A stretch of DNA of 37,323 nt from positions 1 to 37,323 of the IMG/VR virus record IMGVR_UViG_3300043775_001178; one strand, written 5' to 3'. The notes under the pieces were generated by a model. It worked only from the letters and a program-made list of their open reading frames with translations, was not told where the DNA came from and did no database searches. Every line of letters begins with the position of its first letter. The first letter of the stretch is position 1. This document shows, in pieces, positions 1-37,323 of this stretch. The position numbers and the translations under genes were made by a program. This DNA is from a virus.

Positions 1-96
1 CCGCCACTGCCACGGGATCGTGAGCTGGCGAAACGTCGCGAGGTGCTGCTCGATGTACGGCTCGCCGTTCAAGACGAGCGTGAAGAGCGTCAACAT
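1..96 (-). CDS. Glycosyltransferase-like protein, N-terminal fragment
   Basis: Only the first 32 codons are present; the gene runs off the left edge. The translation starts MLTLFTLVLNGEPYIEQHL, and the hydrophobic strand followed by NGEPYIEQHL looks like the start of a GT-A type glycosyltransferase of the kind found in phages. The ATG overlaps the stop of the upstream glycosyltransferase-like gene by a few bases, so the two are probably translated together. It continues a row of sugar and methyl transfer genes. The family call rests on a short N-terminus and is tentative. Confidence 0.5.
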   Translation of the reverse strand, partial: MLTLFTLVLNGEPYIEQHLATFRQLTIPWQWR

Positions 97-695
97 TGCC
101 ACAACGGCGAACGCCGCCCCTCCCAGTTGACCGCCTCGACGCCGCAGTGACCGACCGTCATCGGCAGCACGACGCACGACGCGAACTGCTTCGCGAACGA
201 CAGGTCGCAGAGTTCGGCCGTGCGTGACCACTCGGGGTAGAGGACGTGCCGCCGGTAGAGTTGAAAGAATCCGGCGAACATGGAGGCGTACGCCTTGTTC
301 GGCTTGCCCTCCATGAGTCGCTCGGGCGTGTGGAAATCGACCCGCCTCGCGCCGTAGAGCGTCTCGGGATTCGTCGCGTCCTGCTCGATGATCTGGCGTG
401 CGTTCGTCGGCACCATCACGTCGGCGTCGATGAGCAAGTACCACGCTTCCGGGTACGCGGCGTGCAGGTGCTCCTGGGCGAACCGGATCGCACCGGACTT
501 GTTGAACGCTGCATCGTCGGCGTGCCACCCGTCATAGATCAGCGCCGTCGCCTCGGCTTTCTCAGCGACAGCGATGCTCGCGTCGTTCGTCGCCGTGACG
601 ACGCATACTCCCGACACCTGCCCCGCGAGGCAGTGCAGACAGTGCGGCAGGTAGTCCGCGTAGTTGACGCTCGTCGTGATCGCGTAGATGTCCAT
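90..695 (-). CDS. Glycosyltransferase-like protein (GT-A type DxD)
   Basis: The protein is 201 residues. An N-terminal strand (DIYAITTSVNYADYL) is followed by an acidic metal-binding DAD motif at about residues 90-92 in WYLLIDADVM, as in nucleotide-sugar transferases of the GT-A fold. This predicts transfer of a sugar from an activated donor, probably in the cytoplasm; the acceptor cannot be told. The chosen ATG overlaps the upstream methyltransferase stop as TAATG, and an earlier in-frame start would run further into that gene. It is the third member of a contiguous run of transferases (glycosyltransferase, methyltransferase, glycosyltransferase, glycosyltransferase). The fold call is fairly good; the exact family is not assigned. 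Confidence 0.65.
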   Translation of the reverse strand: MDIYAITTSVNYADYLPHCLHCLAGQVSGVCVVTATNDASIAVAEKAEATALIYDGWHADDAAFNKSGAIRFAQEHLHAAYPEAWYLLIDADVMVPTNARQIIEQDATNPETLYGARRVDFHTPERLMEGKPNKAYASMFAGFFQLYRRHVLYPEWSRTAELCDLSFAKQFASCVVLPMTVGHCGVEAVNWEGRRSPLWQC

Positions 696-1264
696 TACTC
701 GCCCCGCTTCACGGCGATGACTTGCCACTCACGGTGCAGCACGTCGAGGTATTGACCGTAGAGCGCGAGGAACGCATCGATCGCAGGCTTCGGCGTCGGC
801 AGGTGCTGCCGGTGCGGATGCGGGTCACGCCATTCGTAGTCGTCCCAGACGATGACAGAACCGACCTTGAGCAGCCGCCACGCGAGCACCGTGTCTTCTA
901 GCACCGTGCGGCCCTCGTGCCCGCCGTCGATGTAGATGCCATCGAAGAGCCGATGCTCGGCGAGAGCGCGGGCGAGGAACACGTGCGAGCGTCCGCGAAA
1001 CTTCTCGGCACGACCCGCGACGTTCGCGTCGAACCGCGCCTCGGGATTCTCAGCCGAGTACCCGTCGAAGGGGCCGCCCCACGTATCGACGCACGTGATC
1101 GTGTCGCCGGGCTTCAGCGCCTCATCGAGCATCCAACACGCCGAGCGGCCCTCGTGCGAGCCGATTTCCAGCCAGCGGCGCGGGTGCGGCAGGCGTGGCA
1201 ACACGTGCTCACGCCATGCGTTCGTACGCATCGAGAACCAATCGTGCGTGAACTCATAGCTCAT
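695..1264 (-). CDS. Class I SAM-dependent methyltransferase
   Basis: The protein is 189 residues. The SAM-binding glycine-rich loop is visible as WLEIGSHEGRSA near residues 31-42, followed by an acidic strand end (TCVD, residue 60). A later FDGIYIDGGHEGRTVLED stretch with VIVWDDYEW is typical of the Methyltransf_24 type, which methylates sugars or small metabolites. ATG overlaps the upstream stop as ATGA. Because glycosyltransferase-like genes flank it, a role in O-methylating a glycan is a reasonable inference. It carries no DNA-methyltransferase motif (no DPPY or PCQ), so it is unlikely to act on DNA. Confidence 0.75.
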   Translation of the reverse strand: MSYEFTHDWFSMRTNAWREHVLPRLPHPRRWLEIGSHEGRSACWMLDEALKPGDTITCVDTWGGPFDGYSAENPEARFDANVAGRAEKFRGRSHVFLARALAEHRLFDGIYIDGGHEGRTVLEDTVLAWRLLKVGSVIVWDDYEWRDPHPHRQHLPTPKPAIDAFLALYGQYLDVLHREWQVIAVKRGE

Positions 1265-1857
1265 GTCACCACCCGCCCTAGGTGCTCGCGGATCAACTCG
1301 CATCGGATGTCGGGCGGATTGCCGCACGGGTGGTAGACGAGGTCGCCGTGCTGCCAGTGGTTCGTCTGTCCGAGATGAACAGAGTTGAAAGCCCGCTTCG
1401 GCGCGATCGTCATGCGATCCGCCAGCCGCTCGCGGTGCTTCATCAGCCACTGCTGGACGTTCCATTCCATCGATCGCCACTCGTTCTCTGCGGCGACGAT
1501 CTCGTCGAGAAGTGAATGCGTGCCTTGAGTTGCACGCCACACGATCGACCCGCCGTTCACCAGGGCGTGCGCGCCGATACCCTCCTCGCAGATCGTCATG
1601 TGCGGCCCGAGATCGGGCACGTCCTCGATCCGGGTCGTCAGGTTCGTGATGACGCAGTCGGCATCGAGCGTCCACACGAGGTCGTGATGCTCGAGCAGTT
1701 GCCCGATCCGCCAGAAGTTCGACAACGCCTGCGAGTACGCCTCGCACCGCCACACCATCGTGTAGTCGTGCCGCACGCAGTACGCGAGACGGTTCGCCAC
1801 CGTGAGTTCTGCCCACGGCGTTCCGACACCCGCGCTCGTGAAGATCGCGACGCTCAT
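1261..1857 (-). CDS. Glycosyltransferase-like protein with DAD motif
   Basis: The protein is 198 residues. The beginning (SVAIFTSAGVGTPWAELT) and the strand VWTLDADCVITN carrying DAD at about residues 65-67 resemble GT-A enzymes of the galactosyltransferase GMA12/MNN10 kind, in which DxD binds the metal and sugar nucleotide. HLGQTNHWQHGDLVYHPCG near the end fits the acceptor-side histidine region of that group. The ATG forms an ATGA overlap with the RusA stop. Together with its neighbours it probably modifies a surface or virion glycan, but substrate and target are unknown. Confidence 0.65.
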   Translation of the reverse strand: MSVAIFTSAGVGTPWAELTVANRLAYCVRHDYTMVWRCEAYSQALSNFWRIGQLLEHHDLVWTLDADCVITNLTTRIEDVPDLGPHMTICEEGIGAHALVNGGSIVWRATQGTHSLLDEIVAAENEWRSMEWNVQQWLMKHRERLADRMTIAPKRAFNSVHLGQTNHWQHGDLVYHPCGNPPDIRCELIREHLGRVVT

Positions 1858-2252
1858 GTGATCCGCACCGTCGTGCGACCTTCTGTGCCCCACGATTTCT
1901 CGACGACGAGCCGTGCGACGTGCGTGTCGTCGCCCATCACGTCCTGAAGCGCGTCAAGGACCGCCTTGCCCAGGTTGTCCACGTCGGGTCGCGGCAACGC
2001 CGGTGCGGTTGGCTTCACGCCTGCTTTGTTCATGTGCGACTTGGGCCGGGCGAACACGGCGTCGATGACGACGCTCACGGGTTTCGCCTGCTCGCGGAGC
2101 CCGGCGACGCTTGCCGCTAATGCGATCGCCTGTCGGTAGGCGTGAACTGGATGGCTCTTCGGTACGTACGCGCGAGCGAACCCGCCCTGCGTTGACACTC
2201 GCGGGCGCGGTTGCGGCACCGGATCGCCGGGGATTGAGAGCGTGATGGTCAC
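1854..2252 (-). CDS. rusA: RusA-type Holliday junction resolvase
   Basis: The protein is 132 residues, near the usual length of RusA (about 120). RusA dimers cut four-way DNA junctions during phage recombination and DNA processing. The N-terminal strand ends in GDPVPQPRPR. The catalytic signature RPDVDNLGKAVLDAL spans about residues 89-102, with acidic D90, D92 and D100 and lysine K96, and a further DD at 108-109 matches the conserved carboxylates of the family. The start is GTG, overlapping the upstream stop as GTGA. It sits far from the Sak4 module in this genome but would act in the same pathway. Confidence 0.92.
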   Translation of the reverse strand: MTITLSIPGDPVPQPRPRVSTQGGFARAYVPKSHPVHAYRQAIALAASVAGLREQAKPVSVVIDAVFARPKSHMNKAGVKPTAPALPRPDVDNLGKAVLDALQDVMGDDTHVARLVVEKSWGTEGRTTVRIT

Positions 2253-2470
2253 AGCAGATCGAGCCCGTGCTCCGCACACTGACTCCGCAGCCACTCGCGG
2301 AGCTCTTGGTACGCCACCTCGACATCGTGGCCGAGCTCGCCAGCCTTGATCTCGGTGGCGAGGTGGTCATCGAGCAGGATGACGATCGACTTCGCCCGCG
2401 AGCCCTCAACGCAGTCGCGGAACTCGCCCTCGTCCTCGGGCAGGCGGAATCTCAGCGTGGCGGTTGGCAT
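2249..2470 (-). CDS. Small phage protein of unknown function
   Basis: The protein is about 73 residues. It begins PTATLRFRLPEDEGEF and ends with YQELREWLRSQ, an acidic, mostly helical small protein. The pattern (short beta strand, LPE, then helix ending in WLR) recalls small phage early proteins of unknown role. ATG at 2470 is chosen because the LRFRLPEDE start follows directly; another ATG at 2485 would add five residues. It overlaps the 3' end of the protease gene by about 19 bases. Confidence 0.6.
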   Translation of the reverse strand: MPTATLRFRLPEDEGEFRDCVEGSRAKSIVILLDDHLATEIKAGELGHDVEVAYQELREWLRSQCAEHGLDLL

Positions 2471-3243
2471 CCCGGCATCGTGCATGGCGAGTCAAGTTCG
2501 CCGACAACGCTGCGAATCCAGTCGAGGTAGAGCACCACGCGGGTGTGCCCCGACTCCTCGCCGAGGACGTACCGCGTCTTCCCGCCGACCCTCGCGACGT
2601 AGGAGTTCACGCCGACGAGCCGCGTGCTGCCGTCGATCGCAGTTGCCCAGAGCGGGCCGCCTGAGTCGCCCGGCGCGATGCACGCAGGGAGCGGGCCAGC
2701 GTCGGGCGTCCTGCGAATCGGGCAGACGTACACGCCGTGCTCGATCGACCCGAGGACGCAAGTCCCCGCCCGCAGCCGCTGGTCGCCTCCCGTAAGCCCG
2801 CGAGTGAGCGTGCCCGTCATGCCATACCCCGCAGCGGCAGCGACGCTGCCGAGCCGCTCGGTGCCGTCAGCGAGCATCGGGTACACGTCTGCGTGCCTGT
2901 GCTGTCCGAGCCGCACCAAGGCGATGTCGTGCCAGCCGTGGACGCCTTCCCATTCGGGATGCCGCACGACACGGTCGCACGCGAGACGCTCGCCGCCGAG
3001 CACGACGGTCACCGCCGTCATCTCGTGCGGGACGTGTGCCGCCGTGAGCACCCAGTGCGGCGATATGAGCGTGCCAGAGCCCGCGAGCGGAACGCCTTCG
3101 GCGTTGTTTCCGGTGACCCGCACGACGTATCCCGCGAACGTCGCACCGTAGTCGAGGTATCGGCTGTCGCCTTTTGAGTCATCGATCGTGGCGGCGGATG
3201 CCGCGAGGGCCGACACGGCGATGAGCGTCGCCAAGAGTCGCAT
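2452..3243 (-). CDS. Secreted trypsin-like (S1 family) serine protease
   Basis: The protein is 263 residues. Residues 1-18 form a signal peptide (basic MR, hydrophobic core, ASA-A cleavage site), so the product should be exported. The S1 catalytic triad is complete: H70 in VLTAAHV, D106 in HDIALVRL and S194 in PGDSGGPLW. Paired cysteines (89, 162, 174, 188) could form disulfides outside the cytoplasm. The length is normal for a chymotrypsin-fold domain with nothing added. Such a protease is unusual in a phage. It may be host-derived cargo or may help breach a protein-rich envelope; both are inference. Its promoter region may include the direct repeat just upstream. Confidence 0.9.
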   Translation of the reverse strand: MRLLATLIAVSALAASAATIDDSKGDSRYLDYGATFAGYVVRVTGNNAEGVPLAGSGTLISPHWVLTAAHVPHEMTAVTVVLGGERLACDRVVRHPEWEGVHGWHDIALVRLGQHRHADVYPMLADGTERLGSVAAAAGYGMTGTLTRGLTGGDQRLRAGTCVLGSIEHGVYVCPIRRTPDAGPLPACIAPGDSGGPLWATAIDGSTRLVGVNSYVARVGGKTRYVLGEESGHTRVVLYLDWIRSVVGELDSPCTMPGCQPPR

Positions 3244-3282
3244 GCCCGATCATGGCACGCGAGGCTAGTGGCCTTGCAGTTA

Positions 3283-3314
3283 GCGTGATACACGGAAGCG
3301 GCGTGATACGCGGA
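3283..3314. repeat. 14-bp direct repeat upstream of the protease gene
   Basis: GCGTGATACACGGA and GCGTGATACGCGGA lie 18 bp start to start (13 of 14 identical) in the 88-bp gap between the protease and the next upstream gene. The position, 30-70 bases before the start codon, would suit a regulator binding site. No clear -10/-35 pair was seen around it. Confidence 0.4.
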
Positions 3315-3331
3315 CAGTAGAAACACAAGTT

Positions 3332-3577
3332 CTATTTGTTCTTCCCGACCGCCTTCGTCCCCTTCATGCGGAGCCGAAGTTCTTTCCGCTGCCGATCCAT
3401 CGACGCCCGCTTCGTGTCGAGTCTGGCGTATTCCTTCTTGTCGAACCACACCAGCACGCTTGCCATCCGAGCGTCCAGCCAAGCAATCCCACGATCCAAC
3501 CGTGCCATCCGTTGCCGGTCTGATTTCCGAATCGAGGAGCCGCGACTCGAACGCGGGCCTTGAGCGTTCTCGCTCAT
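3332..3577 (-). CDS. Small basic protein of unknown function
   Basis: The protein is 81 residues, strongly basic and predicted to be helical (RLDRGIAWLDARMASV, then KEYARLDTKRASMDRQRK). The C-terminus is lysine-rich (KGTKAVGKNK). It looks like a nucleic-acid-associated or coiled-coil protein but matches no family I recognise. The ATG is preceded by AGGTGG at good spacing. Its 5' flank is the first of two hairpin repeats, so it may be the native neighbour into which a gene cassette was inserted. Confidence 0.5.
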   Translation of the reverse strand: MSENAQGPRSSRGSSIRKSDRQRMARLDRGIAWLDARMASVLVWFDKKEYARLDTKRASMDRQRKELRLRMKGTKAVGKNK

Positions 3578-3610
3578 GTTCTGCACCACCTAAACTACCC
3601 CTCGAAAAAT

Positions 3611-3662
3611 AGAACCAGCGGATGAAGCGGACGGCAGAGCCGCCGCTTATCCTGTGCGTTCT
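3611..3662. repeat. 52-bp attC-like hairpin repeat, copy 1
   Basis: A near-palindromic element. Ends AGAAC/GTTCT pair; then unpaired spacers (CAGC and TGTGC); then GGAT-G-AAGCGG-A-CGGC pairs with GCCGCCGCTTATCC, leaving a single G and a single A unpaired on the same arm; the loop is AGA. This layout (outer AAC/GTT boxes, spacers, inner boxes with extrahelical bases on one arm) is that of integron attC sites, although the boxes do not match the full GTTRRRY consensus. It starts 4 bases beyond the DUF551 stop codon. On the minus strand it is followed by ATTTTT, so an intrinsic terminator is an alternative reading. Confidence 0.6.
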
Positions 3663-3666
3663 GTGG

Positions 3667-3957
3667 CTACTTGCCGTCCGTTGGCGGTGCCGGAAACGGC
3701 ATCCAGTGCGAAACCAACACCTCATAGTCTCCGCTGAACCACTTGCCGTCGCCGTCATACCACGCCCAGCCTGTGCCGATCCTGCTTGGGTGCCAGACAA
3801 CAACATCATCTACTTGGTCAGGAAGCCGCTCCTCAACTGGAACCCAAGTGAGCATCGCCCGCAGCCGCTCGTAGTCCTGTCGCATGACGTACTGCTCGCC
3901 TTCATGGTTGAAGACAAACGTCGCGTATGGCTTGCTGTCTGCAATCGGATCGTTCAT
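3667..3957 (-). CDS. DUF551-domain protein in a possible gene cassette
   Basis: The protein is 96 residues. The C-terminal half carries the DUF551 pattern: WVPVEERLPD, then VVVWHPSR, then WFSGDYEVLVSHWMPFPAPP. DUF551 proteins are small and common in phages and mobile DNA, with no known biochemical role. The start ATG follows GAGGTGA. The gene sits alone between two 52-bp hairpin repeats, one about 4 bases after its stop and the other about 27 bases before its start, giving a repeat-to-repeat unit of 374 bp. That is the size and layout of an integron-type gene cassette. Confidence 0.75.
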   Translation of the reverse strand: MNDPIADSKPYATFVFNHEGEQYVMRQDYERLRAMLTWVPVEERLPDQVDDVVVWHPSRIGTGWAWYDGDGKWFSGDYEVLVSHWMPFPAPPTDGK

Positions 3958-3984
3958 CGCTTCACCTCGTTTCTCTACGCTCAC

Positions 3985-4036
3985 AGAACCAGCGGATGAA
4001 GCGGACGGCGAGGCCGCCGCTTATCCTGCGCGTTCT
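3985..4036. repeat. 52-bp attC-like hairpin repeat, copy 2
   Basis: 48 of 52 positions are identical to copy 1. Three of the four differences fall in the loop (GAG instead of AGA) and one in an unpaired spacer, so all stem pairs are kept. Its minus-strand start coincides with the stop codon of the upstream gene (TGAGAAC). There is no T-run after it, so termination is less likely here than at copy 1. Confidence 0.6.
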
Positions 4037-4272
4037 CACTTCAACCGATCCAACAACCGCCGCATGGTGTCCGCCGCCTCTTGGTCGGTAGCACCGCCGT
4101 AGACGATGTCTTCGCAGGCTGAGATGCCAGCCTTAATCGCCTCACGCTCCTCGTCTGTAAGCCGCAGACGCTCAATCTCATCCGCCGCCTCGTCCATCAA
4201 GTCGCTCGCGGGCGCAGCGTCCACCGCGTGCGTCCACCGGCGCAGGCGTGTCACGATGTCGGTCACGGTCAC
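4036..4272 (-). CDS. Small acidic helical protein of unknown function
   Basis: The protein is 78 residues (MTVTDIVTRLRRWTHAV...), rich in acidic residues and leucines, with DLMDEAADEIERLRLTDEER suggesting helices or a short coiled coil. The GTG start overlaps the stop of the 47-residue membrane protein gene as GTGA, which decides the start. The stop codon lies exactly at the edge of the second hairpin repeat. No function can be assigned. Confidence 0.6.
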   Translation of the reverse strand: MTVTDIVTRLRRWTHAVDAAPASDLMDEAADEIERLRLTDEEREAIKAGISACEDIVYGGATDQEAADTMRRLLDRLK

Positions 4273-4412
4273 CTCGTCATCCACATCAGTCCCCAGTTCG
4301 CCATTCCGTAGCTCGCCCAAACGACGAACCCGGCAGGGCTGCCCTTCCACCACTGCTCGATCGCGACGCCCCAGTAGATCAGCGAGACGAGGAAGAGGAG
4401 CGGTGCGCTCAT
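4269..4412 (-). CDS. 47-residue membrane protein
   Basis: A short gene beginning MSAPLLFLVSLIYWGVAIEQ and ending NWGLMWMTR. It has two likely membrane helices (residues 3-18 and 28-44) separated by a short charged and polar turn (EQWWKGSP). ATG overlaps the stop of the upstream HTH gene as ATGA, and its own TGA overlaps the GTG of the next gene, so both ends fit the operon exactly. Small two-helix phage proteins of this type are sometimes holins or superinfection-exclusion proteins. Nothing here shows which. Confidence 0.6.
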   Translation of the reverse strand: MSAPLLFLVSLIYWGVAIEQWWKGSPAGFVVWASYGMANWGLMWMTR

Positions 4413-4753
4413 CCGAACACCCCGCCGTAGCAGATCGGCTGAACTTTCTGGGCGCGCCGCTCGTACCGAACCTCCTCGCTCCAGCCCTCGCGGATCGGCC
4501 TGGCCCGCTCTTCGGTCCAGGCGTCGAGACGAAGATCGACGACAGTCGAGTCGTCCTCGACCGCCTCGATCGCCTTACGCTCGCGGATCTCGCTCACGAC
4601 ACGGTTGCGGTTCGCGAGCCCGAAACGCTGTGCCGTGCGTGTCACGGTGTTCGGCGTGACGCGCAGCCGATCAGCGATGTCTTCGACACGAAGCGTCTCG
4701 TCGTGCCAGAGCCGAAAGAGCAGGGCAGCGTCGGTGATCCTGCGGTGTCCCAT
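4409..4753 (-). CDS. Helix-turn-helix DNA-binding protein
   Basis: The protein is 114 residues. Residues about 8-45 form a helix-turn-helix (ALLFRLWHDETLRVEDIADR, then LRVTPNTVTRTAQRFGL), similar to resolvase or sigma region 4-like motifs. The C-terminal half is charged and lacks a recognisable domain. The start is well supported: GAGGAGG lies 6-8 bases before the ATG. It follows the sliding clamp gene by 11 bases in the same direction. It probably acts as a transcription regulator of the early region; the target is unknown. Confidence 0.7.
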   Translation of the reverse strand: MGHRRITDAALLFRLWHDETLRVEDIADRLRVTPNTVTRTAQRFGLANRNRVVSEIRERKAIEAVEDDSTVVDLRLDAWTEERARPIREGWSEEVRYERRAQKVQPICYGGVFG

Positions 4754-4764
4754 GTTGCACCTCC

Positions 4765-5886
4765 TCAGTCGTTCGAGAGCGGCATGATGACGCCGGTGTA
4801 GACGCCGCCGTTGCGGAGCACGCACGCGGACTGCGCGTCCACGAGCTCGACCGTGATGTGCGGCCCCTCGTCCGTCGCGATGCCACGGAGCCACTCGACG
4901 ACGAACACGGGATCGAGCTTCACCTTGACCGGGTCGCCGCCGCTGACGACCTCGATCGTCACGTCACTCTGCCCGTACTCGCTCGACTGCCCGTGAAGCG
5001 TCACGCCGTCGGCCGAGAACGTGAAATCCACGCCCTTCGACTGCTCGCTGGTGACGATCGCCGCCGCCCTGGTCGCAGCGATGAGCTCGTCGCGATCGAC
5101 CACCGTCTCGATCGCACCCTCGCGGTCCTTCGGCAGCACGTCACGCCAGCGGGGGAAACGCCCGGCGATCTGCCTGGCCGTCACGACGCACCCCGGCAGC
5201 GTGGCGACGAGCTCGTGCTCGCTCGCCTCGAGTTGCACCGCGTCGTCGCCTCGAGCCGCCACGCTCGCGAGCGATGCGAGCACCCGAGCCGGGACGAGCG
5301 CCGAACCGTCGTCCACCGCTTGGTCGTGCTCGACCGCCACGTGCGAGAGCCGACGCCCGTCGGTCGCCACGAACGAGCAGTCGCCGCCGAGCACCTCAAT
5401 GAGCACCGCACCGAGTGCGTAGCGACTGCTGTCGTTATCCGTCGCGTAGACGCAGCCCTTCACGGCACGGGCGAATTGATCGCACGGGACTCGCACGAGC
5501 GTTCTGAGCGGCTCGTGCTGCCATGTCGGCCACTCGTCAGCGCTCTCGACCGGAAGCCGCCACGTGCCACGCCCGGCCGTCACGACGCACGACGTGCCGT
5601 CAGGCGTGATCGTCACCTCCTCGGCACGAGCCTCGGCGAGGATCGCACGCAGCCGGGCGAACGGCAGGAGTAGCGGCTCGCCGTGGTAGTCGATCTCGAC
5701 AGCGATCTGGAGTTCGAGGTCAGTCGCCGTGAGTGTGCCATCGCCAATTCGGATGCACGCGAGCACTGGCTTCGCCGGTCGCGTCGGCACCGCTGCGGAC
5801 ACGTCCGCGAGCGCTGTCTTCAGCGTGGCGGCCGGTAGCGTGATGCCAGTACTCCTTCGCCGCTTCGTAGCCGTTGCCGTCGTCAT
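4765..5886 (-). CDS. dnaN: DNA polymerase III beta subunit (sliding clamp)
   Basis: The protein is 373 residues, the normal length for a bacterial beta clamp (about 366-380). The clamp encircles DNA and holds the polymerase. Family features: N-terminal LPAATLKTALADVSAAVPTR, LTATDLELQIAVEID, FVATDGRRLSHVAV in the middle domain, and the terminal VYTGVIMPLSND corresponding to the usual MP-x-R/N-L end. The start ATG has AGGAGGAGA just upstream. No polymerase is encoded here, so it most likely recruits host polymerase III to phage DNA. A bacterial-type clamp is rare in phages. The gene overlaps the 3' end of the upstream membrane protein gene by 167 bases. Confidence 0.92.
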   Translation of the reverse strand: MTTATATKRRRSTGITLPAATLKTALADVSAAVPTRPAKPVLACIRIGDGTLTATDLELQIAVEIDYHGEPLLLPFARLRAILAEARAEEVTITPDGTSCVVTAGRGTWRLPVESADEWPTWQHEPLRTLVRVPCDQFARAVKGCVYATDNDSSRYALGAVLIEVLGGDCSFVATDGRRLSHVAVEHDQAVDDGSALVPARVLASLASVAARGDDAVQLEASEHELVATLPGCVVTARQIAGRFPRWRDVLPKDREGAIETVVDRDELIAATRAAAIVTSEQSKGVDFTFSADGVTLHGQSSEYGQSDVTIEVVSGGDPVKVKLDPVFVVEWLRGIATDEGPHITVELVDAQSACVLRNGGVYTGVIMPLSND

Positions 5887-5983
5887 GTCCTCTCCTCCTG
5901 AGTGACGCACCAACAAGGATCCCGAGGGCGAACGTCGCCGACTGGATCACGATCCCGATTGCGATGATTGCGAGCTCGCTCAT
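5720..5983 (-). CDS. Small membrane-anchored protein
   Basis: The protein is 87 residues. Residues 3-26 (ELAIIAIGIVIQSATFALGI...) form one membrane helix, followed by a basic stop signal (LRRRGHDD) and a soluble tail. ATG overlaps the upstream stop as ATGA. The last 55 codons overlap the clamp gene in another frame, which is odd for this compact genome. The N-terminal part is likely real; the tail may be the read-through of a gene that once ended earlier. Function unknown. Confidence 0.5.
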   Translation of the reverse strand: MSELAIIAIGIVIQSATFALGILVGASLRRRGHDDGNGYEAAKEYWHHATGRHAEDSARGRVRSGADATGEASARVHPNWRWHTHGD

Positions 5984-6225
5984 GCCGCCCCGCCTTTCTG
6001 CTCGCCGAATGCCGCGCGACGCATGATCTCGGCGTCGAGTTCGGCCCGCTCCAGGTGCAGCGCCTGACGGGCGAGACGCTCGCGCATGTCCTTGACCTGC
6101 GACTTGAGCACCGTCATCGCCAGCGAAGCCTGCTCGAAGACGACCCGCGAGGCGTCATCCGTGTCGTCGTCCCACGAGCGACGAAAGCACGCCGAGTGAA
6201 TCGCGTTGATTTCACGCCTCGTCAT
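5980..6225 (-). CDS. Small helical protein of unknown function
   Basis: The protein is 81 residues (MTRREINAIHSACFRRSW...). The second half is a long charged helix (VKDMRERLARQALHLERAEL) that could form a coiled coil. The start ATG has GGAGGC at suitable spacing and overlaps the upstream winged-helix gene by 14 bases. No family recognised. Confidence 0.55.
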   Translation of the reverse strand: MTRREINAIHSACFRRSWDDDTDDASRVVFEQASLAMTVLKSQVKDMRERLARQALHLERAELDAEIMRRAAFGEQKGGAA

Positions 6226-6469
6226 CGGATGCCTCCAGCGATTCGAGGGTCGGGATGATTGTGTTCGCGCGGTTGCTCTCGAACGTGATCCAGCCTTTCT
6301 TCCGCAGCGACAGGCAGTGCCCGTAGGCGGCGTTCGGGCTCGCAAAGCCGAACGCCTCGCAGATCTGCCTGAACCCGGCTCCGGTCCTCGTGCGGGCGTT
6401 GTGGTCCCGTATGAACTCAAACACCCGTGACTGGGTGTCGGTGAGCGGTGGCAGGTGCGTGTGCGTCAT
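6212..6469 (-). CDS. LexA-like winged-helix protein without peptidase domain
   Basis: The protein is 85 residues. From about residue 8 it follows the N-terminal DNA-binding domain of LexA: LTDTQSRVFEFIRDHNART, then FRQICEAFGFASPNAAYGHC, then LRKKGWI. The self-cleaving protease half of LexA is missing, so it is not SOS-cleaved by the classical route. ATG overlaps the initiator stop as ATGA. It is a plausible repressor or activator of the replication genes; its operator is not identified. Confidence 0.75.
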   Translation of the reverse strand: MTHTHLPPLTDTQSRVFEFIRDHNARTRTGAGFRQICEAFGFASPNAAYGHCLSLRKKGWITFESNRANTIIPTLESLEASDDEA

Positions 6470-7101
6470 GGCGACTCCTCCGTAAGTGTGCCTGTGCGTG
6501 CAAGAGCGGCGGCGCAACCTCTCGAAAACTCTGGCTGCGGCTGAGGCTCGGACGGTCCTTCACCGTCCGTGGCGTCAGCCGCATTGGTTATTTCAGTGGT
6601 ATTTACTGGAATACCACTGAATAAGACTGAATAGTGGTCACAAGGCGTGCGCGCTCCGGACACACTGTGTGCGCGCTCCGGACACACTGTGTGCGCGCTC
6701 TGGACACGAGGTGTGTCCACCCCGGACACACTGTGTGTGCGCGCCTGCGCACAAGGCGTGTCCGGGGTGGACACACTGTGTGTGCGCCCCACGACCGTGT
6801 ATTTCGACCGACCGGAGCCTTCTCTTTTTGCCGAGATTGCCAGGATTTCCTCGCGGACCATCTGCTCGACGCCCCTGCGAATAGCCGTCGGGCTCACCTT
6901 CATCACCCGCGCGACGTGCCGCATGGAGAACCGGATCTCGCCGGTAGACCAATCGGCCCGCTCAAAGACGTAGTGAGCCACGAGACGCCCCTCGCTACCC
7001 AGGCGGGCCAGAGAGCCGTCCTCGATAAACGCCCGCACGCGGCGACGCAGTTCGCCCTTGCCTGACTTGGCTGGCGACTTGGATACCTTGCGCTTTGCCA
7101 T
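6466..7101 (-). CDS. Replication initiator, lambda O-like, with internal origin repeats
   Basis: The protein is 211 residues. A lysine-rich N-terminus leads to a winged-helix domain at about residues 20-105 (GRLVAHYVFERADWS, IRFSMRHVARVMKVSPTAIR, VEQMVREEILAI), typical of phage replisome organisers. The middle (about 108-160) is low complexity with repeated THSVS, DTPC and AHSVSGA, the product of 22-bp DNA repeats whose period is not a multiple of three. The C-terminus is acidic and proline-rich. The gene lies directly downstream of the primase-helicase, two bases apart. As in lambda O, the protein probably binds repeats within its own gene and loads the helicase. Confidence 0.7.
   Translation of the reverse strand: MAKRKVSKSPAKSGKGELRRRVRAFIEDGSLARLGSEGRLVAHYVFERADWSTGEIRFSMRHVARVMKVSPTAIRRGVEQMVREEILAISAKREGSGRSKYTVVGRTHSVSTPDTPCAQARTHSVSGVDTPRVQSAHTVCPERAHSVSGARTPCDHYSVLFSGIPVNTTEITNAADATDGEGPSEPQPQPEFSRGCAAALARTGTLTEESP
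6584..6640. other. AT-rich stretch with 9-bp inverted repeat (possible unwinding element)
   Basis: A clear AT-rich patch in GC-rich DNA, directly beside the 22-bp repeats and inside the initiator gene. It contains CAGTGGTAT (6594-6602) and ATACCACTG (6611-6619), a perfect 9-bp inverted repeat with an 8-base loop. Such a patch next to initiator-binding repeats is where strands open in lambda-type and iteron origins. The role here is inferred. Confidence 0.55.
6647..6779. repeat. Tandem 22-bp repeats (candidate origin iterons)
   Basis: Six head-to-tail units start at 6647, 6669, 6691, 6713, 6737 and 6758. Units 1 and 2 are identical. Units 1, 2, 4 and 6 share the core GGACACACTGT. Where it runs into the following GTG it makes CACAC-T-GTGTG, a perfect dyad. 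A 22-bp spacing puts each site two helical turns apart on the same DNA face. The period does not preserve the reading frame, so selection on the DNA rather than on the peptide is likely. Partial units flank both ends. Confidence 0.75.
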
Positions 7102-7103
7102 GG

Positions 7104-8843
7104 TCAGAAGTTCCCTTCGGCGAACTCAGGGAACGGGACCGGCATCGTGTCCGTGAAAAGCTGGTACTTGCCCTCAAACCAAAGCTCGACATCGGCCATT
7201 TGGCCCTGGCGCAACTTCTTGCACTTCCACTCAATCTTGAGCTCACCGTCGGCCCCGGTCTCTCCGGACCTATGCCCGAAGAGGAAGTTGTCTACGTCAA
7301 AGTCAATCTGATTCGATCCCTTGCCGATGTTGCCGATCTCTGTGCTCGCGTCGCATCCCTTGGCTATGTTCGTGACCAGAAGCGTCGCGATGTTTCGCGA
7401 GGTCGTCAGCTCGCGAAGTTTCAGCAGGCACTCGTTGATCTCGCCCGTCTTGTCCTGAAAAGCCCGTGTTGACCTGACCAGCTGGAGGTAGTCCACGATC
7501 AGCAGCTTGGCACCGTCCTTGACGACGGCCCGCTCGATCTTGTCCACGACAAGCGGTGCCTCGACGAGCTTTAGACGGGTTCCGATAGTCCTTCCGAGAG
7601 CGTCAGCGACTTCTCGCGACGGATCGACCTTGTGGATCACGTCTTGCAGCGTGAGCAGGTTTGATTGCCCGCCGAAGTTCGTGATCGCCCTGGCAGCGAG
7701 CGCTGCACGTGTCATCTCGCCGAGACACCACGTGGCGACCATCTCACGGTCGGACACGAGGCACGAGATAGCCAACTGAAGCGCGAGCGCTGACTTTCCC
7801 ACGCCCGGTGCCGCCGCTATCGCCGTCATCTGTCCCAGTGGCAGACCGCCGTCGAAGAGTTTGTCGAGAGACGGCAGGCCGGTCTTGATCGCTGGCGTTT
7901 CTTCCTGCATCCGCCACGCATCGATCGCGTCGAGCAGCGTCGGCGTCGCCGTCTCGTCAGCGGCGTCAGGAACCGGGACCGCCTCGTCGGCAGGGCCGAG
8001 CGCCGGAAGCCGCGTCCTCTTCCAGGCGTTCGCGATCTGCCTCGGGCAGTCGTCGAGGTCGTCCTGGCGAAGACCGACGACACGCATCCGCTGCATGATC
8101 AGCGACGTGGCCTCCGACACACCCCACCCACGGGCCGCCATGTCGCACGCGACCGTGAACATCGTCTGTCGTCGGCCCGCCGTGAGCGTGTACCCCTCTT
8201 CCAGAAAACGCCGCGTCAGATCGCTCATGCTCTTTTGCTTGACGACGACCGACTGCACCGCCTGTCGTGAGAACGCGGAGATCGGGTAGACCCGAGTCGG
8301 GTCGCAATCGTCGAGACGTGCCAGCGGACGCTGCTCGTGCTTCCAGTTGATGAAGCCCGGAAGCCGCATGATTCGCGGCCAGTCGCAGATCGACTGGTCG
8401 GACCCGAGGGCTGCTGCCATGGCCTTCATCCGAAGATGCCAGAGCTCGGCGTCGTCGATTTGCTCTTCCAGCCGCCACCACGTGTGTACGCCGCCTCCGC
8501 TCTCGACGATCGCCGTCGGCATCGGGTAGCCAGCGGCCTTGATGTGAGACAGCGCGTCCTCGACGCTCGCGCCGCCGTCAAAGTCCGCGAACAAGCACCG
8601 CGCCAGAAGCACGCCCTCTGCCTGACTAACGCCCTTATCTCGCCTCGGGTTTGCCCCGAAGTAGGCGTGGACTCGCTGGTTCTCGTCTTTGTTGATTCGC
8701 TCCAGCCACTCCACTATGTCGGGAAGCTCGGCCATCGTCGCCCAACGGCGACCCGCCGACGGCGGGAGCGGGCGGAACTCGATGACATCCTCGGTCTCGA
8801 AGATGCAGCCGAGGAAATCGATGCATTGGTCGAGAGCGTCCAT
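7104..8843 (-). CDS. Primase-helicase fusion (AEP-type primase plus DnaB-like ATPase)
   Basis: The protein is 579 residues. Residues 1-190 resemble an archaeo-eukaryotic/RepB-type primase: LFADFDGG with D87 and D89 for metal binding, and ESGGGVHTWWRL with H120. A linker (about 200-310) follows. The C-terminal half is a RecA-fold helicase of the DnaB family: Walker A APGVGKSALALQ (about 345-356), Walker B KLLIVDYLQLV (about 446-456), and a later GKGSNQIDFDVDNFL region. It should unwind the fork and make primers. It is upstream of the initiator gene, which would load it. Confidence 0.88.
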   Translation of the reverse strand: MDALDQCIDFLGCIFETEDVIEFRPLPPSAGRRWATMAELPDIVEWLERINKDENQRVHAYFGANPRRDKGVSQAEGVLLARCLFADFDGGASVEDALSHIKAAGYPMPTAIVESGGGVHTWWRLEEQIDDAELWHLRMKAMAAALGSDQSICDWPRIMRLPGFINWKHEQRPLARLDDCDPTRVYPISAFSRQAVQSVVVKQKSMSDLTRRFLEEGYTLTAGRRQTMFTVACDMAARGWGVSEATSLIMQRMRVVGLRQDDLDDCPRQIANAWKRTRLPALGPADEAVPVPDAADETATPTLLDAIDAWRMQEETPAIKTGLPSLDKLFDGGLPLGQMTAIAAAPGVGKSALALQLAISCLVSDREMVATWCLGEMTRAALAARAITNFGGQSNLLTLQDVIHKVDPSREVADALGRTIGTRLKLVEAPLVVDKIERAVVKDGAKLLIVDYLQLVRSTRAFQDKTGEINECLLKLRELTTSRNIATLLVTNIAKGCDASTEIGNIGKGSNQIDFDVDNFLFGHRSGETGADGELKIEWKCKKLRQGQMADVELWFEGKYQLFTDTMPVPFPEFAEGNF

Positions 8844-8846
8844 GGC

Positions 8847-9425
8847 TTACCTCATGTGTGGATGAATAATCTTGTGGCATGGAACGCATACGGCACGAAG
8901 AGTCCATAGAGGCTCAAGCCCGAACGTGTCCGGGTACTCCAGGTGGTGAACCTGCTCGGCCGCAGCCTGACCGCAAGACTCACACACGCCGCCGCATCGA
9001 CGCATCACGAGCTCACGCTTGAGTTGCCAGACGGCAGACTGCAAGTAGCGGTGGTACATCTGCCACCATGACTCAGGACGCTCTTCCGGCGAAAGACGCC
9101 GCGCGTCCACTGTCTGCTCTTTCCATTCCTTGCATGCGGATTCGTACTGCTCTCGGACGAGCGACTCCAAACAATCGTCCCACTGCTCCGTCACTCCCTT
9201 CACTGGGATAAGCGAACCCACTCCCTGGCCGCACTTCTTGCACTGCATCTTCGCCCGCACGCCAGCCGGATATGTCTTTAGTCGAGGAACAAGATCGTGA
9301 ACGCACGTGCGCGACCAATGAGTAGTCCACGGTGCGGACTGATAGTCAGGACGATGAGGCTTTTCCGGTGTCGCAAAAGCCATCATCGAAGAGATGTGAA
9401 CGAATCCGGTTCGTTGCACGAACAC
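8847..9425 (-). CDS. HNH endonuclease
   Basis: The protein is 192 residues. The C-terminal domain is a zinc-supported HNH fold: CESC, then EQVHHLEYPDTFG, then CVPCHKIIH, with histidines in the beta-beta-alpha metal core and two CxxC pairs. A second cysteine pair, CKKC, is near residue 62. GTG at 9425 is chosen because AAGGAGG lies five bases before it. It sits just upstream of the primase-helicase rather than near the terminase, so it may be a homing or replication nuclease rather than a packaging nuclease. Role not settled. Confidence 0.85.
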   Translation of the reverse strand: MFVQRTGFVHISSMMAFATPEKPHRPDYQSAPWTTHWSRTCVHDLVPRLKTYPAGVRAKMQCKKCGQGVGSLIPVKGVTEQWDDCLESLVREQYESACKEWKEQTVDARRLSPEERPESWWQMYHRYLQSAVWQLKRELVMRRCGGVCESCGQAAAEQVHHLEYPDTFGLEPLWTLRAVCVPCHKIIHPHMR

Positions 9426-9464
9426 GAAAGCCTCCTTGCGTCGCTAGATTGCACGGTCCGCTAC

Positions 9465-10130
9465 TCAACGGTGCGTGCCATCGCACAACTCCTTCATCCT
9501 GCGAATCGTGCCGCACCTCGCCGACCATCCCGTGAGCCACGACGCGTCCTCGCGTCCGCTCAATTCGCTGCCCCACAGCCACCCGGCGAGCAGCACGACC
9601 TTCGGAACTTGGTATGAGTCCATGTGCCGCTTCGTGAGGCACTGCACATACGCCACGTCGCCGAGCGTTTTCGACCGGCACTGGGTCAGGTGGTAACGCA
9701 GGGCCGCGCCGACACTCACGAATCCGTTGCACTCGGTGCCCTTTACATCGACGCGAGTCCCGTCGCCGAGCACGCAATCGACGCCGCCGTCTCCGGTCCA
9801 CTTGTTGGCGTTCTTGAGCGACCGCTGCCTCATCCACTCGCTCACGCCTCCGCTCCCGAGTTGCTCGGCCCACTTGAAGAACGCGGCCTCGCATCCGAAG
9901 CCGACGACGTTGTTCTCGCCGAGCTCGTCCTTCCTCACGGTGCGATCGCCGTGGATGTCCGACCACCCGCCGATCATCGCCTGCTGTGCGTACGGCAGGA
10001 TGTCAGCGCGTTCGTAGTCGGTCAGCACAACCGTCTCGACGCCGTGATCATGCGAGAACAGCAGCGCCGCTTCGTCGTTGCTCATGCGAAAAGACTCAAC
10101 GTCCATGTCGTTCGTCTTTGTTTGGTCCAT
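9465..10130 (-). CDS. Probable PD-(D/E)XK-fold nuclease
   Basis: The protein is 221 residues. The core TGDGGVDCVLGDGTRVDVKG supplies an aspartate, then D-x-K after a beta hairpin, the catalytic layout of PD-(D/E)XK nucleases; a strand VAYVQCL follows as expected. The N-terminal part (residues 20-80) has no match that I recognise. No helicase or methyltransferase is adjacent, so it does not look like part of a restriction system. It is placed in the replication block and could process recombination ends. Confidence in the fold is moderate. Confidence 0.55.
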   Translation of the reverse strand: MDQTKTNDMDVESFRMSNDEAALLFSHDHGVETVVLTDYERADILPYAQQAMIGGWSDIHGDRTVRKDELGENNVVGFGCEAAFFKWAEQLGSGGVSEWMRQRSLKNANKWTGDGGVDCVLGDGTRVDVKGTECNGFVSVGAALRYHLTQCRSKTLGDVAYVQCLTKRHMDSYQVPKVVLLAGWLWGSELSGREDASWLTGWSARCGTIRRMKELCDGTHR

Positions 10131-10150
10131 CGCGCGCGTGTCATCGCACG

Positions 10151-10711
10151 TCAGGCAAGATCGCCTGCGGATGGCTGGTCTTCCTCGCGGAGCCTAGGCA
10201 TCGGGCACGCCAAGAAAATCACAGTCATCATGTAGGCAAGCTTGCACGCAGCATGCGCCGCCTGCCGCTCGTCTCGGGCTTTTACCGCGTTGATCCACCT
10301 AGCGGCCCATGCTGCTGCGTTGCAGACCATTAGGGATGGAACAAGTCCGCACCCTGTTTCTGGAGGCACATTCGCCCAGCCGCTCGGCTGAACCCAGTCT
10401 TTGCCGGTGACGAACGTCACTAGAAATCGATCAAAGAGAGCGAGAGCAGGCCATCCAGCCTCCCTGTACCCGCTCTGCGATAGCATCTTCCTGCACGACT
10501 CCTTGGTCAGCATCGGCGACGCCTCGCTCGTCTCGTCCAAGACGAACGCAGCTTCCGTATGCTTGATGTCGTCGAAGTACTTGGATTCGAGATCTTCAAA
10601 CCACGACGACGGCTGAATCTCTATGTCAGTGACGTGAGAGGACAGCGATGCCTCGCTGTCCTCGTATCGCGCGACAAGAAGCGAAAGTACTCGTGAAGCG
10701 AAGTCGTTCAT
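10151..10711 (-). CDS. Protein of unknown function in the replication module
   Basis: The protein is 186 residues. It begins MNDFASRVLSLLVARYEDSE, contains a hydrophobic segment GLVPSLMVCNAAAWAARWI and another near the C-terminus (AACKLAYMMTVIFLACPMP) that might be a membrane helix. The ATG has AAGGAGG about 15 bases upstream, farther than usual. No family recognised. Confidence 0.55.
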   Translation of the reverse strand: MNDFASRVLSLLVARYEDSEASLSSHVTDIEIQPSSWFEDLESKYFDDIKHTEAAFVLDETSEASPMLTKESCRKMLSQSGYREAGWPALALFDRFLVTFVTGKDWVQPSGWANVPPETGCGLVPSLMVCNAAAWAARWINAVKARDERQAAHAACKLAYMMTVIFLACPMPRLREEDQPSAGDLA

Positions 10712-10879
10712 TACAGTGTTTAGCCAACCTCCTTGTTTCGGCCCCGTGACGTGGGGCATCCGGTCGAGTCACGCGAGGAAGCGTCACGCCTCGACTGCGG
10801 TGGTTACTCGCGACTCGCCGCGACGCGACCCATGCGGCCGGTATGGAGCAGCCGCTGCGGCCAGGGCGGGCCGGTGCGA
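10712..10879. other. Gene-free 168 bp with stem-loops
   Basis: No convincing gene on either strand. Visible structure: GCCCC/GGGGC around a seven-base loop (10741-10757), and GTCGAG/CTCGAC (10763-10768 with 10790-10795) enclosing ACGC/GCGT. The stretch would form the 5' leader of the downstream gene on the minus strand. It could terminate or regulate transcription, or encode a small RNA. Confidence 0.4.
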
Positions 10880-11134
10880 TCAACCGTCGCTCATCTCCGT
10901 TGGTTTGCCGTTCCTGTGGTCCGTCCTCGGCTTCTGTGGCGGCTCGTGCACGTGCAGCCGCTCAAGAGCCTTCGCAAGATCGTCCTCGGCCCACTGCCGC
11001 CGCCGGTTCGCGTTGGCAACGCCGTTGCCCAGGTCTCGCACGTACGCTGCCATCCGCTCGCAGCCGTGGTACTCGAGCTCTGCGACGACGACATCGAGCG
11101 TGATCGTCAGCGGTTCATCACGACGCCGGGGCAT
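10880..11134 (-). CDS. Small charged protein of unknown function
   Basis: The protein is 84 residues: TLDVVVAELEYHGCERMAAY is followed by a basic helix ANRRRQWAEDDLAKALERL and a polar tail. The start is supported by GAGGAGG before the ATG. It overlaps the upstream gene by 17 bases. It looks like a small nucleic-acid or protein-binding helical protein, with no family match that I can name. Confidence 0.55.
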   Translation of the reverse strand: MPRRRDEPLTITLDVVVAELEYHGCERMAAYVRDLGNGVANANRRRQWAEDDLAKALERLHVHEPPQKPRTDHRNGKPTEMSDG

Positions 11135-11399
11135 CTGCCACCTCCTCGCTCACCGCGAACCGCAGCCGCCTCGCCTGCTTGTTGCACGCCAGCGCGATCG
11201 CCTCGATCCGGTCGGCGAGCGACGCGAGCGCTGCAGCCTCGGTCTCGTGCCACGTCTCGTCGCGACGCCACCTCGTTTGACCCTGCTCGACCCACTCGCC
11301 GCACTCGGTGACGGTGCCGTACCAGGACAGCGTCGAGTGACCCGTCTTCGCGTTGACGCTCGTTCCGAGCTCGGCGCGGTAGAGCCTCTGACCTTCCAT
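11118..11399 (-). CDS. Small protein of unknown function
   Basis: The protein is 93 residues, starting MEGQRLYRAELGTSV. A tryptophan-rich beta part (LSWYGTVTECGEWVEQGQTR) is followed by a helix (EAAALASLADRIEAIALACN). AAGGAG precedes the ATG. It lies in the recombination operon between the SSB-like gene and another small gene, so an accessory role in DNA metabolism is possible but unproven. Confidence 0.55.
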   Translation of the reverse strand: MEGQRLYRAELGTSVNAKTGHSTLSWYGTVTECGEWVEQGQTRWRRDETWHETEAAALASLADRIEAIALACNKQARRLRFAVSEEVADAPAS

Positions 11400-11411
11400 G
11401 ACGTGCTCCTT

Positions 11412-11906
11412 TCAGAACGGGACGACATCGTCGTCCAGGCTCGCCGTGACCCTCGCCGCCTGCGTCCTCGGCTTCGCCGTCGCCTTCGGCAGGGCGTCGC
11501 CGGTCCGCTCGATGTACCGCTTCACGGTCGCCGAGAGCTTCCCGGCCTTCGACGTGTAGTGGCTGAGCTCCACCTCGATCGTCTGACCGATCACGTCGTC
11601 GGGCGTCAGCGACAGCGTCTCGCCGTGCGGGATGATGCCGATCGCCGCAGCGAGCTGCTTCGCCCGCCACGCGAGCGACCGCGACTGCGGCAGGTCGTCG
11701 AAGACGAACTTGAACCGCCCTTCGAGGTCGCTGAGCCGAAGCTTGAGGCAGAATCCCTCCGGGTTGTCGTCGCTCCGCTTGTACTCGTTCGGTCCTTCCT
11801 CGGCGTGCTTCACGATCATCGTGTGCTTGCCGACCGGCATGATCTGCCGCTCGGTCGTCGCCACTGCGGGCGGCGCGTCGAACTGCTCTCCGATGTCCCA
11901 CTGCAT
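11412..11906 (-). CDS. DUF669-like protein with SSB-type acidic tail
   Basis: The protein is 164 residues. The body (MPVGKHTMIVKHAEEGPNEY, LKLRLSDLEGRFKFVFDDL) resembles the DUF669/phage single-strand DNA-associated group. The C-terminus ends SLDDDVVPF, close to the DDDIPF tail through which bacterial SSB recruits partner proteins. It directly follows the Sak4-like ATPase gene, a pairing known in phage recombination modules. Predicted role: coat single-stranded DNA and present it to the annealing or strand-exchange ATPase. A CAGGAGA site precedes the chosen ATG. Confidence 0.65.
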   Translation of the reverse strand: MQWDIGEQFDAPPAVATTERQIMPVGKHTMIVKHAEEGPNEYKRSDDNPEGFCLKLRLSDLEGRFKFVFDDLPQSRSLAWRAKQLAAAIGIIPHGETLSLTPDDVIGQTIEVELSHYTSKAGKLSATVKRYIERTGDALPKATAKPRTQAARVTASLDDDVVPF

Positions 11907-11931
11907 GGGTTCTGTCTCCTGGGTTCCGTCC

Positions 11932-12819
11932 TCACTCAGCGGCAGCACCGACTGCCGTCTGTCCGTCCACGCGAGCGGTGATCGCATCGGTCAGCGACTC
12001 CCACTCGGCACTCGTCAACTTGCCCTCGGCGAGAAGGGCATCGATCCGCTTCGTCGTCGCCTTCAGTCGCTCTGGCTCGGCCGTCGCCACGAACTCGCGG
12101 ATCTGTGCGACGAGCGGATTCGGTGCAGGCGTGCCGCCAGCGAGCCACTCGGCGAACGCCTTGCCCGTGTCCACGCTGATCGGCTTCGGATCGCCGCCGA
12201 AGATGCCCGTCCTGTCCTTCGACGCCACCGCGAAGTGACCGTCGTGAACGAGGTCGAGCACGGTCGTGAACTCGTACTCAGCCCCGTCGCGAGACTCCAA
12301 CTTCATGCCGAGCTTCACCACCTTCTTGCGGCCGTGGTCGTCCACCTGGGCCGTCTCGGTCTTCGAGCGGCCCGTCGCGATGATGTGGGCGGAACTCCGC
12401 AGCATCCGGTCGATGAACGCCCGGTGACGCGGCGTGAGCTCGCTCCACGCACTCCACGTGTTGCCCTTGAACTTTGCCCGTGCGATCTCGTCCACGAGCT
12501 CTAGGCACCCGCCCTTGCCGTTCCACTCGTGGCTGATCGAGTCGATCACGATGCAGTCGGCACCGGCCGCCTCGGCCGCGTCGATCGCCTCGATGTACGC
12601 CTCGGGCGTGAAGGGCGGCACGAGGTCGATCACATCGAAGTCGTGCAGCCTGTCATAGAGATCGCTCGAACCCTGCTCGGTGTCGATGACGATCGTTCTC
12701 TGAGAGCCCAGCCCCTTCGCGACGAGCAGTGCCCCGTAGGTCTTGCCGCTGCCGCTCGGGCCGGTGAGCAGGAGCCGCAGCTTCGTGGCGCTGCGGCGAG
12801 CCTTTCTGATCTGAACCAT
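11932..12819 (-). CDS. Sak4-like RecA-fold ATPase
   Basis: The protein is 295 residues. Walker A is GPSGSGKT (residues 20-27), followed by TIVIDTEQGSSDLY, and Walker B is DCIVIDSISHEW (about 88-99). The pattern matches the phage AAA_24/Sak4 group of single-strand annealing ATPases, which work with a phage SSB. The C-terminal third (after about 225) is a helical extension. The ATG at 12819 has AGGAC nearby; a GTG three bases earlier is possible. It is the first gene of the recombination operon, behind the predicted G-tract promoter. Confidence 0.8.
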   Translation of the reverse strand: MVQIRKARRSATKLRLLLTGPSGSGKTYGALLVAKGLGSQRTIVIDTEQGSSDLYDRLHDFDVIDLVPPFTPEAYIEAIDAAEAAGADCIVIDSISHEWNGKGGCLELVDEIARAKFKGNTWSAWSELTPRHRAFIDRMLRSSAHIIATGRSKTETAQVDDHGRKKVVKLGMKLESRDGAEYEFTTVLDLVHDGHFAVASKDRTGIFGGDPKPISVDTGKAFAEWLAGGTPAPNPLVAQIREFVATAEPERLKATTKRIDALLAEGKLTSAEWESLTDAITARVDGQTAVGAAAE

Positions 12820-12909
12820 CACGTGTCCTCGCTTTCGTGCGTTGTCGATCCGTTGTCAAAACCCGCCGCGTCCCCGTCCTGCGTCAGCGGCGTCGTGCGT
12901 CCCTGCGTC

Positions 12910-12924
12910 CCCGGTTCCACCGGG
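12910..12924. other. Stem-loop in the leader of the Sak4 operon
   Basis: CCCGGT and ACCGGG pair around a 3-base loop between the predicted promoter and the Sak4-like gene. On the minus strand the leader also repeats GGACGCA several times. The small loop makes this hairpin modest; a regulatory role is possible but not shown. Confidence 0.3.
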
Positions 12925-12970
12925 TCTCCTGGTGTGCTGGTCTTGCGTCCATCCCTCCGGTAGGGCAGCG

Positions 12971-12998
12971 AATCTAGGGGGGGGGGGCCGCGCCAATA
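12971..12998 (-). promoter_or_regulatory. Predicted promoter containing a G11/C11 tract
   Basis: On the minus strand TAGATT (-10, 12971-12976) is preceded by a run of 11 C (12977-12987), then GGCG and TTGG. Depending on the -35 chosen, TATTGG gives a 16-base spacer and TTGGCG gives 14. The tract forms most of the spacer, so slippage by one to three bases would change promoter strength. It lies about 150 bases before the Sak4-like gene. Confidence 0.45.
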
Positions 12999-13022
12999 CC
13001 CAGTGCATTTCCCCCACGATTT

Positions 13023-13319
13023 TCAAAAAGTCGCGATCGCGTCGCCATCGACCTCGTGGTGCCTGCGACCTCCACCGGGCAGGTGCTCGACAACGTGGTA
13101 GCGGTTGGCGTCGAGCGCCTCGATGACCACGCAGCGGCGGTGACCGTCCTCGAAGGCGACGTTGACGCTGTCGCCGACCGCGTAGGTCGAGACGAGGCGA
13201 CCGTTGACCCAGCGGCCATCGCCTTGTGCGGGCGAGCCGTAGAGCTCGGCCATCGCGAAGCCTGCGGCGTGGGCCTCGGCGTCACCGGGGTGGCGGTCGA
13301 TTGACGAGATCGCGTTCAT
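13023..13319 (-). CDS. Small protein of unknown function
   Basis: The protein is 98 residues, beginning MNAISSIDRHPGDAEAHAAG. The second half is a run of short beta strands (GDSVNVAFEDGHRRCVVIEA, then YHVVEHLPGGG) suggestive of a small barrel or SH3-like domain. AAGGAG precedes the ATG. It is the first gene after a predicted promoter of the shared control-region type. Function unknown. Confidence 0.6.
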   Translation of the reverse strand: MNAISSIDRHPGDAEAHAAGFAMAELYGSPAQGDGRWVNGRLVSTYAVGDSVNVAFEDGHRRCVVIEALDANRYHVVEHLPGGGRRHHEVDGDAIATF

Positions 13320-13346
13320 GCGGGAAGCTCCTTTGCGGGTGGGGCG

Positions 13347-13374
13347 ATGGTATACGGATGTTCACTGGGGTCAA
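13347..13374 (-). promoter_or_regulatory. Predicted sigma70-type promoter P4
   Basis: TTGACC (13369-13374), a 16-base spacer and TACCAT (13347-13352), about 28 bases before the start codon of the gene at 13319. TATACC with a 14-base spacer is an alternative -10. Its spacing matches the three better promoters nearby, but the CGG before the -10 is absent. Confidence 0.5.
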
Positions 13375-13442
13375 GCGGCTTCCACCAAATCGAATTTGGA
13401 TTGCCTTCGTCGGCAGGAAGATACGCTCGTCGGTAGATTGCG

Positions 13443-13514
13443 TCAACCGGCAAGTCCTGCCGCAAGAATGCGGAGCAGGACGATGGCGAGCTCGATCCAG
13501 AGAATCGGGTTCAT
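13443..13514 (-). CDS. 23-residue membrane peptide
   Basis: A tiny reading frame, MNPILWIELAIVLLRILAAG plus three residues, is almost wholly hydrophobic with one E and one R, enough for a single membrane helix. It has an excellent ribosome site (AAGGAGG, 7 bases before the ATG), which is the main reason to believe it. It lies between two hypothetical genes on the same strand. It could be a small regulator, a toxin or part of a lysis or exclusion system; nothing decides. Confidence 0.45.
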   Translation of the reverse strand: MNPILWIELAIVLLRILAAGLAG

Positions 13515-13565
13515 GGTGGGCCTCCTTGCCCTGGTAGGTGTCGTCCCTGACCGGCGACGTGCCGA

Positions 13566-14069
13566 TCAGCCGTCGATTCCGGCGTTGATGTTGCGACCGG
13601 CGGCGTTGAGCACATACCACTCGCCGTCGTGGTTCGCCTCGGCGTAGGCGTTCGCGTCTGCGTCGTCAGCGGCGGTGAACGTCTCGACGACATCGAACTC
13701 GCCGGTCGCCTCGATCATGTAGGCGATGCTGTACTCGGCAGGCTCGTCGTCGCGATGCCCTGTGCCGACGACTCGATCAAGCTCCTCATTGCGCGTCAGC
13801 TTGTGGGCGATCAGTTTCTCGCCGGGGCCGACGATGCAGTCGGCCGGATCGCCGTGCTCGGTGTCGAGAGTCCATGTGTCCGCCCAGCCACGCAGTCCAT
13901 CGGCATCGATCGTGTTAGTCGCGTCCGTCGGGTCATGGTACGCCACGATATAGCCGTCCTCATCTACGTGGCAGACCTGCGAGTACAGTCGCAGCGTGCC
14001 GTCCTCGCGTCGCGTGATGTAGTCGTAGGCGTATCCGTCGCCAGCTTTGTCTCCAGAAATTCGCGCCAT
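13566..14069 (-). CDS. Acidic protein of unknown function
   Basis: The protein is 167 residues and strongly acidic (many D and E). The N-terminus MARISGDKAGDGYAYDYITR is followed by beta-rich stretches, and the C-terminus has FTAADDADANAYAEANHDGE before WYVLNAAG. Acidic charge of this degree can mimic DNA, as in some anti-host proteins, but that is speculation. GGAGGACAGG precedes the ATG. It is preceded by a strong hairpin that isolates it from the gene upstream. Confidence 0.6.
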   Translation of the reverse strand: MARISGDKAGDGYAYDYITRREDGTLRLYSQVCHVDEDGYIVAYHDPTDATNTIDADGLRGWADTWTLDTEHGDPADCIVGPGEKLIAHKLTRNEELDRVVGTGHRDDEPAEYSIAYMIEATGEFDVVETFTAADDADANAYAEANHDGEWYVLNAAGRNINAGIDG

Positions 14070-14122
14070 CGTCCTGTCCTCCGGGTTGTGCCCCTCGCGG
14101 GGCGGGGTGTCGAGTCTATCGT

Positions 14123-14148
14123 GCCCGTCGGCCCGATTGCCGACGGGC
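14123..14148 (-). terminator. Perfect 10-bp hairpin, terminator candidate
   Basis: GCCCGTCGGC and GCCGACGGGC pair perfectly around a 6-base loop, 11 bases after the stop codon of the gene ending at 14160. No T-run follows on the minus strand, so it is not a textbook intrinsic terminator; GC-rich hairpins without U tracts are common in GC-rich bacteria. Confidence 0.55.
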
Positions 14149-14159
14149 GGGGTGGTTGG

Positions 14160-14642
14160 TCAGGCCGTCACGCGGAGAGCGTCATACACTTCCGAAACGA
14201 GCGACTCGTATCGGCCAGCCCCGAGCACGGCATCGAAAGCGAACTGCAACGCCATGCCAGAGGCGACCTTGTCAAGAATCATCCGGCTGATGGCAGCGTT
14301 CTTGTCTGCGGCCGACACCGTCGGCTTCATCGTGGCAACCACCCAAGACCCGCAGCAGTTCGACACCTCAAAGCCTGCGTACGTGCCATCGTCATAAGCC
14401 TTGCACCAGTTGCCGCTCGACGCCACAAAGTTGATGCCTCGAATGCCCATGTTGTTTCCGTTGTCGCGGCATTCAGAGGTCGTCGTGAACTGGGCGTCCC
14501 TGTTGTTTTCGATCGAGTCAGTCATCCCGTCAAAGCAAGAGTCGCACCGGACCAGCAGCGTCCCCGCAGCCTTAGCCTTGCGGATAAAAGCCTTCACGGT
14601 CGCGATGGTGATTTTCTTGGTCTTAGTGGCGGCGGCAATCAT
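14160..14642 (-). CDS. Phage protein of unknown function (TVKAFIRK type)
   Basis: The protein is 160 residues, starting MIAAATKTKKITIATVKAFI. It includes CDSCFDGMTDSIENNRDAQF and a C-rich, G-rich centre (SGNWCKAYDDGTYAGFEVSN, CCGSWVVAT). The ITIATVKAFIRK followed by FDGMTDSIE layout recalls small phage and plasmid proteins of unknown role, but I cannot name the family. GGGAG lies before the ATG. It is driven by predicted promoter P1, one of two duplicated promoter elements, so it is probably under phage repressor control. Confidence 0.65.
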   Translation of the reverse strand: MIAAATKTKKITIATVKAFIRKAKAAGTLLVRCDSCFDGMTDSIENNRDAQFTTTSECRDNGNNMGIRGINFVASSGNWCKAYDDGTYAGFEVSNCCGSWVVATMKPTVSAADKNAAISRMILDKVASGMALQFAFDAVLGAGRYESLVSEVYDALRVTA

Positions 14643-14693
14643 CGTTCGGCTCCCGGTTCGCGTGGTGTCAGGTCTCATCTGCCCGACGCCCGT

Positions 14694-14721
14694 ATTGTAC
14701 CGACATCGGTAGGTTGTGCAA
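14694..14721 (-). promoter_or_regulatory. Predicted promoter P1 with operator-like dyad
   Basis: TTGCAC (14716-14721), 16 bases and TACAAT (14694-14699). The spacer ends in CCGATGTCGG, a CCGA/TCGG dyad touching the -10. Upstream is an A/T tract (AAAAAAATTTCT) placed like an UP element, then GTTTTCCCCG. All of this is matched in P2 about 2.9 kb away. Confidence 0.75.
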
Positions 14722-14766
14722 GTGGGCATGAGAAATTTTTTTCGACCTGCGTTTCGCCGGGGAAAA

Positions 14767-15036
14767 CTAGGTATCCGGCGAGAACCCGCCTGGGGCCGGG
14801 CCACGCTGGATGCCCGCGTCACGGGCTTTCTGGCGAGCCTTGGCGAGCCGCTTCACCTCGTCGAGGTCGAGGACGAGCGCCCGACCGGTGAGCTTGCGGC
14901 TCCAGAGCGACGGGTCGCCGCCGCCCTTCGGCTTGCGGCAGAGCTGCCGAACCCTGCCCATCGTGCAGTCGAGGATCTCGGCTGCCTCCCGGCAGGTGCA
15001 AAGCGTTCGCGACGGTTCCTTCAGCGCCATCAGCAT
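14767..15036 (-). CDS. Excisionase-type HTH protein (candidate regulator)
   Basis: The protein is 89 residues. CTCREAAEILDCTMGRVRQLC, followed by a basic loop and GRALVLDLDEVKRLAKAR, is the winged helix of the MerR/excisionase (HTH_17) group, which bends DNA for excision or regulates promoters. The ATG lies only 6 bases after a predicted -10 (TAGTAT), so the message may be leaderless; a second ATG two codons on is possible. It is divergent from the integrase gene, the usual position for a phage directionality or repressor gene. Confidence 0.7.
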   Translation of the reverse strand: MLMALKEPSRTLCTCREAAEILDCTMGRVRQLCRKPKGGGDPSLWSRKLTGRALVLDLDEVKRLAKARQKARDAGIQRGPAPGGFSPDT

Positions 15037-15042
15037 GACCCC

Positions 15043-15070
15043 ATACTACCGACGTGGCAAATGCGGTCAA
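15043..15070 (-). promoter_or_regulatory. Predicted promoter P3, leaderless start
   Basis: TTGACC (15065-15070), 16 bases and TAGTAT (15043-15048). CCACGTCGG abuts the -10, like the CGATGTCGG and CGATGACGG at P1 and P2. The expected RNA start falls at the ATG of the HTH gene itself. Confidence 0.7.
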
Positions 15071-15153
15071 ATCGCCGCCGCGTCGCCTTGCCCGACCGGC
15101 TCAGCCACACCTAAAGTTTCGAGTCCTCAGGCGATCTTTCCAGCGGAGGGCAC

Positions 15154-15175
15154 TCCCCTCGCTGTATGCAGGGGA
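15154..15175. other. Inverted repeat in the integrase promoter region
   Basis: TCCCCT and AGGGGA pair around a 10-base spacer, between the divergent HTH and integrase genes. It could be a regulator or integrase arm-type site. No convincing sigma70 promoter for the integrase was found in this gap: TACAGT (15182-15187) and TCTAAT (15195-15200) lack a good -35. Confidence 0.3.
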
Positions 15176-15210
15176 CGGGTGTACAGTAGTCCCATCTAAT
15201 CGAGGAAGCC

Positions 15211-16359
15211 ATGACACTCCGCGACCTGCTCAAGATCTACGCCGTGAGGCACGCGCTCAAGGATCGCACCGTCAAACTGTTCGCCACGTCGCTCGATCGG
15301 TTTGAGGAATGGCTCGGGCGTCCATCAACGCTCGACGACCTCGACGACACGGCAATCGCTCAGTTCTCGCGGTGGCGAGCAGAGACGCCGCACTGGCGTG
15401 GCAAGCCGCCACGACCGGCCACGGTGAAGAAAGACCTCACGAGCGTCGTCACGCTCTGGGCTCACGCTGCAAAAAAACGGATGACCCGCAGCGATGGCAC
15501 GCTGATCGAGCACCCAGACCTCCCGCGAGGGTTGGTCAAGGTGTCCATCCGCCCTCCTCGCGGATACTCGCTCGACGAGATCGACGCGATGCTCAAGGCG
15601 GCGCTGTCCTACCGTGGCAGCGTCGGCCCGGTCCCGGCATGGTGGCTCTTTCGGTCGCTCCTAATGTGCGCGTGGCAGACCGGCGAGCGGATCGGCGGGC
15701 TCATGTCGGTGCGATGGCGTGATGTAGATCTTGAGACCCGCCGCGTCTTGTTCGACGGCGCGGGGAGGAAGGGCGGCGTGAAGACGATCATCCGCAGCAT
15801 CACGCCCGAGCTCGCTCGGTTGCTCGCCAAGCACCGCCGCAACGACGACGACCTCGTGTGGCCGTGGGTCGAGCACCGCGAGTTTGAGTCCCTGTGGGGA
15901 TCGCTCAAGCAGATCTGCCGCCGTGCTGGCGTTCCCTGCCGTGGCTTCCATTCGATCCGCAAGACATCCGGTTCGTTCGTCGCCGCCGGGGGCGGGGATG
16001 CTACCGAATTCCTGTCGCACTCGGACAGCAAGACGACCAGGACGCACTACCTCATCGACGAAATCGTGCGCCGCGACGACCCGCTCGACCTCCTCCCCAA
16101 GCTCCCCAGCGAGCGACGTGCGGCCCGCCCAGCCCCGCCACCGGCCCCGAAGCCGCCCACGCCTGCACGGGCGTCCAGCGGCCCCGTAGAAGCCGGTGCG
16201 GTGGTCGGGCGGTCGATGGCCGCCCGAGGGCTCGCCTGCCCGCCACGGGCTCAGCACGACGCCCTGGCAGCGGCTGCGGGCATCGAGCCCGAGGACGTGG
16301 CGGCGTTTAGCCGGGGGCTCCTCGACGGGTGGATCGCCGGGCAGGGGGATGCGGCGTAG
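15211..16359 (+). CDS. int: Tyrosine recombinase / phage integrase
   Basis: The protein is 382 residues. It has an N-terminal SAM-like core-binding domain (about 1-110) and a catalytic domain with Arg I in TGERIGGL (R160), HxxR in FHSIRKTSG (H247, R250), H270 in LSHSDSKTTR and the nucleophile Y280 in THYL. After residue 300 a roughly 80-residue proline- and alanine-rich extension follows, with no known domain. It inserts phage DNA at a host attB site. GAGGAAG lies 3 bases before the ATG. It is the only clear plus-strand gene, flanked by two excisionase-type HTH genes; the attP core cannot be found without a host junction. Confidence 0.93.
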   Translation: MTLRDLLKIYAVRHALKDRTVKLFATSLDRFEEWLGRPSTLDDLDDTAIAQFSRWRAETPHWRGKPPRPATVKKDLTSVVTLWAHAAKKRMTRSDGTLIEHPDLPRGLVKVSIRPPRGYSLDEIDAMLKAALSYRGSVGPVPAWWLFRSLLMCAWQTGERIGGLMSVRWRDVDLETRRVLFDGAGRKGGVKTIIRSITPELARLLAKHRRNDDDLVWPWVEHREFESLWGSLKQICRRAGVPCRGFHSIRKTSGSFVAAGGGDATEFLSHSDSKTTRTHYLIDEIVRRDDPLDLLPKLPSERRAARPAPPPAPKPPTPARASSGPVEAGAVVGRSMAARGLACPPRAQHDALAAAAGIEPEDVAAFSRGLLDGWIAGQGDAA

Positions 16360-16360
16360 G

Positions 16361-16597
16361 TCACCGCTTCCTCCGCTTCGCCGCCTTCTTCCTTGGGCGA
16401 GCCGCTCGCGGTCTGCCCTCGGTCTCGCTCCGCACGTAGGCGGCGGCGCTCGCCCGGCTCACGATGTAGTTCCGCCCGACCTGGAGCCCGACGACGCGAC
16501 CGTTTTGCACGAGCGTCCGCATCCAGCGGTCGGTCACGTCAGCGAGGCGGGCGGCTTCGGGAAGTGGGATCCAATCAGTCGGCTCGTGCTTCGTCAT
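16361..16597 (-). CDS. Excisionase-type HTH protein
   Basis: The protein is 78 residues. WIPLPEAARLADVTDRWMRT, VQNGRVVGLQVGRNYIVSRA and SAAAYV are the HTH_17 fold used by excisionases and small regulators; the C-terminus is a basic tail (RPRKKAAKRRKR). It is tail-to-tail with the integrase, one base apart, and its ATG overlaps the methyltransferase stop as ATGA. It could be the excisionase (Xis) or a transcription regulator. The other HTH protein across the integrase is the rival candidate. Confidence 0.72.
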   Translation of the reverse strand: MTKHEPTDWIPLPEAARLADVTDRWMRTLVQNGRVVGLQVGRNYIVSRASAAAYVRSETEGRPRAARPRKKAAKRRKR

Positions 16598-17313
16598 GCC
16601 ACGCCCTGCGTGTTGTGCTGAATCCACTTAGCCGCCTGCATGCCGATGTGCTCGGTGTAGGCGGGCGGAAATCCTTCCTTCAGTTCTTCCCACGATAGGC
16701 TCCGCGAAACGCCCATGGCCTCGCGACCCTCTTCGACCGTGCGTGCAGTTGATCCGCCGATGACCAGCTTGCCGGTCCTCTTGCAGACGCCCTTACAGGT
16801 GTCTCCCATGATGTGATAGACGCCGACCGGCTTCCCTTGCTCGGCGTGCCGACACCCCGAGCCGACCAGCGGAAACGACGCCAGGAACAGGCGATGCCTG
16901 CGAACCTTGAGCCCGTAAGCAGAGCCGCACTCGATCACTGCGTCGGCCATGCCCGGCGACCCAGGTACGTTTTCCACGACCCACGGCACATCGTATTTCC
17001 GCAAGAGCCGCAGCGTTGGAGTGAGCAGATCGCCATGCTTGCTGTTGCCGCCTTGGGCATCGCGTAGATGCTTCGCCCTTGTATGTGCTTGGCACGGCGG
17101 GCTCGCATGAACCAGATCAAACGACTCCACGAACTCACGGTCGCGCAGAATCGAAAGGGCACTCGCCCACTTGAACGCATAGGGGTAGCCGGGGCGAATC
17201 ACGATATCTACCCCTGTTGGCTCAAATCCAGCAGCGGCATAGCCGTCTGCCGCCATCCCAGCCCCGCAGAACAAATCGAGAACCCTCAGAGAATCTCGCC
17301 TTCGTCGCTGCAC
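16594..17313 (-). CDS. DNA (cytosine-5-)methyltransferase
   Basis: The protein is 239 residues, short for a C5 methyltransferase. Motif I is VLDLFCGAGM (residues 11-20), motif IV SPPCQ with catalytic C74, and motif VI ENVPG (about 114-118). A target-recognition region of about 60 residues follows. No restriction enzyme is adjacent, so it is probably an orphan enzyme that methylates phage DNA against host restriction or alters expression. The start overlaps the upstream gene by 28 bases. It is the second gene behind promoter P2. Confidence 0.88.
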   Translation of the reverse strand: MQRRRRDSLRVLDLFCGAGMAADGYAAAGFEPTGVDIVIRPGYPYAFKWASALSILRDREFVESFDLVHASPPCQAHTRAKHLRDAQGGNSKHGDLLTPTLRLLRKYDVPWVVENVPGSPGMADAVIECGSAYGLKVRRHRLFLASFPLVGSGCRHAEQGKPVGVYHIMGDTCKGVCKRTGKLVIGGSTARTVEEGREAMGVSRSLSWEELKEGFPPAYTEHIGMQAAKWIQHNTQGVA

Positions 17314-17510
17314 TGCACTCCCGCCTTTCGTGCGAGCTCGATCGCGTCGTCATCGGTGACGTGAAAGCGACGCTTCGAGCCACGCTGGCCGTAGGCGTCC
17401 GAGACGATGTAGTGCTTGCCGCTTTGATACTGGATGCACCAAGCCTGCTCGACGCCAACAGTCGCGGCGAGGTGCTTGGCGTTGGTCAGGTTGTCGCTGG
17501 TCGTGGTCAT
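17286..17510 (-). CDS. Small protein of unknown function
   Basis: The protein is 74 residues (MTTTSDNLTNAKHLAATVGV...). It is beta-rich in the middle (AWCIQYQSGKHYIVSDAYGQ) and has a short helix (DDDAIELARKAGV). ATG at 17510 is chosen for its AAGGGAAG ribosome site; an earlier ATG at 17549 would leave only 5 bases after the -10. It is the first gene of the P2 transcript, followed by the cytosine methyltransferase. Confidence 0.55.
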   Translation of the reverse strand: MTTTSDNLTNAKHLAATVGVEQAWCIQYQSGKHYIVSDAYGQRGSKRRFHVTDDDAIELARKAGVQCSDEGEIL

Positions 17511-17554
17511 CGCTGCTTCCCTTTCGTTCGCGGTGTCGTGTCCTGTCATGCCCT

Positions 17555-17582
17555 AGTATACCGTCATCGGAATACTAGGCAA
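17555..17582 (-). promoter_or_regulatory. Predicted promoter P2 with operator-like dyad
   Basis: TTGCCT (17577-17582), 16 bases and TATACT (17555-17560). The spacer ends in CCGATGACGG against the -10. Upstream it repeats the P1 arrangement: AAAAAATCTTTT tract and then GTTTTCCCCG. The likeness between P1 and P2 extends over about 80 bases, suggesting duplication of a whole control element. Confidence 0.75.
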
Positions 17583-17654
17583 GGGGGCTTGAAAAGATTT
17601 TTTCGGGAGGCGACTTTCCTCGGGGAAAACGGGGCTTTCGCCTGGCAGACCGGG

Positions 17655-17688
17655 GGCGGCGCGAGCGGGAGGATGCGCTCGCGCCGCC
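17655..17688 (-). terminator. 13-bp perfect GC hairpin, terminator candidate
   Basis: GGCGGCGCGAGCG and CGCTCGCGCCGCC pair perfectly around GGAGGATG. It lies 19 bases after the stop of the last gene of the leftward 37-17.7 kb block, just before promoter P2. There is no T-run directly after it; a smaller GGC-GAAA-GCC hairpin followed by CCGTTTT lies beyond. Confidence 0.65.
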
Positions 17689-17706
17689 GCACCCGGCCGC
17701 CATGGG

Positions 17707-17937
17707 TCAGTCGTGCGGGTGACGCCACCAATCGTCTGAGGCGTCCTCTGAGAGCCGATCGACGATCTGCTGCAAAGACGCCACGATCGACGTGAAATTT
17801 CTATTGCAGTGGTCCGCGTTCTGGTTCGCCGACTCCACGAGCGTCTTCATCGACTCGGCCATCGTGCGCTGATTCACCGCCATGATCGAGACGACCGACT
17901 CTAGCTGCTCGATGCGTCTTCGCAGGTCGCCGAACAT
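17707..17937 (-). CDS. Small coiled-coil protein
   Basis: The protein is 76 residues. Almost the whole length is a predicted coiled coil with heptad-like hydrophobics (LRRRIEQLESVVSIMAVN, MKTLVESANQ, IVASLQQIVDRL), ending in an acidic and tryptophan-rich tail. The ATG overlaps the upstream stop as TGATG; a TTG one codon earlier is possible. It is the last gene before a strong hairpin. Function unknown; an oligomeric adaptor is plausible. Confidence 0.55.
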   Translation of the reverse strand: MFGDLRRRIEQLESVVSIMAVNQRTMAESMKTLVESANQNADHCNRNFTSIVASLQQIVDRLSEDASDDWWRHPHD

Positions 17938-18122
17938 CAAGCGTCCTCGCTCTGGAGCACGGCGATGATCGCGAGGAGGCGAGCCCGCTCCGCGAGCAGC
18001 CGGATCACGTCGCCCGCGAGCGTGCCGCTCGTGCCGGTGTAGGCACCGCTGAACCGACGGGCACGGTGCTCGATCTGCGCGAGGTCGTCCTCGGTGAGCG
18101 GCGGGTGCTCAGGACGTGGCAT
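17937..18122 (-). CDS. Small helical protein of unknown function
   Basis: The protein is 61 residues: MPRPEHPPLTEDDLAQIEHR, then a turn (TGTSGTLAGDV) and a helix (IRLLAERARLLAIIAVL). It overlaps the upstream DUF1599-like gene by 14 bases. The helical pair could form a dimer. No family recognised. Confidence 0.5.
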   Translation of the reverse strand: MPRPEHPPLTEDDLAQIEHRARRFSGAYTGTSGTLAGDVIRLLAERARLLAIIAVLQSEDA

Positions 18123-18696
18123 TGCGATCCTCTCGGTGTAGGAGCAGGGCGAGCAGTGCGTAGGACGCGAGGTCGAAGAGGTTGTCCTCCAAGCTCTCGT
18201 TCTCCAGCCGCCCGGTGGCGTTGTACGCGGCCAGCCTCGTCACCTTGTCGGAGAGCCTGACCATCGCACCCTTCCACGACGGGATGCCTACAAACTTCGC
18301 CCCGTTGCGAATGTTCGCGAGCGGGTCTTCGCCACTCGGGCACCCGTAGTCCCTGCTCTTCCGACGGTGCATCTCCTTCATCTGATCGCACAAGTCGAAG
18401 AACGCCTGACTCGTCGGATGCGTCTCCCGTGCGACCCGCGCGGGCCTTGCCTCCTCGACGAGCCGGGCAAAGCCTTTGACCGCCTCGACCCGCGTCGCGT
18501 AGTCGGGCGGCGTCCACTCCGCGTAGACCTCCGATGATTCTTCGGTGGTTGCCGCGTCGCTCAGCGCTCTCGTCGCCGCCTCCAATGCAGGCGGGCATCC
18601 CTCCAGGCTCGCCGCCATCGGTGATCGTCCAGCGAGGCGGGACTCGACGGCGTTGCGGAGGGCGGCGTTGGCGGATTCGAGCGTTGCTTCGGTCAC
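18109..18696 (-). CDS. DUF1599 (nucleotide modification associated)-like protein
   Basis: The protein is 195 residues. The C-terminal half (about 100-190: FFDLCDQMKEMHRRKSRDYG, then ANIRNGAKF, WKGAMVRLSDKVTRL, ESLEDNLFDLASYALLAL) follows the DUF1599 pattern, an all-helical fold related to MazG-type nucleotide pyrophosphatases and found near base-modification genes. The N-terminal half is less conserved and partly helical. The GTG start overlaps the metallophosphoesterase stop as GTGA, with GAGGAAAG upstream. A role in the phage nucleotide pool is inferred from the family. Confidence 0.7.
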   Translation of the reverse strand: MTEATLESANAALRNAVESRLAGRSPMAASLEGCPPALEAATRALSDAATTEESSEVYAEWTPPDYATRVEAVKGFARLVEEARPARVARETHPTSQAFFDLCDQMKEMHRRKSRDYGCPSGEDPLANIRNGAKFVGIPSWKGAMVRLSDKVTRLAAYNATGRLENESLEDNLFDLASYALLALLLHREDRNATS

Positions 18697-19769
18697 GTCT
18701 TTCCTCTCAGGTCTCTGTCGCAGAACACGGGATAGGCTCGCGTCACCTCGCGTCGATGATGATCGACAACGAACGCCGCTTGGCATGGCGGCTCGTAGGA
18801 AGCCTTGATTCGCACAGAGTAGGCGCTCGGTCCAATCACGCTTCCGTTCGTGACGTACCGGCCCGAGCGTGACCACGAGAACTGGTGCCAGTGCCCGAGG
18901 CACGTTAGGTCCGCGCGTCGCGTCGAGTCCCACGCGGCGATCGCCTTGTTCAGCGGGACGTGAATGCCCCCGATGCCGCCCTGGTATCGCACCGCGTGGC
19001 CGTGCATGAACCGGATCGTGAACCCGTCGAGATCGACGTAGTTGAGATGCCCTTCGCCCACTCGCCACGCGACGTTCTTCCGCGACTCCGCAGCCGCCAT
19101 CGTCACGTAGAGATGGTGTTCGTAGGACGTATCCGCTTCGTTCGTGCGAAGTTTCTCGGTCGTCCTCCCGTGATTCCCGCACGACGTGACGACAAGCACC
19201 TCGCTGGCCGTGTCGCTCACGGCGTCGATGAATCCACGCAGCCGCTCGCCGATCCACCGGAGAGCCGCGAGCGGGTGCAGAGAGTTCTCCTCCGCGAGCT
19301 CGGGATGGATCATCCCTGAGATAAGGTCGCCTCCCAGCCAGACGACGACGCGGTCGATCTTGCACAGTTGCCGCTCGTGTTCGAGGAGCGCGAAGAATCG
19401 CTCCGAGAGTTCGGAGAGCCGGGCGTCACACACGTCAAGGTCGAAGGCGTTGAGCCCGTTGACCTGCTCGCTCCGCACGGTCTCTTCGCAGTGGATGTCA
19501 GAGAGCAGCACGACCATCGTCGCAGGGTGCCGCTTGCCCTTTACGCTTTTGGTTAGCGGGCGCTTTGCCTCGATTCCTTTGAGCTGGACGAACGCGTCAG
19601 CACGCTCCCGCTCGCGGTCGATCTGGGCGAGTGCGGATCGGTAGCGGCCCTTCAGCGCCGCCACCTCAGCACGCAGCCGTGCGACCTCGGCGTCAGCGGC
19701 GAGTTGCTCGGCCGTGGCGGCGGCAGCGATGACAGCGTCGGTTAGCGACGCCTGTTTGCGGTTAGCCAA
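18693..19769 (-). CDS. Calcineurin-like metallophosphoesterase
   Basis: The protein is 358 residues. An N-terminal coiled coil (about 22-60) leads to the phosphoesterase domain: LSDIHCE (D91, H93), GGDL (about 147-150), SCGNHGRTT (about 197-204), MHGHAV, and LGHWHQF. These are the metal-binding motifs of two-metal phosphatases and nucleases. The TTG at 19769 is chosen because GGAG precedes it and the upstream gene ends inside; no ATG precedes the catalytic strand. Phages encode such enzymes among replication or packaging genes, where they may act on DNA ends or on nucleotides. The substrate is unknown. Confidence 0.8.
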   Translation of the reverse strand: MANRKQASLTDAVIAAAATAEQLAADAEVARLRAEVAALKGRYRSALAQIDRERERADAFVQLKGIEAKRPLTKSVKGKRHPATMVVLLSDIHCEETVRSEQVNGLNAFDLDVCDARLSELSERFFALLEHERQLCKIDRVVVWLGGDLISGMIHPELAEENSLHPLAALRWIGERLRGFIDAVSDTASEVLVVTSCGNHGRTTEKLRTNEADTSYEHHLYVTMAAAESRKNVAWRVGEGHLNYVDLDGFTIRFMHGHAVRYQGGIGGIHVPLNKAIAAWDSTRRADLTCLGHWHQFSWSRSGRYVTNGSVIGPSAYSVRIKASYEPPCQAAFVVDHHRREVTRAYPVFCDRDLRGKT

Positions 19770-20014
19770 TGCTCGACTCCCTGTACGCCGCTCACTGGCA
19801 GCCCGCGATCCTTGAGGGACTGAATGATCGACCGCGCGAGAGCGCGTTTTTGCAGTCCGAGTTCGCCGCTCACCCACCGCTCGCGAAGCGCTTCCAGCTC
19901 CGCGAGTACGTCGGAGGGAAGGTCGCAGTGCCACGCGTTGAAACCGGGCTTGTAGTTCTGCACGCGAGAGACGATCTCGTCGGCAATCGACGCAGGCTTC
20001 CCCTTACTCGCCAC
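19742..20014 (-). CDS. Small helical protein with HTH-like end
   Basis: The protein is 90 residues. IADEIVSRVQNYKPGFNAWH is followed by LPSDVLAELEALRERWVSGE and a C-terminal helical pair (LQKRALARSIIQSLKDRG, VSGVQGVEHWL) that looks like a helix-turn-helix. The GTG start is chosen for GGGAGGTG just upstream and the 11-base overlap with the previous gene. A DNA-binding role, even as a small terminase, can be imagined, but the large terminase lies 17 kb away and the identity is uncertain. Confidence 0.5.
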   Translation of the reverse strand: MASKGKPASIADEIVSRVQNYKPGFNAWHCDLPSDVLAELEALRERWVSGELGLQKRALARSIIQSLKDRGLPVSGVQGVEHWLTANRRR

Positions 20015-20291
20015 GCGGCACCTCCCGGTAACGCAGGATCTGCCAGAGGACACGACGCTGCACGCGGGCCAACTCGGTCACCGTCTCCTCAGAGATCGTG
20101 GAGCCGAGCACCGCGTGGGCGATCTCGTGGAGGACTGTTTCGAGACGCTGCCCGCCGGTCAATCGCTCATCGACGAGCATCTTCGGCGGCTTTTCGTCGT
20201 AGCATGTCCACCCGTCGGCACGACCTTTCAGCCGAGAGAAGCGGAGTAGCCACTTCTCGCCCGCGATCGTGATCGTGTGATCATCCGCCAC
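20004..20291 (-). CDS. HExxH zinc-metallopeptidase-like protein
   Basis: The protein is 95 residues. TVLHEIAHAVLG gives the zinc-binding HExxH motif (near residues 55-59), as in ImmA/IrrE and SprT-type peptidases; a glutamate-rich helix (ISEETVTELARVQ) follows and could supply the third ligand. It is much shorter than free-standing proteases. The GTG start has AGGAGG upstream. In temperate phages such proteins sometimes cleave repressors, but no repressor neighbour is present here. Role open. Confidence 0.65.
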   Translation of the reverse strand: MADDHTITIAGEKWLLRFSRLKGRADGWTCYDEKPPKMLVDERLTGGQRLETVLHEIAHAVLGSTISEETVTELARVQRRVLWQILRYREVPRGE

Positions 20292-20327
20292 GGCACCCGT
20301 CCTCCTGCGTTCATGGTGGATAGGTTG

Positions 20328-20780
20328 TCAATTCGCAGCGGCACGGCGGGCGTTGCGGATTGCTCGTTTGACGAGCAGGCGACCGGCGACATCGAGGAAG
20401 GGGAGTCCGCGTTTCTCGGCTTCCTCGCGGAGCCAGCCGACGATGGTGTCGAGGTTCGACTCGCACCATTCCGAGCCTTGGCGGTCCATCTCCGCAGCGC
20501 GAGCGTTGCATGAGCAGTTCGGCGTGGCGGTGATGCCGACCGTGGCGAGAAGTTTTTTCAGTTCAGTGCCGGGGCCGACCTGCGGCCGCTTCGCCAATTC
20601 GGCTACGTGAGGAGCATACTTGGCGACAAGTTGATAAAACTTTGCGTCGTGAATAACAACGTGCCACGGCTGGCCGTTTTCATCATTTATTACTTGTCCG
20701 CTTTGTAACACATCCTCCACATATCCTTCCGGGCGTTCGTTGGCAACTTCAAGAATCGAAGAAACTAAAAGCAACTTCAT
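20328..20780 (-). CDS. Protein of unknown function following the tail genes
   Basis: The protein is 150 residues. MKLLLVSSILEVANERPEGY starts an alpha/beta region, then TPNCSCNARAAEMDRQGSEW with three cysteines, then a helical tail (TIVGWLREEAEKRGLPFLDV, LLVKRAIRNARRAA). It lies directly behind the cysteine-rich tail protein with an ATGA overlap, so it may be translated with it. The CxC motif could bind metal. It is lower in GC than most of the window, like its upstream neighbour. Function unknown. Confidence 0.55.
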   Translation of the reverse strand: MKLLLVSSILEVANERPEGYVEDVLQSGQVINDENGQPWHVVIHDAKFYQLVAKYAPHVAELAKRPQVGPGTELKKLLATVGITATPNCSCNARAAEMDRQGSEWCESNLDTIVGWLREEAEKRGLPFLDVAGRLLVKRAIRNARRAAAN

Positions 20781-21817
20781 GGCGCACACACTAAGGACAC
20801 TGTAGGAGATTGATGCGTCCACAGATCACAAGCGAAACTCCAGCCAGAAAAGTTTGGGCAGTTGTTTGGCTGGGCCGGGGAGATGACGTAGCTGCACGGA
20901 CTTGGCTCAGAAATGCCTTGGATCATCGGTCCGTTTGCTGCTCTTTCAATGTTGCTGCCGTTCACGAATTGCACCACCGTAGTTCCTCTGTCTGAAGAAC
21001 TCGGGGAGCGAGCTATTTCAAACCTAGTGACCTCACAGCCAGCCGGTAATTGCCAAACCGGCGGCCCTCCAGATAGGCAATGAACGTATGGACCAGTACG
21101 ATAACCTATGTCTCTGCATAAGTCGGCCTCTGCTGCCTCGCCGCTTAGGCTCAGCCCATGCACAATAGCCTTGAATGGCTCGCAAGTTGTGGAAGGGAGG
21201 TTTATCGTAATGACAGCCGTGTCGATAACTTGCTGTAACTGCTGATCGCACCCTTCTTGGCACTTCGATGCGTTATTGAAAGCCGAGGCTATTGTCGCCC
21301 CAGTGCTTCGGACTGAACCAGCAAGGGCAAGCACGTACCTTGTCTTTGGCTGTCCAAGCGGAAGAGGACACGGGCTGCCGTCATCAATGCCCACGGTATA
21401 CATATTGCATACGGTTTGCCCGATTTCCTCTCCAAAGCACAGGATTAGGTTGATTGGCGCGCCTTGAAAGTATCCGCCAGAAGTTATTTGCTCGTAGTTG
21501 GGGCAAGTCCTGTCGTTCAAGAATGACGCGACGGACACGCCCCGAGATGACGCAGTGGTCATACATGGCGCGACCCACATGCCTCGCGACTGTCTTATAG
21601 ACGCGGTGCTGTTGGCAAGATTCCGGTAGCGAAGGTTAGCGATCACAGATATCCCGTCATCAGCAAAGCGATTTTGCTGTCCGAACTCAAAAAAGAACTG
21701 CGATGCTTGACTGGGCTGGAACGGAACAACCGTTGTTTGTCCTGCGTACGTAATGTTGATATTGCACCCGGCTCCGGGGCAGTCGCAACTGGCGGGAAGG
21801 CAACACGGGCAACTCAT
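20777..21817 (-). CDS. Cysteine-rich probable tail tip or receptor-binding protein
   Basis: The protein is 346 residues with 21 cysteines by count, beginning MSCPCCLPASCDCPGAGC. The rest is beta-rich with repeated short strands (FAGQ-type, VVPFQPSQASQFFFEF, YVLALAGSVRSTGAT). No enzyme motif is seen. Position after the distal tail genes suggests a virion surface protein or host-recognition protein, with disulfides or metal sites for stability. Codon and base use are visibly more AT-rich than neighbours, a sign of recent exchange, as expected for receptor-binding genes. The function is inferred from position only. Confidence 0.5.
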   Translation of the reverse strand: MSCPCCLPASCDCPGAGCNINITYAGQTTVVPFQPSQASQFFFEFGQQNRFADDGISVIANLRYRNLANSTASIRQSRGMWVAPCMTTASSRGVSVASFLNDRTCPNYEQITSGGYFQGAPINLILCFGEEIGQTVCNMYTVGIDDGSPCPLPLGQPKTRYVLALAGSVRSTGATIASAFNNASKCQEGCDQQLQQVIDTAVITINLPSTTCEPFKAIVHGLSLSGEAAEADLCRDIGYRTGPYVHCLSGGPPVWQLPAGCEVTRFEIARSPSSSDRGTTVVQFVNGSNIERAANGPMIQGISEPSPCSYVISPAQPNNCPNFSGWSFACDLWTHQSPTVSLVCAP

Positions 21818-22383
21818 CACGTCACCTTGAATTGAACGAAGGAAGCGGTGTAGGTCGATGACACGAACACGGCCGTTGCCGTCGATTGCAGCACGATAAG
21901 GCTGACGGTCGCTTGTGTCCTTGACACCGTGATCGAGCAGTTCGACGTGTTGAGCGTAGCCGCAATCAGTACATTCGCGACGGCGGTCTGGTTCGCCGTT
22001 GAGACCACGCGAACGCCAGTAGCGGTTTGCGAAATAAACACCGCCGTCGCCGTCTCGAACGGCACGTCGATCAGATGCCACGCAGTGCCGTCCTTCGCGA
22101 CGGCACAGTCCGTCTCGCCTGCCGGTGCGGGCATCGGAAAGAACAGATTGACCACGCTCGCGGTATTCGGCGTCGCAGTCTGGTACTTGAACGTGACGGT
22201 CTTCGTCGAATTGATCGCCCACGCGCCGCTGAACGTCGCGATGCGGAACGTCTTCCGCTGCTGCGTCGGCGGGACCGTGTCAAACCGTAACGGGCTCTCG
22301 GTGCGATCGCCGATCTCGACGCGACGCACGGCGTTCGCGATCCGCTCGGCAGACGAGCGATCGAAGATCACCGGGTCGGCCAC
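21817..22383 (-). CDS. Distal tail protein of unknown function
   Basis: The protein is 188 residues. It begins MADPVIFDRSSAERIANAVRRVE, then is beta-rich and threonine/serine/valine-rich (TATPNTASVVNLFF, ISQTATGVRVVSTANQTAV), consistent with a beta-structured virion component. The GTG start lies 3 bases from the upstream stop, and its stop forms TGATG with the next ATG. It is placed between the small structural gene and the cysteine-rich protein in the tail block. A baseplate or fibre part is likely; the exact role is open. Confidence 0.5.
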   Translation of the reverse strand: MADPVIFDRSSAERIANAVRRVEIGDRTESPLRFDTVPPTQQRKTFRIATFSGAWAINSTKTVTFKYQTATPNTASVVNLFFPMPAPAGETDCAVAKDGTAWHLIDVPFETATAVFISQTATGVRVVSTANQTAVANVLIAATLNTSNCSITVSRTQATVSLIVLQSTATAVFVSSTYTASFVQFKVT

Positions 22384-22386
22384 GAC

Positions 22387-22758
22387 TCAGTCCTCCAGTA
22401 CCTGGAGCATGAGGCGACCGGCGGACGCTGCCTTCGCGGCGTAGTTGCCGGGAGCGAGCCGGAAGAGTGCGGCATCGCCGGGACGCAGCCGCACCGTCTC
22501 GTGGAGCGTCGTGCCGTCGAGGCGGCCGAACGACACGGTGGCGGTCTGGTTCGTGCTCGTCACGAGCGAGCGGGCGAAGCACAGCCCGAGCGTCGAGGCG
22601 GCACTCGTCACGAACTGGCTCGTCGCCGTCGTGAGATCGAGCGTCGCCGCGAGCACGCCGGTCGTGCTCATGTCGGTCGTGATGCCATTGGCGAAGAACT
22701 GCTGTACGAGAGCGCCACGCGAGGCGCTCACCTGCACGTTGTACGTTATGTCTGGCAT
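22387..22758 (-). CDS. Small tail-associated protein
   Basis: The protein is 123 residues. MPDITYNVQVSASRGALVQQ is followed by threonine-rich strands (TTATSQFVTSAASTLGL) and LRPGDAALFRLAPGNYAA, a beta-sandwich-like pattern. An AGGAGA site precedes the ATG. Small beta proteins here often form tail fibre or decoration parts, but no family match is claimed. Confidence 0.5.
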   Translation of the reverse strand: MPDITYNVQVSASRGALVQQFFANGITTDMSTTGVLAATLDLTTATSQFVTSAASTLGLCFARSLVTSTNQTATVSFGRLDGTTLHETVRLRPGDAALFRLAPGNYAAKAASAGRLMLQVLED

Positions 22759-22768
22759 GAGAAGTCTC

Positions 22769-23647
22769 CTACGCTGGCGGGCTGCCGAAGTACGAATTGA
22801 AATCCACCTCGCGATGGACGCGACGCGTGAGGATCGCGGGAGCACCGAGCGTCTGCCCTCCGCTGCCGTCGAGTCCGACCGGGCCGGGCGAGGCGACCCA
22901 CTCGGCGTTCTGGAAGTCGAACACCATCGCGCGGCGCTTCTCGCTGCCGCTCAGGAAATTGAATCCCACGTCGGGCAGTTGCAGCGGCCACCCCGTCTGG
23001 CGAAACAGGAGCTCGACCTTCACCGCCCAGAAGCGATGCAGCGTGCCGCCGTACTCTTCAAACTTGAGCTCGCCCGAGATGCCCTGGCACTTCCAGCAAT
23101 GCGTGGCTCCGCCGATCCAACTCGTCGAGTTGATCGTGTTCGTGAGCCCGATCGCGAGCGATGAAGGGAACGTCGCGAGGTTTTGCGAGATGACGACCTT
23201 GCACTGAGCTTCGTCGGTTGTGAGCCCCTCGAAGTAGTCGTACGCGGAGTTGGTCAGCGGACGCTGGTCGCCGTTTCCGCTGCCGTGGTAGTAGAAGAGC
23301 GCGGGCACCGTGGCACCCTGCGTGGTGAACGTCCACAACGCCGGTCGGCTCGTCGGTGCCGCGAGTTGATCGAGCCCGCCGCTTGGGAAGCCGTACTGCG
23401 CCGTGACAAGCGAGTGGTACTGCGAGCCTTCGTAGTTCTCTTCGTACTCAATCTCGACGCACCGCACGTCGGCGTACTCGGGATGAGCGCTGCCGATGTC
23501 AAGCGACAGTGCGGCGGCGACTTGGTTCGCCGTCGTCGCCTGCCCAGACGCGTCGTGCGTGACGACGAACTGCCGCGTGAGGTCGCGAGACTCGCCGAGG
23601 CGGAACTTGTTCGAGCGCGGTAGTTCGCGATGGTGTGCGACGCCCAT
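22769..23647 (-). CDS. Distal tail structural protein
   Basis: The protein is 292 residues. It begins MGVAHHRELPRSNKFRLGES and is beta-rich throughout (VRCVEIEYEENYEGSQYHSL, FFQTGWPL-type strands, GFNFLSGSEKRRAMVFDFQN). It lies immediately downstream of the tape measure gene with TGATG overlap, where siphovirus tails usually encode the distal tail protein (Dit). The sequence does not show a clear Dit signature, so the assignment is positional. There are no enzymatic motifs. Confidence 0.55.
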   Translation of the reverse strand: MGVAHHRELPRSNKFRLGESRDLTRQFVVTHDASGQATTANQVAAALSLDIGSAHPEYADVRCVEIEYEENYEGSQYHSLVTAQYGFPSGGLDQLAAPTSRPALWTFTTQGATVPALFYYHGSGNGDQRPLTNSAYDYFEGLTTDEAQCKVVISQNLATFPSSLAIGLTNTINSTSWIGGATHCWKCQGISGELKFEEYGGTLHRFWAVKVELLFRQTGWPLQLPDVGFNFLSGSEKRRAMVFDFQNAEWVASPGPVGLDGSGGQTLGAPAILTRRVHREVDFNSYFGSPPA

Positions 23648-26600
23648 CAGCCGACTCCTCCACCAATCTGGACGACGGGACCGGCAAACTGTGCCGAGAT
23701 CGCCACGAGCGTGTCACGTAGTTCGGTGAGCCGCCGCGTCTGGAGCCGCGCCTCGATGAGCGCCGGGTCTTGCTGATTCGCGGCGAGGTTCAAGAACAGC
23801 GCCGCGCCTTCGGCGGTGCGGATGTCGTTGCCTTGGATGACGCCCGAGCCGAGCGTGTTGAGCTCGCGGATGCGGGCGACCTGACGCTGGTTCTCGGCTT
23901 CGATCGCCTTCGCCCGCTCCTCGGCGAACTTCTTTTGCTCTTCCTCCGACTTCTTCTGCTGCTCGTTCAGAGCTTGCAGGTACTGCTCGCGCTGCTGGGC
24001 GATCTGCTGCTCCAACTGCTGCCTGCCGCTGGCAACGTCACGCTCTTTCGCGGCGACTTGGTCAAGCAGCCCGAGACGCTGGATGCCAGCGTTGACCGCG
24101 ACTTGATCACCAGCGGCCCGAGCCGCCTGCACCTCTTGTTGCACGCGAATGATCTCGCGCTCGAACTCCGCAACTCGCTGTGCCGCCGCGAGACGTTGCT
24201 GGTCGCCGCCGAACCGGGCGAGGTTGACCGCTTGATCGACTGCGTCGTTGACTCGCTTGCGCTCGTCCGCGACCGCCTTGACGTTCGCGATCTCCTGCTC
24301 GAAGAGCTGCTGCTGCCGTGCGACCTCGGCCTCAAACGCCTCGCGGTTGAGGATGCCGTCGCGGGCCTGCTCTTGGGCGGCGGCGATGCCATCTTGGAGT
24401 CGTGCGGCGGCTGCGTTGCCAGCCTCGCCAAACTGTGCGGCCTGCTCGGCGAGACGGTTGAAGTTGCCGCCCACGGCCTCGAAAGCCTTCTCGAAGCCGC
24501 CCTCGAACCCTTGGGCTGCGGCTTGCAGTTGCTCGTCGAGTTGACCCTGCAGCGCCCGCAGTTCATCGAGCCGCCCCTGTGCGGCACCGCTGTCGCCTGT
24601 GCCGGTCTCGGCGATCTCCTGCTGGACGCGGGCGATCTCGCGCTCCACGGCCGACAGGTCGTCGATGATTTTCTGTGTTGCATCGGTTGTCTTGAGCAGC
24701 GACTCGATTCGCTTGGCGTCGGCGTCAGCCTGCTCGCGAGCAGCCGTCACCGCCTCGGTACGCAGGGCGAGCTCCTGCTGAATCGCCGCGTTGACGCCCC
24801 CTTGCAGTTCGTTGATGCGAGCGATCTCGTCTGCCGTGAGCTCGCCGTCCTCTTGCGCCGCAGCAACGGCCGCCTCGAACTCACGCATCAAGCCTGTCAC
24901 CCGGCTGGACTCATCAACGATGCCGTTGAAAAACTCGTCGAATGCCTCGCGTGTCTTGTCGATGTTCGTGTTGACCTTGAACTCTGGAGAGCGAGCTTGC
25001 TCGATCCGGCTCCTCATGCCCTCGATAAACTGCTCGGCCGGGCCTGCCGCCGCAGCGTCGCCGTCGGTTCCATTGAGCAACCGATCGGTGGCGTCGCCGA
25101 CACTAGACGCTGCGTCGATCAGTTCCTGCGCGTTCTGATCGAGTGCCGCCTGGCTCGCTGCAACCAAGTCACGCCCGAACGCTTCGAGGTCCGAGTTGAG
25201 ATACGATCCAATCGCTTCGAGCGCCTTGCCAAGAGCAAGGGCGAGAGAGTTGCCCGCAATCTCGAACGCATTGAACGCCGCGCGCAGTCCTTCGTAGACA
25301 ATCGTGAACACTTCGCCGGTCGCCTGAAAAACAGCAGCGGCATCGACGAGCACCGTGGACAGGTCGCCGAACTGCGACACGAACGAGTCAAACACGCCCG
25401 CGAGGAACTCGGCACCGTTGAGCAGCGTGTCGGTGATCGCATCGGCGATCGCCGTTCCGCCTTCTCCATTCGCACCAGAGAACGACTCGACAAACGCGAG
25501 AAACTCATCGGCGATCGCGGTGACGACTGGCGCGAGATTTCCTGTCACCTGACCGATGATGCCTTCGACGGTCGCACTCACGAGGTCGAAAGCGTCATTC
25601 ATCTCGGCGATGTTGGCGACTTGGTCCTCGCTCACGATGATCCCGAGACGCTCGGCTCTCGCCGTGAGCTCCTCGACGCTTGCAGCGCCCTCCTTGAACA
25701 GCGGGACGAGAGCGGCACCCTGCTTGCCGAAGATTTCAACCGCAGCGGCGGCACGGTCTGCCGATGTCGGCAACGCACCGATCGCCGCCGAGATCGCCTC
25801 AAACTGCTGCTCGGGCCGCAGCCCGCGAATCTCGGCGAGCGAGACGCCTACCGAACGGAGCGTCTTGTCGAACGCACCGCCTGGATCAGCCTTGCCGATC
25901 GACACGCCGAGCCGCGTCACCGCCGTGGCGAACTGCTCCGTGTCAACGCCCGAGAGCTTCGCAGCGAGCCCGAGTCCCTGGAGCTTTTGGACCGGCACGT
26001 CGATCCGGTTGCTGAGATCGTTTAGCGAATCGAGCGACGTGGACACGCTCGACACGATGCCGCTGATCTGGCTGGTCGCACTACGCACAGCGCCGGACAG
26101 CACCTGAAACCCATCGACGATTGCACGCCCGATCTGGAGCCGGGAGATGGCTGTGAGTTGACGCGAGATGCCTTCGAGTTGCGTGCTCGTGCCCTTGGCT
26201 GACTGCGATGTGCGGTCGAGGTCCGCTCTGGCGACCTGCATCGCGCGGTTGAACGTGTCCTGCGAGATCCTTCCCGCAGCCACCTGCTCTCGTAGTTCTG
26301 CAACCGCACGCTCATACTTCTGGAGCGGAGTTATGTTTTGCTCAGTGATCTGAGCGGCGCGACGCAGCGCTGTCGCCTCCTCGGTCGCGGCGTTGCGAAC
26401 GTCCTCGAATGACTTGGCGAACTGCTCGGCGGAAATCGTTCCGGCTCGCCTTGCAGCCGTGAGGTCTTGCAGTGCCTTCGCCGTAGAGTCCTGCGCCTTG
26501 GCGGCGGCCTCGCTTGTGGAGGCGAACTCTTCGAAAATCTTCGTGACCTTGTCGGCTTCCTTGCCGAGAGTTTGCAGCGCACGCTCGACCGGATCGAGCT

Positions 26601-26655
26601 TCAGTTGCGTCGAGTCCGCACTGATCTTGAGGGCAAGCCCGAGGATGTTTGCCAT
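23647..26655 (-). CDS. Tail tape measure protein
   Basis: The protein is 1002 residues, the longest gene in the window. It starts MANILGLALKISADSTQLKL and has long helical, alanine- and glutamine-rich coiled coils (for example EAEVARQQQLFEQEIANVKA) at both ends, with hydrophobic segments (ITGNLAPVVTAIADEFLAFV) that could insert into the host membrane during injection. By the rule that tape measure length sets tail length, about 0.15 nm per residue would give a tail near 150 nm. It is preceded by the frameshifted chaperone genes, the usual order in siphoviruses. Confidence 0.9.
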   Translation of the reverse strand: MANILGLALKISADSTQLKLDPVERALQTLGKEADKVTKIFEEFASTSEAAAKAQDSTAKALQDLTAARRAGTISAEQFAKSFEDVRNAATEEATALRRAAQITEQNITPLQKYERAVAELREQVAAGRISQDTFNRAMQVARADLDRTSQSAKGTSTQLEGISRQLTAISRLQIGRAIVDGFQVLSGAVRSATSQISGIVSSVSTSLDSLNDLSNRIDVPVQKLQGLGLAAKLSGVDTEQFATAVTRLGVSIGKADPGGAFDKTLRSVGVSLAEIRGLRPEQQFEAISAAIGALPTSADRAAAAVEIFGKQGAALVPLFKEGAASVEELTARAERLGIIVSEDQVANIAEMNDAFDLVSATVEGIIGQVTGNLAPVVTAIADEFLAFVESFSGANGEGGTAIADAITDTLLNGAEFLAGVFDSFVSQFGDLSTVLVDAAAVFQATGEVFTIVYEGLRAAFNAFEIAGNSLALALGKALEAIGSYLNSDLEAFGRDLVAASQAALDQNAQELIDAASSVGDATDRLLNGTDGDAAAAGPAEQFIEGMRSRIEQARSPEFKVNTNIDKTREAFDEFFNGIVDESSRVTGLMREFEAAVAAAQEDGELTADEIARINELQGGVNAAIQQELALRTEAVTAAREQADADAKRIESLLKTTDATQKIIDDLSAVEREIARVQQEIAETGTGDSGAAQGRLDELRALQGQLDEQLQAAAQGFEGGFEKAFEAVGGNFNRLAEQAAQFGEAGNAAAARLQDGIAAAQEQARDGILNREAFEAEVARQQQLFEQEIANVKAVADERKRVNDAVDQAVNLARFGGDQQRLAAAQRVAEFEREIIRVQQEVQAARAAGDQVAVNAGIQRLGLLDQVAAKERDVASGRQQLEQQIAQQREQYLQALNEQQKKSEEEQKKFAEERAKAIEAENQRQVARIRELNTLGSGVIQGNDIRTAEGAALFLNLAANQQDPALIEARLQTRRLTELRDTLVAISAQFAGPVVQIGGGVG

Positions 26656-26658
26656 GGT

Positions 26659-26979
26659 TCAGTCCACAATCCCCATGTCACGCCGTAGCCGAAGGATCGC
26701 CTCGCGGTCCTGCGACTCGTGCTGCGGTGGCCGAGCCTTCGGAATGAAATCCTCTGCGGTCGGCGGCTTGCCTCTTTTCGGATCGGTGTACGGTGCCATG
26801 GCGATCGAGGCGAGCAGTCCTGTCTGGAGCCACGGGTCGGACAGCGGAACGAAGTACCTCGTGTATGCCATCCACTCGCTCAACTCCCGCGAATCCATCC
26901 GCTCGCACAACTCGCGAACGGTCATTCGCAGATGCCCCGCCAGCGCGAAGAGGAACCTCCGCGATGGCGAGGCGTTCAG
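26659..26979 (-). CDS. Tail assembly chaperone, frameshift extension (gpGT-like)
   Basis: This frame is reached by a -1 shift at A_AAA_AAC (26985-26979) from the upstream chaperone. It is open from 26979 to its stop and adds about 106 residues, giving a fusion near 222 residues. The added domain (LAGHLRMTVRELCERM, SRELSEWMAYTRYFVPLSDP, PYTDPKRGKPPTAEDFIP) resembles the T domain of lambda gpGT. The fusion and the short form together guide tail tube polymerisation on the tape measure protein and are absent from the virion. An ATG at 26925 could also start it alone. Confidence 0.85.
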   Translation of the reverse strand: MNASPSRRFLFALAGHLRMTVRELCERMDSRELSEWMAYTRYFVPLSDPWLQTGLLASIAMAPYTDPKRGKPPTAEDFIPKARPPQHESQDREAILRLRRDMGIVD

Positions 26980-27326
26980 TTTTTTGCGAGCTGCTCGACA
27001 TCGGCCTCCGTCATGTTGTTGTGCTTGAGGGCCGAGTCGAAGAGGCGACCGACGACCGCGCCGCTGCGGCTTGCCAGCGCGACGACCTGGGTGCGGGTGA
27101 AGAGCAATTCGCCCTTCTCATTGCAGAGGCAGCGGGCGAGGTACTCGGAGCGGAAGTTCTCGATGCCGGAATCTTTCTTCCCGATCCACAACCGCTCATA
27201 TGAGTCACGCTCTCCGACGCTCATCACGCGGATGTACACGTCGCCGCCCCACTCGGGCACGGTGATCGGCCCCATGAGCCCTGCGTCGTTCGATGCGAGA
27301 ATCTGCTCTGCCGTCAGTGTCGCCAT
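26976..27326 (-). CDS. Tail assembly chaperone (gpG-like)
   Basis: The protein is 116 residues. MATLTAEQILASNDAGLMGP is followed by a compact mixed fold ending in DVEQLAKN. It matches the position and size of lambda gpG and is made in excess of the frameshift product. Its last sense codons, GCA AAA AAC, sit on the slippery heptamer and are followed directly by TGA, so ribosomes terminate or slip here. The chaperone helps arrange tail tube subunits around the tape measure protein. Confidence 0.85.
   Translation of the reverse strand: MATLTAEQILASNDAGLMGPITVPEWGGDVYIRVMSVGERDSYERLWIGKKDSGIENFRSEYLARCLCNEKGELLFTRTQVVALASRSGAVVGRLFDSALKHNNMTEADVEQLAKN
26979..26985 (-). other. -1 ribosomal frameshift site A_AAA_AAC
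   Basis: On the minus strand the heptamer is in the correct frame (codons GCA-AAA-AAC) and is the last thing before the TGA. About 6 bases downstream CCTC...GAGG with outer GAA...TTC can form a stem-loop (inner stem CCTCGC/GCGGAGG with one bulge), a usual stimulator. The site type is as well known as any in phages. Confidence 0.88.
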
Positions 27327-27338
27327 GTGTCACTCACC

Positions 27339-27716
27339 TCACGATGGATACGTAGCGGTCACGCCGACCGTATCCATGACTTTGAACCGGTGGTCAAATT
27401 GCCAGACGCCGTTGAGCTCGCCACGGACCTCGGCACCGAGGTAGACGCAGTCCGCATCGAACACTGTGAACGTGCTCGAAGTGGCGGTGCCTTGGTCGTC
27501 CTGCGCCGTCACGGTGAGACGAGCCCGCACGCCGTACTGGCTCTCAGGCACCGCCGTGCGGGTGAACGCAGGCAGCGTGACCTCGCCCAGGTCGAGGGTC
27601 CACCGGGCCGTGCGAGCGGCAGGCATATCACGGACGAGATCGAGCGTGACGCTACTGACCTGCTGGACGGCGGTGCCGCCCCACGTGACAGCAACTCCCG
27701 AGACTCGCGTAGCCAT
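27339..27716 (-). CDS. Tail tube candidate or tail structural protein
   Basis: The protein is 125 residues and almost wholly beta-rich: VSGVAVTWGGTAVQQVSSVT, WTLDLGEVTLPAFTRTAV, YGVRARLTVTAQDD, then GVWQFDHRFKVMDTVGVTA. It lies between the other tail tube candidate and the chaperone genes, at the place and size of a tail tube subunit. Two such genes in a row suggest that one is the major tube protein and the other a minor or decoration form. Which is which is unresolved. Confidence 0.55.
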   Translation of the reverse strand: MATRVSGVAVTWGGTAVQQVSSVTLDLVRDMPAARTARWTLDLGEVTLPAFTRTAVPESQYGVRARLTVTAQDDQGTATSSTFTVFDADCVYLGAEVRGELNGVWQFDHRFKVMDTVGVTATYPS

Positions 27717-27734
27717 GACGGACCTCCGTCACGG

Positions 27735-28136
27735 TCAGCGAGCCACGGTGATCGTCGCCTGACCACGGATCGCGTCGTTCGTCGCGAGCGTCAGCGTGCT
27801 CGACGACACGGTGGCGGCCTTGCCGTTGATCAGCGTAGTGCCGCCGGTCGTGATCGTGATCGTGCCCGTCGCCGCGTCGAGGATGATGGTTTTCCCGAGG
27901 TAGTCGAACGTGACCGAGCGACCCGTGCCGCCGTCGTCGGCAGGGATCACGAGCGGACGGCTCAGCGTCGCGAGCGTCTCGCCGGTCGTCTGGCCGAGAT
28001 GCCCCACGTCCACGGTCGCCTCGGCGGCGGCACCGGGGTTCGTGTTCGAGATCACGATGTTCGTCACCGTGTAGACGGTGCCGAAGAGGTTCAACACCGT
28101 TCCGGCACCGTCATGAGGCGTCGAGGGATCGGGCAT
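27735..28136 (-). CDS. Tail tube candidate (major tail protein)
   Basis: The protein is 133 residues, beta-rich and rich in T, V and G: GTVLNLFGTVYTVTNIVISN, VTFDYLGKTIILDAATGTIT, LTLATNDAIRGQATITVA. The order DUF3168-like tail terminator, this gene, chaperones, tape measure is the standard siphovirus arrangement and supports a major tail tube role. The start is ATG with the upstream stop 2 bases away. Confirmation would need a structural comparison with lambda gpV-type folds. Confidence 0.6.
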   Translation of the reverse strand: MPDPSTPHDGAGTVLNLFGTVYTVTNIVISNTNPGAAAEATVDVGHLGQTTGETLATLSRPLVIPADDGGTGRSVTFDYLGKTIILDAATGTITITTGGTTLINGKAATVSSSTLTLATNDAIRGQATITVAR

Positions 28137-28138
28137 CG

Positions 28139-28561
28139 TCAAGTCTCCTGCCAGAGGATCGTGTACGTTTGCGTCACCGAAAACACCGGAGGCAGGTCGC
28201 CACCTGCCAACTGCACGAACCCGTCCTGCTCGTTCTGGAGCGCGACGTGCCGCACTGATACTGAGGATGCCACGGCGGTCCCCCACCCATCCAGTTTCGA
28301 CCGGCAGGCGTCGGCCAGTTCCCGCACCGCCTCATAGGTCTCGGCGTAGAGCTCCAGAGCGAGCGTCACGACCGGCAGCCCGCCACGGGTATTGCCCAGC
28401 GTCATCTCGCGGGTGACCGCCTGACGCCGCCACGTCGCCAGCGGGAGAGCCGCCGAGGCGGGGGCGAGGACCGGGTAGATGCGGGTGCCGAGGATCGCGG
28501 CCACCGTCGCGTCAGCGAGCAGGGCGTCGGCGACGGCTTTTTCGGGTGACTTGAATGCCAT
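28139..28561 (-). CDS. DUF3168-like tail terminator protein
   Basis: The protein is 140 residues. Key parts: EKAVADALLADATVAAILGT, RIYPVLAPASAALPLATWRR, VVTLALELYAETYEAVRELA, and VFSVTQTYTILW. This is the pattern of DUF3168 tail completion proteins, which cap the tail tube and join it to the head. ATG overlaps the upstream stop as TGATG; a GTG one codon earlier is possible. It is correctly placed between the gp10-like protein and the tube protein. Confidence 0.75.
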   Translation of the reverse strand: MAFKSPEKAVADALLADATVAAILGTRIYPVLAPASAALPLATWRRQAVTREMTLGNTRGGLPVVTLALELYAETYEAVRELADACRSKLDGWGTAVASSVSVRHVALQNEQDGFVQLAGGDLPPVFSVTQTYTILWQET

Positions 28562-29340
28562 CACAGGTTCCCCGTGGCCGAGCGGGTCAGCGTGCTCAGG
28601 GCACGCTCCAGCGAGATCCGCAACTCACGCTGGAGGATCTCGGCGACCGTGGTCGAGGTCTGATCCCACGTCGTTTTCAGCGGCGGTTGTCCCGACCTTC
28701 CGCCAGCCCGCATCCCCTTGATCGTGATCGGCGTAGCGGATCGCTTGAAGAACGCTTGCGGCGATGCCGGGTCGGTCTGCACTTCCTGCTTGCCGCCGCC
28801 TCTCCGTGGACGCTGCGTCGGCTTCAACCTGAAAGGACCGAGCTTGTTGAAGCTCGAAGCGTAGTAGGCGTTCTGCCCGCTGACATCGTGGGCCTTGACG
28901 GTCGTGACGCTGCCGCTGCGGTTACGCCTGACGTGCGACTTTCGGACGTACGCTGTGTTCGAGAGTTTGCTGATCGTGCTGTCGTCGGTGCCTTCTTCAA
29001 GCCAGTACTGGTGGTAGGCAAGATCCTTGCCTCGACGCCTCTTGCCGCCTTGCGCAGACTGCGACTTCTCCCTGTCGGCACGGGTGTAGCCGAGCAGTCC
29101 GGCGGCGTTGCCGTCACGCCTGTATGGCACGACTTTGATCGTCGCAGCCCGAAACAGGTTTCCCGTTGGGCCGACCGGCGTATTCGCCTTGAGCCGCTCC
29201 AGCGCAGGAGCCAAAGCCTTCTTCATCGCGTCCTCGATGATCTTCGCCTTTTGTTCTGGCTTGAAGATCGTGCTGAGATCTTTCTGGAGCTCTTCCAGCC
29301 CGGCGATCTCTGCCGTGATCGTGATTCCTGCGGTCGCCAT
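28561..29340 (-). CDS. HK97 gp10-like head-tail protein
   Basis: The protein is 259 residues, longer than the usual HK97 gp10 (about 130-150). It begins MATAGITITAEIAGLEELQK and includes IEDAMKKALAPALERLKANT, PVGPTGNLFRA, and the typical central AGLLGYTRA. The middle has a basic insertion (GGKRRRGKDLAYHQYWLEEG, VRRNRSGSVTTV) and the C-terminus a helical part (LQRELRISLERALSTL). gp10-family proteins complete the head-tail joint. Placement between the closure protein and DUF3168 supports the call. Confidence 0.7.
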   Translation of the reverse strand: MATAGITITAEIAGLEELQKDLSTIFKPEQKAKIIEDAMKKALAPALERLKANTPVGPTGNLFRAATIKVVPYRRDGNAAGLLGYTRADREKSQSAQGGKRRRGKDLAYHQYWLEEGTDDSTISKLSNTAYVRKSHVRRNRSGSVTTVKAHDVSGQNAYYASSFNKLGPFRLKPTQRPRRGGGKQEVQTDPASPQAFFKRSATPITIKGMRAGGRSGQPPLKTTWDQTSTTVAEILQRELRISLERALSTLTRSATGNL

Positions 29341-29663
29341 CAGTCGATCGCCTCCACGCACAGGAGCTCGTGCTCGGTGCGGTTGTTGTGTTCGAGCAGG
29401 CTCGTGATCTCCAGAATCCGACCAAGCCACGAAAGCCGATGCCGCTGTGTCAGCCCGGTCACGTATCGCATCCGCACGCGGTGCGTCACCTCGGTCTGCT
29501 GTTGACCAGACTGAAGCACCTCGCGGCCTGACAGCCCGTCCACGCTCGCCCACACTTCGGCGAACGTGCCCCACGTCTGCACGACCTCGCCGATCGAGTT
29601 GCGAGCCTCGGTCGCACTCTGAATCGTGACTCGCTCGCGGAGCCGACCCGGATCAATCGCCAT
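29340..29663 (-). CDS. Head closure / head-tail adaptor protein
   Basis: The protein is 107 residues. MAIDPGRLRERVTIQSATEA, then GEVVQTWGTFAEVWASVDGL, GREVLQSGQ and HRVRMRYVTGLTQRHRL follow the phage head-tail joining (H_T_join) pattern, as in SPP1 gp16 and HK97 gp7-type proteins, which close the portal vertex after packaging. It overlaps the next upstream gene by 11 bases. Confidence 0.8.
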   Translation of the reverse strand: MAIDPGRLRERVTIQSATEARNSIGEVVQTWGTFAEVWASVDGLSGREVLQSGQQQTEVTHRVRMRYVTGLTQRHRLSWLGRILEITSLLEHNNRTEHELLCVEAID

Positions 29664-30066
29664 ACATCACCAGCGTGTAGGACGACGTGCCAGCGGTTGC
29701 GTCCACGCTCACCTGGAGCGAAGTCTCGGTCGCACCGACCTCGGAGACGGCCCCCTGTTCGGCACGCGACATCACGAGCGGCTTGCCCGTGGCACCGCCG
29801 ACGCACTTCACGAGCGTTGCGCCGGTCGCCGAGAACACGATCCGAGAGACCGACGAGAACGATACGGCAGAGCCCGACGCCGCCGTGTACCCAGGCGAGG
29901 CGAGCGTGATCGTCACGGCTGACGTGCCGCACGTACCAGAGACGACGGCGACCTTGCCAGACGTGTACTCGTTCGAGGTCTGGAGCGCCACGACCTTCGT
30001 CGAGGACACGCCCGTGGACGACGCCGTGTCGGTGAACTGCGAATCGACGATGATGCGTCCGGTCAC
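29653..30066 (-). CDS. Beta-rich structural protein of unknown function
   Basis: The protein is 137 residues. MTGRIIVDSQFTDTASSTGV is followed by regular short strands and small residues (VAVVSGTCGTSAVTITLASP, TSLQVSVDATAGTSSYTLVM), suggesting a beta-sandwich. It is encoded within the head-tail joining genes with a GTGA overlap (GTG at 30066, GGGGGAGC upstream), so it is probably part of the virion. No family match is claimed. Confidence 0.5.
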   Translation of the reverse strand: MTGRIIVDSQFTDTASSTGVSSTKVVALQTSNEYTSGKVAVVSGTCGTSAVTITLASPGYTAASGSAVSFSSVSRIVFSATGATLVKCVGGATGKPLVMSRAEQGAVSEVGATETSLQVSVDATAGTSSYTLVMYGD

Positions 30067-30674
30067 GTGTAGCTCCCCCACTTCACGCTGTCGAGCAACG
30101 CCTTCACGCCGAACGGCATCTCGGAGAGCGACACGGAGTCGGCCGCCATGCGTCGCTCATACCACTGCCCGACGAGCATGAGGATTGCCGCCTTGACGCG
30201 GGGCGAGACCTTACTGCCGTCGTCGCCACGCCCGCCCCACCACGTGACCGTGACGCTGCCGTAGTCGAGCAGGTGGCTCGGCCACGATCCGCCGTAGAGC
30301 GTCCGCAGCGTGCCGGGCTTCGCGTCCCGATCGACGCGGTACTCGGTCGTCGAGAGCGTCGCCGTGTTGCCCGCCTCGCTCGCGGTGTAGACGATCGACA
30401 CCGCCGTGCGTCCGGTGGTCTGGCTCATCGGCGGGCGTGGCAACTCGATCACCGCCGGAAACGCATCGAGCCGCATCACGTACTGCGTGTCCACGAGCGT
30501 CTCGTCCATGTAGACCTCGCAATACTCGCGAGCCGCCGAGATGAGCGCAGCGATGTAGGCGTCGTCGGTGTTGTGATCGACGCGGATGTGAGCCTTGGCG
30601 TCGGCGACGCTCACCGGCTCGACGACCGGCTGCGTGGCGACCTTGAGCGACCGATACCGCTTGCCGTCATTCAT
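30063..30674 (-). CDS. Head-tail connector protein (HK97 gp6-like)
   Basis: The protein is 203 residues. The N-terminal half has VVEPVSVADAKAHIRVDHNT, DDAYIAALISAAREYCEVYM and ETLVDTQYVMRLDAFP, the pattern of HK97 gp6 / gp15-type connectors that form a ring on the portal. The C-terminal part has WWGGRGDDGSKVSPRVKAAI and helices with an acidic tail. Its position beside the closure and adaptor genes matches. The ATG overlaps the upstream stop by 8 bases. Confidence 0.82.
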   Translation of the reverse strand: MNDGKRYRSLKVATQPVVEPVSVADAKAHIRVDHNTDDAYIAALISAAREYCEVYMDETLVDTQYVMRLDAFPAVIELPRPPMSQTTGRTAVSIVYTASEAGNTATLSTTEYRVDRDAKPGTLRTLYGGSWPSHLLDYGSVTVTWWGGRGDDGSKVSPRVKAAILMLVGQWYERRMAADSVSLSEMPFGVKALLDSVKWGSYT

Positions 30675-30879
30675 GGCGTCGCCCCCTGCGTCGTGGCGTC
30701 ACGTCTGCTCGCTCCGCGACCGGTTCCACTGCTGCCGTCTCGATCAGCGATTGCTGCGTCTCCCGTTTCGCGTAGCCCCACGCGCAGAGCCTCGCGGCGA
30801 AGGACTCGTCCACCTCGACGAGCTCGCCCGCCTTGTAGGCACCGTAGGCGCGATTCATCCGCACTCTGATTGTCGTCAC
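30667..30879 (-). CDS. Small protein of unknown function in the head module
   Basis: The protein is 70 residues (MTTIRVRMNRAYGAYKAGEL...). A short beta start and a helix (DESFAARLCAWGYAKRETQQ) lead to a proline/arginine-rich tail. The GTG start overlaps the glycosyltransferase stop as GTGA, which is also the reason for choosing it. Small genes of this size beside connectors occur in many phages without known function. Confidence 0.5.
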   Translation of the reverse strand: MTTIRVRMNRAYGAYKAGELVEVDESFAARLCAWGYAKRETQQSLIETAAVEPVAERADVTPRRRGRRHE

Positions 30880-31610
30880 TCGCCGACCCTCCATGCAGTT
30901 TCGGGCGGCTTCTTTGTTCGCTGCCACGCGGTCGTATGCTGGAACACCGGCCCCGTGAAATCCCGGCTCGGCCACGAGATGACGTATTCGCCGTGACCGA
31001 TCACGACGCGGGGCGTGATGAAGAGGCGGTTGCCCGACTTCTTGAACTGCGACCAGAACCACAGATCATCATCGACCCGCCCGTCGCCCCAGCCGCCCTC
31101 GGCGTCGGGCTTGCTGTGAAACCACGGCTTCAGCGTTCGCCTGAGCGCCCTGGTGCTGATGATCGTGCAACCGAAGTGCGCCGTATCCACCTGCTGCACA
31201 GGCTCGGCAAACCATGACAGCGGGAGTTCGGTTTTGCCGTCGGCTGGCGGGTCGTCCATCGTGTCAAGAAGCGTGAGCATCGGACGCCCGTCCTCGCGCT
31301 TCGCCTGGATCGGGGCGAGCGCGTCGCACTGGCAGGTCATGGCGATCGCGAAGAGACGCTCGATGTCTGAGCGGGTCACGAACGTGTCGTAGTCGAGCGT
31401 GATGATGTACTCGGTCGTCGGGGCGAACTCTTCGAGCATCCGGGTGAGCACCTGTGCCCAGAACGCTCCCTGCCCTAGCGTCGGGCGGATGTGCAGCGGC
31501 ATGAGGCTTTCGATGAACGCGAACACGTTCGTGAGCGGTCCGAAACGTGGAGCCGACAGCACCGCCTCGGCACGAACCTCGACCGACGTATCGCCGACCT
31601 GCACGATCAC
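30876..31610 (-). CDS. Glycosyltransferase-like protein in the head module
   Basis: The protein is 244 residues. A DYD motif is in YIITLDYDTFVTRSD (D73, D75) and an acidic GRVDDDLWFW lies later, as in GT-A enzymes. The start is GTG at 31610, with GGAGGGTG at good spacing. It is embedded between the decoration protein gene and the connector genes, so it is co-expressed with the capsid. It could modify virion proteins or host surface sugars. The related-looking genes at the left edge suggest a shared biosynthetic theme. The substrate cannot be named. Confidence 0.68.
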   Translation of the reverse strand: MIVQVGDTSVEVRAEAVLSAPRFGPLTNVFAFIESLMPLHIRPTLGQGAFWAQVLTRMLEEFAPTTEYIITLDYDTFVTRSDIERLFAIAMTCQCDALAPIQAKREDGRPMLTLLDTMDDPPADGKTELPLSWFAEPVQQVDTAHFGCTIISTRALRRTLKPWFHSKPDAEGGWGDGRVDDDLWFWSQFKKSGNRLFITPRVVIGHGEYVISWPSRDFTGPVFQHTTAWQRTKKPPETAWRVGE

Positions 31611-31631
31611 GCGTCACCCTCCAAAGCGAAA

Positions 31632-31658
31632 CGGCGGGCAGCTCGTCGCCACCCGCCG
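31632..31658 (-). terminator. Hairpin after the decoration gene, terminator candidate
   Basis: CGGCGGG and CCCGCCG form a 7-bp stem around a 13-base loop; on the minus strand it is followed by TTTCGCTTT. It lies 28 bases beyond the stop codon of the decoration protein gene, where partial termination would favour high capsid expression over downstream genes. Confidence 0.5.
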
Positions 31659-31685
31659 CTCACTGTGTCGGTCGTGTCAAGTCGA

Positions 31686-32135
31686 TCAGCCGCTGACCGT
31701 GGCGTTGACGCCCTTCGCGGAGGCGCTGACCGGGCCATCGACGCCCTTGCCGAGCCGGGCGACCGTGTAGACGGTGCCGGTCGTGTAGGGAGTGGCGGTG
31801 ACCTTGAGGTAGCGCTTCTTGCCACGGCAGTCCACGTCCATCCGCACGACCACGTCACCAGCGGTGGCGGTCGGCGTCGGGATCGTGAATCCGCCGGTGC
31901 CGCCACCGACGAACGCCGTCACGTCGGAGTAGGACGAGTTGTCGTCCGACTCGGACAGCTTCAGCACCGTGAAGGACGCCTGCGAGGTAAAGCCCGCGTT
32001 CGCCCACGGCTCCTGCCCCACGTCGAGCGACACGTACTCGTAGCCGAGACGGTCGATCACCAGCGTGTGGGTCTGCGCCGCAGTCAGGTTCTCGGTGTGA
32101 CCGACGACGCTCTTCGTCGCTTCGAGATGGTTCAC
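31686..32135 (-). CDS. Probable capsid decoration protein
   Basis: The protein is 149 residues. It is beta-rich with short strands and glycine-rich loops (LVIDRLGYEYVSLDVGQEPW, DVTAFVGGGTGGFTIP, VVRMDVDCRGKKRYLKVTAT) and no enzymatic motif. It immediately follows the capsid gene and precedes a hairpin, which fits a highly expressed decoration (head stabilising) protein. The start is GTG with GAGGAGA upstream. The assignment is from position and composition. Confidence 0.55.
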   Translation of the reverse strand: MNHLEATKSVVGHTENLTAAQTHTLVIDRLGYEYVSLDVGQEPWANAGFTSQASFTVLKLSESDDNSSYSDVTAFVGGGTGGFTIPTPTATAGDVVVRMDVDCRGKKRYLKVTATPYTTGTVYTVARLGKGVDGPVSASAKGVNATVSG

Positions 32136-32176
32136 TGTCTAGATCTCCTCGGAGGGTTGAGAGTCAGTCAGTCGGA

Positions 32177-33547
32177 TCAGCCGAACTTGAGAGCCACGAC
32201 GGGACCGGCCTTCGTGGTCGATCCCACGTCAGACACGACGATCGCGTTGCGAGTCGAAGCGAACGTGAGGGTCTGGTCATACTCCATCCAGCGGTCCGCA
32301 GACGTGCGGATCTGGATCGCCCGACGCTCGCCGTAGACGGCGGCCTGCGAGAGGTCGCCGAAGAGGCACGCCACCTCGCCGCTCGAATCATCGAGCGAGG
32401 AGTGCATGCTTGAGACCAGCGTGACGGGGTATCCGAGGAACCGCTCGCCGAACCCGGCGGCCACGTCGCTGGACGAGTTTCCGCCAGGGCCGCTCGCACC
32501 ACCGGGGAGCATCGCGAGCCGAAGCATCGCCGAGCCCCAGCCAGCGGGACTGATGAAGAAACGGGCCGACCTACGCGCGTACGTCGGGAGCTTGGCGACC
32601 ATGTCGGTGAAGTTCTTCATCGTCAGTTCACCGTAGGTGTCCTCGGTGCCAGCGGTCGTGCTGACGACCGACGCCGAGTGAGCAGCCTTGACGATTTTCT
32701 TCGTGATGCCCTCGACACCGTGGTAGGTCGAGGTTCCATCACCGACGAAGCCCGCGTTGTCCACCGCCTCGGCGAACGCCTGGGCGATCTCGACCGCCAT
32801 GAGGTCGGCGAGGTCGATGACCGAGTCTTCGAGCAGCGAGTTCGGGGTGCGATTTGCGACGCCCCAAATCTTCGCATTGAGCTCGACGTTGTCGAACGTC
32901 ACGTCGGAGGTCAGCACCTCGGCGTTCTCGCCGACCGGACGGGCGGCGAGCCCACCGGTGCGACGAGCGATCACGAGGGTGTCGCTGTTCATCGGGATGC
33001 GACGAGCGAACTGCGGATAGACACCGTACTCCTCGACGAGCCGGATGATCTCGTTGCTGAGCTCGGGGCTGGTCAGGACGCCGCCGAGCGAGTTGACGCC
33101 GCCCGCCTGGGCGCGGCTCTCGACGCCGTGATCGACGCACCACCGACGGGCCTCGGCGTCGCCGAACACGTAGCCACGCAGGTGCATACCAGCGCGGTAC
33201 GCCGACTCGGCGCTACGGAACGCCTTGAGCGGTCCGTGCGACACGGGGATCGCGGGGACGGTTCGCTTCTCCACGGGGCTCTCCTCGGTGACGGCAGCCT
33301 TCTCGACCGCCTTGGCAGGGGCACCACGCTCCAGAACGGCACGCAGTTCGAGCTCCTTCGCCTGCACGCGCTGCAGGAACTCGATCTGCTCGCGGAGCTT
33401 GTCGGCACGGGTTTCGAGCGAGCGGAGCGAAGCCTCCTGCTCCTCGGTCATCGGCTCAGCGCCGTCCTCAGCCGGGGTCTCGCTCATCGCTTCCATCTCG
33501 GCGACGACAGCGGCGAGTTCGTCGAGCAGTGCCTTGATCTTGTCCAC
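32177..33547 (-). CDS. Major capsid protein, HK97 fold
   Basis: The protein is 456 residues. An N-terminal coiled-coil scaffold or delta domain (about 1-100, MDKIKALLDELAAVVAEMEA and TEEQEASLRSLETRADKLRE) is followed by the HK97 capsid domain: NSLGGVLTSPELSNEIIRLV, GVYPQFARRIPMNSDTLVIA, GENAEVLTSDVTFDNVELNA, RFFISPAGWGSAML, and the C-terminal TLTFASTRNAIVVSD. The delta domain is probably removed by the upstream protease during maturation. The GTG start follows AAGGAGT. The gene is followed by the decoration protein. Confidence 0.93.
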   Translation of the reverse strand: MDKIKALLDELAAVVAEMEAMSETPAEDGAEPMTEEQEASLRSLETRADKLREQIEFLQRVQAKELELRAVLERGAPAKAVEKAAVTEESPVEKRTVPAIPVSHGPLKAFRSAESAYRAGMHLRGYVFGDAEARRWCVDHGVESRAQAGGVNSLGGVLTSPELSNEIIRLVEEYGVYPQFARRIPMNSDTLVIARRTGGLAARPVGENAEVLTSDVTFDNVELNAKIWGVANRTPNSLLEDSVIDLADLMAVEIAQAFAEAVDNAGFVGDGTSTYHGVEGITKKIVKAAHSASVVSTTAGTEDTYGELTMKNFTDMVAKLPTYARRSARFFISPAGWGSAMLRLAMLPGGASGPGGNSSSDVAAGFGERFLGYPVTLVSSMHSSLDDSSGEVACLFGDLSQAAVYGERRAIQIRTSADRWMEYDQTLTFASTRNAIVVSDVGSTTKAGPVVALKFG

Positions 33548-33629
33548 GAGCGTGACTCCTTGGTCGGGATGCGGCGGCGCTCACGCCACCTATCCACGAA
33601 CCTACGGAGCCAGACCGGCACCCATCCAG

Positions 33630-33815
33630 TCACGACGGGGCGTTAGTAAACAACTTTCGCCGCCTGACCTCGACAGCCAGGAGCGTCTGCTTGTCGGTCG
33701 CACCGCACCTCGGACAGCGCAGATACCGCGTCTGGTAGTCGCCAGACCGCTGACTCGACGCGATCACGTACACACCGGCCCGGCACTTCGGGCACGAGTC
33801 GCCACTAGCGGCCAT
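33630..33815 (-). CDS. Small zinc-ribbon protein
   Basis: The protein is 61 residues: CPKC near the N-terminus and CPRC about 26 residues later form a zinc-ribbon, with a basic helical tail (RRRKLFTNAPS). It lies between the prohead protease (overlapping its end) and the capsid gene, an unusual place for such a gene. It may bind nucleic acid or another protein during head assembly or act as a small regulator. Function unproven. Confidence 0.6.
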   Translation of the reverse strand: MAASGDSCPKCRAGVYVIASSQRSGDYQTRYLRCPRCGATDKQTLLAVEVRRRKLFTNAPS

Positions 33816-34821
33816 GCTGCGTCAGGTACTCGCGGAGTTCTCGGGCACGGGCCGCCGCAGCCATGCGACGATGAGCCTCGGCGTCACGCTGACGGCGGAA
33901 CGCATCGTAGGACCGCTGGGCAACTTTCACGTCTGCGTCGGGGTATGCCGGGAACGTGACCGGCCCGACATCGAGCAGCGAGTCGATCCGCTGGATCGTC
34001 CTGACGCTACGGCCGTCCTCGACGCTCCAGGCGTCACCGCCGCTTGGGACTGTGAAACTAAAAGAACTTCCCTTGACAATGGACGCACGGATATTGCTCG
34101 CGATGTCCCGGCCGTAGGAAGTGTCAGGCACCGGGAACTCATATCGCAGCCCGATCTCGTCCACGCTCATCGACAACGTGCCGGGATACCTCGCGAGCGG
34201 GTAGTTCGCGTCGTGATTCCAGAGGGCGCGAGTCTCCAGCGGCTTCCGACGCCCGCGACGCTCGGCGACGATGCCGAACGCACCTGGGTCGATCCGCTCG
34301 ATGAACGAGCCTTCGAGCTCCAGCGAGAGCACACCGAACTTCGCCGCGTAGCCGACGATGTACTCGCGCTCGCTGCCGTCGTCCTCGCTGCGGCTCTCGA
34401 CCGCGAGCAGCGGCACCGCCGACTCGACTTCGTCAATCGCCAGACTGCGTCGCTCGATGTTCATCGTGTGGCTCCTGTCGTTCTCGTCCGCTGCCTCGAT
34501 CTGCCGCGTCAACTTGCTCGCCCATGCCTGCCCCGGATCGCCGCCCCAGAGAGCCCATGCGATCCGGCCCGCGCTCGGGAATCCGTCCTGCCCCGGACTC
34601 CATCCCTCGCCCTGCTTGTCCACCTCGTGCCGGGCGAAATAGCTCGCCATCCGCTTCGCAGTGTCCGGTGAGATGTTCGTGCCGTTCGATAGGTCGCGTG
34701 CTCGGGCAACGCCGACTGCCGTGCCGCCTCGGCCGTACTCGCCGCGCCATGCCAGCCCTCGGGCCGCCTCCTCCCGCACGCCCGACGGCGGCGAGAAGTC
34801 GATGTGGTCGTACCTAGCCAC
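33805..34821 (-). CDS. Prohead protease fused to an N-terminal domain
   Basis: The protein is 338 residues. Residues 1-110 are a separate domain (IDFSPPSGVREEAARGLAWR, SPDTAKRMASYFARHEVD, GRIAWALWGGDPGQAW) seen in several phage morphogenesis proteins. Residues about 130-300 are the HK97 prohead protease: WNHDANYPLARY with the catalytic histidine H203 and IVKGSSFSFTV with the serine (S252 or S253). An internal ATG at 34464 is preceded by AGGAG, so the bare protease (219 residues) may also be made. It cleaves the capsid delta domain during maturation and overlaps the portal gene by 8 bases. Confidence 0.87.
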   Translation of the reverse strand: MARYDHIDFSPPSGVREEAARGLAWRGEYGRGGTAVGVARARDLSNGTNISPDTAKRMASYFARHEVDKQGEGWSPGQDGFPSAGRIAWALWGGDPGQAWASKLTRQIEAADENDRSHTMNIERRSLAIDEVESAVPLLAVESRSEDDGSEREYIVGYAAKFGVLSLELEGSFIERIDPGAFGIVAERRGRRKPLETRALWNHDANYPLARYPGTLSMSVDEIGLRYEFPVPDTSYGRDIASNIRASIVKGSSFSFTVPSGGDAWSVEDGRSVRTIQRIDSLLDVGPVTFPAYPDADVKVAQRSYDAFRRQRDAEAHRRMAAAARARELREYLTQHGR

Positions 34822-36679
34822 GTCGTCGCCTCCGTGGCTTCGCCCGTGGCTCCTCCGCAGGCGGCGGCTCGGGCAGCGGGTCGATCTTCGTGAGCGTGCT
34901 CACCTTGTGCCCGACCTGTGTCTCGGTCGGCCGCCAGCCGCCGCTGACCTCTTCGTACACCGTGATGAGCGCCGCCGGGTCTTCCTCGCTCGCCTCAATC
35001 GTGAAGTCGGTGCCCGGCACGTCGAGCCGCCCGTAGTCCATCACGTGGTCGATGCGCCCGCGAGCTCGCCCGCCAGACGAGCCCCACGAGACGTAGTCTC
35101 CCTCGGCGACCGTGCCGGGCTCGGCACGCTCTTCGAGCGACCTCGCGGGGGCGTCTTCGACGACCGGCACCGGCTGCGGCTGCGCATCCGCTGCTGGCGC
35201 AGGCTGACGCTCGACCACCCCTGCGAGGATCGCGTCGATCTGTGCGGGCGGGATGCTCGGGAATGACGCAGCGATCATTGCCGCAGCGCCCTCGCGGGTG
35301 ACGAGACCATCGGAGATCGCCTGCACGATCGCGATGAGCCCGGTGATCTGGGCACCGTTGAGCGATACCTCGGCGACCTGGGGCGTGGCGTCCTCGACGA
35401 CCACCTCTTCCACGACTGGAGTGGGTTCGCCTTCGGCAGCGGCCACGCCGCCCTCGACCGCCTGACCGTCGATGCCGCTGCCTTCTTGCTGCTGGGCGAG
35501 CACGTCATCGACCGAAGGCGGGGCACCGAGCGTGCCCATGTTCAGCGGGCGATACCGCTCGTCGCCACCATCGACCGGGTTGCGGTTCTCTAGTTCGAGG
35601 ATGTCGTTCGTCGAGAGCGCTCCGATGTCCCACATCGCCCGGTAGTACGCCGAGCGGCTCGCGGCGTCGCCACGCATGAGCCCGCGAACGTCGAACTCGA
35701 CGAAGTAGCGGTCGTCGTCGCTGATGAGGTCGCGCTGAAACGCCGACTCGAAGCGACGCAGCCACGGGAGGATCGTGTGCTGCACGTAGTCGAGACCGGC
35801 GTGCTCCACCGAGCCGGGACTCGTCTCGGCACCGAGCAGGTGGAGAGGCACGCGAAACAACCGGGCGATCTCAGCCAACTGCCACTTCCTGGCCTCGATG
35901 AACTGCGAATCGTGCATCGACGCCTGCGGGATCTCGATCGGCTTGAGACCGCCGACGAGCACCGCCGTGCGGTTGCTGTTATTGACGCCGCCGTGCATCC
36001 GCTCCCAGTTGGCACGCAGCGACTCGCGGGCCTCGGCGTTGAGCTCGCCATCCGTGCTGAGCACAAAGCCCGGCCTCGCTCCGTTGCCGAAGAATCGGGC
36101 ACCGTGGAGCTCGCACGCCCGAGCCAGCGCGATCGCGTCCTTGCAACTCTCGACGACGCTCATGCCATGAACGCCGTCGTCGCTCGGCCCACGCATGTGC
36201 AGGATCGCGTCCTGCGAGTACACCGTCTCGCGGCCGTTCTCCTCGCGGTACTTGTAGCGGAGCCGCCCGTTCTCGATCCGCTCCACCGTCATGCGAGACG
36301 GGTGCAGTGGAATGAGTTGATCGACCGCACCGGACGCTCCCGAGCGGATCTCGCTGAAAGCGTCGCCCCAGAGCCCAACGTGGAAAACCGCCTGCTCGCG
36401 CCACTCGAAGCTCGTCTGCCATTCGTTCGGCTGCTGGTGAAGGCGGCGGTACAGTGGCAACTCGACGGCACGGCGAGTCCCGCGAGTCATCCGTTCGAGC
36501 ACGTGGAGCGGCAGGCTCGCGACGGTCTCCGACAGGATTCGCAGGCACGCGAACACCGCCGACACTTGCAGGGCGTTGCTCGCGTCGATGCGGATTCCGG
36601 CGGCCGAGCGGGACGAGTACTCCTCGTCCCACATCCGCTCCTCACCGGGCAGCCAGAGAATTCGATGCTGTGCGATCAT
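34814..36679 (-). CDS. Portal protein, HK97 type, with C-terminal extensions
   Basis: The protein is 621 residues, about 200 longer than a core HK97 portal. The core (about 1-390) shows VFACLRILSETVASLPLHVL, VFHVGLWGDAFSEI, HMRGPSDDGVHGMSVV, AEIARLFRVPLHLLG and FDVRGLMRGDAASRSAYYRA. After it come an acidic linker, a small domain (ITGLIAIVQAISDGLVTREG) and a C-terminal EGDYVSWGSSGGRARGRIDH barrel found fused to other phage morphogenesis proteins. The portal ring gates DNA packaging. ATG overlaps the terminase stop as TGATG. Confidence 0.93.
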   Translation of the reverse strand: MIAQHRILWLPGEERMWDEEYSSRSAAGIRIDASNALQVSAVFACLRILSETVASLPLHVLERMTRGTRRAVELPLYRRLHQQPNEWQTSFEWREQAVFHVGLWGDAFSEIRSGASGAVDQLIPLHPSRMTVERIENGRLRYKYREENGRETVYSQDAILHMRGPSDDGVHGMSVVESCKDAIALARACELHGARFFGNGARPGFVLSTDGELNAEARESLRANWERMHGGVNNSNRTAVLVGGLKPIEIPQASMHDSQFIEARKWQLAEIARLFRVPLHLLGAETSPGSVEHAGLDYVQHTILPWLRRFESAFQRDLISDDDRYFVEFDVRGLMRGDAASRSAYYRAMWDIGALSTNDILELENRNPVDGGDERYRPLNMGTLGAPPSVDDVLAQQQEGSGIDGQAVEGGVAAAEGEPTPVVEEVVVEDATPQVAEVSLNGAQITGLIAIVQAISDGLVTREGAAAMIAASFPSIPPAQIDAILAGVVERQPAPAADAQPQPVPVVEDAPARSLEERAEPGTVAEGDYVSWGSSGGRARGRIDHVMDYGRLDVPGTDFTIEASEEDPAALITVYEEVSGGWRPTETQVGHKVSTLTKIDPLPEPPPAEEPRAKPRRRRRG

Positions 36680-37323
36680 CAGACGAAAAAGATCTCAGGG
36701 TTGCCCGAGGGCTTTTGCTCCTGCTCGGATCGCATCCACGAGCCGATGCCCTGGCAGAGGGCGACGATGCCGTCGATACGCTCCGTGCTGGCGGTCTTGC
36801 TCGGGTAGATGTTGCCGTGCCGGTCCTCGTGAACAGCGACGTTGCCTGCACACCACGTGAGCACCGGATGCCCGCCGTGCCGCACCATGCCGTTGAGCAC
36901 GAGGTTCTCCAGCGTCTTGGCGGGAGCCGACATTCCGGGGCCGCCTTGCGGATATCCTCGCACGTCCAGCCCGTCCCCTTGCAGTAGGTTTGCCAGCATC
37001 TGAGCGTTGAACTTCATATCGACCGCCAACTGACGCACCCGGTAGCGGTCGCAGATCGCCTTGATGTCGGTGTGCAGGCGGGTGTAGTCGGTGACGTTGC
37101 CGTCGGTCACCCGGATCTGCCCGTCCCGAATCCACCCGAGGTAGTCCACCTTGTCACGCTGAGCCCGCTCTACGGCGTTGGCTTCTGGAATCCAGAAGAA
37201 CGGCAACACGTCGATCGTGTTGTCCTCGGGATCGGGGCAGACGAGCACCAGGGCCGAGAGGTCATACGTGCTCGCGAGATCGAGCCCGGCGTAGACGGGA
37301 CGGTCGCCGAAGTCACGCAGCGG
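36679..37323 (-). CDS. Terminase large subunit, C-terminal nuclease part (partial)
   Basis: 215 codons are present; the N-terminal ATPase half lies beyond the right edge. The nuclease domain starts with YAGLDLASTYDLSALVLVCP, whose first aspartate is a metal ligand, and continues with VRQLAVDMKFNAQMLANLLQ, GMSAPAKTLENLVLNG and DRHGNIYPSKTASTERIDGI, in which the later D is another conserved ligand. The enzyme cuts and packages concatemeric DNA through the portal encoded just downstream. No start is visible because the gene is truncated by the window. Confidence 0.92.
   Translation of the reverse strand, partial: PLRDFGDRPVYAGLDLASTYDLSALVLVCPDPEDNTIDVLPFFWIPEANAVERAQRDKVDYLGWIRDGQIRVTDGNVTDYTRLHTDIKAICDRYRVRQLAVDMKFNAQMLANLLQGDGLDVRGYPQGGPGMSAPAKTLENLVLNGMVRHGGHPVLTWCAGNVAVHEDRHGNIYPSKTASTERIDGIVALCQGIGSWMRSEQEQKPSGNPEIFFV

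Follow-up and report, generated by a model that had tools for sequence, protein, structure and literature searches.

Integron-type attachment sites and reversed gene cassettes without an integron integrase in phages presumed to infect Planctomycetes

The 37,323 nt stretch of viral DNA analysed here (IMG/VR record IMGVR_UViG_3300043775_001178, taken as a whole and hereafter called the window) carries an attI-like docking site and a short row of gene cassettes but no integron integrase, and about a hundred other viral contigs likewise have a docking site, a changing row of cassettes and no such enzyme. We are largely confident that these parts form an integron platform that lacks an integron integrase, resides in temperate phages of Planctomycetes and is worked in trans by the integron integrase (IntI) of the host, the IntI step being inferred. 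Integrons are bacterial gene-capture devices, and since a docking site and cassettes are present without an integron integrase, the integrase of the host is probably used. Via this enzyme of its planctomycete host the window phage probably swaps genes with other phages; no recombination was observed. The window is identified as phage DNA by genes for a portal protein, a major head protein, a tape measure protein, a DnaB helicase and a sliding clamp, and its PF00589 integrase suggests a temperate phage. A Pfam portal protein was also detected in 22 of 46 and in 15 of 38 searched records, the two lists overlapping slightly. The portal protein of the window (34817-36679, minus strand) has a C-terminal Hva1_TUDOR-like domain, which is seemingly unusual for a portal.

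An earlier note, made from the letters of the window alone, had read two 52-bp elements around one small gene as a possible integron-type cassette. This reading was essentially right and is supported by the data below, the system being larger than stated. Both elements (Table 1) were recovered at the same positions with the same identity, 48 of 52 nt (92%), and a start-to-start distance of 374 nt. Each has the outer boxes AGAAC and GTTCT and an inner helix with an unpaired G and an unpaired A on the same arm; this attC-like layout, also described before, was reproduced by DNA folding with z-scores of -3.5 to -4.5, and none of 200 shuffled sequences folded equally well. Two cautions raised at that time were justified, namely that the outer box reads GTTCT rather than GTTRRRY and that the gene runs antiparallel to the element, the stop of the minus-strand DUF551 gene (3667-3669) abutting attC1. 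Concerning the extent, the two elements and the gene between them stood, while the array was found to begin at 3330 and to include a third segment from 4033 to about 4270. What had been described did not include the attI or the first cassette, nor the reversal of genes throughout the system and the start codons in attC loops. No match to Rfam was obtained for the window.

Table 1. Predicted features of the cassette array and the phage integrase gene in the window
Feature	Position	Strand	Remarks
attI-like site	3273..3331	+	Crossover expected at G3329/T3330 (AAACACAAG/TT; stroke, crossover)
Cassette 1	3330..3658	+	329 bp; TT...attC1...G
Cassette 1 gene	3332..3577	-	81 aa; AGGTGG precedes ATG; stop TAG overlaps R box
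attC1	3611..3662	+	52 nt, short loop; extrahelical G and A on 5' arm; folding; covariance model 66.3 bits; family covariation
Cassette 2	3659..4032	+	374 bp; start TTCTGTG complements CACAGAA of attC2
Cassette 2 gene (DUF551)	3667..3957	-	96 aa; PF04448, 1.4e-9; antiparallel to its attC; GAGGTG before ATG
attC2	3985..4036	+	52 nt; folding; covariance model 67.4 bits
Third inserted segment	4033..4270	+	Decayed cassette; no recognisable attC
Tyrosine integrase (PF00589, 2.5e-10)	15211..16359	+	Not IntI; no TIGR02249 match in window record

The exact 32-base inner pattern of the elements was present in 54 viral contigs and in one planctomycete MAG. Since different genes flank it each time, the element is a dispersed site. 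The loops of the 17 element variants compared range from 2 to about 40 nt; the arms of these variants co-varied, and the unpaired G and A were invariant. Compensatory double changes occurred at 10 of 19 pairs, covariation was seen in both helices, and 93.8% of the cells were paired, a value reached by none of 500 shuffles; the pairs changed on both sides numbered 10, in 33 cells, compared to 4.8 and 8.0 in shuffles. A covariance model built from the family of the window elements (R1) matched 186 copies at 56 loci. A second exact pattern, representing the long-loop type, gave 45 further contigs, in which R1 detected 147 one-stranded copies, up to 15 per contig. Within each contig all attC copies share one strand, with L035 as the sole exception, and the crossover triplets AAC and GTT were present in 159 of 162 elements. 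The R box was GTTCT in 124 and GTTAT in 32 of the 186 copies and the full GTTRRRY consensus was not met. We counted this consensus as descriptive, not defining, for attC; moreover, the R boxes of the presumed host family are mostly GTTCG, GTTCT or GTTCC too, which implies that the departure is a trait of the clade. Two checks proposed in the earlier note had the outcome expected of integron sites: the covariance search, performed with our own family model instead of IntegronFinder/HattCI, led to attC arrays adjoining canonical IntI in Planctomycetes, and the genome comparison revealed related phages without the unit (see below). The elements form arrays of up to 15 copies on the same strand, between many different small genes. 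Judged from their sequences, the 52-bp elements of the window are integron attC sites, whereas their recombination by IntI is inferred. With two attC sites and no IntI the window qualifies as a CALIN, but unlike a plain CALIN it has an attI. Neither the isolate phages of INPHARED nor the plasmids of PLSDB matched the window array, and thus there is no cultured example.

As the note had left open, the elements might instead be intrinsic terminators that were duplicated and lie downstream of unrelated genes. They do form strong hairpins, and element 1 is followed by a T-run when read on the minus strand; the minus-strand flank, however, is GGTTCTGTGAGCGTAG in most copies, without a T-run. Arrays on one strand with varied small genes, cassette-sized spacing, the conserved unpaired G and A, the complementary cassette ends, the precise empty site and homologous sites beside IntI leave next to no room for this explanation. 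Termination as the main function is refuted, while termination as a side effect is possible.

An integron cassette begins with bases that complement the left flank of its own attC. Cassette 1 begins with CTATTT, the complement of the AAATAG flank preceding AAC of attC1. Across 113 cassettes the five bases after GTT complemented the flank of their own far attC in 96, 97, 96, 89 and 83% of the cases, respectively, and complementarity amounted to 5.37 of 8 positions compared to 3.46 upon shuffling (maximum 3.9). A further 96 cassettes, from new contigs, confirmed this (5.17 versus 3.43 shuffled, maximum 3.82). Such complementarity was absent when the flanks of a single element were compared with each other, and also with shuffled partners. 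In five of seven pairs of cassettes with at least 90% identical bodies, the right attC moved with the gene (0.92-0.98) and the left attC differed. As a recurring gene usually keeps its right-hand attC, the unit consists of the body and the right-hand attC, as in classical integrons. Near-identical bodies (MCDDDSVMWPS...) in L010, L031 and L047 are joined to two attC types of about 45 and 84 nt, a disagreement which suggests that the attC hairpins themselves get swapped. Near-identical cassettes also recur beside different neighbours. A precise TT...attC...G unit with complementary ends that is missing at an empty site satisfies the test for an integron gene cassette.

The cargo of the cassettes comprises DUF551, Dam and C5 DNA methylases, HTH_17, HAD and MUG113/T5orf172 proteins, and relatives of the DUF551 gene of the window are the commonest cassette genes across the arrays. 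A longer reading of the cassette 1 gene (3335-3589) had no Pfam match. In the same cassette, ARAGORN reported a tRNA-like fold that lacks a clear anticodon at 3531-3605 on the minus strand, overlapping the start of the gene, which may be due to chance. The gene reading of the third segment (4036-4353, minus strand) is of the LTDEEREA...LERLK type that is frequent in cassettes, and its stop codon TGA overlaps the R box; sequence resembling this segment occurs in several other contigs.

Contigs that otherwise differ share a conserved sequence upstream of the first cassette (...GTTAT.CGGC...GCG.TTATCCGGGTCCGCATAAACACTGG/TT), and this attI-like site lies before the first cassette in more than 25 phage contigs, the first-cassette start being placed solely by complementarity to the first attC. 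A sequence-only attI model (R2), whose training set included the window, scored 27.8 bits on the window site. It also matched contigs outside the training set, including the relative with an empty site (L093), and matched 20 of 45 new contigs. All 19 matches with E<0.001 share the strand of the attCs and precede the first attC by 192-444 bp; none is within an array. A motif scan for attI in viral contigs, by sequence alone, found attC arrays in all four evaluable new contigs. One requirement for a complete integron, an attI ahead of the array, is fulfilled.

Relatives of the window phage were located via the sliding clamp. They are 82-92% identical to it and align to the window up to position 3332 and again from 4271. 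In L093 only about 10 nt separate these positions, with the junction AACACTAG/TTCC, and both cassette 1 and the third segment are absent. The absence of the unit in related phages, which the earlier note had suggested to look for, was found exactly at the predicted G/TT. The same G/TT holds one attC in L090, two in L092 and four in L091, and the third segment is replaced in these three and in L094. Overall, related phages carry 0, 1, 2, 3 or 4 cassettes at an exact shared insertion point. L094 has about 2.5 kb of different DNA without an attC match at the same attI, apparently with PAPS-reductase-like and ParB-like genes as judged by eye only. A trypsin-like protease gene (2455-3243, minus strand), situated directly beyond the attI-like site, is kept in related phages.

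Homologous recombination between attC copies, instead of site-specific recombination, could also shuffle arrays, and some attCs of the same array are 92-100% identical over 52 bp. It would have to account for a base-exact G/TT junction at the empty site, for a first cassette that is always at attI, and for cassette ends that fit their own attC even where neighbouring attCs differ in length (about 44 to 93 nt); we consider it highly improbable. Alternatively, the array might be an ordinary CALIN, a piece of a host array carried passively by the phage without continuing exchange. Phages with CALINs have been described (PMC9892861), the types of attC and attI match those of the host family, and the third segment of the window has no attC. 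However, six related phages have different cassette sets at a base-exact site, one of them being empty, dozens of contigs have attI and cassettes, and the cassettes are reversed and attC-started, unlike those of the host, with near-identical ones beside different neighbours. Passive carriage is therefore unlikely, and an exchange of cassettes through the host integrase remains our preferred explanation.

A model of the integron integrase (TIGR02249) found no IntI above cut-off in any of 44 and 38 virus records. All of these records are metagenomic and possibly incomplete, and IntI could lie beyond them. The criterion of an intI beside the attI is not met, and the phage is consequently not classed as carrying a complete integron. 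On the host side, MAG contig L055 encodes a canonical IntI (443.7 bits, cut-off 265), which is followed by an attI and a reversed DUF551 cassette with a 51-nt attC; the other genes of this contig are chromosomal by ORF reading (ABC-F ATPase, sulfurtransferase, ROK kinase and hopanoid radical-SAM protein). Among the 72 genomes of the host family, that of the MAG JAIXPT01 ('Planctomycetaceae bacterium'), 27 encode an IntI over the cut-off and 42 contain the phage attC type (E <= 1e-7). The phage-derived model R2 matched between IntI and the first attC at 11 of 19 host-family loci, and the attI of the window relative L090 shares 44 of 53 positions with that of host locus L248. Elsewhere in the phylum, recognisably related attCs were found beside IntI; they have GTTAG boxes, and the G and A are likewise unpaired on the corresponding arm. 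Members of this Planctomycetes family are presumed to be the hosts, on the basis of shared attC, attI and one cassette, without a CRISPR or prophage link. Two contigs of the host MAG (C57 and C319 of G050) have further IntI-like frames under the IntI cut-off (84 and 69 bits).

The homology of the phage attI and attC to sites adjoining canonical IntI also bears on the possibility that the sites merely resemble integron sites and are worked by the tyrosine integrase of the phage or another non-IntI recombinase. Such PF00589 integrases are present in 21 of 49 contigs in addition to the window, but they score far under the IntI model cut-off and are missing from many array-carrying fragments, which makes their involvement very unlikely.

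In the new contigs, phage cassettes had genes only on the strand opposite to the attC in 60 cases, only on the attC strand in one, on both in 23 and on neither in 12. The classical orientation with a 3' attC, which is usual though not strictly defining, is not met in phage cassettes. In contrast, genes of other Planctomycetes lie on the attC strand, start a few to about 30 nt past GTT and end at the attC. Clearly bounded ORFs of the host family were plus-only in 15 cases and minus-only in one; since 44 of 60 host-family cassettes had no clearly bounded ORF, the contrast to the host rests on a minority. The stop codon of phage cassette genes falls on the leading R box (GTT/CTA, GTT/CTCA or GTTA). 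Where the attC loop is short, the start and its ribosome-binding site are just outside the attC, as in the DUF551 gene of the window. Where the loop is long, 40 of 53 cassettes and, in the test set, 52 of 61 have the start within the attC; 50 of the latter 52 use one frame through the arm. This frame yields N-termini such as MSDDNTQDGAEPSPASAGY; translation from the attC is inferred. The window has no long-loop attC, and for these starts the claim rests on its relatives; the counts of orientations and starts are less than independent as attC types share descent. Cassettes are co-directional with the flanking phage genes clearly in the window and only as a trend overall (53:25 on the left and 57:24 on the right, crude ORF caller). 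A reversed intI as reason for the reversed genes was rejected, because other Planctomycetes have classical genes although their integrase is likewise directed toward the array.

According to the mechanism proposed here, a cassette would be a circle-forming unit, TT-[gene, reversed]-attC-G. Host IntI, acting in trans, would join the folded single-stranded attC to an attI or to another attC by a crossover at G/TT, both this catalysis and the single-stranded intermediate being inferred. Cassettes could come from another phage, a prophage or the host's own array, and the single strand could be supplied by phage infection or replication, in an infected or a lysogenic host. Related phages would in this way trade small genes at one fixed place, such as those for DUF551, DNA methyltransferases, GIY-YIG-type and HTH proteins. 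As the cassette genes face the attI, a promoter on the attI side would not express them, and the cassettes may be transcribed from a phage promoter past the far end of the array; we propose that selection favours reversed cassette genes because the platform is located in a phage operon read from that end. The arm of a long-loop attC, read in a fixed frame, would encode an N-terminal tag, for instance MSDDNTQDGAEPSPASAG(S/Y), with the start and the ribosome-binding site in the loop. A benefit to the phage is likewise inferred, and protection against host restriction is plausible for the methylases only. We lean, with some reservation, towards the further interpretation that phages of one planctomycete family have their own integron dialect, composed of a conserved attI without integrase, a shared pool of reversed cassettes and an attC serving as both translation-start module and in-frame N-terminal tag, with cassettes being swapped by host IntI during infection and lying antisense and silent in host arrays.

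Integron parts in phages are already known, including one prophage array with attI, and the kind of system is known in this respect (PMC9892861). The CALINs and integrons of bacteriophages described there (Qi et al. 2023) have attC sites and small cassettes without IntI, as do the phages analysed here; five of six tested attCs from three virulent phages recombined with attI1 via IntI1, and an attI of its own was found in one Shewanella prophage array. These were isolated cases with bacterial-type gene orientation, except for divergent attCs in one phage, whereas the present contigs show a conserved attI in dozens of cases, an empty site, variable arrays at one locus, reversed genes and starts inside attC. 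Planctomycete sedentary chromosomal integrons share with the phages homologous attI and attC, the unpaired G and A and the complementary ends, but have an IntI, which the phages lack, and mainly classical cassettes with the gene on the attC strand and a 3' attC; in one host array the first cassette is a reversed DUF551 cassette of the phage type. Mobile integrons of the classical kind (class 1, with attI1 and Pc) use the G/TT crossover and the TT...attC...G cassette unit. Both are shared by the phage platform, which differs in having no IntI, a GTTCT or GTTAT R box and genes that face the attI. In the literature covered, which is incomplete, we found neither systematically reversed cassettes with attC starts nor an attI platform that lacks an integrase and is conserved in a large group of phages.

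These data imply that the phages, represented by a large set of contigs, contribute docking site and cassettes and leave the enzyme to the host, with phages acting as reservoir and vehicle of integron cassettes. This offers a direct explanation for the rapid exchange of small phage genes, e.g. orphan methyltransferases. Reversed cassettes with starts in the recombination hairpin represent an unexpected union of recombination site and translation start, and the reversal provides a clean test of selection on the orientation of cassette genes. Outside the array, imperfect GGACACACTGTGTGCGCGCTCC repeats with a spacing of 22 bp were observed at 6635-6790, beside a 37-nt inverted repeat and just downstream of a helicase-primase gene; this region is possibly a replication origin or a regulator-binding region.
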